Positions 1 to 41,350 of a stretch of DNA of 41,350 bases are shown one piece after another. Every line of letters begins with the position of its first letter. The first letter of the stretch is position 1. Location: contig JAUNFK010000003.1 of the NCBI GenBank assembly GCA_030525085.1, forward strand, positions 15,675 to 57,024. Direction: 5' to 3'. The position numbers were made by a program, and so were the translations under genes. This DNA comes from a bacterium (GTDB lineage: Bacteria > Bacillota_I > Bacilli_A > RF39 > UBA660). The notes below the pieces were generated by a model that saw only the letters and a program-made list of their open reading frames with translations, was not told the DNA's origin and searched no databases.

Positions 1-28
1 CACACAATAGACAATAACATAGCAAATA

Positions 29-643
29 CTAATGAATCGTTATTTTCAACTTTCGAGTTTCTAAATCTATAGGTTTATTAGTTGATTCATTCTCAATATT
101 AGTATTAATCGCAATTTCAACTAATAACTCACCATCCAAATTAACTCGATAATTCTTTTGATAATCATCCATTAATTTTTTATACTTTTGAAAATCAATT
201 TTAAACTCATCAAAATCATTAACCTGTGTGGTATCTTCCTCATAATTAACGCCATTTATATCACGAATAGTATCTTTATAATTCCATACCTTCTGTTTAT
301 TATCATCATACTTCTGATAAGCAATAATCTCTGCAGTTATTGTATAATAAGTTCTACCTTTAACAGGTGTAGAACTCTTTAAAATATAACTGAAATCTGC
401 ATCAATATCTTTAATAGCTGAAGCAACATATTTATAATCCTCGCCTAAAGCACTATTATCATAAAACTCACTATCTTCGATATTAACCTTATAATTTAAT
501 TTATAATCTTCATTATAATTAAAATAAACTTCCTCGCCATCTTTAAAGCATGTAAAAAATAAATAAACAGCATAAACGGTTACTAAAATAGATATGAAAA
601 ACATTACCAAGAAAAAGATAACATCCCTTTTTTTATCTTTCAT
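29..643 (-). CDS. Membrane-anchored extracellular protein, DUF5305-like
   Basis: A 204-residue protein with one N-terminal membrane segment (about residues 9-30) followed by an extracellular region. The spacing of Tyr-rich motifs (NYNEDYKLNYKV, then a Y-K-Y-V-A-S-A-I-K-D-I segment, then YYTITAEIIAY and a VW pair) resembles the DUF5305 family, which is often encoded beside SipW-type signal peptidases. It is the third gene of the surface-export operon, 16 bp after the signal peptidase gene. Family members usually have a second, C-terminal membrane segment. Here the frame stops at 29-31, but the -1 frame across the stop continues into hydrophobic sequence towards the window edge, so the C-terminus may be frameshifted. 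Biochemical role is unknown; probably an accessory surface component. The family call is from pattern memory and is moderate. Confidence 0.6.
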   Translation of the reverse strand: MKDKKRDVIFFLVMFFISILVTVYAVYLFFTCFKDGEEVYFNYNEDYKLNYKVNIEDSEFYDNSALGEDYKYVASAIKDIDADFSYILKSSTPVKGRTYYTITAEIIAYQKYDDNKQKVWNYKDTIRDINGVNYEEDTTQVNDFDEFKIDFQKYKKLMDDYQKNYRVNLDGELLVEIAINTNIENESTNKPIDLETRKLKITIH

Positions 644-659
644 ATCTATTCACCTCCTC

Positions 660-1799
660 TTATTCATTTATTAACTCCCAAAGTTCAACACTTGGAATAC
701 CTATATATTTCACAACACTCTTAACTTCGCCATAAATCATATTTTCTTTAACTACCCAGCCATCAGCAATATCATTATTATCACCTTTAGTCTTAAAAGA
801 ATAAGCTCCATTTTCATAAGTTACTGATACAACCCTATGAGTAATAAGCATATTATTATAATTAAAAGCAAGTATATCACCTGTCTTAATATTAGGATAA
901 TCTTCTTTTTCTAGTTTTTTTATAAGTACCGCATCTCCCCTAGCAAACTTAGGTAACATAGAATTAGATGCAATTGTAACTAAATGATACTTAAAAATTC
1001 CCGAAACAAGACCAGCAAATATAAATAACGGTATAACTAGTATTGCAATTAAAAATTTATTAGACTTATGCGTGCTAACCTGTTTTCTTTCATACTTTTC
1101 AAACACTAAACTTAACTTGTAATAACATATGAAAAAGAAAACTAAAGATATAACTGTACTTAAATATTTTCCAAAGTCAGGAACTATTGGTAAAAAGTAA
1201 CTAGGCATTGTATATAATAATAAAAACGCGAGTGCATGTTTATATGACATCTTATATGAAATATAAGTAAGTAATATATTTAATGCAAGTTTCGGAACAA
1301 CTATAGCTTCGATAAACTCAAATATCTCCACATAACCATTCATTCCACTTATTCTAGATGTCATCAATATATCAAACATCGTCAAAAACAATGTCACAAT
1401 TACTATCTTTAGTTTTCCTTTTGTATTAACAATTGAAAATCTAAATACTTCCTTAAAATAATATAAAAATAAAACACTTAAAACATTTTTTAATATACTT
1501 AAAAACTTTAATGAATATGCACTAGTTAAAAATCCGGTAAATAAGCCAAATATATAAGTTATAATGTAATAAACAATTACTGAAATAATAATCGTTTGAT
1601 AAACACTATAACTTATACTCGACTTCTTCTTAGGAATTCCCAATAGTTTATAAGAAACTAAAGCCATTATTCCAAAGAATATTGTTGAAATAATATAGAT
1701 ATAACTTAGATAATGCTGCGTAACTACAAAATTTAATACAAATAAATATATTAAGAGCATTATCAAAAGAAAATAAACTACTATATCATTTCTTTTCAC
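660..1799 (-). CDS. sipW: SipW-type (ER-type) signal peptidase I with multi-span N-terminal extension
   Basis: A 379-residue membrane protease that would remove signal segments from exported proteins at the outer face of the membrane. The first ~265 residues hold about eight hydrophobic segments. The C-terminal ~110 residues are the peptidase domain: the catalytic serine lies in ASNSMLPKF (Ser280) and a histidine in LITHRVVSV (His321), the Ser-His dyad of the ER/SipW class; the Ser-Lys class would have Lys here. The KTKGDNND box typical of the family follows. The long multi-span extension is larger than in Bacillus subtilis SipW (about 190 residues). It lies between the TasA-like gene and the DUF5305-like gene, so its first client is the neighbour. 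Start ATG at 1799, preceded by a weak purine-rich site. Confidence 0.88.
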   Translation of the reverse strand: MKRNDIVVYFLLIMLLIYLFVLNFVVTQHYLSYIYIISTIFFGIMALVSYKLLGIPKKKSSISYSVYQTIIISVIVYYIITYIFGLFTGFLTSAYSLKFLSILKNVLSVLFLYYFKEVFRFSIVNTKGKLKIVIVTLFLTMFDILMTSRISGMNGYVEIFEFIEAIVVPKLALNILLTYISYKMSYKHALAFLLLYTMPSYFLPIVPDFGKYLSTVISLVFFFICYYKLSLVFEKYERKQVSTHKSNKFLIAILVIPLFIFAGLVSGIFKYHLVTIASNSMLPKFARGDAVLIKKLEKEDYPNIKTGDILAFNYNNMLITHRVVSVTYENGAYSFKTKGDNNDIADGWVVKENMIYGEVKSVVKYIGIPSVELWELINE

Positions 1800-1824
1800 A
1801 TTAAACCCCTTTTAAAATATATTA

Positions 1825-2355
1825 TTATTCAGCTGAAACAAAATTAGCTACAACAGCAAGATTTAAAGTAGAACCATCTGCTAAATCAACATTCTCATCA
1901 GTAATATTAGCCATAGAAACTCTAATCTTTAACATCTTAGTGCTTCCACCATCAATAACATCTTTTTCTTTTAATTCACTATCACTAGCAACTTCAAAAG
2001 TAACTAATTTAGCTTTATCACTAGCTCCAGATAAAGTTAAAGTATCTAACTTTGCATTAACAGTTCCATCATTTTGTACTGGTGCTTCAAACTCAAATGT
2101 TTTTCCTTCTTCTAATTTAACAGCAAATTCAATTAAAGTTCCACTAGTCTTCTTTAATTCAGTAGCAGTTAAAGTAGAAGCAGCAGTAGCTACAGGATCA
2201 TTAAAATGTACTGACCATTGTGTACTTGGTAATTCGGCAGTACCATTAATATCCAATCTTTGAGTTAAAGTAACTGCGAATGCTACAGATAATGATACAA
2301 CTGCAACAAGTAATCCAGCAATAACAAAGTTCTTTCCTCTTCTTTCTCTTTCCAT
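1825..2355 (-). CDS. TasA/camelysin-like surface protein with SipW-type signal
   Basis: A 176-residue secreted protein. The basic N-terminus (MERERRGKNF) is followed by a hydrophobic stretch (residues 11-30) ending in SVAFAVTLTQRL, the SipW-dependent signal layout seen in TasA and camelysin. The mature part opens with a W-x-V-H-F motif, is rich in Ser, Thr, Ala and acidic residues, and looks like an all-beta jelly-roll. It is first in the operon with the signal peptidase and DUF5305-like genes and has its own strong promoter and an AGGAGGATGATT ribosome-binding site. By analogy it may form surface fibres or matrix. This is inferred from the signal type and gene order, not from recognisable TasA residues. 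Confidence 0.75.
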   Translation of the reverse strand: MERERRGKNFVIAGLLVAVVSLSVAFAVTLTQRLDINGTAELPSTQWSVHFNDPVATAASTLTATELKKTSGTLIEFAVKLEEGKTFEFEAPVQNDGTVNAKLDTLTLSGASDKAKLVTFEVASDSELKEKDVIDGGSTKMLKIRVSMANITDENVDLADGSTLNLAVVANFVSAE

Positions 2356-2394
2356 AAAATAATCATCCTCCTATTTCCATATTTTACATAAAGT

Positions 2395-2423
2395 ATTATA
2401 ACAAACTAAACACGTATATTCAA
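2395..2423 (-). promoter_or_regulatory. Sigma-A-type promoter of the TasA-like/sipW operon
   Basis: Reading leftwards, TTGAAT, a 17-nt spacer and a perfect TATAAT, about 40 nt before the start codon at 2355. Confidence 0.7.
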
Positions 2424-2464
2424 GTATAAGAAAATCAAAAAACAGATTATTCACATTTTATTAT

Positions 2465-2488
2465 AAAAAAATCAGTTTTTTAAACTGA
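2465..2488 (-). terminator. Intrinsic terminator after tRNA-Arg
   Basis: A 7-bp perfect stem (2472-2478 with 2482-2488, 3-nt loop). The A-run at 2465-2471 becomes a U-run when transcribed leftwards, so it ends the tRNA transcript. Confidence 0.8.
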
Positions 2489-2510
2489 CCAACATTTTAA
2501 TCAATAATAA

Positions 2511-2587
2511 TGGCGTCCTTGGGCAGATTCGAACTGCCGACCTATCGCTTAGGAGGCGATTGCACTATCCTACTGTGCTACAAGGAC
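2511..2587 (-). tRNA. tRNA-Arg (anticodon CCT)
   Basis: The reverse strand folds as a complete cloverleaf of 77 nt with encoded CCA: acceptor GTCCTTG/CAAGGAC, D-stem GCAC/GTGC, anticodon stem ATCGC/GCGAT with loop CTCCTAA, and a T-loop containing TTCGAAT. Anticodon CCT reads AGG. Confidence 0.93.
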
Positions 2588-2613
2588 ACAATAAAATTAT
2601 AGCACACTAAACA

Positions 2614-2640
2614 TTAAAAAAATAGGAATTTCTTCCTATT
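2614..2640 (-). terminator. Terminator of the nrdD-nrdG-dut operon
   Basis: An 8-bp stem (2621-2628 with 2633-2640, 4-nt loop) with a U-run when read leftwards. The stem overlaps the dut stop codon (2636-2638). Confidence 0.8.
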
Positions 2641-3094
2641 TATCTGTAGAGCCAAATCCACCGGTACGAGCACCAGTTGCATTATCATCATCAGTAACTA
2701 AATACTTCTGAAAAATAACTTGCCCTACAACATCACCCTTTTTAATGACAACATCTTCACTAAAGAAATTATAATAAGCAAACATAAAATGTCCATCATT
2801 GTCAGGATTACCATAATAATCACTATCAATAACTCCAATACTATTTGCCATCACTAGCCCTCTTTTAAAAGGATTAGAACTTCTATTAGCAAGCATAAAC
2901 CATTCATCGCTCTGGCAGTATGCTTTTAGTCCTGTCGGAATAAGTGTTGGTTTATCGCCTAATTTAAATGGATGAATAACAACATCTTCAGCTGCCTCTA
3001 CATCATAACCTGCAGAGTTCGCAGTCTTTCTAATCGGAATATGTATATCCTTATCTTCCCATCCTTTAGCTACCTTAAAACCTCTTAACTTCAT
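2636..3094 (-). CDS. dut: dUTP diphosphatase (dUTPase)
   Basis: A 152-residue trimeric-type dUTPase that hydrolyses dUTP to dUMP and diphosphate, supplying the dTMP precursor and keeping uracil out of DNA. Visible motifs in order: AGYDVEAAEDV (motif 1), NRSSNPFKRGL (motif 2), SIGVIDSDYYGN (motif 3 with the catalytic Asp), and a C-terminal GARTGGFGSTDK (the Gly-rich P-loop-like motif 5). Its ATG overlaps the TGA of nrdG (ATGA), which implies translational coupling. Co-transcription with nrdD and nrdG puts dNTP production and dUTP clean-up under one promoter. Confidence 0.93.
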   Translation of the reverse strand: MKLRGFKVAKGWEDKDIHIPIRKTANSAGYDVEAAEDVVIHPFKLGDKPTLIPTGLKAYCQSDEWFMLANRSSNPFKRGLVMANSIGVIDSDYYGNPDNDGHFMFAYYNFFSEDVVIKKGDVVGQVIFQKYLVTDDDNATGARTGGFGSTDK

Positions 3095-3591
3095 AAATTT
3101 TTCTCCTCTACTACTTTACCTTTTTTCATCGTCTTTTTAACATTAATAACTCTCTGATTACTAGAACCGGAATACAAAAGTTTAGGATTCTTATTTTCTT
3201 CTTCAAACTGACCATCAACAATAAAATCAGCATACTTAGTTATTTCTTTATCCATAACATAATCTTCAAACTTAAAGCCAGTCCATATCCAAACACTTTT
3301 ATCCGGATATCTTTCTTTAAATGCTTTTGCTAATTTTGTACTAGCTTCAATATTTTTATTATGAAGTGGCTCACCCCCTAAAATAGATAAACCAGCTATA
3401 TAACTATTATTGCAAAGTTCTAACACTTCATTTATTATATCATCAGTAAACTCCTCGCCCCCATTAAAATCATGAGTTTCTGGATTAAAACAATTCTTAC
3501 AATTAAATGTGCATCCCTGCATAAATACAGATACCCTAACCCCAGGTCCATTAGAAATATCCATCTTTCTAATTTTACTATATCTAGCCAT
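3091..3591 (-). CDS. nrdG: Anaerobic ribonucleotide reductase activating enzyme
   Basis: A 166-residue radical-SAM enzyme that uses a 4Fe-4S cluster and S-adenosylmethionine to install the glycyl radical on NrdD. The cluster motif CTFNCKNC (C-x3-C-x2-C) lies at about residues 26-33, preceded by the GPGVRVSVFMQG segment typical of NrdG. SILGGEPL supplies the SAM-binding GGE motif. It overlaps nrdD by one base at its start and dut by four bases at its end. Confidence 0.94.
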   Translation of the reverse strand: MARYSKIRKMDISNGPGVRVSVFMQGCTFNCKNCFNPETHDFNGGEEFTDDIINEVLELCNNSYIAGLSILGGEPLHNKNIEASTKLAKAFKERYPDKSVWIWTGFKFEDYVMDKEITKYADFIVDGQFEEENKNPKLLYSGSSNQRVINVKKTMKKGKVVEEKNL

Positions 3592-5744
3592 TATGCATCC
3601 TTATTATCTAAATGTAAAACTCTTTCTTTAATTTCCTGAGTTCTACCTTTATTCCAGAACTTAGTACCAATATAACCGCAAGTTCTTCTTGCAACATTTA
3701 ATGTATCATGATCCTTATTACCACAATTAGGACAATACCATTCTAAATCATCATTAATTAAAATCTCTCCATCATATCCGCACTTCTGACAATAATCACT
3801 CTTGGTATTTAACTCAGCATACATAATATTATCATAAATAAATTTAATAACTTCAATTACTGCTGGAATATTATTTTGTAGGTTAGGAGTTTCAATATAA
3901 GAAATAGCTCCACCAGGTGATAACTTTTGAAATTCACTTTCAAGTGATAACTTTGTAAATGCATCAATCTCTTCAAATACAGGTACATGATAAGAGTTAG
4001 TAATATAATTACGATCAGTAATACCCTTAATTACTCCAAAGCGTTCCTTTAAACACTTAGCAAATTTATATGTAGTGCTTTCAATTGGCGTACCATAAAC
4101 ACTATAATCCATATTTTCTGCTTCTTTCCATTCTTTACACTTATCATTTAACTTCTGCATAACTTCTAAAGCAAACTCTTTTCCCTTACCATTATCAGTA
4201 TGTGAGTGTCCAGTCATAAACTTAACGCATTCATATAAACCCGCATAACCTAAACTAATTGTAGAATATCCTCCATGTAATAATTCATGAATACTTTCGC
4301 CTTTTTCTAATCTAGCAAGAGCCCCATGTTGCCATAATATTGGAGCTACATCACTAGTTGCTTTAGCTAAGCGTTTATGTCTAATCTGTAAAGCTCTATG
4401 GCATAATTCTAATCTCTCATCAAAAATCTTCCAGAATAACTCTTCATCCTTATCAGCAGATAATGCAACATCAACAAGGTTTATTGTAACAACGCCTTGA
4501 TTAAATCTACCATAATACTTAGGTTTGCCTTCCTTATCAACATAAGGAGTTAAGAAACTTCTGCAGCCCATGCATGGATAGCATTGTCCATCCCCATTCT
4601 TATCAACCTTAAGCTCTTTCATCATCTTCTCTGAAATATAATCAGGAACCATTCTCTTAGCAGTACACTTAGCAGCAAGCTCTGTTAAATAATAATACTT
4701 ACTATCCTCATGAATGTTATCTTCCTCTAATACATATAGAAGCTTTGGAAATGCTGGAGTAATATAAACGCCTTTTTCATTCTTCATTCCCTCAATTCTT
4801 TGATTTAAGAACTCTTCAATAATCATTGCAAGTTCTTCTTTATATTCCTCAGTCTCACCTAAATACATACAAACACTTAAAAATGGTGCTTGACCATTAG
4901 TAGTAGTCATTGAATTAACTTGATATTGGAAAGTTTGAACACCAGCAGTAATCTCTGTCTTTAAATCTTCTTTAGCAAACTTTTCGCAATCCTCTTTAGA
5001 TAATTTTCTATTCTTATAAATCTTTAAATAACGATTATAACTATCTCTAACAAATGGAGCTAAATGTGTAAGTGTTATTGTACATCCTCCATATTGACTT
5101 GATGAAACAGCTGTAATAATTTGCGTTGCAATTGTAACTGCTGTTAAAAATTTATGAGGTTTTTCAATCATTACACCATTAATATTAGTTCCATTTTGAA
5201 GCATATCCTCTAAATTAATTAAATCACAATTATGAAGTGCATTTTGTGCAAAATAATCTGCATCATGGAAATGAATAATTCCTGCATCATGAGCTTCAAC
5301 AATCTCCTCAGGTAACAAAAATCTTCTTGTAATATCTGTACTAGTAATACCAGCTAAATAATCTCTTTGAGTAGTAACTATCTTTGCATTCTTATTTGAA
5401 TTTTCTGTATTCCAGTACTCATTTTCACCATCAATAAGTTCCTTAATAGCTAAATCAGTAGTATTACTTCTTCTAACCAATTCTCTAGTATAACGATATG
5501 TAATATACTTCTTAGCAAGCTGATACTTACCAATACTCATAAGTTTCATCTCTATAATATCTTGAATATCTTCAACTAAGATTCTTTTCTTACCTAAAGA
5601 CTCAATATACTTAATAATATTCTTAATTTGTGTACTACTAGCTTGTTCACTTTCCTCCACTTCTTTATTAGCCTTTAAAATAGCTTCTTCAATTTTTTCA
5701 GGGCTATAATCTACCATATGCCCATCACGTTTAATTACTTTCAT
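3591..5744 (-). CDS. nrdD: Anaerobic (class III) ribonucleoside-triphosphate reductase
   Basis: A 717-residue class III reductase that converts ribonucleotides to deoxyribonucleotides without oxygen. Residues 1-90 are an ATP-cone allosteric domain (MKVIKRDGHMVDYSPEKIE). The C-terminus holds a zinc site (C-x2-C at CQKCG, C-x2-C at CPNCG) followed by the glycyl-radical motif RRTCGYIG, with the radical Gly at about residue 690. Length and domain order match full-length NrdD. It is first in the nrdD-nrdG-dut operon, with GGAGG 7-8 nt before ATG at 5744. Expression is probably controlled by the divergently encoded CRP/FNR-family protein through the palindrome at 5801-5818. Confidence 0.96.
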   Translation of the reverse strand: MKVIKRDGHMVDYSPEKIEEAILKANKEVEESEQASSTQIKNIIKYIESLGKKRILVEDIQDIIEMKLMSIGKYQLAKKYITYRYTRELVRRSNTTDLAIKELIDGENEYWNTENSNKNAKIVTTQRDYLAGITSTDITRRFLLPEEIVEAHDAGIIHFHDADYFAQNALHNCDLINLEDMLQNGTNINGVMIEKPHKFLTAVTIATQIITAVSSSQYGGCTITLTHLAPFVRDSYNRYLKIYKNRKLSKEDCEKFAKEDLKTEITAGVQTFQYQVNSMTTTNGQAPFLSVCMYLGETEEYKEELAMIIEEFLNQRIEGMKNEKGVYITPAFPKLLYVLEEDNIHEDSKYYYLTELAAKCTAKRMVPDYISEKMMKELKVDKNGDGQCYPCMGCRSFLTPYVDKEGKPKYYGRFNQGVVTINLVDVALSADKDEELFWKIFDERLELCHRALQIRHKRLAKATSDVAPILWQHGALARLEKGESIHELLHGGYSTISLGYAGLYECVKFMTGHSHTDNGKGKEFALEVMQKLNDKCKEWKEAENMDYSVYGTPIESTTYKFAKCLKERFGVIKGITDRNYITNSYHVPVFEEIDAFTKLSLESEFQKLSPGGAISYIETPNLQNNIPAVIEVIKFIYDNIMYAELNTKSDYCQKCGYDGEILINDDLEWYCPNCGNKDHDTLNVARRTCGYIGTKFWNKGRTQEIKERVLHLDNKDA

Positions 5745-5773
5745 TTTACTTCCTCCCTACATTCAACACATTC

Positions 5774-5779
5774 ATTATA
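5774..5779 (-). promoter_or_regulatory. -10 element of the nrdD promoter
   Basis: A perfect TATAAT on the reverse strand, about 30 nt before the nrdD start. The -35 position (AATAAT at 5797-5802) is poor, which fits a promoter that needs an activator. The adjacent palindrome would be centred about 42 nt before the predicted transcription start. Confidence 0.6.
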
Positions 5780-5800
5780 ACTTTATATTGCAAAATATTA

Positions 5801-5818
5801 TTGTTGCAATTGCAACAA
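5801..5818. promoter_or_regulatory. 18-bp perfect palindrome, probable operator of the CRP/FNR-family regulator
   Basis: TTGTTGCAATTGCAACAA is identical to its own reverse complement. It lies between nrdD and the regulator gene and overlaps the predicted -35 of the regulator. It sits where a class II activator would bind relative to nrdD. The TTG...CAA ends resemble FNR/FLP-type half-sites but are not the TTGAT/ATCAA consensus. Confidence 0.6.
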
Positions 5819-5838
5819 AATTAAAATAATGATAAAAT
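5810..5838 (+). promoter_or_regulatory. Promoter of the CRP/FNR-family regulator
   Basis: TTGCAA (inside the palindrome), a 17-nt spacer and TAAAAT. The short leader places the predicted start next to the ribosome-binding site at 5845-5850. Confidence 0.55.
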
Positions 5839-5855
5839 TATTTTAGGTGATAAAA

Positions 5856-6497
5856 ATGAATGATCTTTTTAAAAATATTCACCCCAGTAAACAAGGCATT
5901 TTATTAAAAATGTTAGAAGCAAATACTTTACATTTTAATGTAAACGAACTTATACTAAGCAAAATAAAAATAGATGACTTTATCGCCATTATCACCGAAG
6001 GCGAAGCCAATCTAATCAAAACAGACAGTAACGGAAATAAACTAATAATTGAAGAACTTAACGAAGGAAACATTTTCGGAACAAATATATCAAATCTAAA
6101 TAATAAAGAATATGAAATCGAATCTAAAACTGACATTACAATAACCTTTATCGAAATGCACTTTATTCTAAATCCTAAAAATACCTCATCCCAAATATAT
6201 TCCCAATTTTTAATAAATCTCCTAGAACTTCTAAATAAAAAATACACTGAAACAAGCCAAAGATTAGATATTTTAACAAACAAAACTATCAGAAACAAAT
6301 TACTAGAATATTTTAAAAACTCTTATCAAGAAACCAATGCAAAAGTTCTTTATTTAAAGTCAAGTTTTACAGCTCTAGCTGACTATCTAGCAGTAGATAG
6401 AAGTGCTATGACTAGAGAACTTAAAAACCTCAAAGACGAAGGTCTTATTGAAATAAAGAATAAAAAAATTAAACTATTGTATTTTCCACTTGACTAG
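5856..6497 (+). CDS. CRP/FNR-family transcription regulator
   Basis: A 213-residue regulator from the ATG at 5856. An upstream in-frame GTG at 5847 is rejected because it lies inside the ribosome-binding site AGGTGA (5845-5850). The N-terminal half is a cyclic-nucleotide-binding-like beta barrel (IDDFIAIITEGEANLIK, then a GNIFGTNISNL turn). The C-terminal half is a winged helix-turn-helix with ALADYLAVDRSAMTRELKNL as the recognition region, followed by GLIEIKNKKIKLL. There is no cysteine at all, so it cannot carry an FNR-type iron-sulphur cluster. The cAMP-contacting Arg/Ser signature of CRP is not visible either. It is divergent from nrdD with a shared palindrome, so it probably controls nrdD-nrdG-dut and itself. 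The effector is unknown. Confidence 0.88.
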   Translation: MNDLFKNIHPSKQGILLKMLEANTLHFNVNELILSKIKIDDFIAIITEGEANLIKTDSNGNKLIIEELNEGNIFGTNISNLNNKEYEIESKTDITITFIEMHFILNPKNTSSQIYSQFLINLLELLNKKYTETSQRLDILTNKTIRNKLLEYFKNSYQETNAKVLYLKSSFTALADYLAVDRSAMTRELKNLKDEGLIEIKNKKIKLLYFPLD

Positions 6498-6506
6498 TGT
6501 TATAAT
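6477..6506 (+). promoter_or_regulatory. Promoter of the tRNA-Leu/tRNA-Gln pair
   Basis: TTGTAT, an 18-nt spacer and a perfect TATAAT. The -35 lies inside the end of the regulator gene and the predicted start is about 5 nt before tRNA-Leu. Confidence 0.65.
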
Positions 6507-6517
6507 TGACATGTACT

Positions 6518-6603
6518 GCTCGTATGGCGGAATTGGTAGACGCGATAGACTCAAAATCTATTTCCCACAAGGAGTATCGGTTCGACTCCGATTACGAGCA
6601 CCA
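6518..6603 (+). tRNA. tRNA-Leu (anticodon CAA)
   Basis: A class II cloverleaf with a long variable arm, 86 nt with encoded CCA: acceptor GCTCGTA/TACGAGC, anticodon stem ATAGA/TCTAT with loop CTCAAAA, and a TTCGACT T-loop. Reads TTG codons. Confidence 0.94.
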
Positions 6604-6604
6604 G

Positions 6605-6680
6605 TGCCCAGTAGCCAAGCGGTAAGGCATTAGGCTCTGACCCTAACATTTCATAGGTTCGAATCCTATCTGGGCAGCCA
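6605..6680 (+). tRNA. tRNA-Gln (anticodon CTG)
   Basis: A 76-nt cloverleaf with encoded CCA: acceptor TGCCCAG/CTGGGCA, anticodon stem TTAGG/CCTAA with loop CTCTGAC. It starts one base after tRNA-Leu and is clearly co-transcribed with it. Reads CAG codons. Confidence 0.94.
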
Positions 6681-6690
6681 TAAAAAAATA

Positions 6691-6712
6691 ACAGACAATC
6701 GTCTGTTTTTTT
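6691..6712. terminator. Bidirectional terminator
   Basis: A 6-bp stem (6691-6696 with 6701-6706, 4-nt loop) with a T-run on the right and an A-run on the left. It ends the tRNA transcript rightwards and the scp operon leftwards. Confidence 0.85.
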
Positions 6713-7082
6713 ATTGTAATACATCTTGATAATAAAACTTTAAAACATAAATAGCTTCTTGAGCATATAGCTTATCTTCCTCACTTAAACCTCTACTAGT
6801 AATAAGACTATCAAGCTCACTATAATACTCTAATTTACTTCTATAATGAAGTTCTACTCCAGGCTCAAACATTCCTGTAAAACCATCACTTTTAATATAA
6901 GGTGTAGGTAAATCATTAAAAGTTCTTCTCAAAAAATCATTAGCACTATAAACATAAGTCTTTACAACATCTTTAAATGCATTATAAACCTTTTCACACT
7001 CTTCTTTATCTTGTGCACTATTCAAACTAGCATTATACTTATCTAAATCAGCCTTAAACTCCTTTATATCCTTATTAATCAT
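6711..7082 (-). CDS. Hypothetical protein downstream of scpB
   Basis: A 123-residue soluble, acidic, helix-rich protein with no signal peptide or membrane segment. I do not recognise a family. The first ~45 residues look like paired helices (KDIKEFKADLDKYNASL and ECEKVYNAFKDVVKTYV). A central segment is rich in aromatic residues and proline, and the last third is helical again. It overlaps scpB by eight bases, is the last gene of the scp operon, and ends at the bidirectional terminator, so it is translationally coupled to condensin subunits. A link with chromosome segregation is only suggested by this position. Confidence 0.75.
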   Translation of the reverse strand: MINKDIKEFKADLDKYNASLNSAQDKEECEKVYNAFKDVVKTYVYSANDFLRRTFNDLPTPYIKSDGFTGMFEPGVELHYRSKLEYYSELDSLITSRGLSEEDKLYAQEAIYVLKFYYQDVLQ

Positions 7083-7641
7083 TTAGTTCCTCCTTATACA
7101 TTGAACTATATAAATCATCCCCATTATCTTGATGTAACGTACTTTCAATCTCTGGTAAATCACTCAAACTACCAAGTCCAAAAAAATCTAAAAAATACTT
7201 AGAAACTGAATAAAGATTAGGTCTTCCAGGCAAATCACTTTTCCCACTTACCTCAACTAAATCCTTAGCAAGAAGCTTTCTTAAAGTATAATTAGAAGAA
7301 ACCCCCCTCATCGTATCAATTTCAAGTCTTGTTAAAGGTCCATTATAAGCAATAATAGCAAGTGTTTCTAAAGCAGCATTACTAAGTTCATCACTATCAG
7401 GACTACTAATTAACTTTTGATAATAATCCTTATGTTCTCTCTTAGTAGTTAATTTAAATCTTTCACCAAGATAACTAATTCTAAGTCCATACTCATCACT
7501 TTCATACCTTTTCTGTAATAAGCTTAACAGACTTTTTGCTTCTGTATCACTAACTTCTAAAATATCTTTAATACCATCTATAGTAAGACCTTCATCACCT
7601 ACTGCAAAAAGCAATCCCTCTAATACGCCTAACTTATTCAT
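7075..7641 (-). CDS. scpB: Segregation and condensation protein B
   Basis: A 188-residue ScpB, the winged-helix dimer subunit that joins ScpA and SMC in the bacterial condensin complex. The family's N-terminal LEGLLFAVGDEGLTI and the central SNAALETLAIIAYNGPLTR segment with the RGVSSNYTLRKLL winged helix are clear. SGKSDLPGRPNLYSVSKYF is the second wing. One-base overlap with scpA upstream; eight-base overlap with the unknown gene downstream. Confidence 0.94.
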   Translation of the reverse strand: MNKLGVLEGLLFAVGDEGLTIDGIKDILEVSDTEAKSLLSLLQKRYESDEYGLRISYLGERFKLTTKREHKDYYQKLISSPDSDELSNAALETLAIIAYNGPLTRLEIDTMRGVSSNYTLRKLLAKDLVEVSGKSDLPGRPNLYSVSKYFLDFFGLGSLSDLPEIESTLHQDNGDDLYSSMYKEELND

Positions 7642-8357
7642 TATGATAACCTCTCTTCAATAAATATATCACCAAAATTATACTCCTGACTAATTACTGC
7701 TTCCCTAGACTTAACTAAATTAAGAATTCCTAAGAAAGTAACAATTACATATGGCTTATCTACTTCATCAAATAAATCTAAAAAGTTAATTTTACCTCTA
7801 TTATGAAGATAACTCTTGATGCTTAAGCATCTATCTTCAACACTTAACTCTCTTTTAGTAACTGCTTTATTAACTGGTTCATCTAATTTTTTTCTATTTA
7901 AATAACCCTCAAATGCCTTAAGCAAATCATCTAAAGTAATATCACTACTTAATTTAACACTCTTATCAGCATACTCACTTAAATTAGAAGGAAGTTTAGT
8001 TAAAACCTCTTTTCTCTTATCTTCAAGCTCAACTAACCTATCAGCAGCAGCCTTTAACTTCTCATACTCAATTAACCTATTTCTTAAATCATCTTCTGTG
8101 TTAATTTCATACTCAGCATCTTCCTCTTCATCATTTTTATTAAGAAGTAACTTACTCTTTAAATGAATAAGTTCAGAAGCCATAACTAAATACTCACTAG
8201 CTCCATCAATAGTAAGCTCTTTATGCTCATTAATAAAACCTAAATACTCTTTAGTAATCTTCTCGATATTTATATCGTATATATCCATCTTATGAGCCTT
8301 AATTAAATGCCATAACAAATCTAGTGGCCCATCAAAATCATTTATCTTTATATTCAC
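7641..8357 (-). CDS. scpA: Segregation and condensation protein A
   Basis: A 238-residue ScpA, the kleisin subunit that bridges the SMC heads of condensin. The N-terminus NDFDGPLDLLWHLIKAHK is the family signature. The middle is a charged helical linker (about residues 85-170) and the C-terminus a winged helix (VTFLGILNLVKSREAVISQ). Its start overlaps the stop of the upstream membrane gene by four bases, and it is followed immediately by scpB as in most Bacillota. Confidence 0.94.
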   Translation of the reverse strand: MNIKINDFDGPLDLLWHLIKAHKMDIYDINIEKITKEYLGFINEHKELTIDGASEYLVMASELIHLKSKLLLNKNDEEEDAEYEINTEDDLRNRLIEYEKLKAAADRLVELEDKRKEVLTKLPSNLSEYADKSVKLSSDITLDDLLKAFEGYLNRKKLDEPVNKAVTKRELSVEDRCLSIKSYLHNRGKINFLDLFDEVDKPYVIVTFLGILNLVKSREAVISQEYNFGDIFIEERLS

Positions 8358-9256
8358 TTACAATCAAATCCTTTAGTTAACATATCATAACTAACCTCTT
8401 TAAGTGGTGCATTCATATAGAAATAATTATAATCATAATCCTCACCTAAAGTTTCCCTTATATTCTCACTTAAAGTAATATCTGCATTAAAAGCAAATCC
8501 ACTATCAGTTTCCTCTGTAGTACTAACTAACCCATTACTAACTAATTTATTAGATAACTCCTGATACCTATTAAACAAATTCATATAAGCCTCAATATCA
8601 CTAGTATCATTATTTATAATGTTATCATGAATACTCTTTAAAGTATCTCCATCAAAAGTATAGGTAAGTGTTCTATTATTTAAAGTACACACTAAAGAAC
8701 TAATACCACTAACAATTGGATAATCATCTAAAGAAAGATTAACTATCTTACCATAATATAACTCACCACTATTAACAGTAAGCTTATATAAATTATTAGT
8801 AACACTTCTAACATCCGTATTAACATTACCAGTAAGCTTCACTCTAGTAAGTAAATCCTTAGTACCATATACTTCTAAAAATAACTTATGTTCATCTAAA
8901 TTAAAGTCAGTATTAGATGACATATCAAAACTTATCTTAGTGCCTTCTAAACTAAAATTAGTAAGCTTAATACCTTGATAAGAAATAGTACTACTCTTAC
9001 TTAAAACATTCTTATCATCACTAGGAGTATCTGGACTAGGCGCTGGCTCATTATCACCAGTAAAATTATTTAAAAGCCCCCTAACCCATATAGAAAAGGA
9101 ATTATTATTATTGTTAATATAATCTTTAATATAAGGAAGACCGAAACAAGTCCCCAATAGTAGCATAAAACAAATAAGCACAAAAGCAGGCTTACTAGAC
9201 TTCTCTTTTTTTAATATACCTAACGTAATAGGTTCATTACTATTATCACTCTTCAT
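8354..9256 (-). CDS. Hypothetical single-pass membrane protein, first gene of the scp operon
   Basis: A 300-residue protein with a short basic cytoplasmic tail, one membrane segment (about residues 24-43) and a large outer domain. A Pro/Asp/Ser linker (NEPAPSPDTPSDDK) follows, then Thr/Ser-rich strands. The pattern suggests a beta-rich domain of about 190 residues (NFSLEGTKISFDMSSNTDF and the following strands) and then a helical region. I do not recognise the family. Its stop codon overlaps the scpA start (ATGA), so it is coupled to condensin expression. Whether that means a functional link between envelope and chromosome segregation or just a shared operon cannot be told. Confidence 0.75.
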   Translation of the reverse strand: MKSDNSNEPITLGILKKEKSSKPAFVLICFMLLLGTCFGLPYIKDYINNNNNSFSIWVRGLLNNFTGDNEPAPSPDTPSDDKNVLSKSSTISYQGIKLTNFSLEGTKISFDMSSNTDFNLDEHKLFLEVYGTKDLLTRVKLTGNVNTDVRSVTNNLYKLTVNSGELYYGKIVNLSLDDYPIVSGISSLVCTLNNRTLTYTFDGDTLKSIHDNIINNDTSDIEAYMNLFNRYQELSNKLVSNGLVSTTEETDSGFAFNADITLSENIRETLGEDYDYNYFYMNAPLKEVSYDMLTKGFDCK

Positions 9257-9341
9257 AGCAAATCCCTTTCATTCTAATACAAACATAATTCCTACTATAA
9301 ATCAATTCACATAGTTATAGCCAAAATAAATGTGCAAAACT

Positions 9342-9420
9342 CTAAACCGTCTGAGCGGCAACTGACACGTTCCAAGTGGAAATTCCGCATGCCAATTGCC
9401 GTTTAACCATCATGGTTTAG
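9342..9420. other. 79-nt hairpin, possible structured RNA or leader element
   Basis: CTAAACC at 9342-9348 pairs with GGTTTAG at 9414-9420. Inside, CGGCAA at 9356-9361 pairs with TTGCCG at 9396-9401. At the tip, TTCC (9370-9373) pairs with GGAA (9378-9381). Base composition here is close to half G+C in an otherwise AT-rich genome. It lies about 85 nt before the first gene of the scp operon on the reverse strand, where it would be in the leader. No known riboswitch consensus was recognised. Confidence 0.45.
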
Positions 9421-9522
9421 TATATAATTTTTCATATCAACCACGCCCATAATTTGTCCCTCAAAAGGTTTCTCGGGACTTACAAAGATCAAAGATATCG
9501 ACCTTTTAATACTTTGCTTAGT

Positions 9523-9579
9523 TTACTTTTCAACGATGTATGGATTTTCACTGGTTCCATCACCGTCTTCGCTTGATAA
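9523..9579 (-). pseudogene. Relic of a second surface-protein C-terminus
   Basis: The reverse strand reads LSSEDGDGTSENPYIVEK and then stops. The intact surface protein immediately upstream ends GGTGTSEDPYIVK. The two match at GTSE[DN]PYIV but differ at most synonymous positions, so this is a diverged paralogue tail, not a recent copy. It has no start codon or upstream reading frame. Confidence 0.6.
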
Positions 9580-9613
9580 ATGTATTATACAATCTAATTA
9601 TATTTATTGAAAG

Positions 9614-11521
9614 TTATTTTACAATGTAAGGATCTTCTGATGTACCAGTACCACCAGAAATTGCGGTATCTGATACTAAAGATATTGCTGGACGTAAACT
9701 ATAATCATATCCTGGGGGAGAACCATTCACAGAACCATCTGAATCAACTTCAAAAACACTTGACATTAGACCGCCACCATCGTCATTATATACAGCCGGA
9801 GATAAAGACCACCACGAATAACCAGTCGCATTTTCACGCAAATAAGTTTTCACCGGAGTATGCATAGAACTTATATGACCAGCGTAGATTACTTCATCAA
9901 TCGTTAATAAGCCAATCTTATATATTAAGTTTCCATTACCATTTATAACATCACTTACTGTAAATTTAGATAACTTTCCACCATTATAATCATTTGGACA
10001 AATCAATGAAGGGGCACCACTTCTAGATGAAGCACCATACTCAGTCGGATTCTCACCATAACTTCCACCGCTTTTATCATTGCACCATATTGTATCTGCT
10101 AGTTTACTTTCATATGAAGCCAAATTATTTGTGTACCATGTTTCCAAATTTGTAAGGATTGTACTTTTATTTGTATTAGCATGAGTAGTTGCATAGTCAC
10201 TGGCTCCAGCAGTTCCATACATAAATCCTACAGAAATGTTATCAACATTATTTACAGAATTAAATTCAGTTCTATAAGTATCCCCAGAAAATTTAGCAAA
10301 AGCTGCAGTTTTACTATTATTTGAAGAAGAACAAGGGCTAGATGAACTACCTGTATTATCATTATATAATACTAGTTTAATAGAACCATCACCATTAATT
10401 CTTACGATTCTCCAGCACTTATTAGCAAACTCAACATAATTATTTTTTACAGCCCCTCTAAAGTAATAACTAGTTCCATAATCATCTTCAGCACTTGCAA
10501 GAAGTGCTTCAGTTGTATTTTTATTCGATGTTATATCCTTATACACAAAACTATTTGAAGTCGCACTTACAATATAATATAAATGTCTTACTCCACTTGT
10601 AGTACTCATTTTTCCAGAAGTTTTAGATGAAAAGTCAGAATAAGAAAAAATATAAGATGAAGCCGGAAGGTATTTTCCAACTAAACTAGAATACGAATTA
10701 GCATATGTATCACTTGTCACTGCTGCACCAGTTAAATTAAAATTTGTCCCATTAGCTTCGTACCCAGTTCCATATGTAAAGTAATAATCTTGGTATGTTG
10801 ATGATACACTTTCTGTTGATGTGTCTGCTATATCATCTTTTGTATAAGCACTAACTTCTTTTCCTGGTGTTGTAAGCGGCACCTTAACTTCATTATTTGC
10901 TAGTATTGTCTCTGCAAATGTTGGTTCGTTACTTGCATTACTTACAACAACTATCTTACCAGACCAGTTTTTATTTAAGCCTTGTTCCGTTGTTACTGAG
11001 TTATCCATCCAGATTCTTAGGTCGTAACTTTTTTCTTCATTAGCTTTTAAACCAGTATTAACAACTATATAACCTTTTCTATTATTTTCTAAGTCTGTTA
11101 AAGTTTGACTGCCTAGTATAACGGATTTACCAGTTATTGTTCCTTTTGGTGATATATTTACTTTCATATAGTTATCTTTTAAGTATGATGAATCTGTACT
11201 TTCTCTATAAGTACTATCTATTGTAATATATACTTTAACATAACTATTACAGTTATTTTTTATTGTAAATGTAAATGGGATTTGTTTAAGGCCATCTTCA
11301 TCTGTTATTGGAAAAGCGTCTGTTAATGATATTTTAGATGTGTCTTCAGTAAGGGTTGTATTAAAACATGTTCTAGATGCTATAGTGTTATTCTCAGTTT
11401 GACTTAAGTATAGTCTAAACCAAGCAAATGATACACCAATTATACATACTACTGTTACGAGTAATCCATAGTATATACTTAGTTTTCTTTTCTTCTTTTT
11501 TATTTCAATTTCTTTACCCAT
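9614..11521 (-). CDS. Large SipW-type surface protein with a C-terminal DUF6273-like domain
   Basis: A 635-residue protein from the ATG at 11521. That start is preferred to the in-frame ATG at 11575 because GGAGG lies 7 nt before it. A basic N-terminus (KEIEIKKKKRK) and one hydrophobic segment ending in FAWFRLYLSQTENNT form a SipW-type signal. A beta-rich domain (to about residue 200) resembles the TasA-like part of related surface proteins. The C-terminal ~290 residues contain CWRIVRINGDGSIKLVLYN, several Cys pairs, and a YSWWSLSP ... SDGSVN ... YSLRPAISL pattern, which resembles the DUF6273/formylglycine-enzyme-like lectin fold of surface proteins. It is a single gene just downstream of miaB. 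Probable role is adhesion or surface display; ligand unknown. Confidence 0.72.
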   Translation of the reverse strand: MGKEIEIKKKKRKLSIYYGLLVTVVCIIGVSFAWFRLYLSQTENNTIASRTCFNTTLTEDTSKISLTDAFPITDEDGLKQIPFTFTIKNNCNSYVKVYITIDSTYRESTDSSYLKDNYMKVNISPKGTITGKSVILGSQTLTDLENNRKGYIVVNTGLKANEEKSYDLRIWMDNSVTTEQGLNKNWSGKIVVVSNASNEPTFAETILANNEVKVPLTTPGKEVSAYTKDDIADTSTESVSSTYQDYYFTYGTGYEANGTNFNLTGAAVTSDTYANSYSSLVGKYLPASSYIFSYSDFSSKTSGKMSTTSGVRHLYYIVSATSNSFVYKDITSNKNTTEALLASAEDDYGTSYYFRGAVKNNYVEFANKCWRIVRINGDGSIKLVLYNDNTGSSSSPCSSSNNSKTAAFAKFSGDTYRTEFNSVNNVDNISVGFMYGTAGASDYATTHANTNKSTILTNLETWYTNNLASYESKLADTIWCNDKSGGSYGENPTEYGASSRSGAPSLICPNDYNGGKLSKFTVSDVINGNGNLIYKIGLLTIDEVIYAGHISSMHTPVKTYLRENATGYSWWSLSPAVYNDDGGGLMSSVFEVDSDGSVNGSPPGYDYSLRPAISLVSDTAISGGTGTSEDPYIVK

Positions 11522-11596
11522 GTTACGCCTCCATCTTTCCATATTAAGTATATAACATTTAGATGGTATTTGCAAAGAAAAAAGTTAAACCTAAAT

Positions 11597-13000
11597 TTAA
11601 CTTTCTTTAATTCCGTCTAAACTAAAGCTTTTGGCTTCTGTTATTTTAATATTTATTATTTTACCAATGTCTTCTTTTGGTGCATCTACATTAACTAACT
11701 TCATATTTTCAGTGTATCCACATACTTTGGTGTCATCTTTTTCACTTACTCCAGTGATAAGAACTTTTACTGATTTATTAAGCATTTTTAGATTACTTTC
11801 TTTAGAGTATTTATTAATTAGTTCATTTAGTTCATGTAATCTATCTTCTTTTTCTTTTAATGAAACATTATCTTCAAAAGATGCTGCTGGAGTATTCTCT
11901 CTAGGAGAAAATATAAAAGTAAATGCTCCATCATACTTACACTCATTAACAACTGCTAAAGTATCTTCAAAGTCTTCTCTAGTCTCTCCTGGAAAACCAA
12001 CAATAATATCTGTAGTAATACTAGCATTTTTAACTTTATTTCTAATTTTATTATATAAAGTTAAATAATCATCCTTACTATAGCGTCTTCCCATAAGTTT
12101 TAGTATTCTGCTTGATCCACTTTGTAAAGGTAAATGAATATAAGGCATAATATTATCACGCTCTGCAATAACATCTATCATTTCATCAGTAAAATCCCAT
12201 GGATGGCTAGTAACAAATCTAATTCTTGGAATTCCTGTATCACTAACAAGTTCTAAAAGTCTAGCAAAACTTACATCATTTAAATCTTTACCATAAGCAT
12301 TAACATTCTGTCCTAATAAAGTTATTTCCTGATATCCTGCTTTTTTAAGTTCTTTAACCTCACGAATAATATCTTCAGATTTTCTACTTCTTTGTTTACC
12401 TCTAGTGTAAGGAACAATACAGTAAGTGCAGAACTTATCACAACCATACATTATATTAACCCAAGCAGATATATTTGAGTCTCTCTTATAAAGATTTCCA
12501 AACTCTATAACATCCCCTTCTTTACTATAAACTTCGATATCTTGTTTTCCATAATAATTACTAAGCATTTTAGGTAAATCATTCATATTATGAGTACCAA
12601 AGACAATATCTATATAAGGATGTTTTTCTCTAATTTCATTAACAACACTTTCTTCTTGAGCCATACAACCACATAACCCAATAATAAGGTTTTTCTTTTC
12701 TTTTTTTAAATGTTTGCACCTTCCAAGAAAACCAAAAACTTTATCATGAGCATTTTCTCTAATAGCACAAGTATTCAAAATAATAAAATCGGCATCTTCC
12801 ATCACTTCAGTTTTAACATATCCTAAAGTTTCGATTAAAGCACTTATCTCTTCTGAATCATGAACATTCATCTGACAACCATAAGTTTTAATAAAATATT
12901 TTTTGCCTTTAAATAATTCATTACCTTCTCTATTTTCATAAATATAATTAACTTTACTTTGATTTCTAATTTTCGCATCATTCATATTTGGTAAATGCAT
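11597..13000 (-). CDS. miaB: tRNA-2-methylthio-N6-dimethylallyladenosine synthase
   Basis: A 467-residue methylthiotransferase that converts i6A37 to ms2i6A37 in tRNAs reading UNN codons. The N-terminal domain carries the auxiliary-cluster cysteines (YGCQMN, NTCAIRENA, GLCGCMAQEE). The radical-SAM motif is CDKFCTYC (C-x3-C-x2-C), and a C-terminal TRAM domain binds tRNA. The start is placed at ATG 13000: an upstream in-frame ATG at 13015 lies almost on the predicted transcription start, and the GGTGGTGG between the two serves as ribosome-binding site. Divergent from lexA. Confidence 0.93.
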   Translation of the reverse strand: MHLPNMNDAKIRNQSKVNYIYENREGNELFKGKKYFIKTYGCQMNVHDSEEISALIETLGYVKTEVMEDADFIILNTCAIRENAHDKVFGFLGRCKHLKKEKKNLIIGLCGCMAQEESVVNEIREKHPYIDIVFGTHNMNDLPKMLSNYYGKQDIEVYSKEGDVIEFGNLYKRDSNISAWVNIMYGCDKFCTYCIVPYTRGKQRSRKSEDIIREVKELKKAGYQEITLLGQNVNAYGKDLNDVSFARLLELVSDTGIPRIRFVTSHPWDFTDEMIDVIAERDNIMPYIHLPLQSGSSRILKLMGRRYSKDDYLTLYNKIRNKVKNASITTDIIVGFPGETREDFEDTLAVVNECKYDGAFTFIFSPRENTPAASFEDNVSLKEKEDRLHELNELINKYSKESNLKMLNKSVKVLITGVSEKDDTKVCGYTENMKLVNVDAPKEDIGKIINIKITEAKSFSLDGIKES

Positions 13001-13022
13001 ATTAACCACCACCATGAGTTAG

Positions 13023-13051
13023 ATTATAACACTAAGACCCCTAAAAGTAAA
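13023..13051 (-). promoter_or_regulatory. miaB promoter
   Basis: Reading leftwards, TTTACT, a 17-nt spacer and a perfect TATAAT. It places the transcription start near 13016. Confidence 0.6.
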
Positions 13052-13070
13052 CGAATAATTTTTAAATAAT

Positions 13071-13082
13071 AAACAATTGTTT
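13071..13082. promoter_or_regulatory. 12-bp palindrome at the lexA -35, candidate operator
   Basis: AAACAATTGTTT is self-complementary and overlaps the first bases of the lexA -35. A related half-site pair (GAACAA ... TTGTGTT) follows at 13088-13104. Neither is the classical Gram-positive GAAC-N4-GTTC SOS box. Confidence 0.35.
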
Positions 13083-13109
13083 GACACGAACAAAAAATTG
13101 TGTTAATAT
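13081..13109 (+). promoter_or_regulatory. lexA promoter
   Basis: A perfect TTGACA, a 17-nt spacer and TAATAT. The ribosome-binding site AGGAG lies at 13116-13120, so the leader is very short. Confidence 0.75.
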
Positions 13110-13128
13110 ACAACTAGGAGTTGAAATT

Positions 13129-13749
13129 ATGGATCAAAAACTAACTAAAAAGCAAGAAGAAGTATTAACATTTATTAAAAAATATATTGTTAAATATGGC
13201 TTTCCTCCTTCAGTAAGAGAAATATGTGCTGGACTAAATTTATCTAGCCCTGCTACAGTACACACTCATTTAAAACAATTAGAACTTAAAGGTGCCATAA
13301 GTAAAACAAAATCAAAATTTAGAACTATCGAAGTAACAGGGGAAAATGAATTTATGCCTAAAAACGAAGAGATTGTTAAAGTCCCTTTACTTGGCAAAGT
13401 AACTGCTGGTACTCCTATTGAAGCTATTGAGCAACCAGATGAATTTTTCACATTACCAGCAAACCTAATACCACAAAAAGAAACTATATTTACTTTAAAA
13501 GTTTCTGGTGAAAGTATGATTAATGCTGGTATATTAGACGGAGACATTGTTATCGTTCAAAAACAAAAAAATGCTAATAACGGTGAAATCGTTGTAGCTA
13601 TGACTGAAGAAAATGAAGTTACTCTTAAACGCTTCTATAAAGAAGATGATCACATAAGATTACAACCAGAAAATGACACTATGTCACCTATTATATTACC
13701 TAATTGTACAATTCTTGGAAAAGCCATTGGTTTATATCGTAAATTTTAA
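13129..13749 (+). CDS. lexA: LexA repressor
   Basis: A 206-residue SOS repressor from ATG 13129. The longer frame upstream runs through the promoter, and AGGAG lies 8 nt before this ATG. N-terminal winged helix: LTKKQEEVLTFIKKYIVKYG and the PPSVREICAGLNLSSPATVHTHL recognition region. The self-cleavage site is the Ala-Gly bond in VTAGTPIE. The S24 catalytic serine is in VSGESMINAGI and the lysine in VTLKRFY. When RecA filaments form, it cleaves itself and frees SOS genes. It is transcribed alone and divergently from miaB. Confidence 0.95.
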   Translation: MDQKLTKKQEEVLTFIKKYIVKYGFPPSVREICAGLNLSSPATVHTHLKQLELKGAISKTKSKFRTIEVTGENEFMPKNEEIVKVPLLGKVTAGTPIEAIEQPDEFFTLPANLIPQKETIFTLKVSGESMINAGILDGDIVIVQKQKNANNGEIVVAMTEENEVTLKRFYKEDDHIRLQPENDTMSPIILPNCTILGKAIGLYRKF

Positions 13750-13777
13750 AAAGTTATCCACTAAGATAACTTTTTTT
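13748..13777. terminator. Bidirectional terminator after lexA
   Basis: GTTATC at 13753-13758 pairs with GATAAC at 13765-13770, extended by an A-run and T-run. It serves lexA and the convergent zinc-ribbon gene. Confidence 0.85.
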
Positions 13778-15023
13778 AATCTCGTTTAGAATTTAACTTT
13801 CTACTTCTATTTGTGCTAGATCTAATATAAGAATCTTTTATCTTACTTAATTTTAAAGTGTCTTTATTTAAGTAATCCAAAGCATAATAATCAATCTTAA
13901 CAGATCTATACTTAATTCTTATAACAAAAGCATATATAATTGTTACAATAATATCAAATATACTAATTGACCAATACGTAGTTTCATTTAAAAAACCAAA
14001 CTCATATATAATGAACCATAATACTAAAAATATTAATAAGAAAAAAGTCAATATTGATAAAACATATTTTATCGTACTTATTGGTAAATTACCAACAAGC
14101 TTACCAGTTTGACCATTCATCGCAAAAGTATATAATTTATCTTTACACTTAACATTAAGAATATATACAGGTAAATAAATATGATATGTCTTCTTTTTAT
14201 TAAATGATAAGTTATCTCCTTCATAATCTTCTTCATCATGAGGAGATTTTCTTTTAGCAACTATAATACAAGAATTCTTACTACGCTCTTTTGCAATTTT
14301 ATAAGACTCATCCTTACTAACATCATATCTATCAGCTAAATAACCACTTAAAAACGCATGATTATATTTAACAAGCTCATCTAACTTAAACGGTGAAATA
14401 CTATCCATTAAATCATCACTAAAAAATCTACTCGCATCGCATAATATCTTCTCAAACTCATAATGTCCACTAACAATTACATCATAATACTCTCTTTTTT
14501 CATATTCGTATTCATCATCTTCCCACTTTTCAATATCAATACCAGTAAAATTTATATCTCCATCAGCAGTAATATCATACGCCCAAAAAGGAATATATAT
14601 GCCTTTTATTTTTTCTGACATCTCAGCCTTTCTAAACTTCCCCGGAAGAAGCCATTTACCTTTTAATAGTTCCTTATAAGCACTTTTAGCATCATCACTT
14701 GTCTTTTTAAAAGGTATAACATAATCGGGCTTTTCATCATTTTTAATTTTATCTTTAAGTATTGCGGTACTACCACAATAAACACAAAAAGTAGAAAAAG
14801 TATTAACATCAGAAACTATCTCTGCTCCGCAGTTACTACACTTAAAAGAAACTAACTCATCACTACTTTCACTAGCTTTTTCCTTTTCCTGTGCAGCCAA
14901 AAATTCATCCATGCTAAACTTCGAAGCACAATATTCACAACTAAATTTTTCTAAAGCCGGATCCCAAATTATCTGTGCTCCGCAAGAAGGACACTTACTA
15001 TCTAATGCATTATTCTTTTTCAT
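13776..15023 (-). CDS. Double zinc-ribbon membrane protein of unknown function
   Basis: A 415-residue protein with two TFIIB-like zinc ribbons at the N-terminus: C-x2-C at CPSC and CEYC (about residues 11-33), then CSNC and CVYC (about 62-84). A middle domain has IPFKKTSDDAKSAYKELLKGKW and GIYIPFWAYDITADGDI, motifs common to a widespread Bacillota family annotated only as TFIIB-type zinc ribbon-containing protein. Two hydrophobic segments follow near residues 325-380 (the LTFFLLIFLVLWFIIYEFG stretch is the first). The basic C-terminus is cytoplasmic by charge. Function is unknown. It is monocistronic between convergent lexA and the rhomboid gene, with a GTGGTGG ribosome-binding site. Confidence 0.8.
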   Translation of the reverse strand: MKKNNALDSKCPSCGAQIIWDPALEKFSCEYCASKFSMDEFLAAQEKEKASESSDELVSFKCSNCGAEIVSDVNTFSTFCVYCGSTAILKDKIKNDEKPDYVIPFKKTSDDAKSAYKELLKGKWLLPGKFRKAEMSEKIKGIYIPFWAYDITADGDINFTGIDIEKWEDDEYEYEKREYYDVIVSGHYEFEKILCDASRFFSDDLMDSISPFKLDELVKYNHAFLSGYLADRYDVSKDESYKIAKERSKNSCIIVAKRKSPHDEEDYEGDNLSFNKKKTYHIYLPVYILNVKCKDKLYTFAMNGQTGKLVGNLPISTIKYVLSILTFFLLIFLVLWFIIYEFGFLNETTYWSISIFDIIVTIIYAFVIRIKYRSVKIDYYALDYLNKDTLKLSKIKDSYIRSSTNRSRKLNSKRD

Positions 15024-15068
15024 ACTACCACCACTCTTATTATAAAATAAAGAAATATTAAAATAAAG

Positions 15069-15088
15069 AAAAAAAGGAGTTTCCTCCT
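15069..15088 (-). terminator. Terminator after the rhomboid gene
   Basis: AGGAG at 15075-15079 pairs with CTCCT at 15084-15088 around a GAAA tetraloop (reverse strand), followed by a run of U. Confidence 0.8.
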
Positions 15089-15092
15089 AAAA

Positions 15093-16208
15093 TTATCTAA
15101 AGAATAATAAATAACTTAAAAACGCAAAGAATATTATAAAAATTATCCAGCCATTCACCCTTGAAGAAGTATCATCCTTTTTAGATAAACCTAAAGCCAT
15201 TGATATAAATAAGCCACCAATTAAACCACCAATATGAGCTGCATTATCAATTCCACTAAAACTAAATCCTAAAAATAAATTAAGTAATATAACTGGAACA
15301 ATTTGTGATAAAAGAACAGATCCTAAATATAAACGATAGTGATATCCAAAATATAGCAAACAACCCATTAGACCAAATATTGCTCCACTAGCTCCTAAAC
15401 TATACCCTTGAGTAAGAAGAGCCGATAACATTGAAGCCGTTATACCACTGACTAAATATATTATTAAAAATTTAACCTTACCAATAAAAGTTTCAACTTG
15501 ATTACCAATAATATATAATGCATACATATTAAACACTAAATGAATAATATTAGCATGTAAGAATGTACTAGTTACAAGTAAATATAACTTACCAGCCTTA
15601 ACAGCTTCACCATCTAAAATAAACATATTAATTATTTCTGGAAAGAAAATACTAAGAATAAACATTGCAATATTTAAAGCTATAATCGCATTTGCAACAA
15701 AATTCTTTTTAGGTTTAAATATTTTCTCGTATTCTTTATTATTTTCTTCTGTCTTTTCATTAATATCATTAGTAATATTAACAATCATATCAATATCACT
15801 TTCTTTATTTAACCCAGCAGTTTTTAATTTAGGAAAAACTTCACCAATACTAGTTCTAACATCTTTAATTGTCTTAATATTATAAACATCTATATTCTTA
15901 TCAGAATCAATTTTAACATCATCATTTAAATCTAATAAAATATTCATTGTTTTAAGTTTCAATGAAAACGTTTTCTTTTTAATTTGTTTCGTAATATTTT
16001 TTATTTTAAAAACATCAAATTTATATTGTTCTTCATTATGTATATAATTTGAATTTATTCTTATAACTTTATATGGAGCATCAAGATTTTCAAGCCACAC
16101 TTCATTTTTTACACCATTAACAAGTATTGGCTCATAATCTTCCTCAGTAACAAAATAATGAACTAATTGCATTATAATTTCATCTTTATTACTTACTACT
16201 ACGCTCAT
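15093..16208 (-). CDS. Rhomboid-family intramembrane serine protease
   Basis: A 371-residue membrane protease that cuts within or next to membrane helices. Residues 1-175 are a soluble cytoplasmic N-terminal domain, similar in size to that of B. subtilis GluP (YqgP). The membrane part holds about seven segments. The catalytic serine is in SLGASGAIFGLMG (Ser274, the GxSx motif) and the catalytic histidine in NAAHIGGLIGG (His325). A H-x3-N pair lies in HLVFNMYALY. Substrates are unknown. Monocistronic. Confidence 0.9.
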   Translation of the reverse strand: MSVVVSNKDEIIMQLVHYFVTEEDYEPILVNGVKNEVWLENLDAPYKVIRINSNYIHNEEQYKFDVFKIKNITKQIKKKTFSLKLKTMNILLDLNDDVKIDSDKNIDVYNIKTIKDVRTSIGEVFPKLKTAGLNKESDIDMIVNITNDINEKTEENNKEYEKIFKPKKNFVANAIIALNIAMFILSIFFPEIINMFILDGEAVKAGKLYLLVTSTFLHANIIHLVFNMYALYIIGNQVETFIGKVKFLIIYLVSGITASMLSALLTQGYSLGASGAIFGLMGCLLYFGYHYRLYLGSVLLSQIVPVILLNLFLGFSFSGIDNAAHIGGLIGGLFISMALGLSKKDDTSSRVNGWIIFIIFFAFLSYLLFFR

Positions 16209-16270
16209 AATACTTCACCTCTTGCATATATATTTTATAACAAATAAAGTTTTTAGTAAAGGAGAATGCT

Positions 16271-16717
16271 ATGTCTAAAAAAATCATTTGTTTTATCTTT
16301 CTATTAATCCCCTGGTTCGCATCTGGAGTTCTTTTTCCCTTCGATGCAGGATTCTACAATTCATTAACTTTGCCAAAAATAACACCACCTAAAATAATAT
16401 TTATTATAATATGGCCTATCTTATTTACTTTAATTACTATCGCGTTATATAGAATTCTTAAAAAAGATAATCTTAATAACGACTATCTTTATATCCTCAT
16501 TATGAACTTTATTGGCGCCCAAACATATAATTTATTCTTCTTTCACATGAATAACTTATTCTTATCTTTAATAAGTACTGTTGTAACCTTAGTAACAAGT
16601 ATATTCTTAACCTATGAAACTAAAAAACTAGATGAATCTTGGCCATTATTAATACCATATAATATATGGAATATATTTGCTTTTATTTTAATTACTATCA
16701 TTTATCTAACTAATTAA
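16271..16717 (+). CDS. tspO: TspO/MBR family membrane protein
   Basis: A 148-residue protein with five membrane segments, as in the TspO/peripheral benzodiazepine receptor family, which binds porphyrins and other hydrophobic ligands. Family marks: LPKITPPKIIFIIIWPILFT (the PP...W-x3-L loop and second helix), MNFIGAQTYNLFFF (N..w...FF) and the terminal WPLLIPYNIWNIFAF. AGGAG lies 6 nt before ATG. Its end overlaps the convergent rluD gene by eight bases. Role in this organism is unknown. Confidence 0.85.
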   Translation: MSKKIICFIFLLIPWFASGVLFPFDAGFYNSLTLPKITPPKIIFIIIWPILFTLITIALYRILKKDNLNNDYLYILIMNFIGAQTYNLFFFHMNNLFLSLISTVVTLVTSIFLTYETKKLDESWPLLIPYNIWNIFAFILITIIYLTN

Positions 16718-17585
16718 GTGTATCTAAAAATTGTTTAAATTCCTGAGGAATATCACACTCAAAATGGAGATGCTCATGCGTTATTGGTTGGTCGAAATCA
16801 ATACTTACTGAATGTAAAAATTGACCAAAATCATCATATGCCTTACCATAAACCGGATCATTATAAACCGGATGCCCAATATACTTCATATGTACTCTGA
16901 TTTGATGCGTTCTTCCAGTATCTAAAATAAGTCTTAATAATGTATAATCATCATATCTTTTTAAAACTTTAAAATGTGTAACTGCTTTCTTAGAATTTTC
17001 TGAAGTAACACACATTTTTTTTCTATCTTTAACATCTCTACCAATAGGTGCATTAATCTCTCCAGTATCTTCATTAATTACCCCACATACTAAAGCTATA
17101 TATTCTCTCTTAATAGTTTTATTTTTAAACCCTTCAGCAAGAATATCATGAGCTTTATCATTTTTAGCAACAAGCATAAGTCCACTAGTATCTTTATCAA
17201 GTCTATGAACAATACCAGGTCTAAACTCCTCTTTATTACTTAAATTCTTAGTATAATACATAAGTGCATTAACTAAAGTACCACTCATATTTCCATTTCC
17301 AGGATGAACAACCATTCCACTTTTCTTATTAATAACCATCAAATCATCATCTTCATAAACAATATCAAGCGGAATATCTTCAGCCTCAAAATTAGCTTCT
17401 TTAATAAAACCATCCTTAACAAACAACTCATCATCTAAACTAAGAATCATACTTGCCTTAGCACTTTTCCCATTAACAAGAACAAACCTTTCATCTATCA
17501 TCTTTTTAATAGTACTTCTTGAAATATCTAATTCTTCTGCTAAATACTTATCTATTCTCTCTTCTCTTAATACTTCTACTTCCAT
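16710..17585 (-). CDS. rluD: RluA-family 23S rRNA pseudouridine synthase
   Basis: A 291-residue enzyme that isomerises uridine to pseudouridine in 23S rRNA. The N-terminal S4 RNA-binding domain (RIDKYLAEELDISRSTIKKM) is followed by the catalytic domain with HRLDKDTSGLMLVAKN, the Asp of RLDxxTSG being catalytic. The start is put at ATG 17585 (AGGTG 6 nt upstream), not the GTG at 17594 that lies in that site. It overlaps the 3' end of lspA by 38 bases; the lspA-rluD order is the one found in B. subtilis. Confidence 0.9.
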   Translation of the reverse strand: MEVEVLREERIDKYLAEELDISRSTIKKMIDERFVLVNGKSAKASMILSLDDELFVKDGFIKEANFEAEDIPLDIVYEDDDLMVINKKSGMVVHPGNGNMSGTLVNALMYYTKNLSNKEEFRPGIVHRLDKDTSGLMLVAKNDKAHDILAEGFKNKTIKREYIALVCGVINEDTGEINAPIGRDVKDRKKMCVTSENSKKAVTHFKVLKRYDDYTLLRLILDTGRTHQIRVHMKYIGHPVYNDPVYGKAYDDFGQFLHSVSIDFDQPITHEHLHFECDIPQEFKQFLDTLN

Positions 17586-18012
17586 CTTCTTCACCTTTCA
17601 AACAAGCATACAATAACAAAACTGTTCCTATAACAATTCCTATATCAGCAACATTAAATATTGGATAACTATAACTGCCAAATTTAAAATAAATAAAGTC
17701 TCTTACATATCCAAAAATTACTCTATCATATAAATTACCTACGCAGCCACCTAAAAGTAACCCAAACGCTAGTACATTACGCTTATTTTCTTTAAAATCA
17801 TACGCAAACTTAATAATAAAATATATTGCCAAAAAACCAATTAATATTAAAAGCATTCTTCTAGAAGAAAACATACTCCAAGCAGCACCATCATTAGTAA
17901 CTCTCTTAAATTCAAAAAAATTTCTGATTATTACAACATCCTTAATAAAATATTTAGTTACCATATCTATTAAAAAAGTAATAATGCTTATTATAAATAT
18001 TTTCTTCCTCAT
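17548..18012 (-). CDS. lspA: Lipoprotein signal peptidase
   Basis: A 154-residue aspartic protease with four membrane segments that removes signal peptides from prolipoproteins. The two catalytic aspartates lie in GNLYDRVIFGYVRDFI (the GNxxDR motif) and NVADIGIVIG (the NxxD motif). Short ribosome-binding site; 27 bp after ylmC. Same leftward run as sigG and ylmC. Confidence 0.94.
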   Translation of the reverse strand: MRKKIFIISIITFLIDMVTKYFIKDVVIIRNFFEFKRVTNDGAAWSMFSSRRMLLILIGFLAIYFIIKFAYDFKENKRNVLAFGLLLGGCVGNLYDRVIFGYVRDFIYFKFGSYSYPIFNVADIGIVIGTVLLLYACLKGEEDGSRSIKRRENR

Positions 18013-18039
18013 AAAACACCTATCAAAATTATACTATTT

Positions 18040-18255
18040 TTAGTCCAAATCAACAAGTATAACATCACTACCAATAGTTTTAATATCCTTAAAAGTTATC
18101 TTATAATCTCCTGTCTTACGCATCATTTTAGTACTACTAACAACCAAATAATTAATCATTCCATCAGAACTTACATTTATATCAACAATTCTCCCTAACC
18201 TAGCGCCAGTCCTAGTATTAATAATATCCTTACTTTGCATATCACTCATAAGCAT
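18040..18255 (-). CDS. ylmC: YlmC/YmxH-family PRC-barrel sporulation protein
   Basis: A 71-residue protein with the PRC-barrel pattern MQSKDIINTRTGARLGRIVDI. The start is placed at ATG 18255, 5 nt after AGGTGA; the frame can be extended to 18264, but only into that ribosome-binding site. YlmC/YmxH genes usually lie next to sigG or other sporulation genes in Bacillota, as here (31 bp after sigG). Molecular function is not established. Confidence 0.88.
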   Translation of the reverse strand: MLMSDMQSKDIINTRTGARLGRIVDINVSSDGMINYLVVSSTKMMRKTGDYKITFKDIKTIGSDVILVDLD

Positions 18256-18285
18256 TAAAATCACCTAATTAATTATATGTTCACA

Positions 18286-19059
18286 CTATTCCATATATCT
18301 TCTTAAATACTTTATCGCATTCTTTTCTATTCTTGATACCTGTGCCTGCGAAACTCCTAAATCAGCAGCAATTTCCATCTGAGTCTTCCCATATATATAC
18401 CTAGCCTTTAAAACATGTCTTCCCCTATCACTAATCCTTGATAAAGCACTATCCATACTTATCGCATCATCTTTATCGATTCCACTTTCCTTATCAGCTA
18501 TTTGATCAAGCAAATAAATAGTATCTCCGCCATCATTATAAATTGGATCAAAGATACTAGCAGTCGGCATCAAACTCTCTAATGACGAAGCAAGTTCATA
18601 CTCTTCTATTCCTAAAGCTTCACATATCTCTTTATTACTAGGTTCAAACCCATGAATATTCTGATACTCATCCTTAAACTTAAGAATCTTATAGGCACTA
18701 TCCCTTATTCCTCTACTAATTCTAACAGAACTAGAATCCCTAATAAATCTTTTAACCTCTCCAATAATTAAAGGAACGGCATAAGTAGAAAACATAACAT
18801 TATATTCTAAAGAAAAATTATCAACAGCTTTAATAAGACCTAACACACCAACCTGAAACAAATCATTCATATCAAATTTACCATTATTATATTTTTTAAT
18901 TATACTAAGAACAAGTTTCAAATTACCATTAATAAGTTCTTCTTTAGCACTAATATCACCTTCATTATATCTTTTAAAAAGATCTATCATCTCATCATTC
19001 TTAAGAACTTTAATATTATTTGTATCTATTCCAGGAATATCAACTTTATATTTACCCAC
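18286..19059 (-). CDS. sigG: Sporulation sigma factor G
   Basis: A 257-residue late forespore sigma factor. Region 2 (NGNLKLVLSIIKKYN, DLFQVGVLGLIKAVDNF, FSTYAVPLIIGEVKRFIRD) and region 4 (GKTQMEIAADLGVSQAQVSR) closely follow B. subtilis SigG, including the shared IYNDGGD segment and the N-terminal I-P-G-I-D-T/VLKNDEM area. The GTG at 19059 is chosen because AGAGGTG precedes it by 6 nt; a GTG at 19068 falls within that site. The next genes on the strand are ylmC, lspA and rluD. In related genomes sigG follows sigE directly; here a toxin-antitoxin module separates them. Confidence 0.93.
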   Translation of the reverse strand: MGKYKVDIPGIDTNNIKVLKNDEMIDLFKRYNEGDISAKEELINGNLKLVLSIIKKYNNGKFDMNDLFQVGVLGLIKAVDNFSLEYNVMFSTYAVPLIIGEVKRFIRDSSSVRISRGIRDSAYKILKFKDEYQNIHGFEPSNKEICEALGIEEYELASSLESLMPTASIFDPIYNDGGDTIYLLDQIADKESGIDKDDAISMDSALSRISDRGRHVLKARYIYGKTQMEIAADLGVSQAQVSRIEKNAIKYLRRYME

Positions 19060-19076
19060 TTTATTCACCTCTAGTT

Positions 19077-19107
19077 TATAGTGGAAAAATATATTGTTAT
19101 TTATTCA
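19077..19107 (-). promoter_or_regulatory. Candidate forespore (sigma-G/F-type) promoter of sigG
   Basis: Reading leftwards, TGAATA (19102-19107), an 18-nt spacer and CACTATA (19077-19083), with a predicted start just before the ribosome-binding site. It fits the sigma-G -35 (TGAATA) and, loosely, its CATnnTA -10. Confidence 0.45.
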
Positions 19108-19109
19108 CA

Positions 19110-19121
19110 AAAAAGCGTCAC
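19110..19121. repeat. Left direct repeat flanking the toxin-antitoxin module
   Basis: AAAAAGCGTCAC. It matches the sequence at 20658-20669 (AAAAAGAGTCAC) in 11 of 12 positions. The pair brackets the whole toxin-antitoxin cassette. Confidence 0.4.
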
Positions 19122-19145
19122 CTCATAAATTTAGTGTCCCATTAT

Positions 19146-19182
19146 CAAAAAAACTTTCACATAATTAATATTTGTGAAAGTT
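19146..19182 (-). terminator. Terminator of the toxin-antitoxin module
   Basis: A 10-bp stem (19152-19161 with 19173-19182, 11-nt loop) followed leftwards by a U-run. The module is thus insulated from sigG. Confidence 0.85.
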
Positions 19183-19191
19183 CTTCTTTAA

Positions 19192-20169
19192 TTATATTAT
19201 ACGTTCAATATCAAAAGCATAATCATAACTTATTTTATCAGAAAAATTTGTTTCAATATACGCCTTTTCTTCATGAGAAAAATCAGCGATTTCCTTTGAT
19301 TTATAATCCTTAAAAAATTCAATAACTTTATCAATTATATTTAATTCTTCATTTGTAAATACAGTTTCATCTATCTCTGTTAAACTTTTTATATTATGTA
19401 ATTCATATTCATTTTTATATTCTATATTATAACTTATTAATTCTTCATTTTTGCATTCTGTAATTATTTTTTCGAAATTATCTGGAACTGGTCCATATGG
19501 TAATTTTGCATATTCCAATCCCGTAATTGATGCGCCAGTATATTTATAATTTAAAAAATCAGCATAAAACATTTCTTTAAGCAGCTTAGTTTTCAATATG
19601 CCTTTTTTTGCAAACATTAATATTAAATTTATTATTTTGTTTTTATCTATTTTTGTATAGCCGTTATACTCGCTTGGCTCAAAATCTTTGTTATAAAAAA
19701 GTTGTTTTTCATTGTTACTAAATTTTGATATTTTTTCTTGAATTCTAAAATATTCTTTATCTGTAAATTGATTCTTGTTTGATTCAATTAAACTAATAAT
19801 AGTATCTGGTTTTGATATCAAAGTATTTATAATTATCATATAATTATCATTTGGAATAGCCGTTCCTTTTTCATAACTAATTAATGTCTTCTTTGCACAC
19901 CCTATTATTTTTGAAAATAATTCTTGTGATAAATTATATTTATTTCTTAAATTTACAATATCATCTTTACAGATTCCATAATTTTTATTATATATTTCAA
20001 TTGCTTTACGACTTGCCTCATTATCTAATTCAGCATCATATACTAATGAATTACACTCCTTGCAAAATCTTCTTGGTGAGATAAATTTTATTTCTTTTCC
20101 TTTAATATTATAATCATGCTCATAATCTTTGATGTACGCACTTTTACATAAACAATTATCGCATTTCAT
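19192..20169 (-). CDS. Antitoxin: zinc-finger, HTH and Panacea (DUF4065) domains
   Basis: A 325-residue protein from ATG 20169; GGAGAT sits 7 nt upstream inside the last codons of the toxin gene, while the in-frame TTG at 20184 overlaps that site. Domains in order: an MqsA-like zinc finger (CDNC at residues 3-6, CKEC at 36-39); an XRE-type helix-turn-helix (LSQELFSKIIGCAKKTLISY, about 85-105); a linker; and a Panacea/SocA-like domain (about 165-325) with TKLLKEMFYADFLNYKYTG and LEYAKLPYGPVPDNF. Panacea domains are known antitoxin modules. The finger and HTH probably bind the module's own promoter, and the Panacea part may neutralise the toxin. Its stop lies just before the module's terminator. 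Confidence 0.82.
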   Translation of the reverse strand: MKCDNCLCKSAYIKDYEHDYNIKGKEIKFISPRRFCKECNSLVYDAELDNEASRKAIEIYNKNYGICKDDIVNLRNKYNLSQELFSKIIGCAKKTLISYEKGTAIPNDNYMIIINTLISKPDTIISLIESNKNQFTDKEYFRIQEKISKFSNNEKQLFYNKDFEPSEYNGYTKIDKNKIINLILMFAKKGILKTKLLKEMFYADFLNYKYTGASITGLEYAKLPYGPVPDNFEKIITECKNEELISYNIEYKNEYELHNIKSLTEIDETVFTNEELNIIDKVIEFFKDYKSKEIADFSHEEKAYIETNFSDKISYDYAFDIERII

Positions 20170-20174
20170 TTTAA

Positions 20175-20504
20175 TTATCTCCAATCTTTATGAAACGACA
20201 AACAAACTGCCATTTCATTATTGTTTTCAATCTCAATTTTAATTTTTATATACACTAAAATTCCATTAATTTGCTTTTTAAATAGCAAAGCATCATCTGA
20301 ATTTTTACTATAACTAGGTTTTGGATCTATAAAAAAGAAATTTTTATTTAGATATAAAACTTGATTCCAAGCCTCTTCTTCTGTAATTCCAATATCTAAC
20401 AAATCTTGCAAATAATCGCAATCTTTTCTTTGTACAAATTTTCTTTGGCCTAACTTTACTAATTTTTTTATTTCAGATAATACTTTTATTTGAGAACTGG
20501 TCAT
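20175..20504 (-). CDS. MqsR-like toxin of a type II toxin-antitoxin module
   Basis: A 109-residue protein with the MqsR outline: an N-terminal helix SEIKKLVKLGQRKF, then ITEEEAWNQVLYLNKNFFFI, a Ser/Lys-rich turn, and closing strands VYIKIKIEI and AVCLSFHKDW. MqsR is a ribosome-independent mRNA interferase of the RelE/BrnT-like fold. The toxin gene comes first and the antitoxin follows 5 nt later, the order seen in mqsRA. It has an excellent AGGAGGTG ribosome-binding site 10 nt before ATG and its own strong promoter. The family call rests on pattern memory; the catalytic Lys/Tyr/Arg set cannot be proved by eye. Confidence 0.72.
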   Translation of the reverse strand: MTSSQIKVLSEIKKLVKLGQRKFVQRKDCDYLQDLLDIGITEEEAWNQVLYLNKNFFFIDPKPSYSKNSDDALLFKKQINGILVYIKIKIEIENNNEMAVCLSFHKDWR

Positions 20505-20577
20505 CTATCCAGCACCTCCTAATTCTAACTTATATTTATACTCTTTTCCATTTTCATCTAACCTCTCTTGCAAATTA

Positions 20578-20606
20578 ATAGTAACATATGTAACCGTTTT
20601 TGTCAA
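20578..20606 (-). promoter_or_regulatory. Strong promoter of the toxin-antitoxin module with a putative operator
   Basis: Reading leftwards, a perfect TTGACA (20601-20606), a 17-nt spacer and TACTAT (20578-20583). The spacer contains a GTTAC-ATAT-GTTAC direct repeat built around the self-complementary ACATATGT, a likely autoregulatory site for the HTH antitoxin. Confidence 0.75.
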
Positions 20607-20654
20607 TTATTTTCATTTTTTTAAATAAAAATTGATAGGCACTTCAATTACTTA

Positions 20655-20685
20655 CTTAAAAAGAGTCACGCTATTGCCACTTTTC
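20655..20685 (-). terminator. Probable weak terminator after sigE
   Basis: An imperfect hairpin with bulges, followed by a five-U run when read leftwards. It overlaps the right direct repeat (20658-20669). Confidence 0.4.
20658..20669. repeat. Right direct repeat flanking the toxin-antitoxin module
   Basis: AAAAAGAGTCAC; one mismatch to 19110-19121. Confidence 0.4.
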
Positions 20686-20690
20686 ATCAT

Positions 20691-21380
20691 TTACTTAAGC
20701 AAAGCTCCTTGCAGCTTCTTCACAACTTTCTTCTCTAACCTAGATATATAAGACTGACTAATTCCAAGCATCTCAGCTACCTCTTTCTGCGTATAATCAT
20801 CTGTCCCATTAAGACCATATCTAAGAGTCATAATAAGCTTCTCCCTATCATTTAAAGTTCTAAGCTCATTACTAAGAGTTATCTTATTCTCTTTTTCGCT
20901 AAACTCATCAAAAACCAAATCTCCATCCGTTCCAAGTATGTCTTCCAAATGTAGTTCATTACCTTCAGCATCATAATTTAACGCATCTTCTAAACTGACC
21001 TCGGCTCTTCTTTTCTTATTCTTTCTTAAGTACATAAGTATCTCATTAGCAATACATCTAGAAGAATATGTTGCAAGTTTTATATTCTTATCTGGTTTAT
21101 AAGTCTCAATTCCTTTAATTAACCCAATAGTTCCAATACTAACTAAATCCTCTAAATCATAACCTGCACTTTCATACTTCTTAGCAAGAAATACAACTAA
21201 TCTTAAATTATGCTCAATTAACTTATTCCTAGCTTCCAAATTTCCACTTCTAGCAAGGATAACATAATTAAGCTCTTCTTCTTTAGATAATGGTGGTGGC
21301 AAAACATCACTGCTACCTAAAAATAAAATATTAGTATCAATCTTTAGTAACTTACAAATTAAAATCCATAACCTTTTCAT
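20691..21380 (-). CDS. sigE: Pro-sigma-E, mother-cell sporulation sigma factor
   Basis: A 229-residue sigma factor with an N-terminal hydrophobic pro-sequence (MKRLWILICKLLKIDTNILF) that tethers it to the membrane until SpoIIGA cuts it. LPPPLSKEEE follows, as in B. subtilis SigE. Region 2 reads LIEHNLRLVVFLAKKYE, DLVSIGTIGLIKGI and LATYSSRCIANEILMYLR; region 4 reads QKEVAEMLGISQSYISRLE. The ATG overlaps the spoIIGA TGA by two bases, so protease and substrate are translationally coupled. Confidence 0.95.
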   Translation of the reverse strand: MKRLWILICKLLKIDTNILFLGSSDVLPPPLSKEEELNYVILARSGNLEARNKLIEHNLRLVVFLAKKYESAGYDLEDLVSIGTIGLIKGIETYKPDKNIKLATYSSRCIANEILMYLRKNKKRRAEVSLEDALNYDAEGNELHLEDILGTDGDLVFDEFSEKENKITLSNELRTLNDREKLIMTLRYGLNGTDDYTQKEVAEMLGISQSYISRLEKKVVKKLQGALLK

Positions 21381-22132
21381 AAGGCCTCCTTATTTAAAAT
21401 AATATTTACACCTTTATAATCAACATCACTAATACCTACTAATACTTTTACATCTTTTCCATCAATAACTACCTTATCAGGTTTAAATACTTTAAGTAAC
21501 CCACTGCCTCCAACAACCTTATAAGGCATATAACTAAATAAAACATCACCTTTAACTAAACAACTATTAACAAGAATAACTGGCTTATTAAAATACCTTA
21601 AATTATTTCCCGTATCAACAAACCCAGTATCACTAATAACCAAATCTTTATAATATATGCTTACATCTGCATAATTAGAATTACTACACCTATAACTCTT
21701 AACATATCTTATGTATTTAAATAAAATAATTAAACCAACTGGCAAATATAAAAAAACATTATATCCAAGAGTACCTTTACTAAACACAAGGCCATTACTT
21801 TCCAGAGTAATCGTATCATTAAGCAAATATAAAGACCCACCCAAAATAATACTTATAATATATAACCAAAATAAATTCTCTTTAAAATAATCAAACCCTT
21901 TATACCCAAAAGATATTATAACTAAAAATATGCTAATCACTAATTTATAAGCAAACATCCATAAACTTCCCTTAATAACAAATAACAACAATGTTGATAA
22001 ACTCCCAATCAAAGAACTAATAACAATTCTTCTAAACTTAGTATGCCTTTTTAACAACATATCAACGCCAATCATAAGAAACATATCAATAACAAAGTTA
22101 AGCATTAACACAACATCAACATATATTGTCAT
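21377..22132 (-). CDS. spoIIGA: Sigma-E processing peptidase SpoIIGA
   Basis: A 251-residue membrane aspartic protease that activates pro-sigma-E in the mother cell in response to a forespore signal. Five hydrophobic segments fill the first ~145 residues. The C-terminal domain has GFVDTGNNLRYF, the D-T-G-N catalytic motif, then KPVILV and KVVGGSGLLKVF. The start is placed at ATG 22132, 5 nt after AGGTGA; the longer frame runs into the promoter. It lies directly upstream of sigE, 74 nt after ftsZ, with a Spo0A box and -10 element in between. Confidence 0.92.
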   Translation of the reverse strand: MTIYVDVVLMLNFVIDMFLMIGVDMLLKRHTKFRRIVISSLIGSLSTLLLFVIKGSLWMFAYKLVISIFLVIISFGYKGFDYFKENLFWLYIISIILGGSLYLLNDTITLESNGLVFSKGTLGYNVFLYLPVGLIILFKYIRYVKSYRCSNSNYADVSIYYKDLVISDTGFVDTGNNLRYFNKPVILVNSCLVKGDVLFSYMPYKVVGGSGLLKVFKPDKVVIDGKDVKVLVGISDVDYKGVNIILNKEAL

Positions 22133-22147
22133 AGCATCACCTATATT

Positions 22148-22181
22148 ATTATAAAAAAAAGACATCTATAAAGATGTCGAA
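22148..22181 (-). promoter_or_regulatory. spoIIGA promoter with a perfect Spo0A box
   Basis: A -10 TATAAT on the reverse strand (22148-22153) and TGTCGAA on the forward strand (22175-22181), the exact 0A-box consensus, centred about 37 nt before the predicted start. The box overlaps the ftsZ terminator stem. Confidence 0.6.
22153..22180 (-). terminator. ftsZ terminator
   Basis: GACATCT (22161-22167) pairs with AGATGTC (22172-22178) around a 4-nt loop, followed leftwards by eight U. It is embedded in the spoIIGA promoter region. Confidence 0.8.
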
Positions 22182-22205
22182 TAAAGTTATATTTTCTATA
22201 TCAAA

Positions 22206-23252
22206 TTAAAAATTATCTCTTTCTCTTAGGAAAGGTGGAATATCAAAATCACTTTCTTCTTCTACTGGTTTTGGTCTTCCTTGTGAAGTACTATCAGCTT
22301 GTGGTACATCATCAAATCCAGTTGCTATTACAGTAACAATTACTTCATCATTTAAATTTTCATTAATAACAGCACCGAATATAATATTTATATCAGTATT
22401 ACTACTTTGTCTTACCACTTCAGCAGCATCCTCTGCTTCAAATAATGTTAAACTAGTTCCACCAGTTACATTAATTATAGCATCCGTTGCTCCATCTATA
22501 CTAGTTTCAAGTAGCGGACTAGATACGGCTTGTTTAGCAGCTTCAATAGCTCTATTTTCTCCTACACCTAAACCAATACCAATAAGTGCTGAACCACGTT
22601 TTGCCATTACTGTCTTAACATCAGCAAAGTCTAAGTTAACTAAACCAGATACGGCAATTAAGTCACTGATAGATTGAACACCTCTATGAAGTACATTATC
22701 AACTTCTTTAAATGCATCAATCATTGGTGTACTCTTATCAATAATTTCTCTTAAACGATCATTTGGAATAACAATTAAAGTATCAACATGTTTCTTTAAT
22801 TCTTCAATACCAAGTACTGCTTGCTCCATACGTCTCTTACCTTCAAATCTAAAAGGTTTAGTAACAATACCAACAGTAAGAGCTCCTAAATCTTGAGCAA
22901 TCTCAGCAATAACAGGTGCAGCACCAGTTCCGGTTCCACCACCCATACCGCAAGTAACAAAGACCATATCAGCACCTTTTAATGCTTCCTTAATCTCTTC
23001 CTTACTTTCCATTGCAGCACTTCTACCAACTTCAGGATTAGCACCAGCACCAAGGCCACCAGTCATATTAGCACCAATTTGTAACTTACAAGCAGCCTTA
23101 CTAGCATTTAAAACTTGTAAATCAGTATTAGCAACTATAAACTCAACACCTTTAACTCCTGACTCTATCATTCGGTTTACTGCGTTGTTTCCGCCCCCAC
23201 CGACTCCAATAACTTTTATCTTAGCGATTTGATCCATCTCTAATCCAAACAT
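22206..23252 (-). CDS. ftsZ: Cell division protein FtsZ
   Basis: A 348-residue tubulin-like GTPase that forms the division ring. The GTP-binding signature GGGTGTGA is present (in [13 protein letters not shown]), together with [18 protein letters not shown] near the N-terminus and the [12 protein letters not shown]7-loop region. The C-terminal peptide [10 protein letters not shown] is the FtsA/SepF-binding tail, and the linker before it is short. It follows ftsA by 13 bp and ends in a terminator. Confidence 0.97.
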
Positions 23253-23265
23253 TTAAATCTCTCCT

Positions 23266-24498
23266 TTAATTATCAAAAAAGTATCCAAATACTTTTCCCA
23301 GTATCGAATCGTTTGTAACTTCTCTAGCACCATTTACTAGGGTATCTATATCATCATCAGTTATCATACAAAATTCTTTATCTCTAAGTCTTAACTTACT
23401 ATAAAAGTATAGAAGCATTCCAATACATGTACTATACCCATTATATCTAGCACCAACATAATTTATCATTCCAAGTCTAGCTTTATTACCAAACTCATCA
23501 TGTATAACAAGAGGTGCATCCCTTAATTCAGTCAATCCTCCTGTTACAATTATATAACTAATTTCTTTCTTTGTTAAGTGGTTAATCGATTTTTTTGCAA
23601 GTTTTAGCACTTCCTTAAACCTATTTGACACTAACTCACTTACCTCTTTTTGATTAATAACTATCTCTTCACCATTTTTATCCGTAAGACTCATCTCTTC
23701 ACGATTACTTGCGTTCTTCACACTTGCTAAAGCAAATTTCTCTTTTACAAACTTAGCGTCACTGCGTTTTAAATTATACTTAAGTCCAATATCCCTATCA
23801 AGTTCATATCCACCAAGATTAAGTATTTCACTATTAATAAAGATTCCTTTACTAAATATTCCAATAGAAGTACTCGTATTACCTAAATTAATTAACGCAC
23901 CTGTCTTACCATCTAATGTATTTTCAAAATTAGCATAATCTGCAAGAACCGGTGACATAATATCAGCAACTTCAACACCAGCTTCACTTACAATCTTTAT
24001 AAAATCATAAATAAATCTCTTATCAGAAGCAACTAGCATTGTTCTAACAAATAAGTTTTCACCCCTCATTCCAAGCGGTGTCTTAGTCTCTTCACTATCA
24101 ACTCTAAACATAACTGGAATTGCTTGTATTAACTCCTCTGTAGCTGGAATATTACCATAACTAGCATTTTTTAAAACACTAATTATATCTTCACTTGACA
24201 CAGTATAATCTTCACTACCTATCTGCACCTTACCTTCAGTATAATAAAAATCAGTATAACTAACAGGTACTGAAAGTATTACTTTTCTAATATTAAAACC
24301 TAACTTTTCACTACATATAGTAATTAATCTTTTAATACTACTGATAAGTTCATCTTTATCACTAACTATATTATTCTGATAACCTAAAGAATAAGTCTTT
24401 TCAGCGCATAAAACATTTAACTTACCATGAATAAACTCACCACATACAAGTTTAATAGCATCTGATCCAATATCCAAAGCTGAATAAATATTTCTCAT
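23266..24498 (-). CDS. ftsA: Cell division protein FtsA
   Basis: A 410-residue actin-like protein that anchors FtsZ filaments to the membrane. Phosphate-1 motif SALDIGSDAIKLVCGEF, the GALINLGNTSTSIGIF phosphate-2 motif and IIVTGGLTEL adenosine motif are visible. The C-terminal KVFGYFFDN is an amphipathic membrane-targeting end. First gene of ftsA-ftsZ. Confidence 0.94.
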   Translation of the reverse strand: MRNIYSALDIGSDAIKLVCGEFIHGKLNVLCAEKTYSLGYQNNIVSDKDELISSIKRLITICSEKLGFNIRKVILSVPVSYTDFYYTEGKVQIGSEDYTVSSEDIISVLKNASYGNIPATEELIQAIPVMFRVDSEETKTPLGMRGENLFVRTMLVASDKRFIYDFIKIVSEAGVEVADIMSPVLADYANFENTLDGKTGALINLGNTSTSIGIFSKGIFINSEILNLGGYELDRDIGLKYNLKRSDAKFVKEKFALASVKNASNREEMSLTDKNGEEIVINQKEVSELVSNRFKEVLKLAKKSINHLTKKEISYIIVTGGLTELRDAPLVIHDEFGNKARLGMINYVGARYNGYSTCIGMLLYFYSKLRLRDKEFCMITDDDIDTLVNGAREVTNDSILGKVFGYFFDN

Positions 24499-24530
24499 AT
24501 ACTCACCCTTACTTACCCTTTATATTTAAA

Positions 24531-24559
24531 ATTATACTATAAAGTATTGTACAATTCAA
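24531..24559 (-). promoter_or_regulatory. ftsA-ftsZ promoter
   Basis: Reading leftwards, TTGAAT, a 17-nt spacer and TATAAT. It lies back to back with the murT promoter. Confidence 0.65.
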
Positions 24560-24568
24560 ATAAATAGT

Positions 24569-24596
24569 TTGTAAAACTAGCAATTTATTGTATAAT
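24569..24596 (+). promoter_or_regulatory. murT-gatD promoter
   Basis: TTGTAA, a 16-nt spacer and TATAAT, 16 nt before the murT start. Confidence 0.65.
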
Positions 24597-24612
24597 TTAA
24601 GTGGTGATAAAA

Positions 24613-25956
24613 ATGAAAACAACTATTCAAATACTTACGTGTAAACTAATTACAAACGTATGCAAAATATTTAAGAAAAACGGAACTGTTTACCCAGGAA
24701 GCATTGCTTTAAAAATAAATGATAAAGTTCTTGAAAATATCAAATATCCAAAGTATGTTATCGGAGTTACAGGTTCTTCCGGCAAAGGTTCAACCACAAG
24801 TATGCTAGCTCATATCTTAAAAGATAATGGACTTAACGTTGTCTGGAATTCATCTGGTTCAAACGTTTTAAATGGAACTGCTACTCTAATCTTAAATAAC
24901 ACTAATGCTTTTACTCACAAACTAAAAGCTGATGTTCTTCTTCTAGAAATGGATGAATCTTACATCAAAAAGACATTCACTAAAAGTACTCTAACTCACT
25001 TAGTTATAACAAACATAACAAGAGACCAACCAGCAAGAAATGGTGAACCAGAAATAATCCTAAACAAAATATTATCTTCAATAGATGAAAAGACAGAAGT
25101 TATTATTGATGCAGACGACCCATTTGTAAATAGATTTTCATATTTACATAAAGGAAATATTTGTTCTTATGGAATTAGCAAAACAAAATATGATTTAAAG
25201 AAACCAATAAGTAATAATGTTGATGCAGCTTACTGCCCATTATGTCATAAAAAACTTAAATATACATCTTATCATTATGGTCACTTAGGTGTTTACTCTT
25301 GCCCATCAAAGGACTTCATAAGAAAACCAGATTTTATCGCTGATAACCTAGACTTAGAAAATAAAGAAATGACAATTAATGAAAACAAAGTAAAATTAAA
25401 TAAAGATGTATTCTTTGCTGCATATTATACACTTGCTGCTTACTCTGCAGCTAAAGAAATTAGTTTAACAGACGCTCAAATATTACATTCTTTAAACGAA
25501 AACACATTAGAAAGCAAAAGACTTAAAACACTAAAACTAGACAATCGTGAAGTAGATATGCTTGAATCAAAAAATGAAAATAACTTAAGCTACGTTCAAT
25601 CGCTTAACTACATAAACAATCATAAAGGTCCCAAAACAATTATTATGGGGTTTGATAATGTAAGCCGTAGATACAAATACAATGATATATCATGGTTATA
25701 CGATGTAGACTTTAAAATCCTTAACACAGATGAGATAGATAAAATATTTTGCATAGGTCGTTTTAGATATGACGTTGAAGCAAGACTACTTCTTGAAGGC
25801 ATTCCCAAAGATAAAATATTTATGGTAGACAATATTAATTTAATAATAAAATATTTAAGAGAAAACTCAGACGGAACAATATTTACTATGGTATGCTTCG
25901 ATATGACTGAAATATTAAAAAAACTATTTAAGGAGGCAAACACTTATGAAGATTAA
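24613..25956 (+). CDS. murT: MurT-type lipid II isoglutaminyl synthase, ligase subunit
   Basis: A 447-residue Mur-ligase-like protein that, with GatD, amidates the alpha-carboxyl of D-Glu in lipid II. The P-loop region is GVTGSSGKGSTTSML. The inserted zinc ribbon has CPLC and then YSCPSKDF, so only three of the usual four cysteines are present. The C-terminal GatD-binding domain has ISWLYDVDFKIL with the conserved catalytic Asp. The start is ATG 24613, 6 nt after the GGTGAT ribosome-binding site; the GTG at 24601 is rejected. It overlaps gatD by 11 bases and is divergent from ftsA. Confidence 0.88.
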   Translation: MKTTIQILTCKLITNVCKIFKKNGTVYPGSIALKINDKVLENIKYPKYVIGVTGSSGKGSTTSMLAHILKDNGLNVVWNSSGSNVLNGTATLILNNTNAFTHKLKADVLLLEMDESYIKKTFTKSTLTHLVITNITRDQPARNGEPEIILNKILSSIDEKTEVIIDADDPFVNRFSYLHKGNICSYGISKTKYDLKKPISNNVDAAYCPLCHKKLKYTSYHYGHLGVYSCPSKDFIRKPDFIADNLDLENKEMTINENKVKLNKDVFFAAYYTLAAYSAAKEISLTDAQILHSLNENTLESKRLKTLKLDNREVDMLESKNENNLSYVQSLNYINNHKGPKTIIMGFDNVSRRYKYNDISWLYDVDFKILNTDEIDKIFCIGRFRYDVEARLLLEGIPKDKIFMVDNINLIIKYLRENSDGTIFTMVCFDMTEILKKLFKEANTYED

Positions 25957-26656
25957 AATAGCTCATCTATACTACGATTTAATGAACCTTTACGGAGAAC
26001 AAGGAAATATCATTGCTCTAAAAGAATCTCTTACCAATCAAAATATTGAAGCAGATATAGACTTACTTTCAATTGGTGATGAAATAGACTTTAAAGACTA
26101 TGACATATTCTATATTGGTACAGGATCAAAAGAAAGCCTGCTCCTAGCCTTAGAAGATATTAAAAAATATACAAAAGATATAAAAACAGCATTAAAAAAA
26201 GGAAAAATATTTATTTCAACTGGTAACTCACACGAACTATTTGGTAAATCATTAACATATGATAACACTGAATACGATGGCTTAAATATTTTCTCATACT
26301 ACTCAAAGGAATCAAGTGAAAGAATAACTGGTGAATGCGTTATGAAATGTGATGAACTTGAAGATAATATCATCGGATTTCAAAACAGAGCTTCAGTAAT
26401 TCAAATAGACAATAATCACCTATTTAAAGTCATAAACGGTAGTGCCGATAACAAAAAAAGTGAATATGAAGGATTTAAAGAAAATAATTTCTATGGAACA
26501 TATTTAATAGGTCCTCTACTAATTAGAAATCCACATCTAACCGACTACATAATTAAAAAGTTATTAGAAGAAAAAAGTATGAAATTTCACGAAGATAAAA
26601 CTACCCCACTTTATAAAGCCTACACAGAATATAATAAAAACTTCTACACAAAGTAG
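25946..26656 (+). CDS. gatD: GatD-like glutamine amidotransferase subunit with missing catalytic residues
   Basis: A 236-residue class I GATase-like partner of MurT. The fold marks are present: the N-terminal YYDLMNLYGEQGNIIAL, DYDIFYIGTGSKES, IIGFQNRAS and FYGTYLIGPLLIRNP. The canonical nucleophile motif (C-G-G-Y-Q) reads T-G-N-S-H in FISTGNSHELFG, so Cys is Thr. The catalytic His of GTYxHGP is Ile in GTYLIGP. The oxyanion and glutamine-binding area is also altered. As written it should not hydrolyse glutamine; it may be structural, or MurT may use free ammonia. GGAGG inside the murT end precedes its ATG. Confidence 0.82.
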   Translation: MKIKIAHLYYDLMNLYGEQGNIIALKESLTNQNIEADIDLLSIGDEIDFKDYDIFYIGTGSKESLLLALEDIKKYTKDIKTALKKGKIFISTGNSHELFGKSLTYDNTEYDGLNIFSYYSKESSERITGECVMKCDELEDNIIGFQNRASVIQIDNNHLFKVINGSADNKKSEYEGFKENNFYGTYLIGPLLIRNPHLTDYIIKKLLEEKSMKFHEDKTTPLYKAYTEYNKNFYTK

Positions 26657-26666
26657 AAGTTTTTTT
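26636..26666. terminator. Bidirectional terminator between gatD and the surface-protein gene
   Basis: A perfect 7-bp core (26641-26647 with 26653-26659) extended by A5/T5, overlapping the gatD stop codon. Confidence 0.9.
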
Positions 26667-28152
26667 AAGCGATCTTAACCATTTTAAATGTACCGTTAGA
26701 TGACTGAACGCCGTCAGTTCCAGTACAATCTGTACCATTGCAGAAACTATAAGAAGCATAATTAGAGCCACGCCATCCACCACCATAACTTCTTTGGTCA
26801 TCTTGACAGCCTCCGCCACCAAAACCACCAGTACAAACACTAGAGCCTCTTGTATAAGTAGCTCCTTTTAAATTATAACTAATCCATTGGCTTATACCTA
26901 AAGTAGTTGTTGTTGCAGAACTTGATGTACCTGGTGTAATAGTTGTACTATATTTTGTATAATTAGAGCTTGAATAAAAGCCTGTTCCCTTGCCATCATA
27001 ACCGGCATATGTTTTAGAACTACTATAGCCTAAATCACCAGTACCTCCTCCACCTGCAGCTACAATCAAAACTTCATAATAGGCACTATTCTTAGTAACC
27101 TGAATATTACTATTTGTTATACTAGATACCTTTTTAAATACAAAGGTACCTCCTCCACCAGCACCACTAGCACCATCAGCGGCAGTTCCCGACGTAGTTG
27201 TTCCCATACCACCGACGTTAATATATAAAACATCACCTTTAGCAAATGTAAAATCACCATATATTTGAGCACCTTTACCACCGGCAACTGTTGTAGAAGT
27301 ATTTCCGTATTTATTTCCCTGACTTCCAGCAGCACCAGTAACAGTTATTCTATAAGTACCAGCTTCATTAATGGTACGAGTCACTTCAGCCCCACTGTAT
27401 GCGATAGTTACTTCAGGTACAAAATTAACATTACATACTGTTCTACCAGTATCAACACCAGTAACGCTTACCGCCCACTTAGAACCATCCCAAGCGGCAG
27501 TTCCTGTAGCATTACTTGTGCCACCCCCATCTATTTCACAGCTAACAGAAGCTCCATAATTTTCTGACGTTGGGAAACTACTACTTAACTTACCATTAAC
27601 ATAAGAATAAATAGTTAAATCATCTTCATTATACGGCCCAGTTACTTTCTTGTCCAATACGAGCGTATTATGCGTATAACCAGCATTCATTTTTAACCTT
27701 ATATAAACGTCACTAGTAGCATTATTAGTAATAATAACTCTAATGTTAACTGTACCAGTAGCTGTAATTGTACCAGTATAAGCATCGGTCGTCCTTGATG
27801 AATATTGAACAGTTAAAGTACTTGGCTTACTTATAGTACTTGAACAAGTAGAATCAGAACAAACATCATAACTAAGTTCATACTTACTTGCCGTAGAATT
27901 TGTCGCTGTAAAAGTAGTATTAATTTTAGTTAGCCCACTTTTCGTAGCTTTAACAATTGTACCGGCTGTTCCATCAATCTTAACAGAATAAGTCATATTT
28001 TTAACATTTAAATTAGCTGCAACTCCACCAGCAGTACTAGTAAAAGCACTAAAGGCTATATTTAATGCTAAACAAAATAATACCAAAACAAAAGAAACTA
28101 AAAGATACCTTGCTCTTTTATTTTGAAGGACTTTAACGATTTTATTTTTCAA
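26665..28152 (-). CDS. Glycine-rich surface protein with SipW-type signal
   Basis: A 495-residue exported protein starting at TTG 28152 (AGGGTGA 4 nt upstream). A basic N-terminus (KNKIVKVLQNKRAR) and a hydrophobic segment ending LNIAFSAFTSTAGG form the signal. The middle contains Thr/Ser-rich beta repeats with single Cys residues. From about residue 270 a glycine-rich domain follows, with VTGAAGSQGNKYG, VAGGKGAQIYGDFTF and YINVGGMGT, matching the Gly-rich domain family (PF12810 type) in layout. The C-terminal part is Tyr/Ser/Gly-rich with paired cysteines (CTGGFGGGGC) and ends KMVKIA. Probably displayed on the surface; a likely client of the signal peptidase at 0.7 kb. It is monocistronic with its own promoter. 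Confidence 0.72.
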   Translation of the reverse strand: MKNKIVKVLQNKRARYLLVSFVLVLFCLALNIAFSAFTSTAGGVAANLNVKNMTYSVKIDGTAGTIVKATKSGLTKINTTFTATNSTASKYELSYDVCSDSTCSSTISKPSTLTVQYSSRTTDAYTGTITATGTVNIRVIITNNATSDVYIRLKMNAGYTHNTLVLDKKVTGPYNEDDLTIYSYVNGKLSSSFPTSENYGASVSCEIDGGGTSNATGTAAWDGSKWAVSVTGVDTGRTVCNVNFVPEVTIAYSGAEVTRTINEAGTYRITVTGAAGSQGNKYGNTSTTVAGGKGAQIYGDFTFAKGDVLYINVGGMGTTTSGTAADGASGAGGGGTFVFKKVSSITNSNIQVTKNSAYYEVLIVAAGGGGTGDLGYSSSKTYAGYDGKGTGFYSSSNYTKYSTTITPGTSSSATTTTLGISQWISYNLKGATYTRGSSVCTGGFGGGGCQDDQRSYGGGWRGSNYASYSFCNGTDCTGTDGVQSSNGTFKMVKIA

Positions 28153-28175
28153 AAAATCACCCTCTATTCTATTTA

Positions 28176-28204
28176 ATTATAAAATATTTACGCTCATTAT
28201 TCAA
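28176..28204 (-). promoter_or_regulatory. Promoter of the glycine-rich surface protein
   Basis: Reading leftwards, TTGAAT, a 17-nt spacer and TATAAT. The same hexamers precede the TasA-like operon and ftsA. Confidence 0.6.
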
Positions 28205-28273
28205 GAAGAAAAGATACGTTCAATAAAAAAGAATTAAAATATACATAGTAATACAAAATAATTACTACATAAC

Positions 28274-28302
28274 TTGAAAATTTAACAAAAATATTATATA
28301 AT
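28274..28302 (+). promoter_or_regulatory. pyk promoter
   Basis: TTGAAA, a 17-nt spacer and TATAAT, followed by AAGGAGG and ATG 28328. Confidence 0.7.
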
Positions 28303-28327
28303 CAACTGGCTTTAAGGAGGCAAAAAT

Positions 28328-29737
28328 ATGAAAAAAACAAAAATTATTACAAGCATTGGCCCAGCCTCTAATACAGTTTCTGTGTTTAAGAAAATGGTTG
28401 AAGCTGGTGCAAACGTAGCAAGAATAAATTTTTCTCACGCAACAATTGAAGAAAGAGAGCAAGCAATTAACACAATCAAAGAAGTAAGAAAAATTACTGG
28501 TAAAAATATTGGTATTCTTTATGATACAAAAGGTCCGGAATTTAGATCAGGTATTACTAAAGAAGATGGCATCAAACTAATTGCTGGCAATACAATAAAA
28601 TTTGTCAAAGAAGATGTTATTGGTACAGAAGAGAGTTTGACATTTAATCATAAAAGTGCAATTGATGCAATGCAAATTGGAAACATTGTCCTTTTAGAAA
28701 ACGGTCTAATGAAAGCAGAAATAATTGAAAAACATGAAGATTATGTTCTTGCTAAAATTATTAACGGTGGCACATTATATTCTAAAAAAAGCTGTGCAGT
28801 TCCTGGAGTAGACTTAAAAATACCATTTATTTCAGAAGTAGATAAAGAAGATATTATTTACGCTTGTCAGCATGACGGAGACTATCTAGCAGCATCATTT
28901 GTTCAAAGTGCTGATGATGTACTAGCAATCAGAGAAATCCTAAAAGAGCAAAATCGTGAAGATATGAAAATTATTTCTAAAATAGAATCTCAAATGGGCG
29001 TAAATAATCTTGAAGAAATCATTAAAGTAAGTGATGGTATAATGGTTGCTCGTGGTGATTTAGGCGTAGAAATACCATTTGAAGAATTACCAGTATGTCA
29101 AAAAAAGATTATTAAGATGTGCAGAAAAAATAAAAAAATTGCTATAGTAGCAACTGAAATGTTAGAATCAATGAAACATAACCCAAGACCTACTAGAGCA
29201 GAAGTCACAGATATTAGTTATGCCGTTTATAATGGTACTGATGCAGTTATGCTATCTGGCGAAACAACAACTGGCGACTATGTAGTTGAAACCGTAGAAG
29301 CAATGGCAAAGATTGCTGAAAACATCGAAAACTCAATCATTTATAAAAATATATTTGCTGAAGAAAAAGTTGAAACACCAACAGACGCTATCATGAAATC
29401 AGTTGCTGAAGCAACAAACAGTTTGAATGCAAAATTAATTGTTACTCCAACAATCAGTGGTAAAACAGCAAGATTAATTTCAACACTAGAACCATCTTGC
29501 CCTATTCTAGCTCTTGTTAGAGATGAAAATACAGCTAATCAGTTATCCCTAAACTATGGTGTATACTCTAAAACAGTTGAACTAAAAAAAGACATGGATG
29601 AACTAGTAGATTTATCTATTGAAGAAGCAAAGAAATTTATGAAATTGCAAAAAGGCGATAACATTATTGTAACTGGCGGTTTAGTAGCTGGAAAAATTGG
29701 TTTTACAAACTTAATGAAAATTGAAACAATTGATTAG
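28328..29737 (+). CDS. pyk: Pyruvate kinase
   Basis: A 469-residue glycolytic enzyme converting phosphoenolpyruvate and ADP to pyruvate and ATP. N-terminal TKIITSIGPAS, the catalytic Lys region IISKIESQMGVNNLEEII, metal site VARGDLGVEIPFEELP and TEMLESM are all present. The C-terminal allosteric domain is complete (VTPTISGKTARLIS, IIVTGGL). It lacks the extra PEP-utiliser domain found in Bacillus pyruvate kinase. Excellent ribosome-binding site; transcribed alone. Confidence 0.97.
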   Translation: MKKTKIITSIGPASNTVSVFKKMVEAGANVARINFSHATIEEREQAINTIKEVRKITGKNIGILYDTKGPEFRSGITKEDGIKLIAGNTIKFVKEDVIGTEESLTFNHKSAIDAMQIGNIVLLENGLMKAEIIEKHEDYVLAKIINGGTLYSKKSCAVPGVDLKIPFISEVDKEDIIYACQHDGDYLAASFVQSADDVLAIREILKEQNREDMKIISKIESQMGVNNLEEIIKVSDGIMVARGDLGVEIPFEELPVCQKKIIKMCRKNKKIAIVATEMLESMKHNPRPTRAEVTDISYAVYNGTDAVMLSGETTTGDYVVETVEAMAKIAENIENSIIYKNIFAEEKVETPTDAIMKSVAEATNSLNAKLIVTPTISGKTARLISTLEPSCPILALVRDENTANQLSLNYGVYSKTVELKKDMDELVDLSIEEAKKFMKLQKGDNIIVTGGLVAGKIGFTNLMKIETID

Positions 29738-29765
29738 TTTAGATACAAAAATCTAAACTTTTTTT
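29736..29765 (+). terminator. pyk terminator
   Basis: A 9-bp stem (29736-29744 with 29751-29759, 6-nt loop) and a T-run, overlapping the stop codon. Confidence 0.9.
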
Positions 29766-29767
29766 AT

Positions 29768-29791
29768 TAAAAAAGAAGCTATTTAGCTTCT
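29768..29791 (-). terminator. rny terminator
   Basis: AGAAGCTA (29774-29781) pairs with TAGCTTCT (29784-29791); a U-run follows leftwards. It overlaps the rny stop codon. Confidence 0.75.
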
Positions 29792-31332
29792 TCTTGTGCT
29801 CTTGTTTCTCTAATAACAGTTATTTTAATAGTTCCTGGATACTGCATCTCAGCTTCTATTTTTTCTTTCATCTCACGAGCTATTTTAAATGACGTTAAAT
29901 CATCAATCTCATCAGGTTTAACAATAACTCTAACTTCACGTCCTGCCTGCATTGCAAAAGTCTTTTCAACACCATCAAAACTATTACCAATTGATTCTAA
30001 TTGTTCTAGTCTCTTAATATAGTTTTCCATAGTATCATTTCTTGCACCAGGTCTAGCCGCAGATAATGTATCAGCAATAGCAACTATAACACTTATTACA
30101 TTTGTAGGTTCAGTATCACCATGATGTGACGCAATCGCATTTTGAACAACATAGTTTTCTTTATATTTCTTAGCAATATCTAGGCCAATCTCAACATGAG
30201 AGCCTTCTACTTCAAAATCTATTGCTTTACCAATGTCATGTAATAAACCAGCTCTTCTAGCTAGTGTAACATTTTCTCCTAATTCTCCAGCAATGATACC
30301 AGATAAATAAGCAACCTCTTTAGAATGTTGTAGAGCATTTTGTCCATAACTAGTTCTAAAATTTAACTTACCAATTAAATTAACAAGCTCTGGATCAACT
30401 TTTGTAAGACCTAATTCATAAACAGCTTCATTACCAATTTCTGTAACTCTAGCGTTCATATCACGACAAGTCTTGTCATAAATTTCTTCAATTCTTGTTG
30501 GATGAATTCTTCCATCCTTAATTAAAGTCTCTATTGCTTGTTTAGCAATCTCTCTTCTAAATGGATCAAATGAAGAAATAACAATTGCTTCAGGAGTATC
30601 ATCAATAATTAAATCAACTCCAGTAACAGCTTCAATAGTACGAATATTTCTTCCTTCTCTACCAATTAATCTACCCTTCATTTCATCATTAGGTAAATCA
30701 ATAGTAGACACCGTCTGAATAGTCGTTACATCATTAGCATACTTCTCCATTGAATTCACAAGCAAATTCTTAGCTTTCTTATCAACCTCTAACTTAGCCT
30801 CGGCTTCCTTATCTTTAATAAATTCAGCTATCTCCTTTGCCATAGAATTTTCTACACGCTCCATAATCATATCATGGGCTTTTTCTCTAGAAAAATTAGC
30901 AATTTTCTCTAACTTTTCCATCTCTTCCTTTAAAAGTTCTTCCATCTTTAATTCTTTTTCTTGTAATGCCTTACCAGCAGCAGTTAAATTATTATCTTTA
31001 ATTTCAAGTAAATTATCCCTATTTTGTAATAATTCTTCTCTCTTATCTAAAGATTTTTCTCTTTGAAGTAGTCTTTCTTCACTACTTTGAATCTCAGCCT
31101 TTTTCTCTTTAACCTCACGATCAGTTTCTTGTTTTATCTTAAATGATTCTTCCTTAAGCTCAACAATACTGTCTCTCTTAGCTTTTTCTGCTTCTTTTTT
31201 TGCATCACTAATAATTTTTTCTGCCTTTTTTCCAGCACCAGCACCAGTTAATATGATAATTGCATATATTGTGCCGCCACCTAAAACAAGTCCAATAAAA
31301 AGAGTTAAAATGGAAGCTGCATTAAAATCCAT
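29779..31332 (-). CDS. rny: Ribonuclease Y
   Basis: A 517-residue membrane-anchored endoribonuclease that starts bulk mRNA turnover. An N-terminal membrane segment (about residues 5-28) is followed by a long charged coiled coil (to about 200), a KH domain ([19 protein letters not shown]) and an HD domain with [15 protein letters not shown]. Start ATG 31332 is chosen because GGAGG precedes it; two upstream ATGs in frame lie before that site. Transcribed away from pyk, with its own terminator. Confidence 0.95.
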
Positions 31333-31421
31333 AATGTCCTCCATATCTATCATAGAATATAATTTCTTATTACAATCTACACTTCAATTATAAAATTATT
31401 TACTTCTAAAAGCAAGAAAAA

Positions 31422-31449
31422 ATAAAAAAAGTAAGTCTTTACACTTACT
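31422..31449 (-). terminator. pgsA terminator
   Basis: A 7-bp stem (31430-31436 with 31443-31449) and a U-run leftwards, overlapping the pgsA stop codon. Confidence 0.8.
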
Positions 31450-32035
31450 GTCTTATACAATCTTTATAAGATATAAAATATTGAATTCCAGAATATATTG
31501 ATAAAATTGTTGCTACAATAACTAAATAATATCCTAAATTAAATCCAACAAAACTAAATGGAATATCTGAAAAGAACACAAAAGAAACACCAGTCATCAT
31601 ACAAATAGTTTTTAGTTTTCCCCAAATACTAGCACCAACTGCGCCCTTTTTAGACCCTGCAATCATTTTAATACAATCTACTGCAGTATCTCTAGTAATA
31701 ATTATAACTGGTATTACTACTGGAATTACACCATCACAAGCAAGAGCGATTAATACTCCATTAACTAAAATCTTATCAGCTATTGCATCTAATACTTTTC
31801 CTAAATCTGTAACAATTCCTCTCTTACGAGCAATATTACCATCTAGAAAATCAGTAACACTAGCAATAATAAATAATACTCCACAAATAATATATTTTAA
31901 GCTTATTGTTACCTTACCAGCAATTAAATATTCTGGAAAAGTAACTCCAACTTCATAAAATGGGAAAACCATTAAAATCAAAACTATCACAGATAAAATG
32001 ATTCTTCCTAAAGTAATTTTATTTGGTAAATTCAT
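31445..32035 (-). CDS. pgsA: CDP-diacylglycerol-glycerol-3-phosphate 3-phosphatidyltransferase
   Basis: A 196-residue integral membrane enzyme committing CDP-diacylglycerol to phosphatidylglycerol. The CDP-alcohol phosphatidyltransferase signature is complete: DGNIARKRG, then G, D and D in GKVLDAIADK. About five membrane segments. It follows the RodZ-like gene by 8 bp, the same order as in B. subtilis (ymfM-pgsA). Confidence 0.93.
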   Translation of the reverse strand: MNLPNKITLGRIILSVIVLILMVFPFYEVGVTFPEYLIAGKVTISLKYIICGVLFIIASVTDFLDGNIARKRGIVTDLGKVLDAIADKILVNGVLIALACDGVIPVVIPVIIITRDTAVDCIKMIAGSKKGAVGASIWGKLKTICMMTGVSFVFFSDIPFSFVGFNLGYYLVIVATILSIYSGIQYFISYKDCIRQ

Positions 32036-32043
32036 AATTCCTC

Positions 32044-32529
32044 CTACTTATTAAAATAACCAGTTATATTAGCCCCAGTACTGCCTACAGTTATCTGCTT
32101 AATACTCCAAATAATTGCGATCACAACTAAAACGGTGATTAAAACTAACATAAATATAAATTGCTTATTACTTTTTATTGGTGCTGCCTTCGTATAAGGA
32201 GAAGCTATTCTATCACTTTCATTTTCTTCTTTCTCTTTTTCTCTAACAGCTTTTTCAATTTCTTCCATTGGAATCTTACTAGTTTTTTCAAACATATATT
32301 CATTAAACTCATCAATTACATCCTCGTAATCTAACCCTAAATATTTAGCATAACTTTCTAAATAATCTTTTAATACAAATATATCTTTAAATGAACCAAT
32401 ATTACCATCTTCGATTTGTTCTAAACTAAGAACAGGTATCTCCAAATCCTTACTAACTTCATCCAAAGTTAGCCCTGACATCTCCCTAGTACTCTTGAGC
32501 ACTTCACTTATCTCGTTAATGTCGGTCAA
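32044..32529 (-). CDS. RodZ/YmfM-like HTH membrane protein
   Basis: A 161-residue protein with an N-terminal cytoplasmic helix-turn-helix (LKSTREMSGLTLDEVSKDL, then LEQIEDGNIGSF), an acidic and charged linker, and one membrane segment (about residues 124-146) followed by only ~15 outer residues. RodZ links MreB to the wall-elongation machinery. This one lacks the usual large outer beta domain, so it is a short form. The position upstream of pgsA supports the call. Confidence 0.82.
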   Translation of the reverse strand: MTDINEISEVLKSTREMSGLTLDEVSKDLEIPVLSLEQIEDGNIGSFKDIFVLKDYLESYAKYLGLDYEDVIDEFNEYMFEKTSKIPMEEIEKAVREKEKEENESDRIASPYTKAAPIKSNKQFIFMLVLITVLVVIAIIWSIKQITVGSTGANITGYFNK

Positions 32530-32545
32530 CTCCTAACTAATAAAT

Positions 32546-32900
32546 AATAAATATTTAATAAGCCATGTTCTGTACCTTAAAAAGGTGACAAACATTTATC
32601 TTGCCTTTCAGCACCTTCTAATCGTTTCATTTCACTATAGAAAGCTCCCCTACCAAAATTTGGGTTTCTCACTCACGGGGTTTACCACGTTCCACTCTAC
32701 TTGTTTCCAAATAGACTCGTCTCTTTGGCACTTTTATATCTAATTTAGTCATAGTTACCCTTAGACTATTTCGAAGCCGTTAGCATAAGCTACCTAAGGT
32801 TATTTTTTCCCTTAGCGTGAACATTAAAGTCATCTCAGACTTTGTGAGCATGGACTTTCCTCTACATTATTAAATGCAGCGTTTGTCTAAAATATTAATT
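32546..32900 (-). ncRNA. rnpB: RNase P RNA, Bacillus type (class B)
   Basis: The ribozyme component of RNase P, maturing tRNA 5' ends. Reverse strand, in order: CGCTGCA, GAGGAAAGTCCATGCTCAC (conserved core), a GAAAGTGCC segment, GTGGAACGTGGTAAACCCC, GAGAAACCCAAATTTTGG, and ACAGAACATGGCTTA near the 3' end. These follow B. subtilis RNase P RNA closely, so it is class B. P1 can be formed by 32890-32896 with 32550-32556. It begins at the gpsB stop codon; gpsB beside rnpB is also the Bacillus arrangement. Ends are approximate. Confidence 0.93.
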
Positions 32901-33212
32901 ATCTTTACCATATACAATTTTTTCTAAATTAGATAATCTTCGAAGTACATCCACATTAGCATTAGCGCCTTCACTACTAGCACTAATTGCACTCTTAAGT
33001 TTACGATACTCCATTTGAAGTTTTTTATTATCCTCAATTAAATCAAGATTATCCTTCTCTAACTTTTTAATTGCACGTAAGAATTCTGTATAATCACGGA
33101 TAACCATATCAAGAAATTTATCAACTTCTTGCATACGATAACCTCTAGCATCAATTTTAAATTCTTTATTTAGAATTTCTTCTGGTGTTAAAAATAGCTT
33201 ATCTTCAATCAT
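32895..33212 (-). CDS. gpsB: Cell-division regulator GpsB
   Basis: A 105-residue DivIVA-like coiled-coil protein that coordinates penicillin-binding proteins between septum and side wall. LTPEEILNKEFKIDARGYR is the membrane-binding N-terminal domain, a coiled coil spans about 30-65, and RLSNLEKIVYG is the C-terminal trimerisation motif of GpsB. Start ATG 33212 lies 9 nt after AGAAGG. In-frame ATGs further upstream fall on or before the predicted transcription start. Confidence 0.92.
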   Translation of the reverse strand: MIEDKLFLTPEEILNKEFKIDARGYRMQEVDKFLDMVIRDYTEFLRAIKKLEKDNLDLIEDNKKLQMEYRKLKSAISASSEGANANVDVLRRLSNLEKIVYGKDN

Positions 33213-33237
33213 ACAAACCAACCTTCTTACAAACATT

Positions 33238-33266
33238 ATTTTATTATTACTTATCTTTTTTGTCAA
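33238..33266 (-). promoter_or_regulatory. gpsB promoter
   Basis: Reading leftwards, a perfect TTGACA (33261-33266), a 17-nt spacer and TAAAAT. The -35 lies inside the small open reading frame 33247-33345. Confidence 0.75.
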
Positions 33267-33345
33267 GTAACATTACATCACTCATAACCAAATAAAACCC
33301 AAAATATCTGCACTCATCAATCATTTCATTAAATATATTATTCAT
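33247..33345 (-). CDS. Possible 32-residue small protein between the amidase and gpsB genes
   Basis: ATG 33345 is preceded by GGTGA at 5 nt spacing, and the frame stays open for 32 codons. The peptide starts MNNIFNEMIDECRYFG, continues with a hydrophobic FYLVM, and ends MLLDKKDK. It fills the space between the amidase stop and gpsB and overlaps the gpsB promoter. No family recognised; could be chance. Confidence 0.4.
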   Translation of the reverse strand: MNNIFNEMIDECRYFGFYLVMSDVMLLDKKDK

Positions 33346-33379
33346 CATATCACCAAGTATATTTTAAAGCTTATACGTG

Positions 33380-35092
33380 TCATAAAATGTCAAAATATTT
33401 AAGTATACTATCAGCAAGAGTTTTACCAATAAGTTTCTTATTACTCATAATCCATAAAGCATCTTCCCTATAATCATGATGCGCTACTTCAACAAGTAAA
33501 CCAAAAGGAAAATATCTATCATTAGCTTCACCTAATGCACCATTAGCATACTTAACTCCTCTGTTAGCTTTCTCATCATCCTTATTATAATAAATATTCA
33601 TTAAATCTTCCTGAATAATATTAGCTATTGAATAAGACAAACTTCCTTCCTCATCTATCCAAGTTTCAATTCCATACGTATTATGAGAACCACTCGCATT
33701 AGAATGAATTGCTATCTTAAAATCACAATTATAATATTTGGCTTCACTATTCCACAAATTAATATTACCATTTGGATTATTACGATAAACCTTTACACCA
33801 TATGCCTTTAGCTCTGCTTCAACATAATCAGCAACATCATTCATCTCTTTAGCTTCATTCGTAAATCCAACTTCTCTTACTCCCAAATTACCGTCTTGAT
33901 TAGAAGGAGATAAATAAATTCTAAGCTCTGGTTTCTCTTCTACATGTAAATCATAAGTTGTAACAATACTATCATTTTTCTTATTTGCTTTAACTACAGC
34001 TTTTAAAGTAAAATCTGTATTAACAGTAATAGGTCCATCATAAATAGCTCCACTTACGGCTGGATCACTTCCATCAGTAGTATAATAAATCTTACCATCC
34101 CCATTTGGATTATTAAGTGTAATCTTCGTGCCTTTCTTAATATACTTAGGATAATTACTAATAAATACTGGTCTAAGAGTATCTTTTTCATTCATTTGAA
34201 AATTAACTGTACTAGTCTTAGTATAATCACCATACTCTTTATACATTGCACTTATCTTAATTGTATACTTCTTACTCTTTTCAAAAAACTCTGAAGAAAT
34301 AACTGCTCTATTACTTCTTAAAGTCTTGCTTTTAATTAGCTTACTACCATTATAAATATCAAGCACTACCTTATCTGCATTCTCTGCTCCTTCATACTTA
34401 AATATAATATCATTATAATTAAGCACCTTTCCTTCCTCTGGGGCAGTTATCACAACATCACCGACTGGTGACATATTACTATATAAACTAATTTTATTAA
34501 TCTCATTTATACCATCAAATAATTTAACATCAAGTTTTTGACTAAGTCCAGAATATAAGTTAGAAGGAATTGTATACTCATTACTACTTACATTATCTTC
34601 AAATATTTTATAATCGCCATCATTTATAGTAATTTTGTAATTCTTATTAGAAACATCACCATCTATTCTCAAAGTATAATCCTCATTATTAGTCAGTACT
34701 AAATTATTTTCTTTGCTAAACGTTGGCTCTGTATAAGTAAATGTATAAGGATTACTAACTGTCATCGTGTCCCCATGCTCACCATTTGCATAAATAACTA
34801 ACTTATACTTACTATCATAACTAATATTAGGTAAATCAATCTCATTAACTAATTTAGTAGTATTCATCGTATAAAAAACACTATTATTCTCATTGTATAT
34901 AACAATATCATAATCCTTAGCTGCCCTAGCCTTCTCAAACCTAATCTTATATTTAGTACTAACATTATCTACACTAACTATACTAAAACTAGTAAGAATC
35001 TTATCACTATTTAAAATTATATAAGAAACCATAAAAGTAGTTGCAACAAATACCAAAAGCACCGCACATATACTAATAATTACTCTCTTCAC
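33380..35092 (-). CDS. N-acetylmuramoyl-L-alanine amidase (Amidase_3) with outer beta domains
   Basis: A 570-residue wall hydrolase anchored by one N-terminal membrane segment (residues 4-26). Start GTG 35092 lies 5 nt after AGGTGA. Residues ~35-300 are repeated beta-rich, Ig-like modules (FTYTEPTF- and VNFQMNEK-type strands). A chitobiase-like module follows (GKIYYTTDGSDPAVSG, about 325-375). The Amidase_3 domain occupies about 380-570: IAIHSNASGSHNTYGIETW carries the zinc His, and LLVEVAHHDY the catalytic Glu. The usual first His-x-Gly is replaced by LSPSNQDGN, a subtype known among clostridial amidases. Role: peptidoglycan cleavage, perhaps in daughter-cell separation or sporulation. Confidence 0.85.
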   Translation of the reverse strand: MKRVIISICAVLLVFVATTFMVSYIILNSDKILTSFSIVSVDNVSTKYKIRFEKARAAKDYDIVIYNENNSVFYTMNTTKLVNEIDLPNISYDSKYKLVIYANGEHGDTMTVSNPYTFTYTEPTFSKENNLVLTNNEDYTLRIDGDVSNKNYKITINDGDYKIFEDNVSSNEYTIPSNLYSGLSQKLDVKLFDGINEINKISLYSNMSPVGDVVITAPEEGKVLNYNDIIFKYEGAENADKVVLDIYNGSKLIKSKTLRSNRAVISSEFFEKSKKYTIKISAMYKEYGDYTKTSTVNFQMNEKDTLRPVFISNYPKYIKKGTKITLNNPNGDGKIYYTTDGSDPAVSGAIYDGPITVNTDFTLKAVVKANKKNDSIVTTYDLHVEEKPELRIYLSPSNQDGNLGVREVGFTNEAKEMNDVADYVEAELKAYGVKVYRNNPNGNINLWNSEAKYYNCDFKIAIHSNASGSHNTYGIETWIDEEGSLSYSIANIIQEDLMNIYYNKDDEKANRGVKYANGALGEANDRYFPFGLLVEVAHHDYREDALWIMSNKKLIGKTLADSILKYFDIL

Positions 35093-35128
35093 TACTATCA
35101 CCTAGTTTAATTATAAACTAAAAAAGCA

Positions 35129-35149
35129 ATAAAAAAAAGCCCGAAGGCT
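35129..35149 (-). terminator. Terminator with a UUCG tetraloop after the wall-type surface gene
   Basis: AGCC pairs with GGCT (35138-35141 with 35146-35149) around TTCG, with eight U following leftwards. It overlaps the stop codon at 35148. Confidence 0.85.
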
Positions 35150-35960
35150 ATAGTTTACTAAATACATCTTTCTTACGTAATACTAAATATCCTAAAACAC
35201 TAGCTCCCATTACAATACCAAGAGGTAAATAATAATCTTCAACACCAGTATCAACTTGAGGTGCTTTAGTAGTTGTTGGTTTTGGTTTAGAATTGTTACA
35301 TAAAATATACTCTTTCTTAACAACTACAACAGGTCTAACCGCACATTTAGGATTATTACTAACACCACCAATTTCTTTACCTTCTAAAGTTGCATAAATG
35401 CCACTAGAAGTATCAGTAGATGCTGTAACACAATATACTTTAGGATTTTCAGTAGTAGAATCTTCAGTAGCTGATTGAGTCCAGTAATTGTAATCTTCTG
35501 GTAATAAAGCCGGACTACTAATATGAGGTGCTAACCAAGAAAAATTTTGACCAATCTGTTTATCAATACCAAGTTCCTTTAAATCTTCTACAGTAAGAAG
35601 TCTTACAGATTCAACTCTCCAAGTCCTAGTCCCCTCAATTAAAGAATTATAAATATAAGCCTTTTCTAAAATAGTTGTAGGTTCATGTTCACCAGGCGTA
35701 ACTTCATCATAAATAGTTGGACTTACTGGAGCTCCATCACTTCTCTTCTCATCAGCAGTACCATCAAAAATCAACGTAACTGTCTCTTCACCAGCTGCAC
35801 TTGGTTTTAAAACATGAAATGCTCTACCACCAGTCTGCTCAGTATCGCCTTCTTTTAAAGCTACAATAACCTCATTACCAACATCAAATGTTTCACTAAC
35901 TGCCATTGCATTAACGCTAAAAGGAACAACAAGTAATAAACCTAATAAAAACTTTTTCAT
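35148..35960 (-). CDS. Secreted surface protein with a variant wall-sorting-like C-terminus
   Basis: A 270-residue protein with a clear signal peptide (MKKFLLGLLLVVPFSVNAMA, cut after VNAMA). The central part has TRTWRVESVRLLTVEDL, YNYWTQSATEDS, VYCVTAS and CAVRPVVVV, the YW-x-x-S ... VRP pattern also seen in the large surface protein at 9.6 kb (DUF6273-like). The C-terminus has a Thr/Pro linker (KPKPTTTKAPQ), then VDTGVEDYY, a hydrophobic span (LPLGIVMGASVLGYLVL) and a basic tail (RKKDVFSKL). That is the layout of a sortase signal, but with QVDTG in place of LPxTG. It may be sortase-linked by a variant enzyme or stay as a membrane protein. Ligand unknown. Confidence 0.72.
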   Translation of the reverse strand: MKKFLLGLLLVVPFSVNAMAVSETFDVGNEVIVALKEGDTEQTGGRAFHVLKPSAAGEETVTLIFDGTADEKRSDGAPVSPTIYDEVTPGEHEPTTILEKAYIYNSLIEGTRTWRVESVRLLTVEDLKELGIDKQIGQNFSWLAPHISSPALLPEDYNYWTQSATEDSTTENPKVYCVTASTDTSSGIYATLEGKEIGGVSNNPKCAVRPVVVVKKEYILCNNSKPKPTTTKAPQVDTGVEDYYLPLGIVMGASVLGYLVLRKKDVFSKL

Positions 35961-36092
35961 AAATCATACTCCCTTTTTTATTTTGCCTTCTATCATAATA
36001 AATATAACACACAATTGAATTTTGAGCAATATATTTTTAATTTACTTATTTTCTATTTCGTGTTATATTTTAATAAGATAGGAATGATCTAA

Positions 36093-36749
36093 ATGAGTAA
36101 AAAATCACTAACGTATATACTAATGCTTGCTATTGCATTTATTATAAGTTTAATTATAAGTGAAAAGTTAGTTTACATAGCACCTCATCTAATAATAAGT
36201 GCATCACTTATAGTTTATTCACTAACATTTTTATTAACAGCTAAATTAAATGAAGAAATAGAAATTAAGGACACAAAAACAATTTTAAAAAAAATAGTAA
36301 TTAGCACCATTATTTTTTATTTATTAATGATGATAATTAACACAATCCATGGAATAACAGATACTAAAGAAATAACAAACGCTTTAAGAGAAATATTTAC
36401 TCCAAATAAATTAACAATATATAAATTAAATATATATTATCCAAATCTAATCAATTTAATATCATCACTATTTATTTTCTATTTATCACATAATATATTT
36501 AGTATAACTAATGAAATAACCAAAGACTATACAAGTAAAACAATATCATTTATTATATCTATTCTTATATCTTTCATCATAGACCAAATGATATATATAT
36601 CACTAATTGATTTTCTTCCATTATATAAAAGTACAATAACATTAACAAATTACATTGAAAACTTAACCGCATCATTTATAATTGTAATTCTATCATCAAT
36701 TATAATGACTATCATTTATTTAATAACACAAAAAAGAAGCAAAAATTAA
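36093..36749 (+). CDS. Multi-span membrane protein, VUT/YhhQ-like (putative)
   Basis: A 218-residue protein with six hydrophobic segments. The second-helix region SASLIVYSLTFLLTAKLNEE resembles the YPLTFLLTDIINE signature of VUT-family (YhhQ/DUF165) transporters of queuosine precursors. SKTISFIISILISFIIDQMIYI resembles their later St...Q.iDt.iF region. The usual Asp after LLT is Ala-Lys here and several conserved positions differ, so the substrate is uncertain. Composition is extremely Ile-rich. Weak ribosome-binding site (AGGAATG, 9 nt before the ATG). Convergent with pnp. Confidence 0.6.
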   Translation: MSKKSLTYILMLAIAFIISLIISEKLVYIAPHLIISASLIVYSLTFLLTAKLNEEIEIKDTKTILKKIVISTIIFYLLMMIINTIHGITDTKEITNALREIFTPNKLTIYKLNIYYPNLINLISSLFIFYLSHNIFSITNEITKDYTSKTISFIISILISFIIDQMIYISLIDFLPLYKSTITLTNYIENLTASFIIVILSSIIMTIIYLITQKRSKN

Positions 36750-36760
36750 TGCTTCTTTTT
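36731..36760. terminator. Bidirectional terminator between the VUT-like gene and pnp
   Basis: An 11-bp A/T-flanked stem (AAAAAGAAGCA at 36731-36741 with its complement at 36750-36760, 8-nt loop). Confidence 0.85.
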
Positions 36761-38910
36761 TATTTAATCTTCTTTTCTTTTTTAGATTCATCTTTAGGTA
36801 AAGCTTCTTTTCTAGATAAGTTAAGTCTTCCACGATTATCATAACCTAATGCTTTAACTACAATCTCATCGCCAACTTTAACGACATCTTTAGGATGATT
36901 TACTCTTTCATGAGCAAGTTGTGAAACATGTACTAAACCTTCACATCCATCCCATAATGATACAAAGCATCCAAAGTCTTCAACCTTAACTACTTTACCA
37001 GTATAGATTTCTCCCTCTTCAACTTCTCTAGTAATATTTTTAATTCTTTCGGCAGTTCTCTTAATAACATCCTTATCAGTATGATAAATAATTACTCTAC
37101 CATCATCTTCTAAATCTACCTTAACTGCATCTTTATCACTAACAGTCTTAACACCTTCTGGAGAGCACTCTAAAATAATCTTAGTAATCATCTCTCCACC
37201 ACGGCCAATAACATCTTTAATCTTTTCTGGATTAATATTAAACGTTTCAATCTTTGGTGCATACTGACTTAATTCTTCTCTAGGTCTAGCAATAACGCCT
37301 TCCATAACATCTAATATTTCCATACGAGCCTTTTTAGCTTGAGCTAAAGCTTCTTTTAATATTGCTTTAGTAACTCCTTTAATTTTAATATCCATTTGTA
37401 ATGCTGTAATACCACTTCTAGTACCAGCTACTTTAAAGTCCATATCTCCCATATGATCTTCAATCCCCTGAATATCAGTTAAAATAGTATATTTCTTACC
37501 CTTAGTAATAAGTCCCATTGCAATACCAGCTACTGGTGCTTTAATTGGAACACCAGCCGCCATTAAACTTAAACATCCAGCACAAATACTAGCTTGGCTA
37601 GATGAACCGTTACTTTCTAAAATCTCGGATACAACTCTAATTGTATATGGGAACTCTTCCTCTGAAGGAATAACTTGAAGTAATGCTCTTTCGCCTAACG
37701 CACCATGACCAATTTCTCTTCTTCCTGGAGAACCATATCTACCAGTTTCACCAACACTAAAGTTTGGAAAATTATAATGTAACATAAATCTCTTAGAATC
37801 TTCTAATCCAAGACCATCTAAAATTTGATGTTCTCCAATAGCTCCTAATGTAGTAGTAGCAAGTGCTTGAGTTTGTCCTCTAGTAAATACTGCAGAACCA
37901 TGAGTTCTTGGAAGCAAATCAATATAAGCTGATAATGGTCTAATCTCATCTAATGCTCTTCCATCTGGTCTAACATGTTTATTAGTAATTAAATCACGTA
38001 CAACTTCTCCTTCGATAGCATCAACAACCTTTTTAGCTATTTTCTCAATACCTTCATCTTCCGGATACTTCTCAACAAAATGAGCTACAGTATCTTCTTT
38101 AACTTCATCAATCTTAGCATAAGAAGCAAGCTTATCTTTAATTTGAACAGCAGCAAGCATATCATCTTCTGCATATTCTTTAATTTCTTTTTCTAAATCT
38201 TCTGGAATACTAGCAAGCTCTACTTTCTTCTTTTCTTTACCAACTACTTCAATAATACTTTCTTGGAATTCACATAATTCTTTGATATGTTTTTGTCCAA
38301 ACATTAAAGCATCAAGCATATCACTTTCACTAGCCTCATGAGCTCCAGCTTCAATCATACAAATATCATTCTTAGTACCAGCAACAGTTACTGTAAGTGA
38401 GCAAGCATCTAACTCTTCGCCAGTTGGATTAATAACAAATTTCTTACCAATCTTACCAACAATAACACCAGCTACAGGTCCATCAAATGGAATATCAGAT
38501 ACCCCTAATGCTAAACTTGAAGCAAATAAAGCAGTAATTTCTGGTGAATTATTTGGATCAACAGATAAAATCGTATTAATTACTTGTACTTCATTTCTAA
38601 AATTTTCATCAAACATTGGTCTAATTGGTCTATCAATTAATCTAGCAGCTAGTGTAGCAGAATCACTAGGTCTACCTTCTCTTTTAATAAAACCGCCTGG
38701 AATCTTACCTACAGAATATAATTTTTCATTATAAACTACAGTAAGCGGGAAAAAATCTCCAGTTCCAACATTATCACTCATAACACTAGCTGATAATACA
38801 ACAGTATCTCCATATCTAACTAAAACAGCCCCATTAGCTTGCTTAGCTAGTTCTCCTACTTCAACTACAATTTTTCTTCCTAAAAAATCAAAACTAAATT
38901 CTTTTTTCAC
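36760..38910 (-). CDS. pnp: Polyribonucleotide nucleotidyltransferase (PNPase)
   Basis: A 716-residue phosphorolytic 3'-5' exoribonuclease. Two RNase PH domains flank a helical domain: the first holds FIKREGRPSDSATLAARLIDRP, the second NFSVGETGRYGSPGRREIGH. A KH domain (PEKIKDVIGRGGEMITKI) and an S1 domain (VVKVEDFGCFVSLWDGCEGL) close it. GTG 38910 is favoured as start because GAGAGG lies 9 nt upstream; ATGs at 38919 and 38916 are too close to that site. It follows rpsO as in most bacteria. Confidence 0.95.
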   Translation of the reverse strand: MKKEFSFDFLGRKIVVEVGELAKQANGAVLVRYGDTVVLSASVMSDNVGTGDFFPLTVVYNEKLYSVGKIPGGFIKREGRPSDSATLAARLIDRPIRPMFDENFRNEVQVINTILSVDPNNSPEITALFASSLALGVSDIPFDGPVAGVIVGKIGKKFVINPTGEELDACSLTVTVAGTKNDICMIEAGAHEASESDMLDALMFGQKHIKELCEFQESIIEVVGKEKKKVELASIPEDLEKEIKEYAEDDMLAAVQIKDKLASYAKIDEVKEDTVAHFVEKYPEDEGIEKIAKKVVDAIEGEVVRDLITNKHVRPDGRALDEIRPLSAYIDLLPRTHGSAVFTRGQTQALATTTLGAIGEHQILDGLGLEDSKRFMLHYNFPNFSVGETGRYGSPGRREIGHGALGERALLQVIPSEEEFPYTIRVVSEILESNGSSSQASICAGCLSLMAAGVPIKAPVAGIAMGLITKGKKYTILTDIQGIEDHMGDMDFKVAGTRSGITALQMDIKIKGVTKAILKEALAQAKKARMEILDVMEGVIARPREELSQYAPKIETFNINPEKIKDVIGRGGEMITKIILECSPEGVKTVSDKDAVKVDLEDDGRVIIYHTDKDVIKRTAERIKNITREVEEGEIYTGKVVKVEDFGCFVSLWDGCEGLVHVSQLAHERVNHPKDVVKVGDEIVVKALGYDNRGRLNLSRKEALPKDESKKEKKIK

Positions 38911-38933
38911 TAACATCATCCTCTCAAATAAAT

Positions 38934-38960
38934 AAAAAAAGACACTAAAAATAAAGTGCC
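38934..38960 (-). terminator. Terminator/attenuator between rpsO and pnp
   Basis: GGCACT pairs with AGTGTC (38955-38960 with 38941-38946, one G-U) and seven U follow leftwards. pnp has no clear promoter of its own, so partial read-through from rpsO is likely. Confidence 0.65.
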
Positions 38961-39230
38961 CTATTTTCTTAAATTTAATTTCTTAATTACTTCACGATAA
39001 CTAACAACATTAGTTCTCTTTAAGTAATCTAATAAGCTACGTCTTTTACCAACCTTCATTAAAAGACCTCTTTTAGAATGATAATCATGCTTATTTTCTT
39101 TTAAATGTTCAGTTAGATTGTTAATTTCATCTGTAAGAATAGCAATTTGAACTTCTGTACTACCAGTATTCTTAACATCCTTACCGAATTCTTTAACTAA
39201 CTCAGCTTTTCTCTCTTTAGATACAGCCAT
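38961..39230 (-). CDS. rpsO: Ribosomal protein S15
   Basis: An 89-residue small-subunit protein that binds the central domain of 16S rRNA. The sequence follows the family throughout: [43 protein letters not shown]-type segment ([19 protein letters not shown]) and the terminal [17 protein letters not shown] precedes ATG 39230. First gene of rpsO-pnp. Confidence 0.97.
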
Positions 39231-39314
39231 CTTTCATCTTCCTTTCTAATAAATCGGTTATACCCTAGTTATAATCTGGAAGAAAATTAAAACTAAGATA
39301 AAACTTCCTTAAAC

Positions 39315-39343
39315 ATTATATTATATATTTGCCTTAAAATCAA
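39315..39343 (-). promoter_or_regulatory. rpsO promoter
   Basis: Reading leftwards, TTGATT, a 17-nt spacer and TATAAT, giving a leader of about 75 nt. Confidence 0.65.
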
Positions 39344-39356
39344 CAAATTTTCACAC

Positions 39357-39380
39357 AAAAGAGAGTAAAAACCTACTCTC
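39357..39380 (-). terminator. Hairpin with short U-run upstream of rpsO
   Basis: GAGAGTA (39361-39367) pairs with TACTCTC (39374-39380), followed leftwards by UUUUGU. It probably ends transcripts from the YhcG array. The rest of 39381-39519 shows no gene: only AT-rich sequence and two small inverted repeats (ACACT/AGTGT near 39391-39404, CAGATATTATCTG near 39499). Confidence 0.5.
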
Positions 39381-39519
39381 CATCTATCTAAACACTCTAA
39401 AGTGTACAATATATTATATTAAATAAAGTTAATATAAGAATAATTAATTAGCCCATATATAGTTTTTCAATCAGCTTTCTTATAAACAACACTTATTCAG
39501 ATATTATCTGTATTTTTAT

Positions 39520-39576
39520 TTAATAAACACTAATTAGTAATTTGGTCGCCACTGGCGACCATTTTATATTTGAAAA
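39520..39576 (-). pseudogene. YhcG/DUF1016 relic E
   Basis: The reverse strand reads FSNIKWSPVATKLLISVY and then stops. It corresponds to FSNEKVSTLLSQLSWSHY of the intact gene. No start, and no other part of the gene survives. It contains the perfect palindrome 39543-39561. Confidence 0.65.
39543..39561. repeat. 19-nt perfect inverted repeat (copy E)
   Basis: TGGTCGCCACTGGCGACCA: 9-nt arms around one centre base, 9/9 match. Confidence 0.9.
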
Positions 39577-39620
39577 GACTTCATAAAATTATCTAACTTT
39601 TTTGTTCTAATCATTAATAT

Positions 39621-39653
39621 TTAACTCAATTTTGACACCAATGGTGTCAATTT
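39621..39653 (-). pseudogene. YhcG/DUF1016 relic D
   Basis: The reverse strand reads KLTPLVSKLS and then stops, equivalent to KVSTLLSQLS of the intact gene. Only this segment remains. Confidence 0.6.
39632..39650. repeat. 19-nt perfect inverted repeat (copy D)
   Basis: TTGACACCAATGGTGTCAA: 9/9 arm match. Confidence 0.9.
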
Positions 39654-39654
39654 T

Positions 39655-40139
39655 TTAATTGTCAGTTAATTCATTATCTTCTTTTTCACCTAATTCCTCT
39701 AGAAAATTAGAAATATCTTCTAATATCAGTTTTTGTAGTATCCTTTCTGATATTATTTCATTGTCCAGCTTATTTTTCTTTTAGAAAGATTTTTTTGATA
39801 ACTTGATTAATATAATAATCTATTTCATTAGCATTATTTAAAGGAAAAAGAAGTCTGAAATGCAACATTGTTAATTGTGCACCCAGTGGGTGCACTTTTG
39901 CAAATAAATATAGTTTTCTAATATCAAATAAGTACATTACACTAAATTTTTTCTAATTTCATATGTTAGTTTTTTAAATTATTCTTTGATTATTCCTTCT
40001 CCGTAATCATTGCACACTTCCAATAAAAGCTTACCTACATTATAATATTTTTGTATTTCATATCTGTTTTTGTTATATCTTTAACTTTATTGTTTGACTC
40101 GCTATCAACAGTTCTTTTTTTCTCATCATAATAATTCAT
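39655..40139 (-). pseudogene. YhcG/DUF1016 relic C, longest broken copy
   Basis: Starts at ATG 40139 (MNYYDEKKRTV), then SNNKVKDITK, followed after a frame change by VGKLLLEVCNDYGEGIIKE, a stop, FKKLTYEIRK, then YLFDIRKLYLFAKVHPLGAQ, LTMLHFRLLFPL, NNANEIDYYINQVIKK. About 100 codons are then missing and it resumes at NEIISERILQKLILEDIS, NFLEELG. The nuclease core beyond EELG is gone. Two or more frameshifts, internal stops and one internal deletion. It belongs to a different subtype from the intact neighbour (EVCNDYGEGIIKE against EAGGKYGDNIIDR), so it is not simply a recent duplicate. Confidence 0.75.
39877..39895. repeat. 19-nt perfect inverted repeat (copy C)
   Basis: GTGCACCCAGTGGGTGCAC: 9/9 arm match. 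Confidence 0.9.
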
Positions 40140-40140
40140 A

Positions 40141-40220
40141 GAATTAATTTCTAGATTTGATAATAATCTTAAATGACCCCATGTTAACTTTCCCGACAAC
40201 GTCAGGACTTTTTCAATATT
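40141..40220 (-). pseudogene. YhcG/DUF1016 relic B
   Basis: The reverse strand reads NIEKVLTLSGKLTWGHLRLL, then SNLEI, equivalent to NEKVSTLLSQLSWSHYLLLI of the intact gene. It follows relic A directly, so the same gene segment occurs twice in a row in two versions. Confidence 0.65.
40190..40208. repeat. 19-nt imperfect inverted repeat (copy B)
   Basis: TTCCCGACAACGTCAGGAC, at the same gene position as the other copies; 6/9 arm matches. Confidence 0.6.
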
Positions 40221-40490
40221 AATTGTGTCGCAAGCTGTGACACTTTTTCATCACTAAACATACTATAGAATTGTTTCATCCTAAATAATGTTCTTCTATT
40301 ATATTTTTTTGCCTGCTTCTATAATTAATTTTTTAGAATATCTATCTATAATATTATCACCATATTTGCTACCTGCTTCATTAAGCAGTTTTCCTATTTC
40401 AAAGAATGTAATAACTTTATGTTTTTCTTTTGAATAATCTTTTACCCTTGAATATACTTCATCATCAATTAACTTATTTTTTAACGTCAT
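40221..40490 (-). pseudogene. YhcG/DUF1016 relic A, frameshifted at a poly-A tract
   Basis: It begins at ATG 40490, nine bases after the intact gene's stop. The first ~62 residues (DEVYSRVKDYSKEKHKVITF, FEIGKLLNEAG, SKYGDNIIDRYSKK) match the intact copy closely. At GGCAAAAAAA the copy has seven A where the intact gene has six, so the frame shifts into stops. In the next frame NRRTLFRMKQFYSMFSDEKV, SQLATQLI follows before the homology ends at relic B. A recent tandem copy, now dead. Confidence 0.8.
40225..40243. repeat. 19-nt imperfect inverted repeat (copy A)
   Basis: GTGTCGCAAGCTGTGACAC; 7/9 arm matches, same gene position. Confidence 0.7.
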
Positions 40491-40499
40491 CTTTTCATA

Positions 40500-41350
40500 T
40501 CATACTAGTTCATATTTTCTAACAGCAATTCTATCATCAGAGCAATACTCTATTACAAATTCATTTTCTTTCTTGCAAATTAATATTCCTATTGTGTTAT
40601 TATTACTAATTTCTTTTATATTTTTATCTATATAATTCATATACTTTTGAACTTGTGATATATATTCTGCTTTAAATTCAGTAACTTTTAGTTCTACTAC
40701 TACATATGCATTATATTTTATATTAAATAATAGTAAATCAATATAATGATTTCTGTCACCTATTTTAATTTTATACTCACTACCTATAAAACTAAAGTTA
40801 TTACCTAACTCGTGCATAAATGATTCAATATCTTCTAATATTAAATTATGTAATGCTTTTTCAGTAACTATAATTATATTATTTTTATTTCTGATATATA
40901 TAGGATTAGGTATTAAATCTTTAACGTTTAATGATTTGCTATTTATTATTTTGTTTCTTGTTTCCGTAGGCAATCTTTTATACTCGTTATTTTTAATTTT
41001 TTCTTGTAATTGTCTTTGTGATAAATTGTTATCCTTTGCAATTTTAATATAATATTTAATTTCGTTATAATCGTCTAATGAAATTAAAAGTAAATAATGA
41101 CTCCAACTTAATTGTGACAACAGCGTTGACACTTTTTCATTACTAAAGACATTATAGAATCTTTTCATTCTAAATAGTGTTCTTCTATTATATTTTTTGC
41201 CTACTTCTATAACTAATTTTTCAGAATATCTATCTATAATATTATCACCATACTTACCGCCAGCTTCATTAAGTAATTTTCCTATTTCAAAGTATGTAAT
41301 AACTTTATGCATTTCTTTTGAATAATCTTTTACCTTTGAATATACTTCAT
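40500..41350 (-). CDS. YhcG/DUF1016-family PDDEXK nuclease, 5' end outside the window
   Basis: The frame is open to the window edge. The upstream in-frame residues EVYSKVKDYSKE match the start of relic A, so the true start lies beyond 41350, and the ATG at 41312 is internal. The N-terminal DUF1016_N domain (FEIGKLLNEAGGKYGDNIID, RRTLFRMKRFYNVFSNEKVS) is followed by the SWSHYLLLISL segment. The C-terminal PDDEXK nuclease domain has HYIDLLLFNIKYNAYVVVEL, with the Asp of IDLLLF and the E-x-K of VELKV, and LILEDIESFMHELG before it. It is predicted to be a DNA-cleaving enzyme; DUF1016 genes are frequent in defence or mobile neighbourhoods, but the role is unproven. It contains inverted repeat I. 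Confidence 0.88.
   Translation of the reverse strand, partial: EVYSKVKDYSKEMHKVITYFEIGKLLNEAGGKYGDNIIDRYSEKLVIEVGKKYNRRTLFRMKRFYNVFSNEKVSTLLSQLSWSHYLLLISLDDYNEIKYYIKIAKDNNLSQRQLQEKIKNNEYKRLPTETRNKIINSKSLNVKDLIPNPIYIRNKNNIIIVTEKALHNLILEDIESFMHELGNNFSFIGSEYKIKIGDRNHYIDLLLFNIKYNAYVVVELKVTEFKAEYISQVQKYMNYIDKNIKEISNNNTIGILICKKENEFVIEYCSDDRIAVRKYELV
41114..41132. repeat. 19-nt imperfect inverted repeat (copy I, inside the intact gene)
   Basis: GTGACAACAGCGTTGACAC; 7/9 arm matches. It encodes VSTLLS within EKVSTLLSQLSW. Confidence 0.75.

Follow-up and report, generated by a model that had tools for sequence, protein, structure and literature searches.

Internal palindromes of YhcG/DUF1016 nuclease genes are very probably bound by the proteins that these genes encode

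Genes of the YhcG family (COG4804, Pfam DUF1016_N/YhcG_C; PADLOC PDC-S02), which is listed as a phage-defense candidate, carry within their coding sequence a variable palindrome. Judging from the way its bases track residues of the predicted DNA-binding domain, this palindrome is very probably bound by the protein that the gene encodes. Considered as a whole, such a protein probably joins a ParB-like domain to a PD-(D/E)XK nuclease and keeps its own recognition site in its gene for control in cis. Most likely, a YhcG/DUF1016 protein controls, or acts on, its own gene. Searches of the open-licence PubMed Central literature on DUF1016 and yhcG turned up no description of a self-site or of DNA specificity.

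RESULTS

Palindromes at the DUF1016 locus of the window

Six palindromes lie at one locus of the window, by which we mean the whole 41,350-nt stretch of DNA that was analyzed. Rescoring returned the coordinates, sequences, and arm scores of a preliminary description for all six (Table 1). A perfect score of 9/9 was reached at just 3 of ~41,300 start positions in the 41-kb window, and all three fall within this cluster; as the preliminary description had it, they are the relic palindromes at 39543, 39632, and 39877. When G.T wobbles on the coding strand are counted, each imperfect palindrome can be read from the sequence as having 8/9 pairs. The locus had been described as six copies or relics. 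The six sites stand, but only one gene looks intact, the rest being frame-broken or very short relics. Those at 39543 and 39632 retain the slot and its A-rich and AATT flanks and scarcely more of the gene.

The intact-looking gene is the sole such DUF1016 copy in this genome assembly, and its 5' end is missing because the contig ends there. In Pfam searches, its 282-aa protein matched DUF1016_N with 92.1 bits (cutoff, 32.8; PF17761, 4e-26) and YhcG_C with 119.1 bits (PF06250, 2e-34). The PD-(D/E)XK residues D204, E219, and K221 are all present; in the family comparison, D204 is nearly invariant and K221 invariant. Pfam detected no ParB N-terminal CTPase (ParB/Srx) domain in the 282 residues. 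Neither the PDB, searched by sequence, nor viral contigs, queried with the window protein, yielded a relative.

Table 1. DUF1016 gene, gene copies, and palindromes of the locus (window coordinates; arm scores in parentheses)
Feature	Position	Strand	Basis
DUF1016_N + YhcG_C gene, frame open to the contig end	40500..41350	-	Pfam, ORF
In-gene palindrome GTGTCAACG.C.TGTTGTCAC (7/9), coding for residues 73-78 (VSTLLS) in helix 5 of the modeled DNA-binding domain	41114..41132	-	Sequence, model
Predicted recognition helix, codons of residues 55-68, among which R56, F59, and R60 track pairs 7, 8, and 5	41145..41186	-	Covariation, model
Codons of predicted helix 6, residues 82-88 (W82-S83-H84); L86 tracks pair 4	41085..41105	-	Covariation, model
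Codons of predicted helix 8, residues 111-119, SxR motif; the residue preceding R tracks pair 3	40992..41018	-	Covariation, model
PD-(D/E)XK catalytic residues D204 and E219-x-K221, intact	40686..40739	-	Sequence, conservation
Second copy, N-terminal part; frame broken downstream	40299..40490	-	ORF/sequence
Palindrome of copy 2, GTGTCACAG.C.TTGCGACAC (7/9)	40225..40243	-	Arm score
16-nt joint AATTAATATTGAAAAA between two palindromes; near-same joint AATTAACAATGAAAAA in another genus	40209..40224	-	Sequence
Palindrome of the third copy, GTCCTGACG.T.TGTCGGGAA (6/9), then a C-terminal-side relic	40190..40208	-	Arm score
Relic palindrome GTGCACCCA.C.TGGGTGCAC (9/9)	39877..39895	-	Arm score
Relic palindrome TTGACACCA.T.TGGTGTCAA (9/9); half-site also in the relic array of genome G072	39632..39650	-	Arm score
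Relic palindrome TGGTCGCCA.G.TGGCGACCA (9/9)	39543..39561	-	Arm score

The palindrome slot across the family

DUF1016 genes from other genomes have a palindrome starting precisely 21 nt ahead of the codons for L[S/T]W[S/T]H. Across 103 such genes, this slot averaged 7.55 of 9 pairs, compared with 2.51 (SD, 0.54; maximum, 4.10) at other offsets and with 4.12 after synonymous codons were shuffled under the same peptides; 87 of the 103 genes were individually significant (P ≤ 0.05). The preliminary description had proposed looking in other DUF1016 genes for slot complementarity in excess of codon usage, and these values reveal that excess. Slot palindromes were found in Bacillota, Bacteroidota, Cyanobacteriota, Planctomycetota, Verrucomicrobia, Spirochaetes, Omnitrophota, and Pseudomonadota, in two archaeal lineages (Woesearchaeota and Aenigmatarchaeota), and on plasmids of Actinomycetota, Acidobacteriota, and G+C-rich Pseudomonadota; many of the sampled loci come from metagenome-assembled genomes. 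Where residues are inserted between the slot and LSW (L079 and L109), the palindrome keeps to the slot.

The site has the form RAWW-N7-CA-N-TG-N7-WWTT, with a nearly fixed CA-N-TG core flanked by RAWW before and WWTT after. Pairs 2, 3, and 5 to 8 are Watson-Crick in 93 to 98% of cases, though most of them vary in sequence; pairing is looser at 1, 4, and 9. Pair 7, whose left base occupies a third codon position, is nevertheless broken in only ~2% of genes. Among the 20 genes from sequence of at least 45% G+C, all have TT at positions +3 and +4, where TTA and TTG make up just 9 to 62% of Leu codons. The product of those TTR fractions over the 20 genes is 1e-12, and retention of the TT flank despite the rarity of these codons indicates that selection acts on the DNA.

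Almost every slot-bearing gene retains an intact nuclease motif. Slot-like palindromes were confined to DUF1016 loci in the four genomes that were scanned, for which reason we rejected a genome-wide regulon. Among genomes G037, G054, and G064, up to 14 DUF1016_N genes or pieces, many with stop codons, were counted in a single genome of ~1.2 Mb, which points to rapid gain and loss of DUF1016 genes. Incompatibility between paralogs of the same genome was also rejected, with near-identical sites occurring together at chance frequency (3 pairs versus 2.3 expected).

A residue-to-base code

Covariation between palindrome and protein was measured with the slot residues masked and with distance in the C-terminal nuclease domain as an independent gauge of relatedness. 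The three best covarying columns lie in the recognition helix of a helix-turn-helix, 13 to 17 residues before the slot. With relatedness controlled by clusters and pair distances (no full tree model), the observed covariation was 0.27, compared with at most 0.20 over 300 within-cluster permutations. Columns are numbered by alignment position, gaps counted, and window residues are given in parentheses. Column -48 (R56) tracks pair 7, with Arg-G in 11 of 12 cluster votes and Thr-T in 10 of 12. Column -45 (F59) tracks pair 8 (Lys-G, 14/15; Arg-G, 7/10; Tyr-T, 10/10; Phe-T, 9/10; Glu-C, 3/4). At column -44 (R60), Arg goes with C at pair 5, which is G on the other strand (14/17), and A accompanies Asn or Tyr. 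Column +7 (L86) matches pair 4 (Arg-C, 12/13), and column +33 (close to Q113) matches pair 3 (Lys/Arg-C, 13/14; Val or Ile with A).

When each of 33 clusters was left out in turn, the predicted base was correct more often than the commonest base at pair 8 (82% versus 45%), pair 4 (83% versus 41%), pair 5 (80% versus 46%), pair 3 (81% versus 61%), and pair 7 (60% versus 37%). None of 100 permutations reached the observed accuracy for any of the five pairs. No column of the 287 outperformed the named one at pairs 8, 4, and 5; at pairs 3 and 7 another column did slightly better, which for pair 7 is the neighboring helix residue, -45. On a small plasmid test set, accuracy was 0.56 versus 0.29 at pair 7 and 0.76 versus 0.60 at pair 8, with no gain over the majority base at pair 5. 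The plasmid set thus backs the palindrome well and the residue-base code modestly and in part. Among the explanations raised in the preliminary description was a site recognized by the nuclease itself; because the palindrome bases track residues of the encoded DNA-binding domain, the sequence comparison strongly supports that idea.

Predicted structure

AlphaFold models of the window protein and of its N-domain alone have pLDDT values of 88.5 and 87.6, respectively. In them, the tracking residues fall in helices 55-68, 82-88, and 111-119, and the slot codes for the helix at 73-79. Foldseek hits 1 to 30 of the N-domain were all ParB, Spo0J, or Noc proteins, with probabilities up to 0.99 but weak E values (≥0.16); the TM scores to a Noc DNA-binding domain, a match in that same E-value range, were 0.59/0.71. 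The modeled C-domain resembles NucS/EndoMS. A PD-(D/E)XK domain in YhcG was predicted in 2005, when no known structure could be matched with confidence to the N-domain (PMC1189080).

A natural allele swap in Escherichia coli

The yhcG gene is present in most sequenced E. coli strains and, in K-12, contains three palindromes, in frame and 39 nt apart. In E. coli 2020N21-110, the gene resembles that of K-12 over most of its length, with one block (about nt 240 to 420) replaced. Within the block, the helix GFSAKNLRQM has become GFSTRNLWQF, and the CGCCAGACA-type palindromes have given way to GTGCAGACA and CTCCAGACT. This natural E. coli allele is a recognition helix and its palindromes swapped together. 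In the first new palindrome, pair 7 has G, which goes with Arg -48, and pair 8 has T, which goes with Trp -45; both are predicted by a code learned without E. coli.

Two further E. coli alleles are altered near these palindromes. Relative to K-12, yhcG of O157:H7 FRIK804 has an in-frame loss of 78 nt, equal to two 39-nt units, and one perfect palindrome remains. In E. coli B C2566, the gene is cut off a few nucleotides past the third palindrome by a segment with a transposase gene. We considered breaks near the third palindrome as cleavage scars and dropped the idea, as they proved to be IS or transposase events with no clear evidence of cleavage.

Relocated and additional sites

The slot palindrome has been lost from one clade, related to L034, and each of the 21 members examined has a matching AATTGGTCAGACGCGTCTGACCAATT-type palindrome just before the ribosome-binding site (20 found by pattern, and L295 with one more mismatch). 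Such an upstream palindrome is present in 1 of 14 slot-bearing relatives (Fisher's exact test on 20 of 21, P = 1.3e-7). The upstream sites follow the code: Lys -45 occurs with GGTCAGAC and Thr -45 with TTTCAGAC or CTTCAGAC, and W-T-H replacing W-S-H goes with CAGTC replacing CAGAC. Two more slot-less genes, L052 and L168, have a code-consistent site before the start codon. Since slot-less genes carry the site in front, it is needed in or beside the gene and not as codons.

Some loci hold additional sites. The slot palindrome of L116 is repeated before the start and just past the stop codon (1385, 1755, and about 2486), and that of L051 recurs 36 nt after the gene (392 and 1178). Apart from these two and the tandem case L096, matches to a gene's own site elsewhere in its locus were hardly above those to a foreign palindrome. 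Tandem palindromes, two or three per intact gene at a spacing of 30 to 48 nt, occur in K-12 yhcG (L145) and in L293, L290, L113, L105, L111, L096, and L115; their sequences differ within L113, and L105 has even-spaced cores.

Relic arrays

Both the window and genome G072 contain relic arrays, scraps of genes with five or six palindromes that differ from one another and are mostly perfect. In G072 (C11, 125500-133000; locus L274), at least five different slot palindromes lie in scraps downstream of an intact DUF1016 gene (3679-3980 of the reverse complement), and one of them has the same half-site as window palindrome 39632. Window positions 40190-40243 and L274 positions 3679-3732 (reverse complement) share an arrangement of two palindromes with a near-same 16-nt linker, in different genera. 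From the sequences, this joint looks as if copies had fused beside their palindromes. The arrays may be recent fossils, or they may be retained as decoys.

DISCUSSION

The mechanism that we propose starts from a predicted ParB-like DNA-binding domain fused to a PD-(D/E)XK nuclease. The gene would carry the site of its own protein, normally in frame within the codons of helix 5, with the recognition-helix codons on one side and the codons of two further specificity helices on the other. We infer with strong confidence that a dimer would bind the dyad and select its bases through Arg/Lys, Tyr/Phe, Thr, and Glu residues set at fixed places in the helices, and, just as strongly, that the site would change with the helix, both being inheritable as one cassette. 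With moderate confidence, binding in cis would control the gene, the protein most likely repressing its own transcription; the operator would lie within the reading frame in most genes and, in the slot-less clade, immediately before the ribosome-binding site.

Self-regulation in cis is the likeliest use of the palindrome, and we consider it reasonably probable. It fits the relocation of the site to the promoter side and the confinement of such sites to DUF1016 loci in four genomes. Several observations count against the proposed mechanism as a whole. An operator lying roughly 300 nt into the frame would be unusually placed for repression. Autoregulation alone does not explain why the nuclease motif is intact in nearly all site-bearing genes. 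The relic arrays keep perfect palindromes with no gene to control, the Foldseek E values to ParB are weak, and on the small plasmid set the code brought only a modest gain. That the apparently intact nuclease uses the site for self-cleavage is unlikely, though worth keeping in view.

A fuller form of that idea makes DUF1016 a self-targeting mobile nuclease, which would bind the palindrome of its own gene or of a sister gene and cut there or close by; repair of the break would then copy, fuse, and shuffle DUF1016 genes, and arrays and relics would be scars. The conserved nuclease motif points this way, as do the fusion beside palindromes with a near-same joint in two genera, the tandem in-gene palindromes of E. 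coli (39-nt spacing), Bacteroidota, and others, the high copy number with tandem and many broken copies, and the loss of exactly two 39-nt units from O157:H7 yhcG. Yet a site-less allele would be immune and should win, and the site is nonetheless kept almost everywhere. Moreover, the relocated site of the slot-less clade stands at an operator-like position, and ordinary recombination can also give slot deletions and fusions. We therefore regard self-targeting as a fairly unlikely alternative. Ectopic copies of ori-lambda arrest or block phage lambda (PMC4488673). By analogy, we entertain with considerable doubt a scheme in which these nucleases would address their own genes: a residue-to-base code would read a site within the specificity-coding segment, the protein would then repress or cut, and arrays of perfect palindromes would serve as decoys or immunity sites against incoming members.

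Alternatively, the protein might bind in-gene repeats to start replication or another cis process of its element. Phage lambda O protein binds nearly perfect 19-bp inverted repeats inside gene O, as dimers (PMC5043065), and up to three dyads occur in one DUF1016 gene. Most sampled DUF1016 genes have a single dyad, however, many are chromosomal, the fused domain is a nuclease, and no replication partner was seen, all of which makes an initiator-like role improbable.

Still less credible is selection for a hairpin in mRNA or single-stranded DNA, serving translation control, frameshifting, or as a hairpin target of a mobile element. Perfect dyads would fold, and the imperfect window copies gain pairs when G.U is allowed. 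But coding-strand mismatches in 92 genes were G.U in 20 cases and A.C in 39, so that G.U was not in excess and nothing points to an mRNA hairpin. The innermost pair, mostly A..T, cannot form in a tight hairpin, and the bases follow protein residues. Hairpin-templated mutation (quasipalindrome correction), as considered in the preliminary description, would keep the arms complementary without selection and would account for perfect palindromes in relics that have no reading frame. We judge it equally implausible: it should act anywhere, yet slot-like palindromes in the four genomes occur at DUF1016 loci only; it would not be restricted to one codon slot, and it leaves the CA-N-TG core, the fixed WWTT flank, the tracking of helix residues, and the relocated sites unexplained. 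Residue-base covariation refutes it as the main cause, although it could still help to repair single mismatches.

A recombination hot spot, also suggested earlier, could play no more than a secondary part. The slot is indeed where fusions and tandem palindromes lie (window 40190-40243 and E. coli yhcG), but the sites differ between copies and so fit poorly with site-specific recombination between them. Invertible recombination sites were rejected on the same grounds, as they need to be near-identical and those of neighboring copies differ; a search of the programmed-inversion literature turned up nothing that fits. A homing endonuclease gene would interrupt its own target, whereas this site is intact inside the carrier gene, and REP/RAYT or IS200/IS605 elements were dismissed because the protein is a PD-(D/E)XK and not an HUH (Y1) enzyme and the palindromes lie at DUF1016 loci only.

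If the palindrome is the protein's own site, an uncharacterized nuclease family spread across bacteria and archaea would gain a DNA-binding domain, a target, and a testable biology. Because each sequenced gene would state the site of its own protein, many protein-site pairs could be read from databases without experiment. Such pairs would form a rare natural data set for the protein-DNA recognition code and for the design of new DNA-binding specificities. The slot would also be a clear case of a site in coding sequence that is preserved for its meaning as DNA while the encoded peptide is free to vary.

Known systems share parts of this arrangement. With C proteins, BrxR, and CapW, a DNA-binding protein controls a nuclease gene in cis, as we propose for DUF1016. 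In such autoregulated defense and restriction systems, however, regulator and nuclease are usually separate proteins and the operators lie in promoters. The likeness to ParB, Noc, and KorB lies in the palindromic sites and in specificity that would be drawn from the recognition helix and helices 6 and 8, and it may include the fold; the KorB operator palindrome is also of the odd-length type. ParB contacts parS through recognition helix 4 and helices 6 and 8 (PMC7383237), the same three places in which the DUF1016 specificity residues are predicted to lie. Unlike ParB, the window protein has no Pfam-detected CTPase domain, and DUF1016 proteins further differ in their fusion to a PD-(D/E)XK nuclease and in having their probable site inside their own gene. 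In that last respect lambda O is the closest analog: in both, inverted repeats lie within the gene of the binding protein (a predicted one here), with several possible per gene. Lambda O is a replication initiator and not a nuclease, whereas DUF1016 genes usually have one dyad, span many phyla, and show a readable residue-base code. The repeats within gene O nevertheless indicate that an arrangement with sites inside the gene can work.
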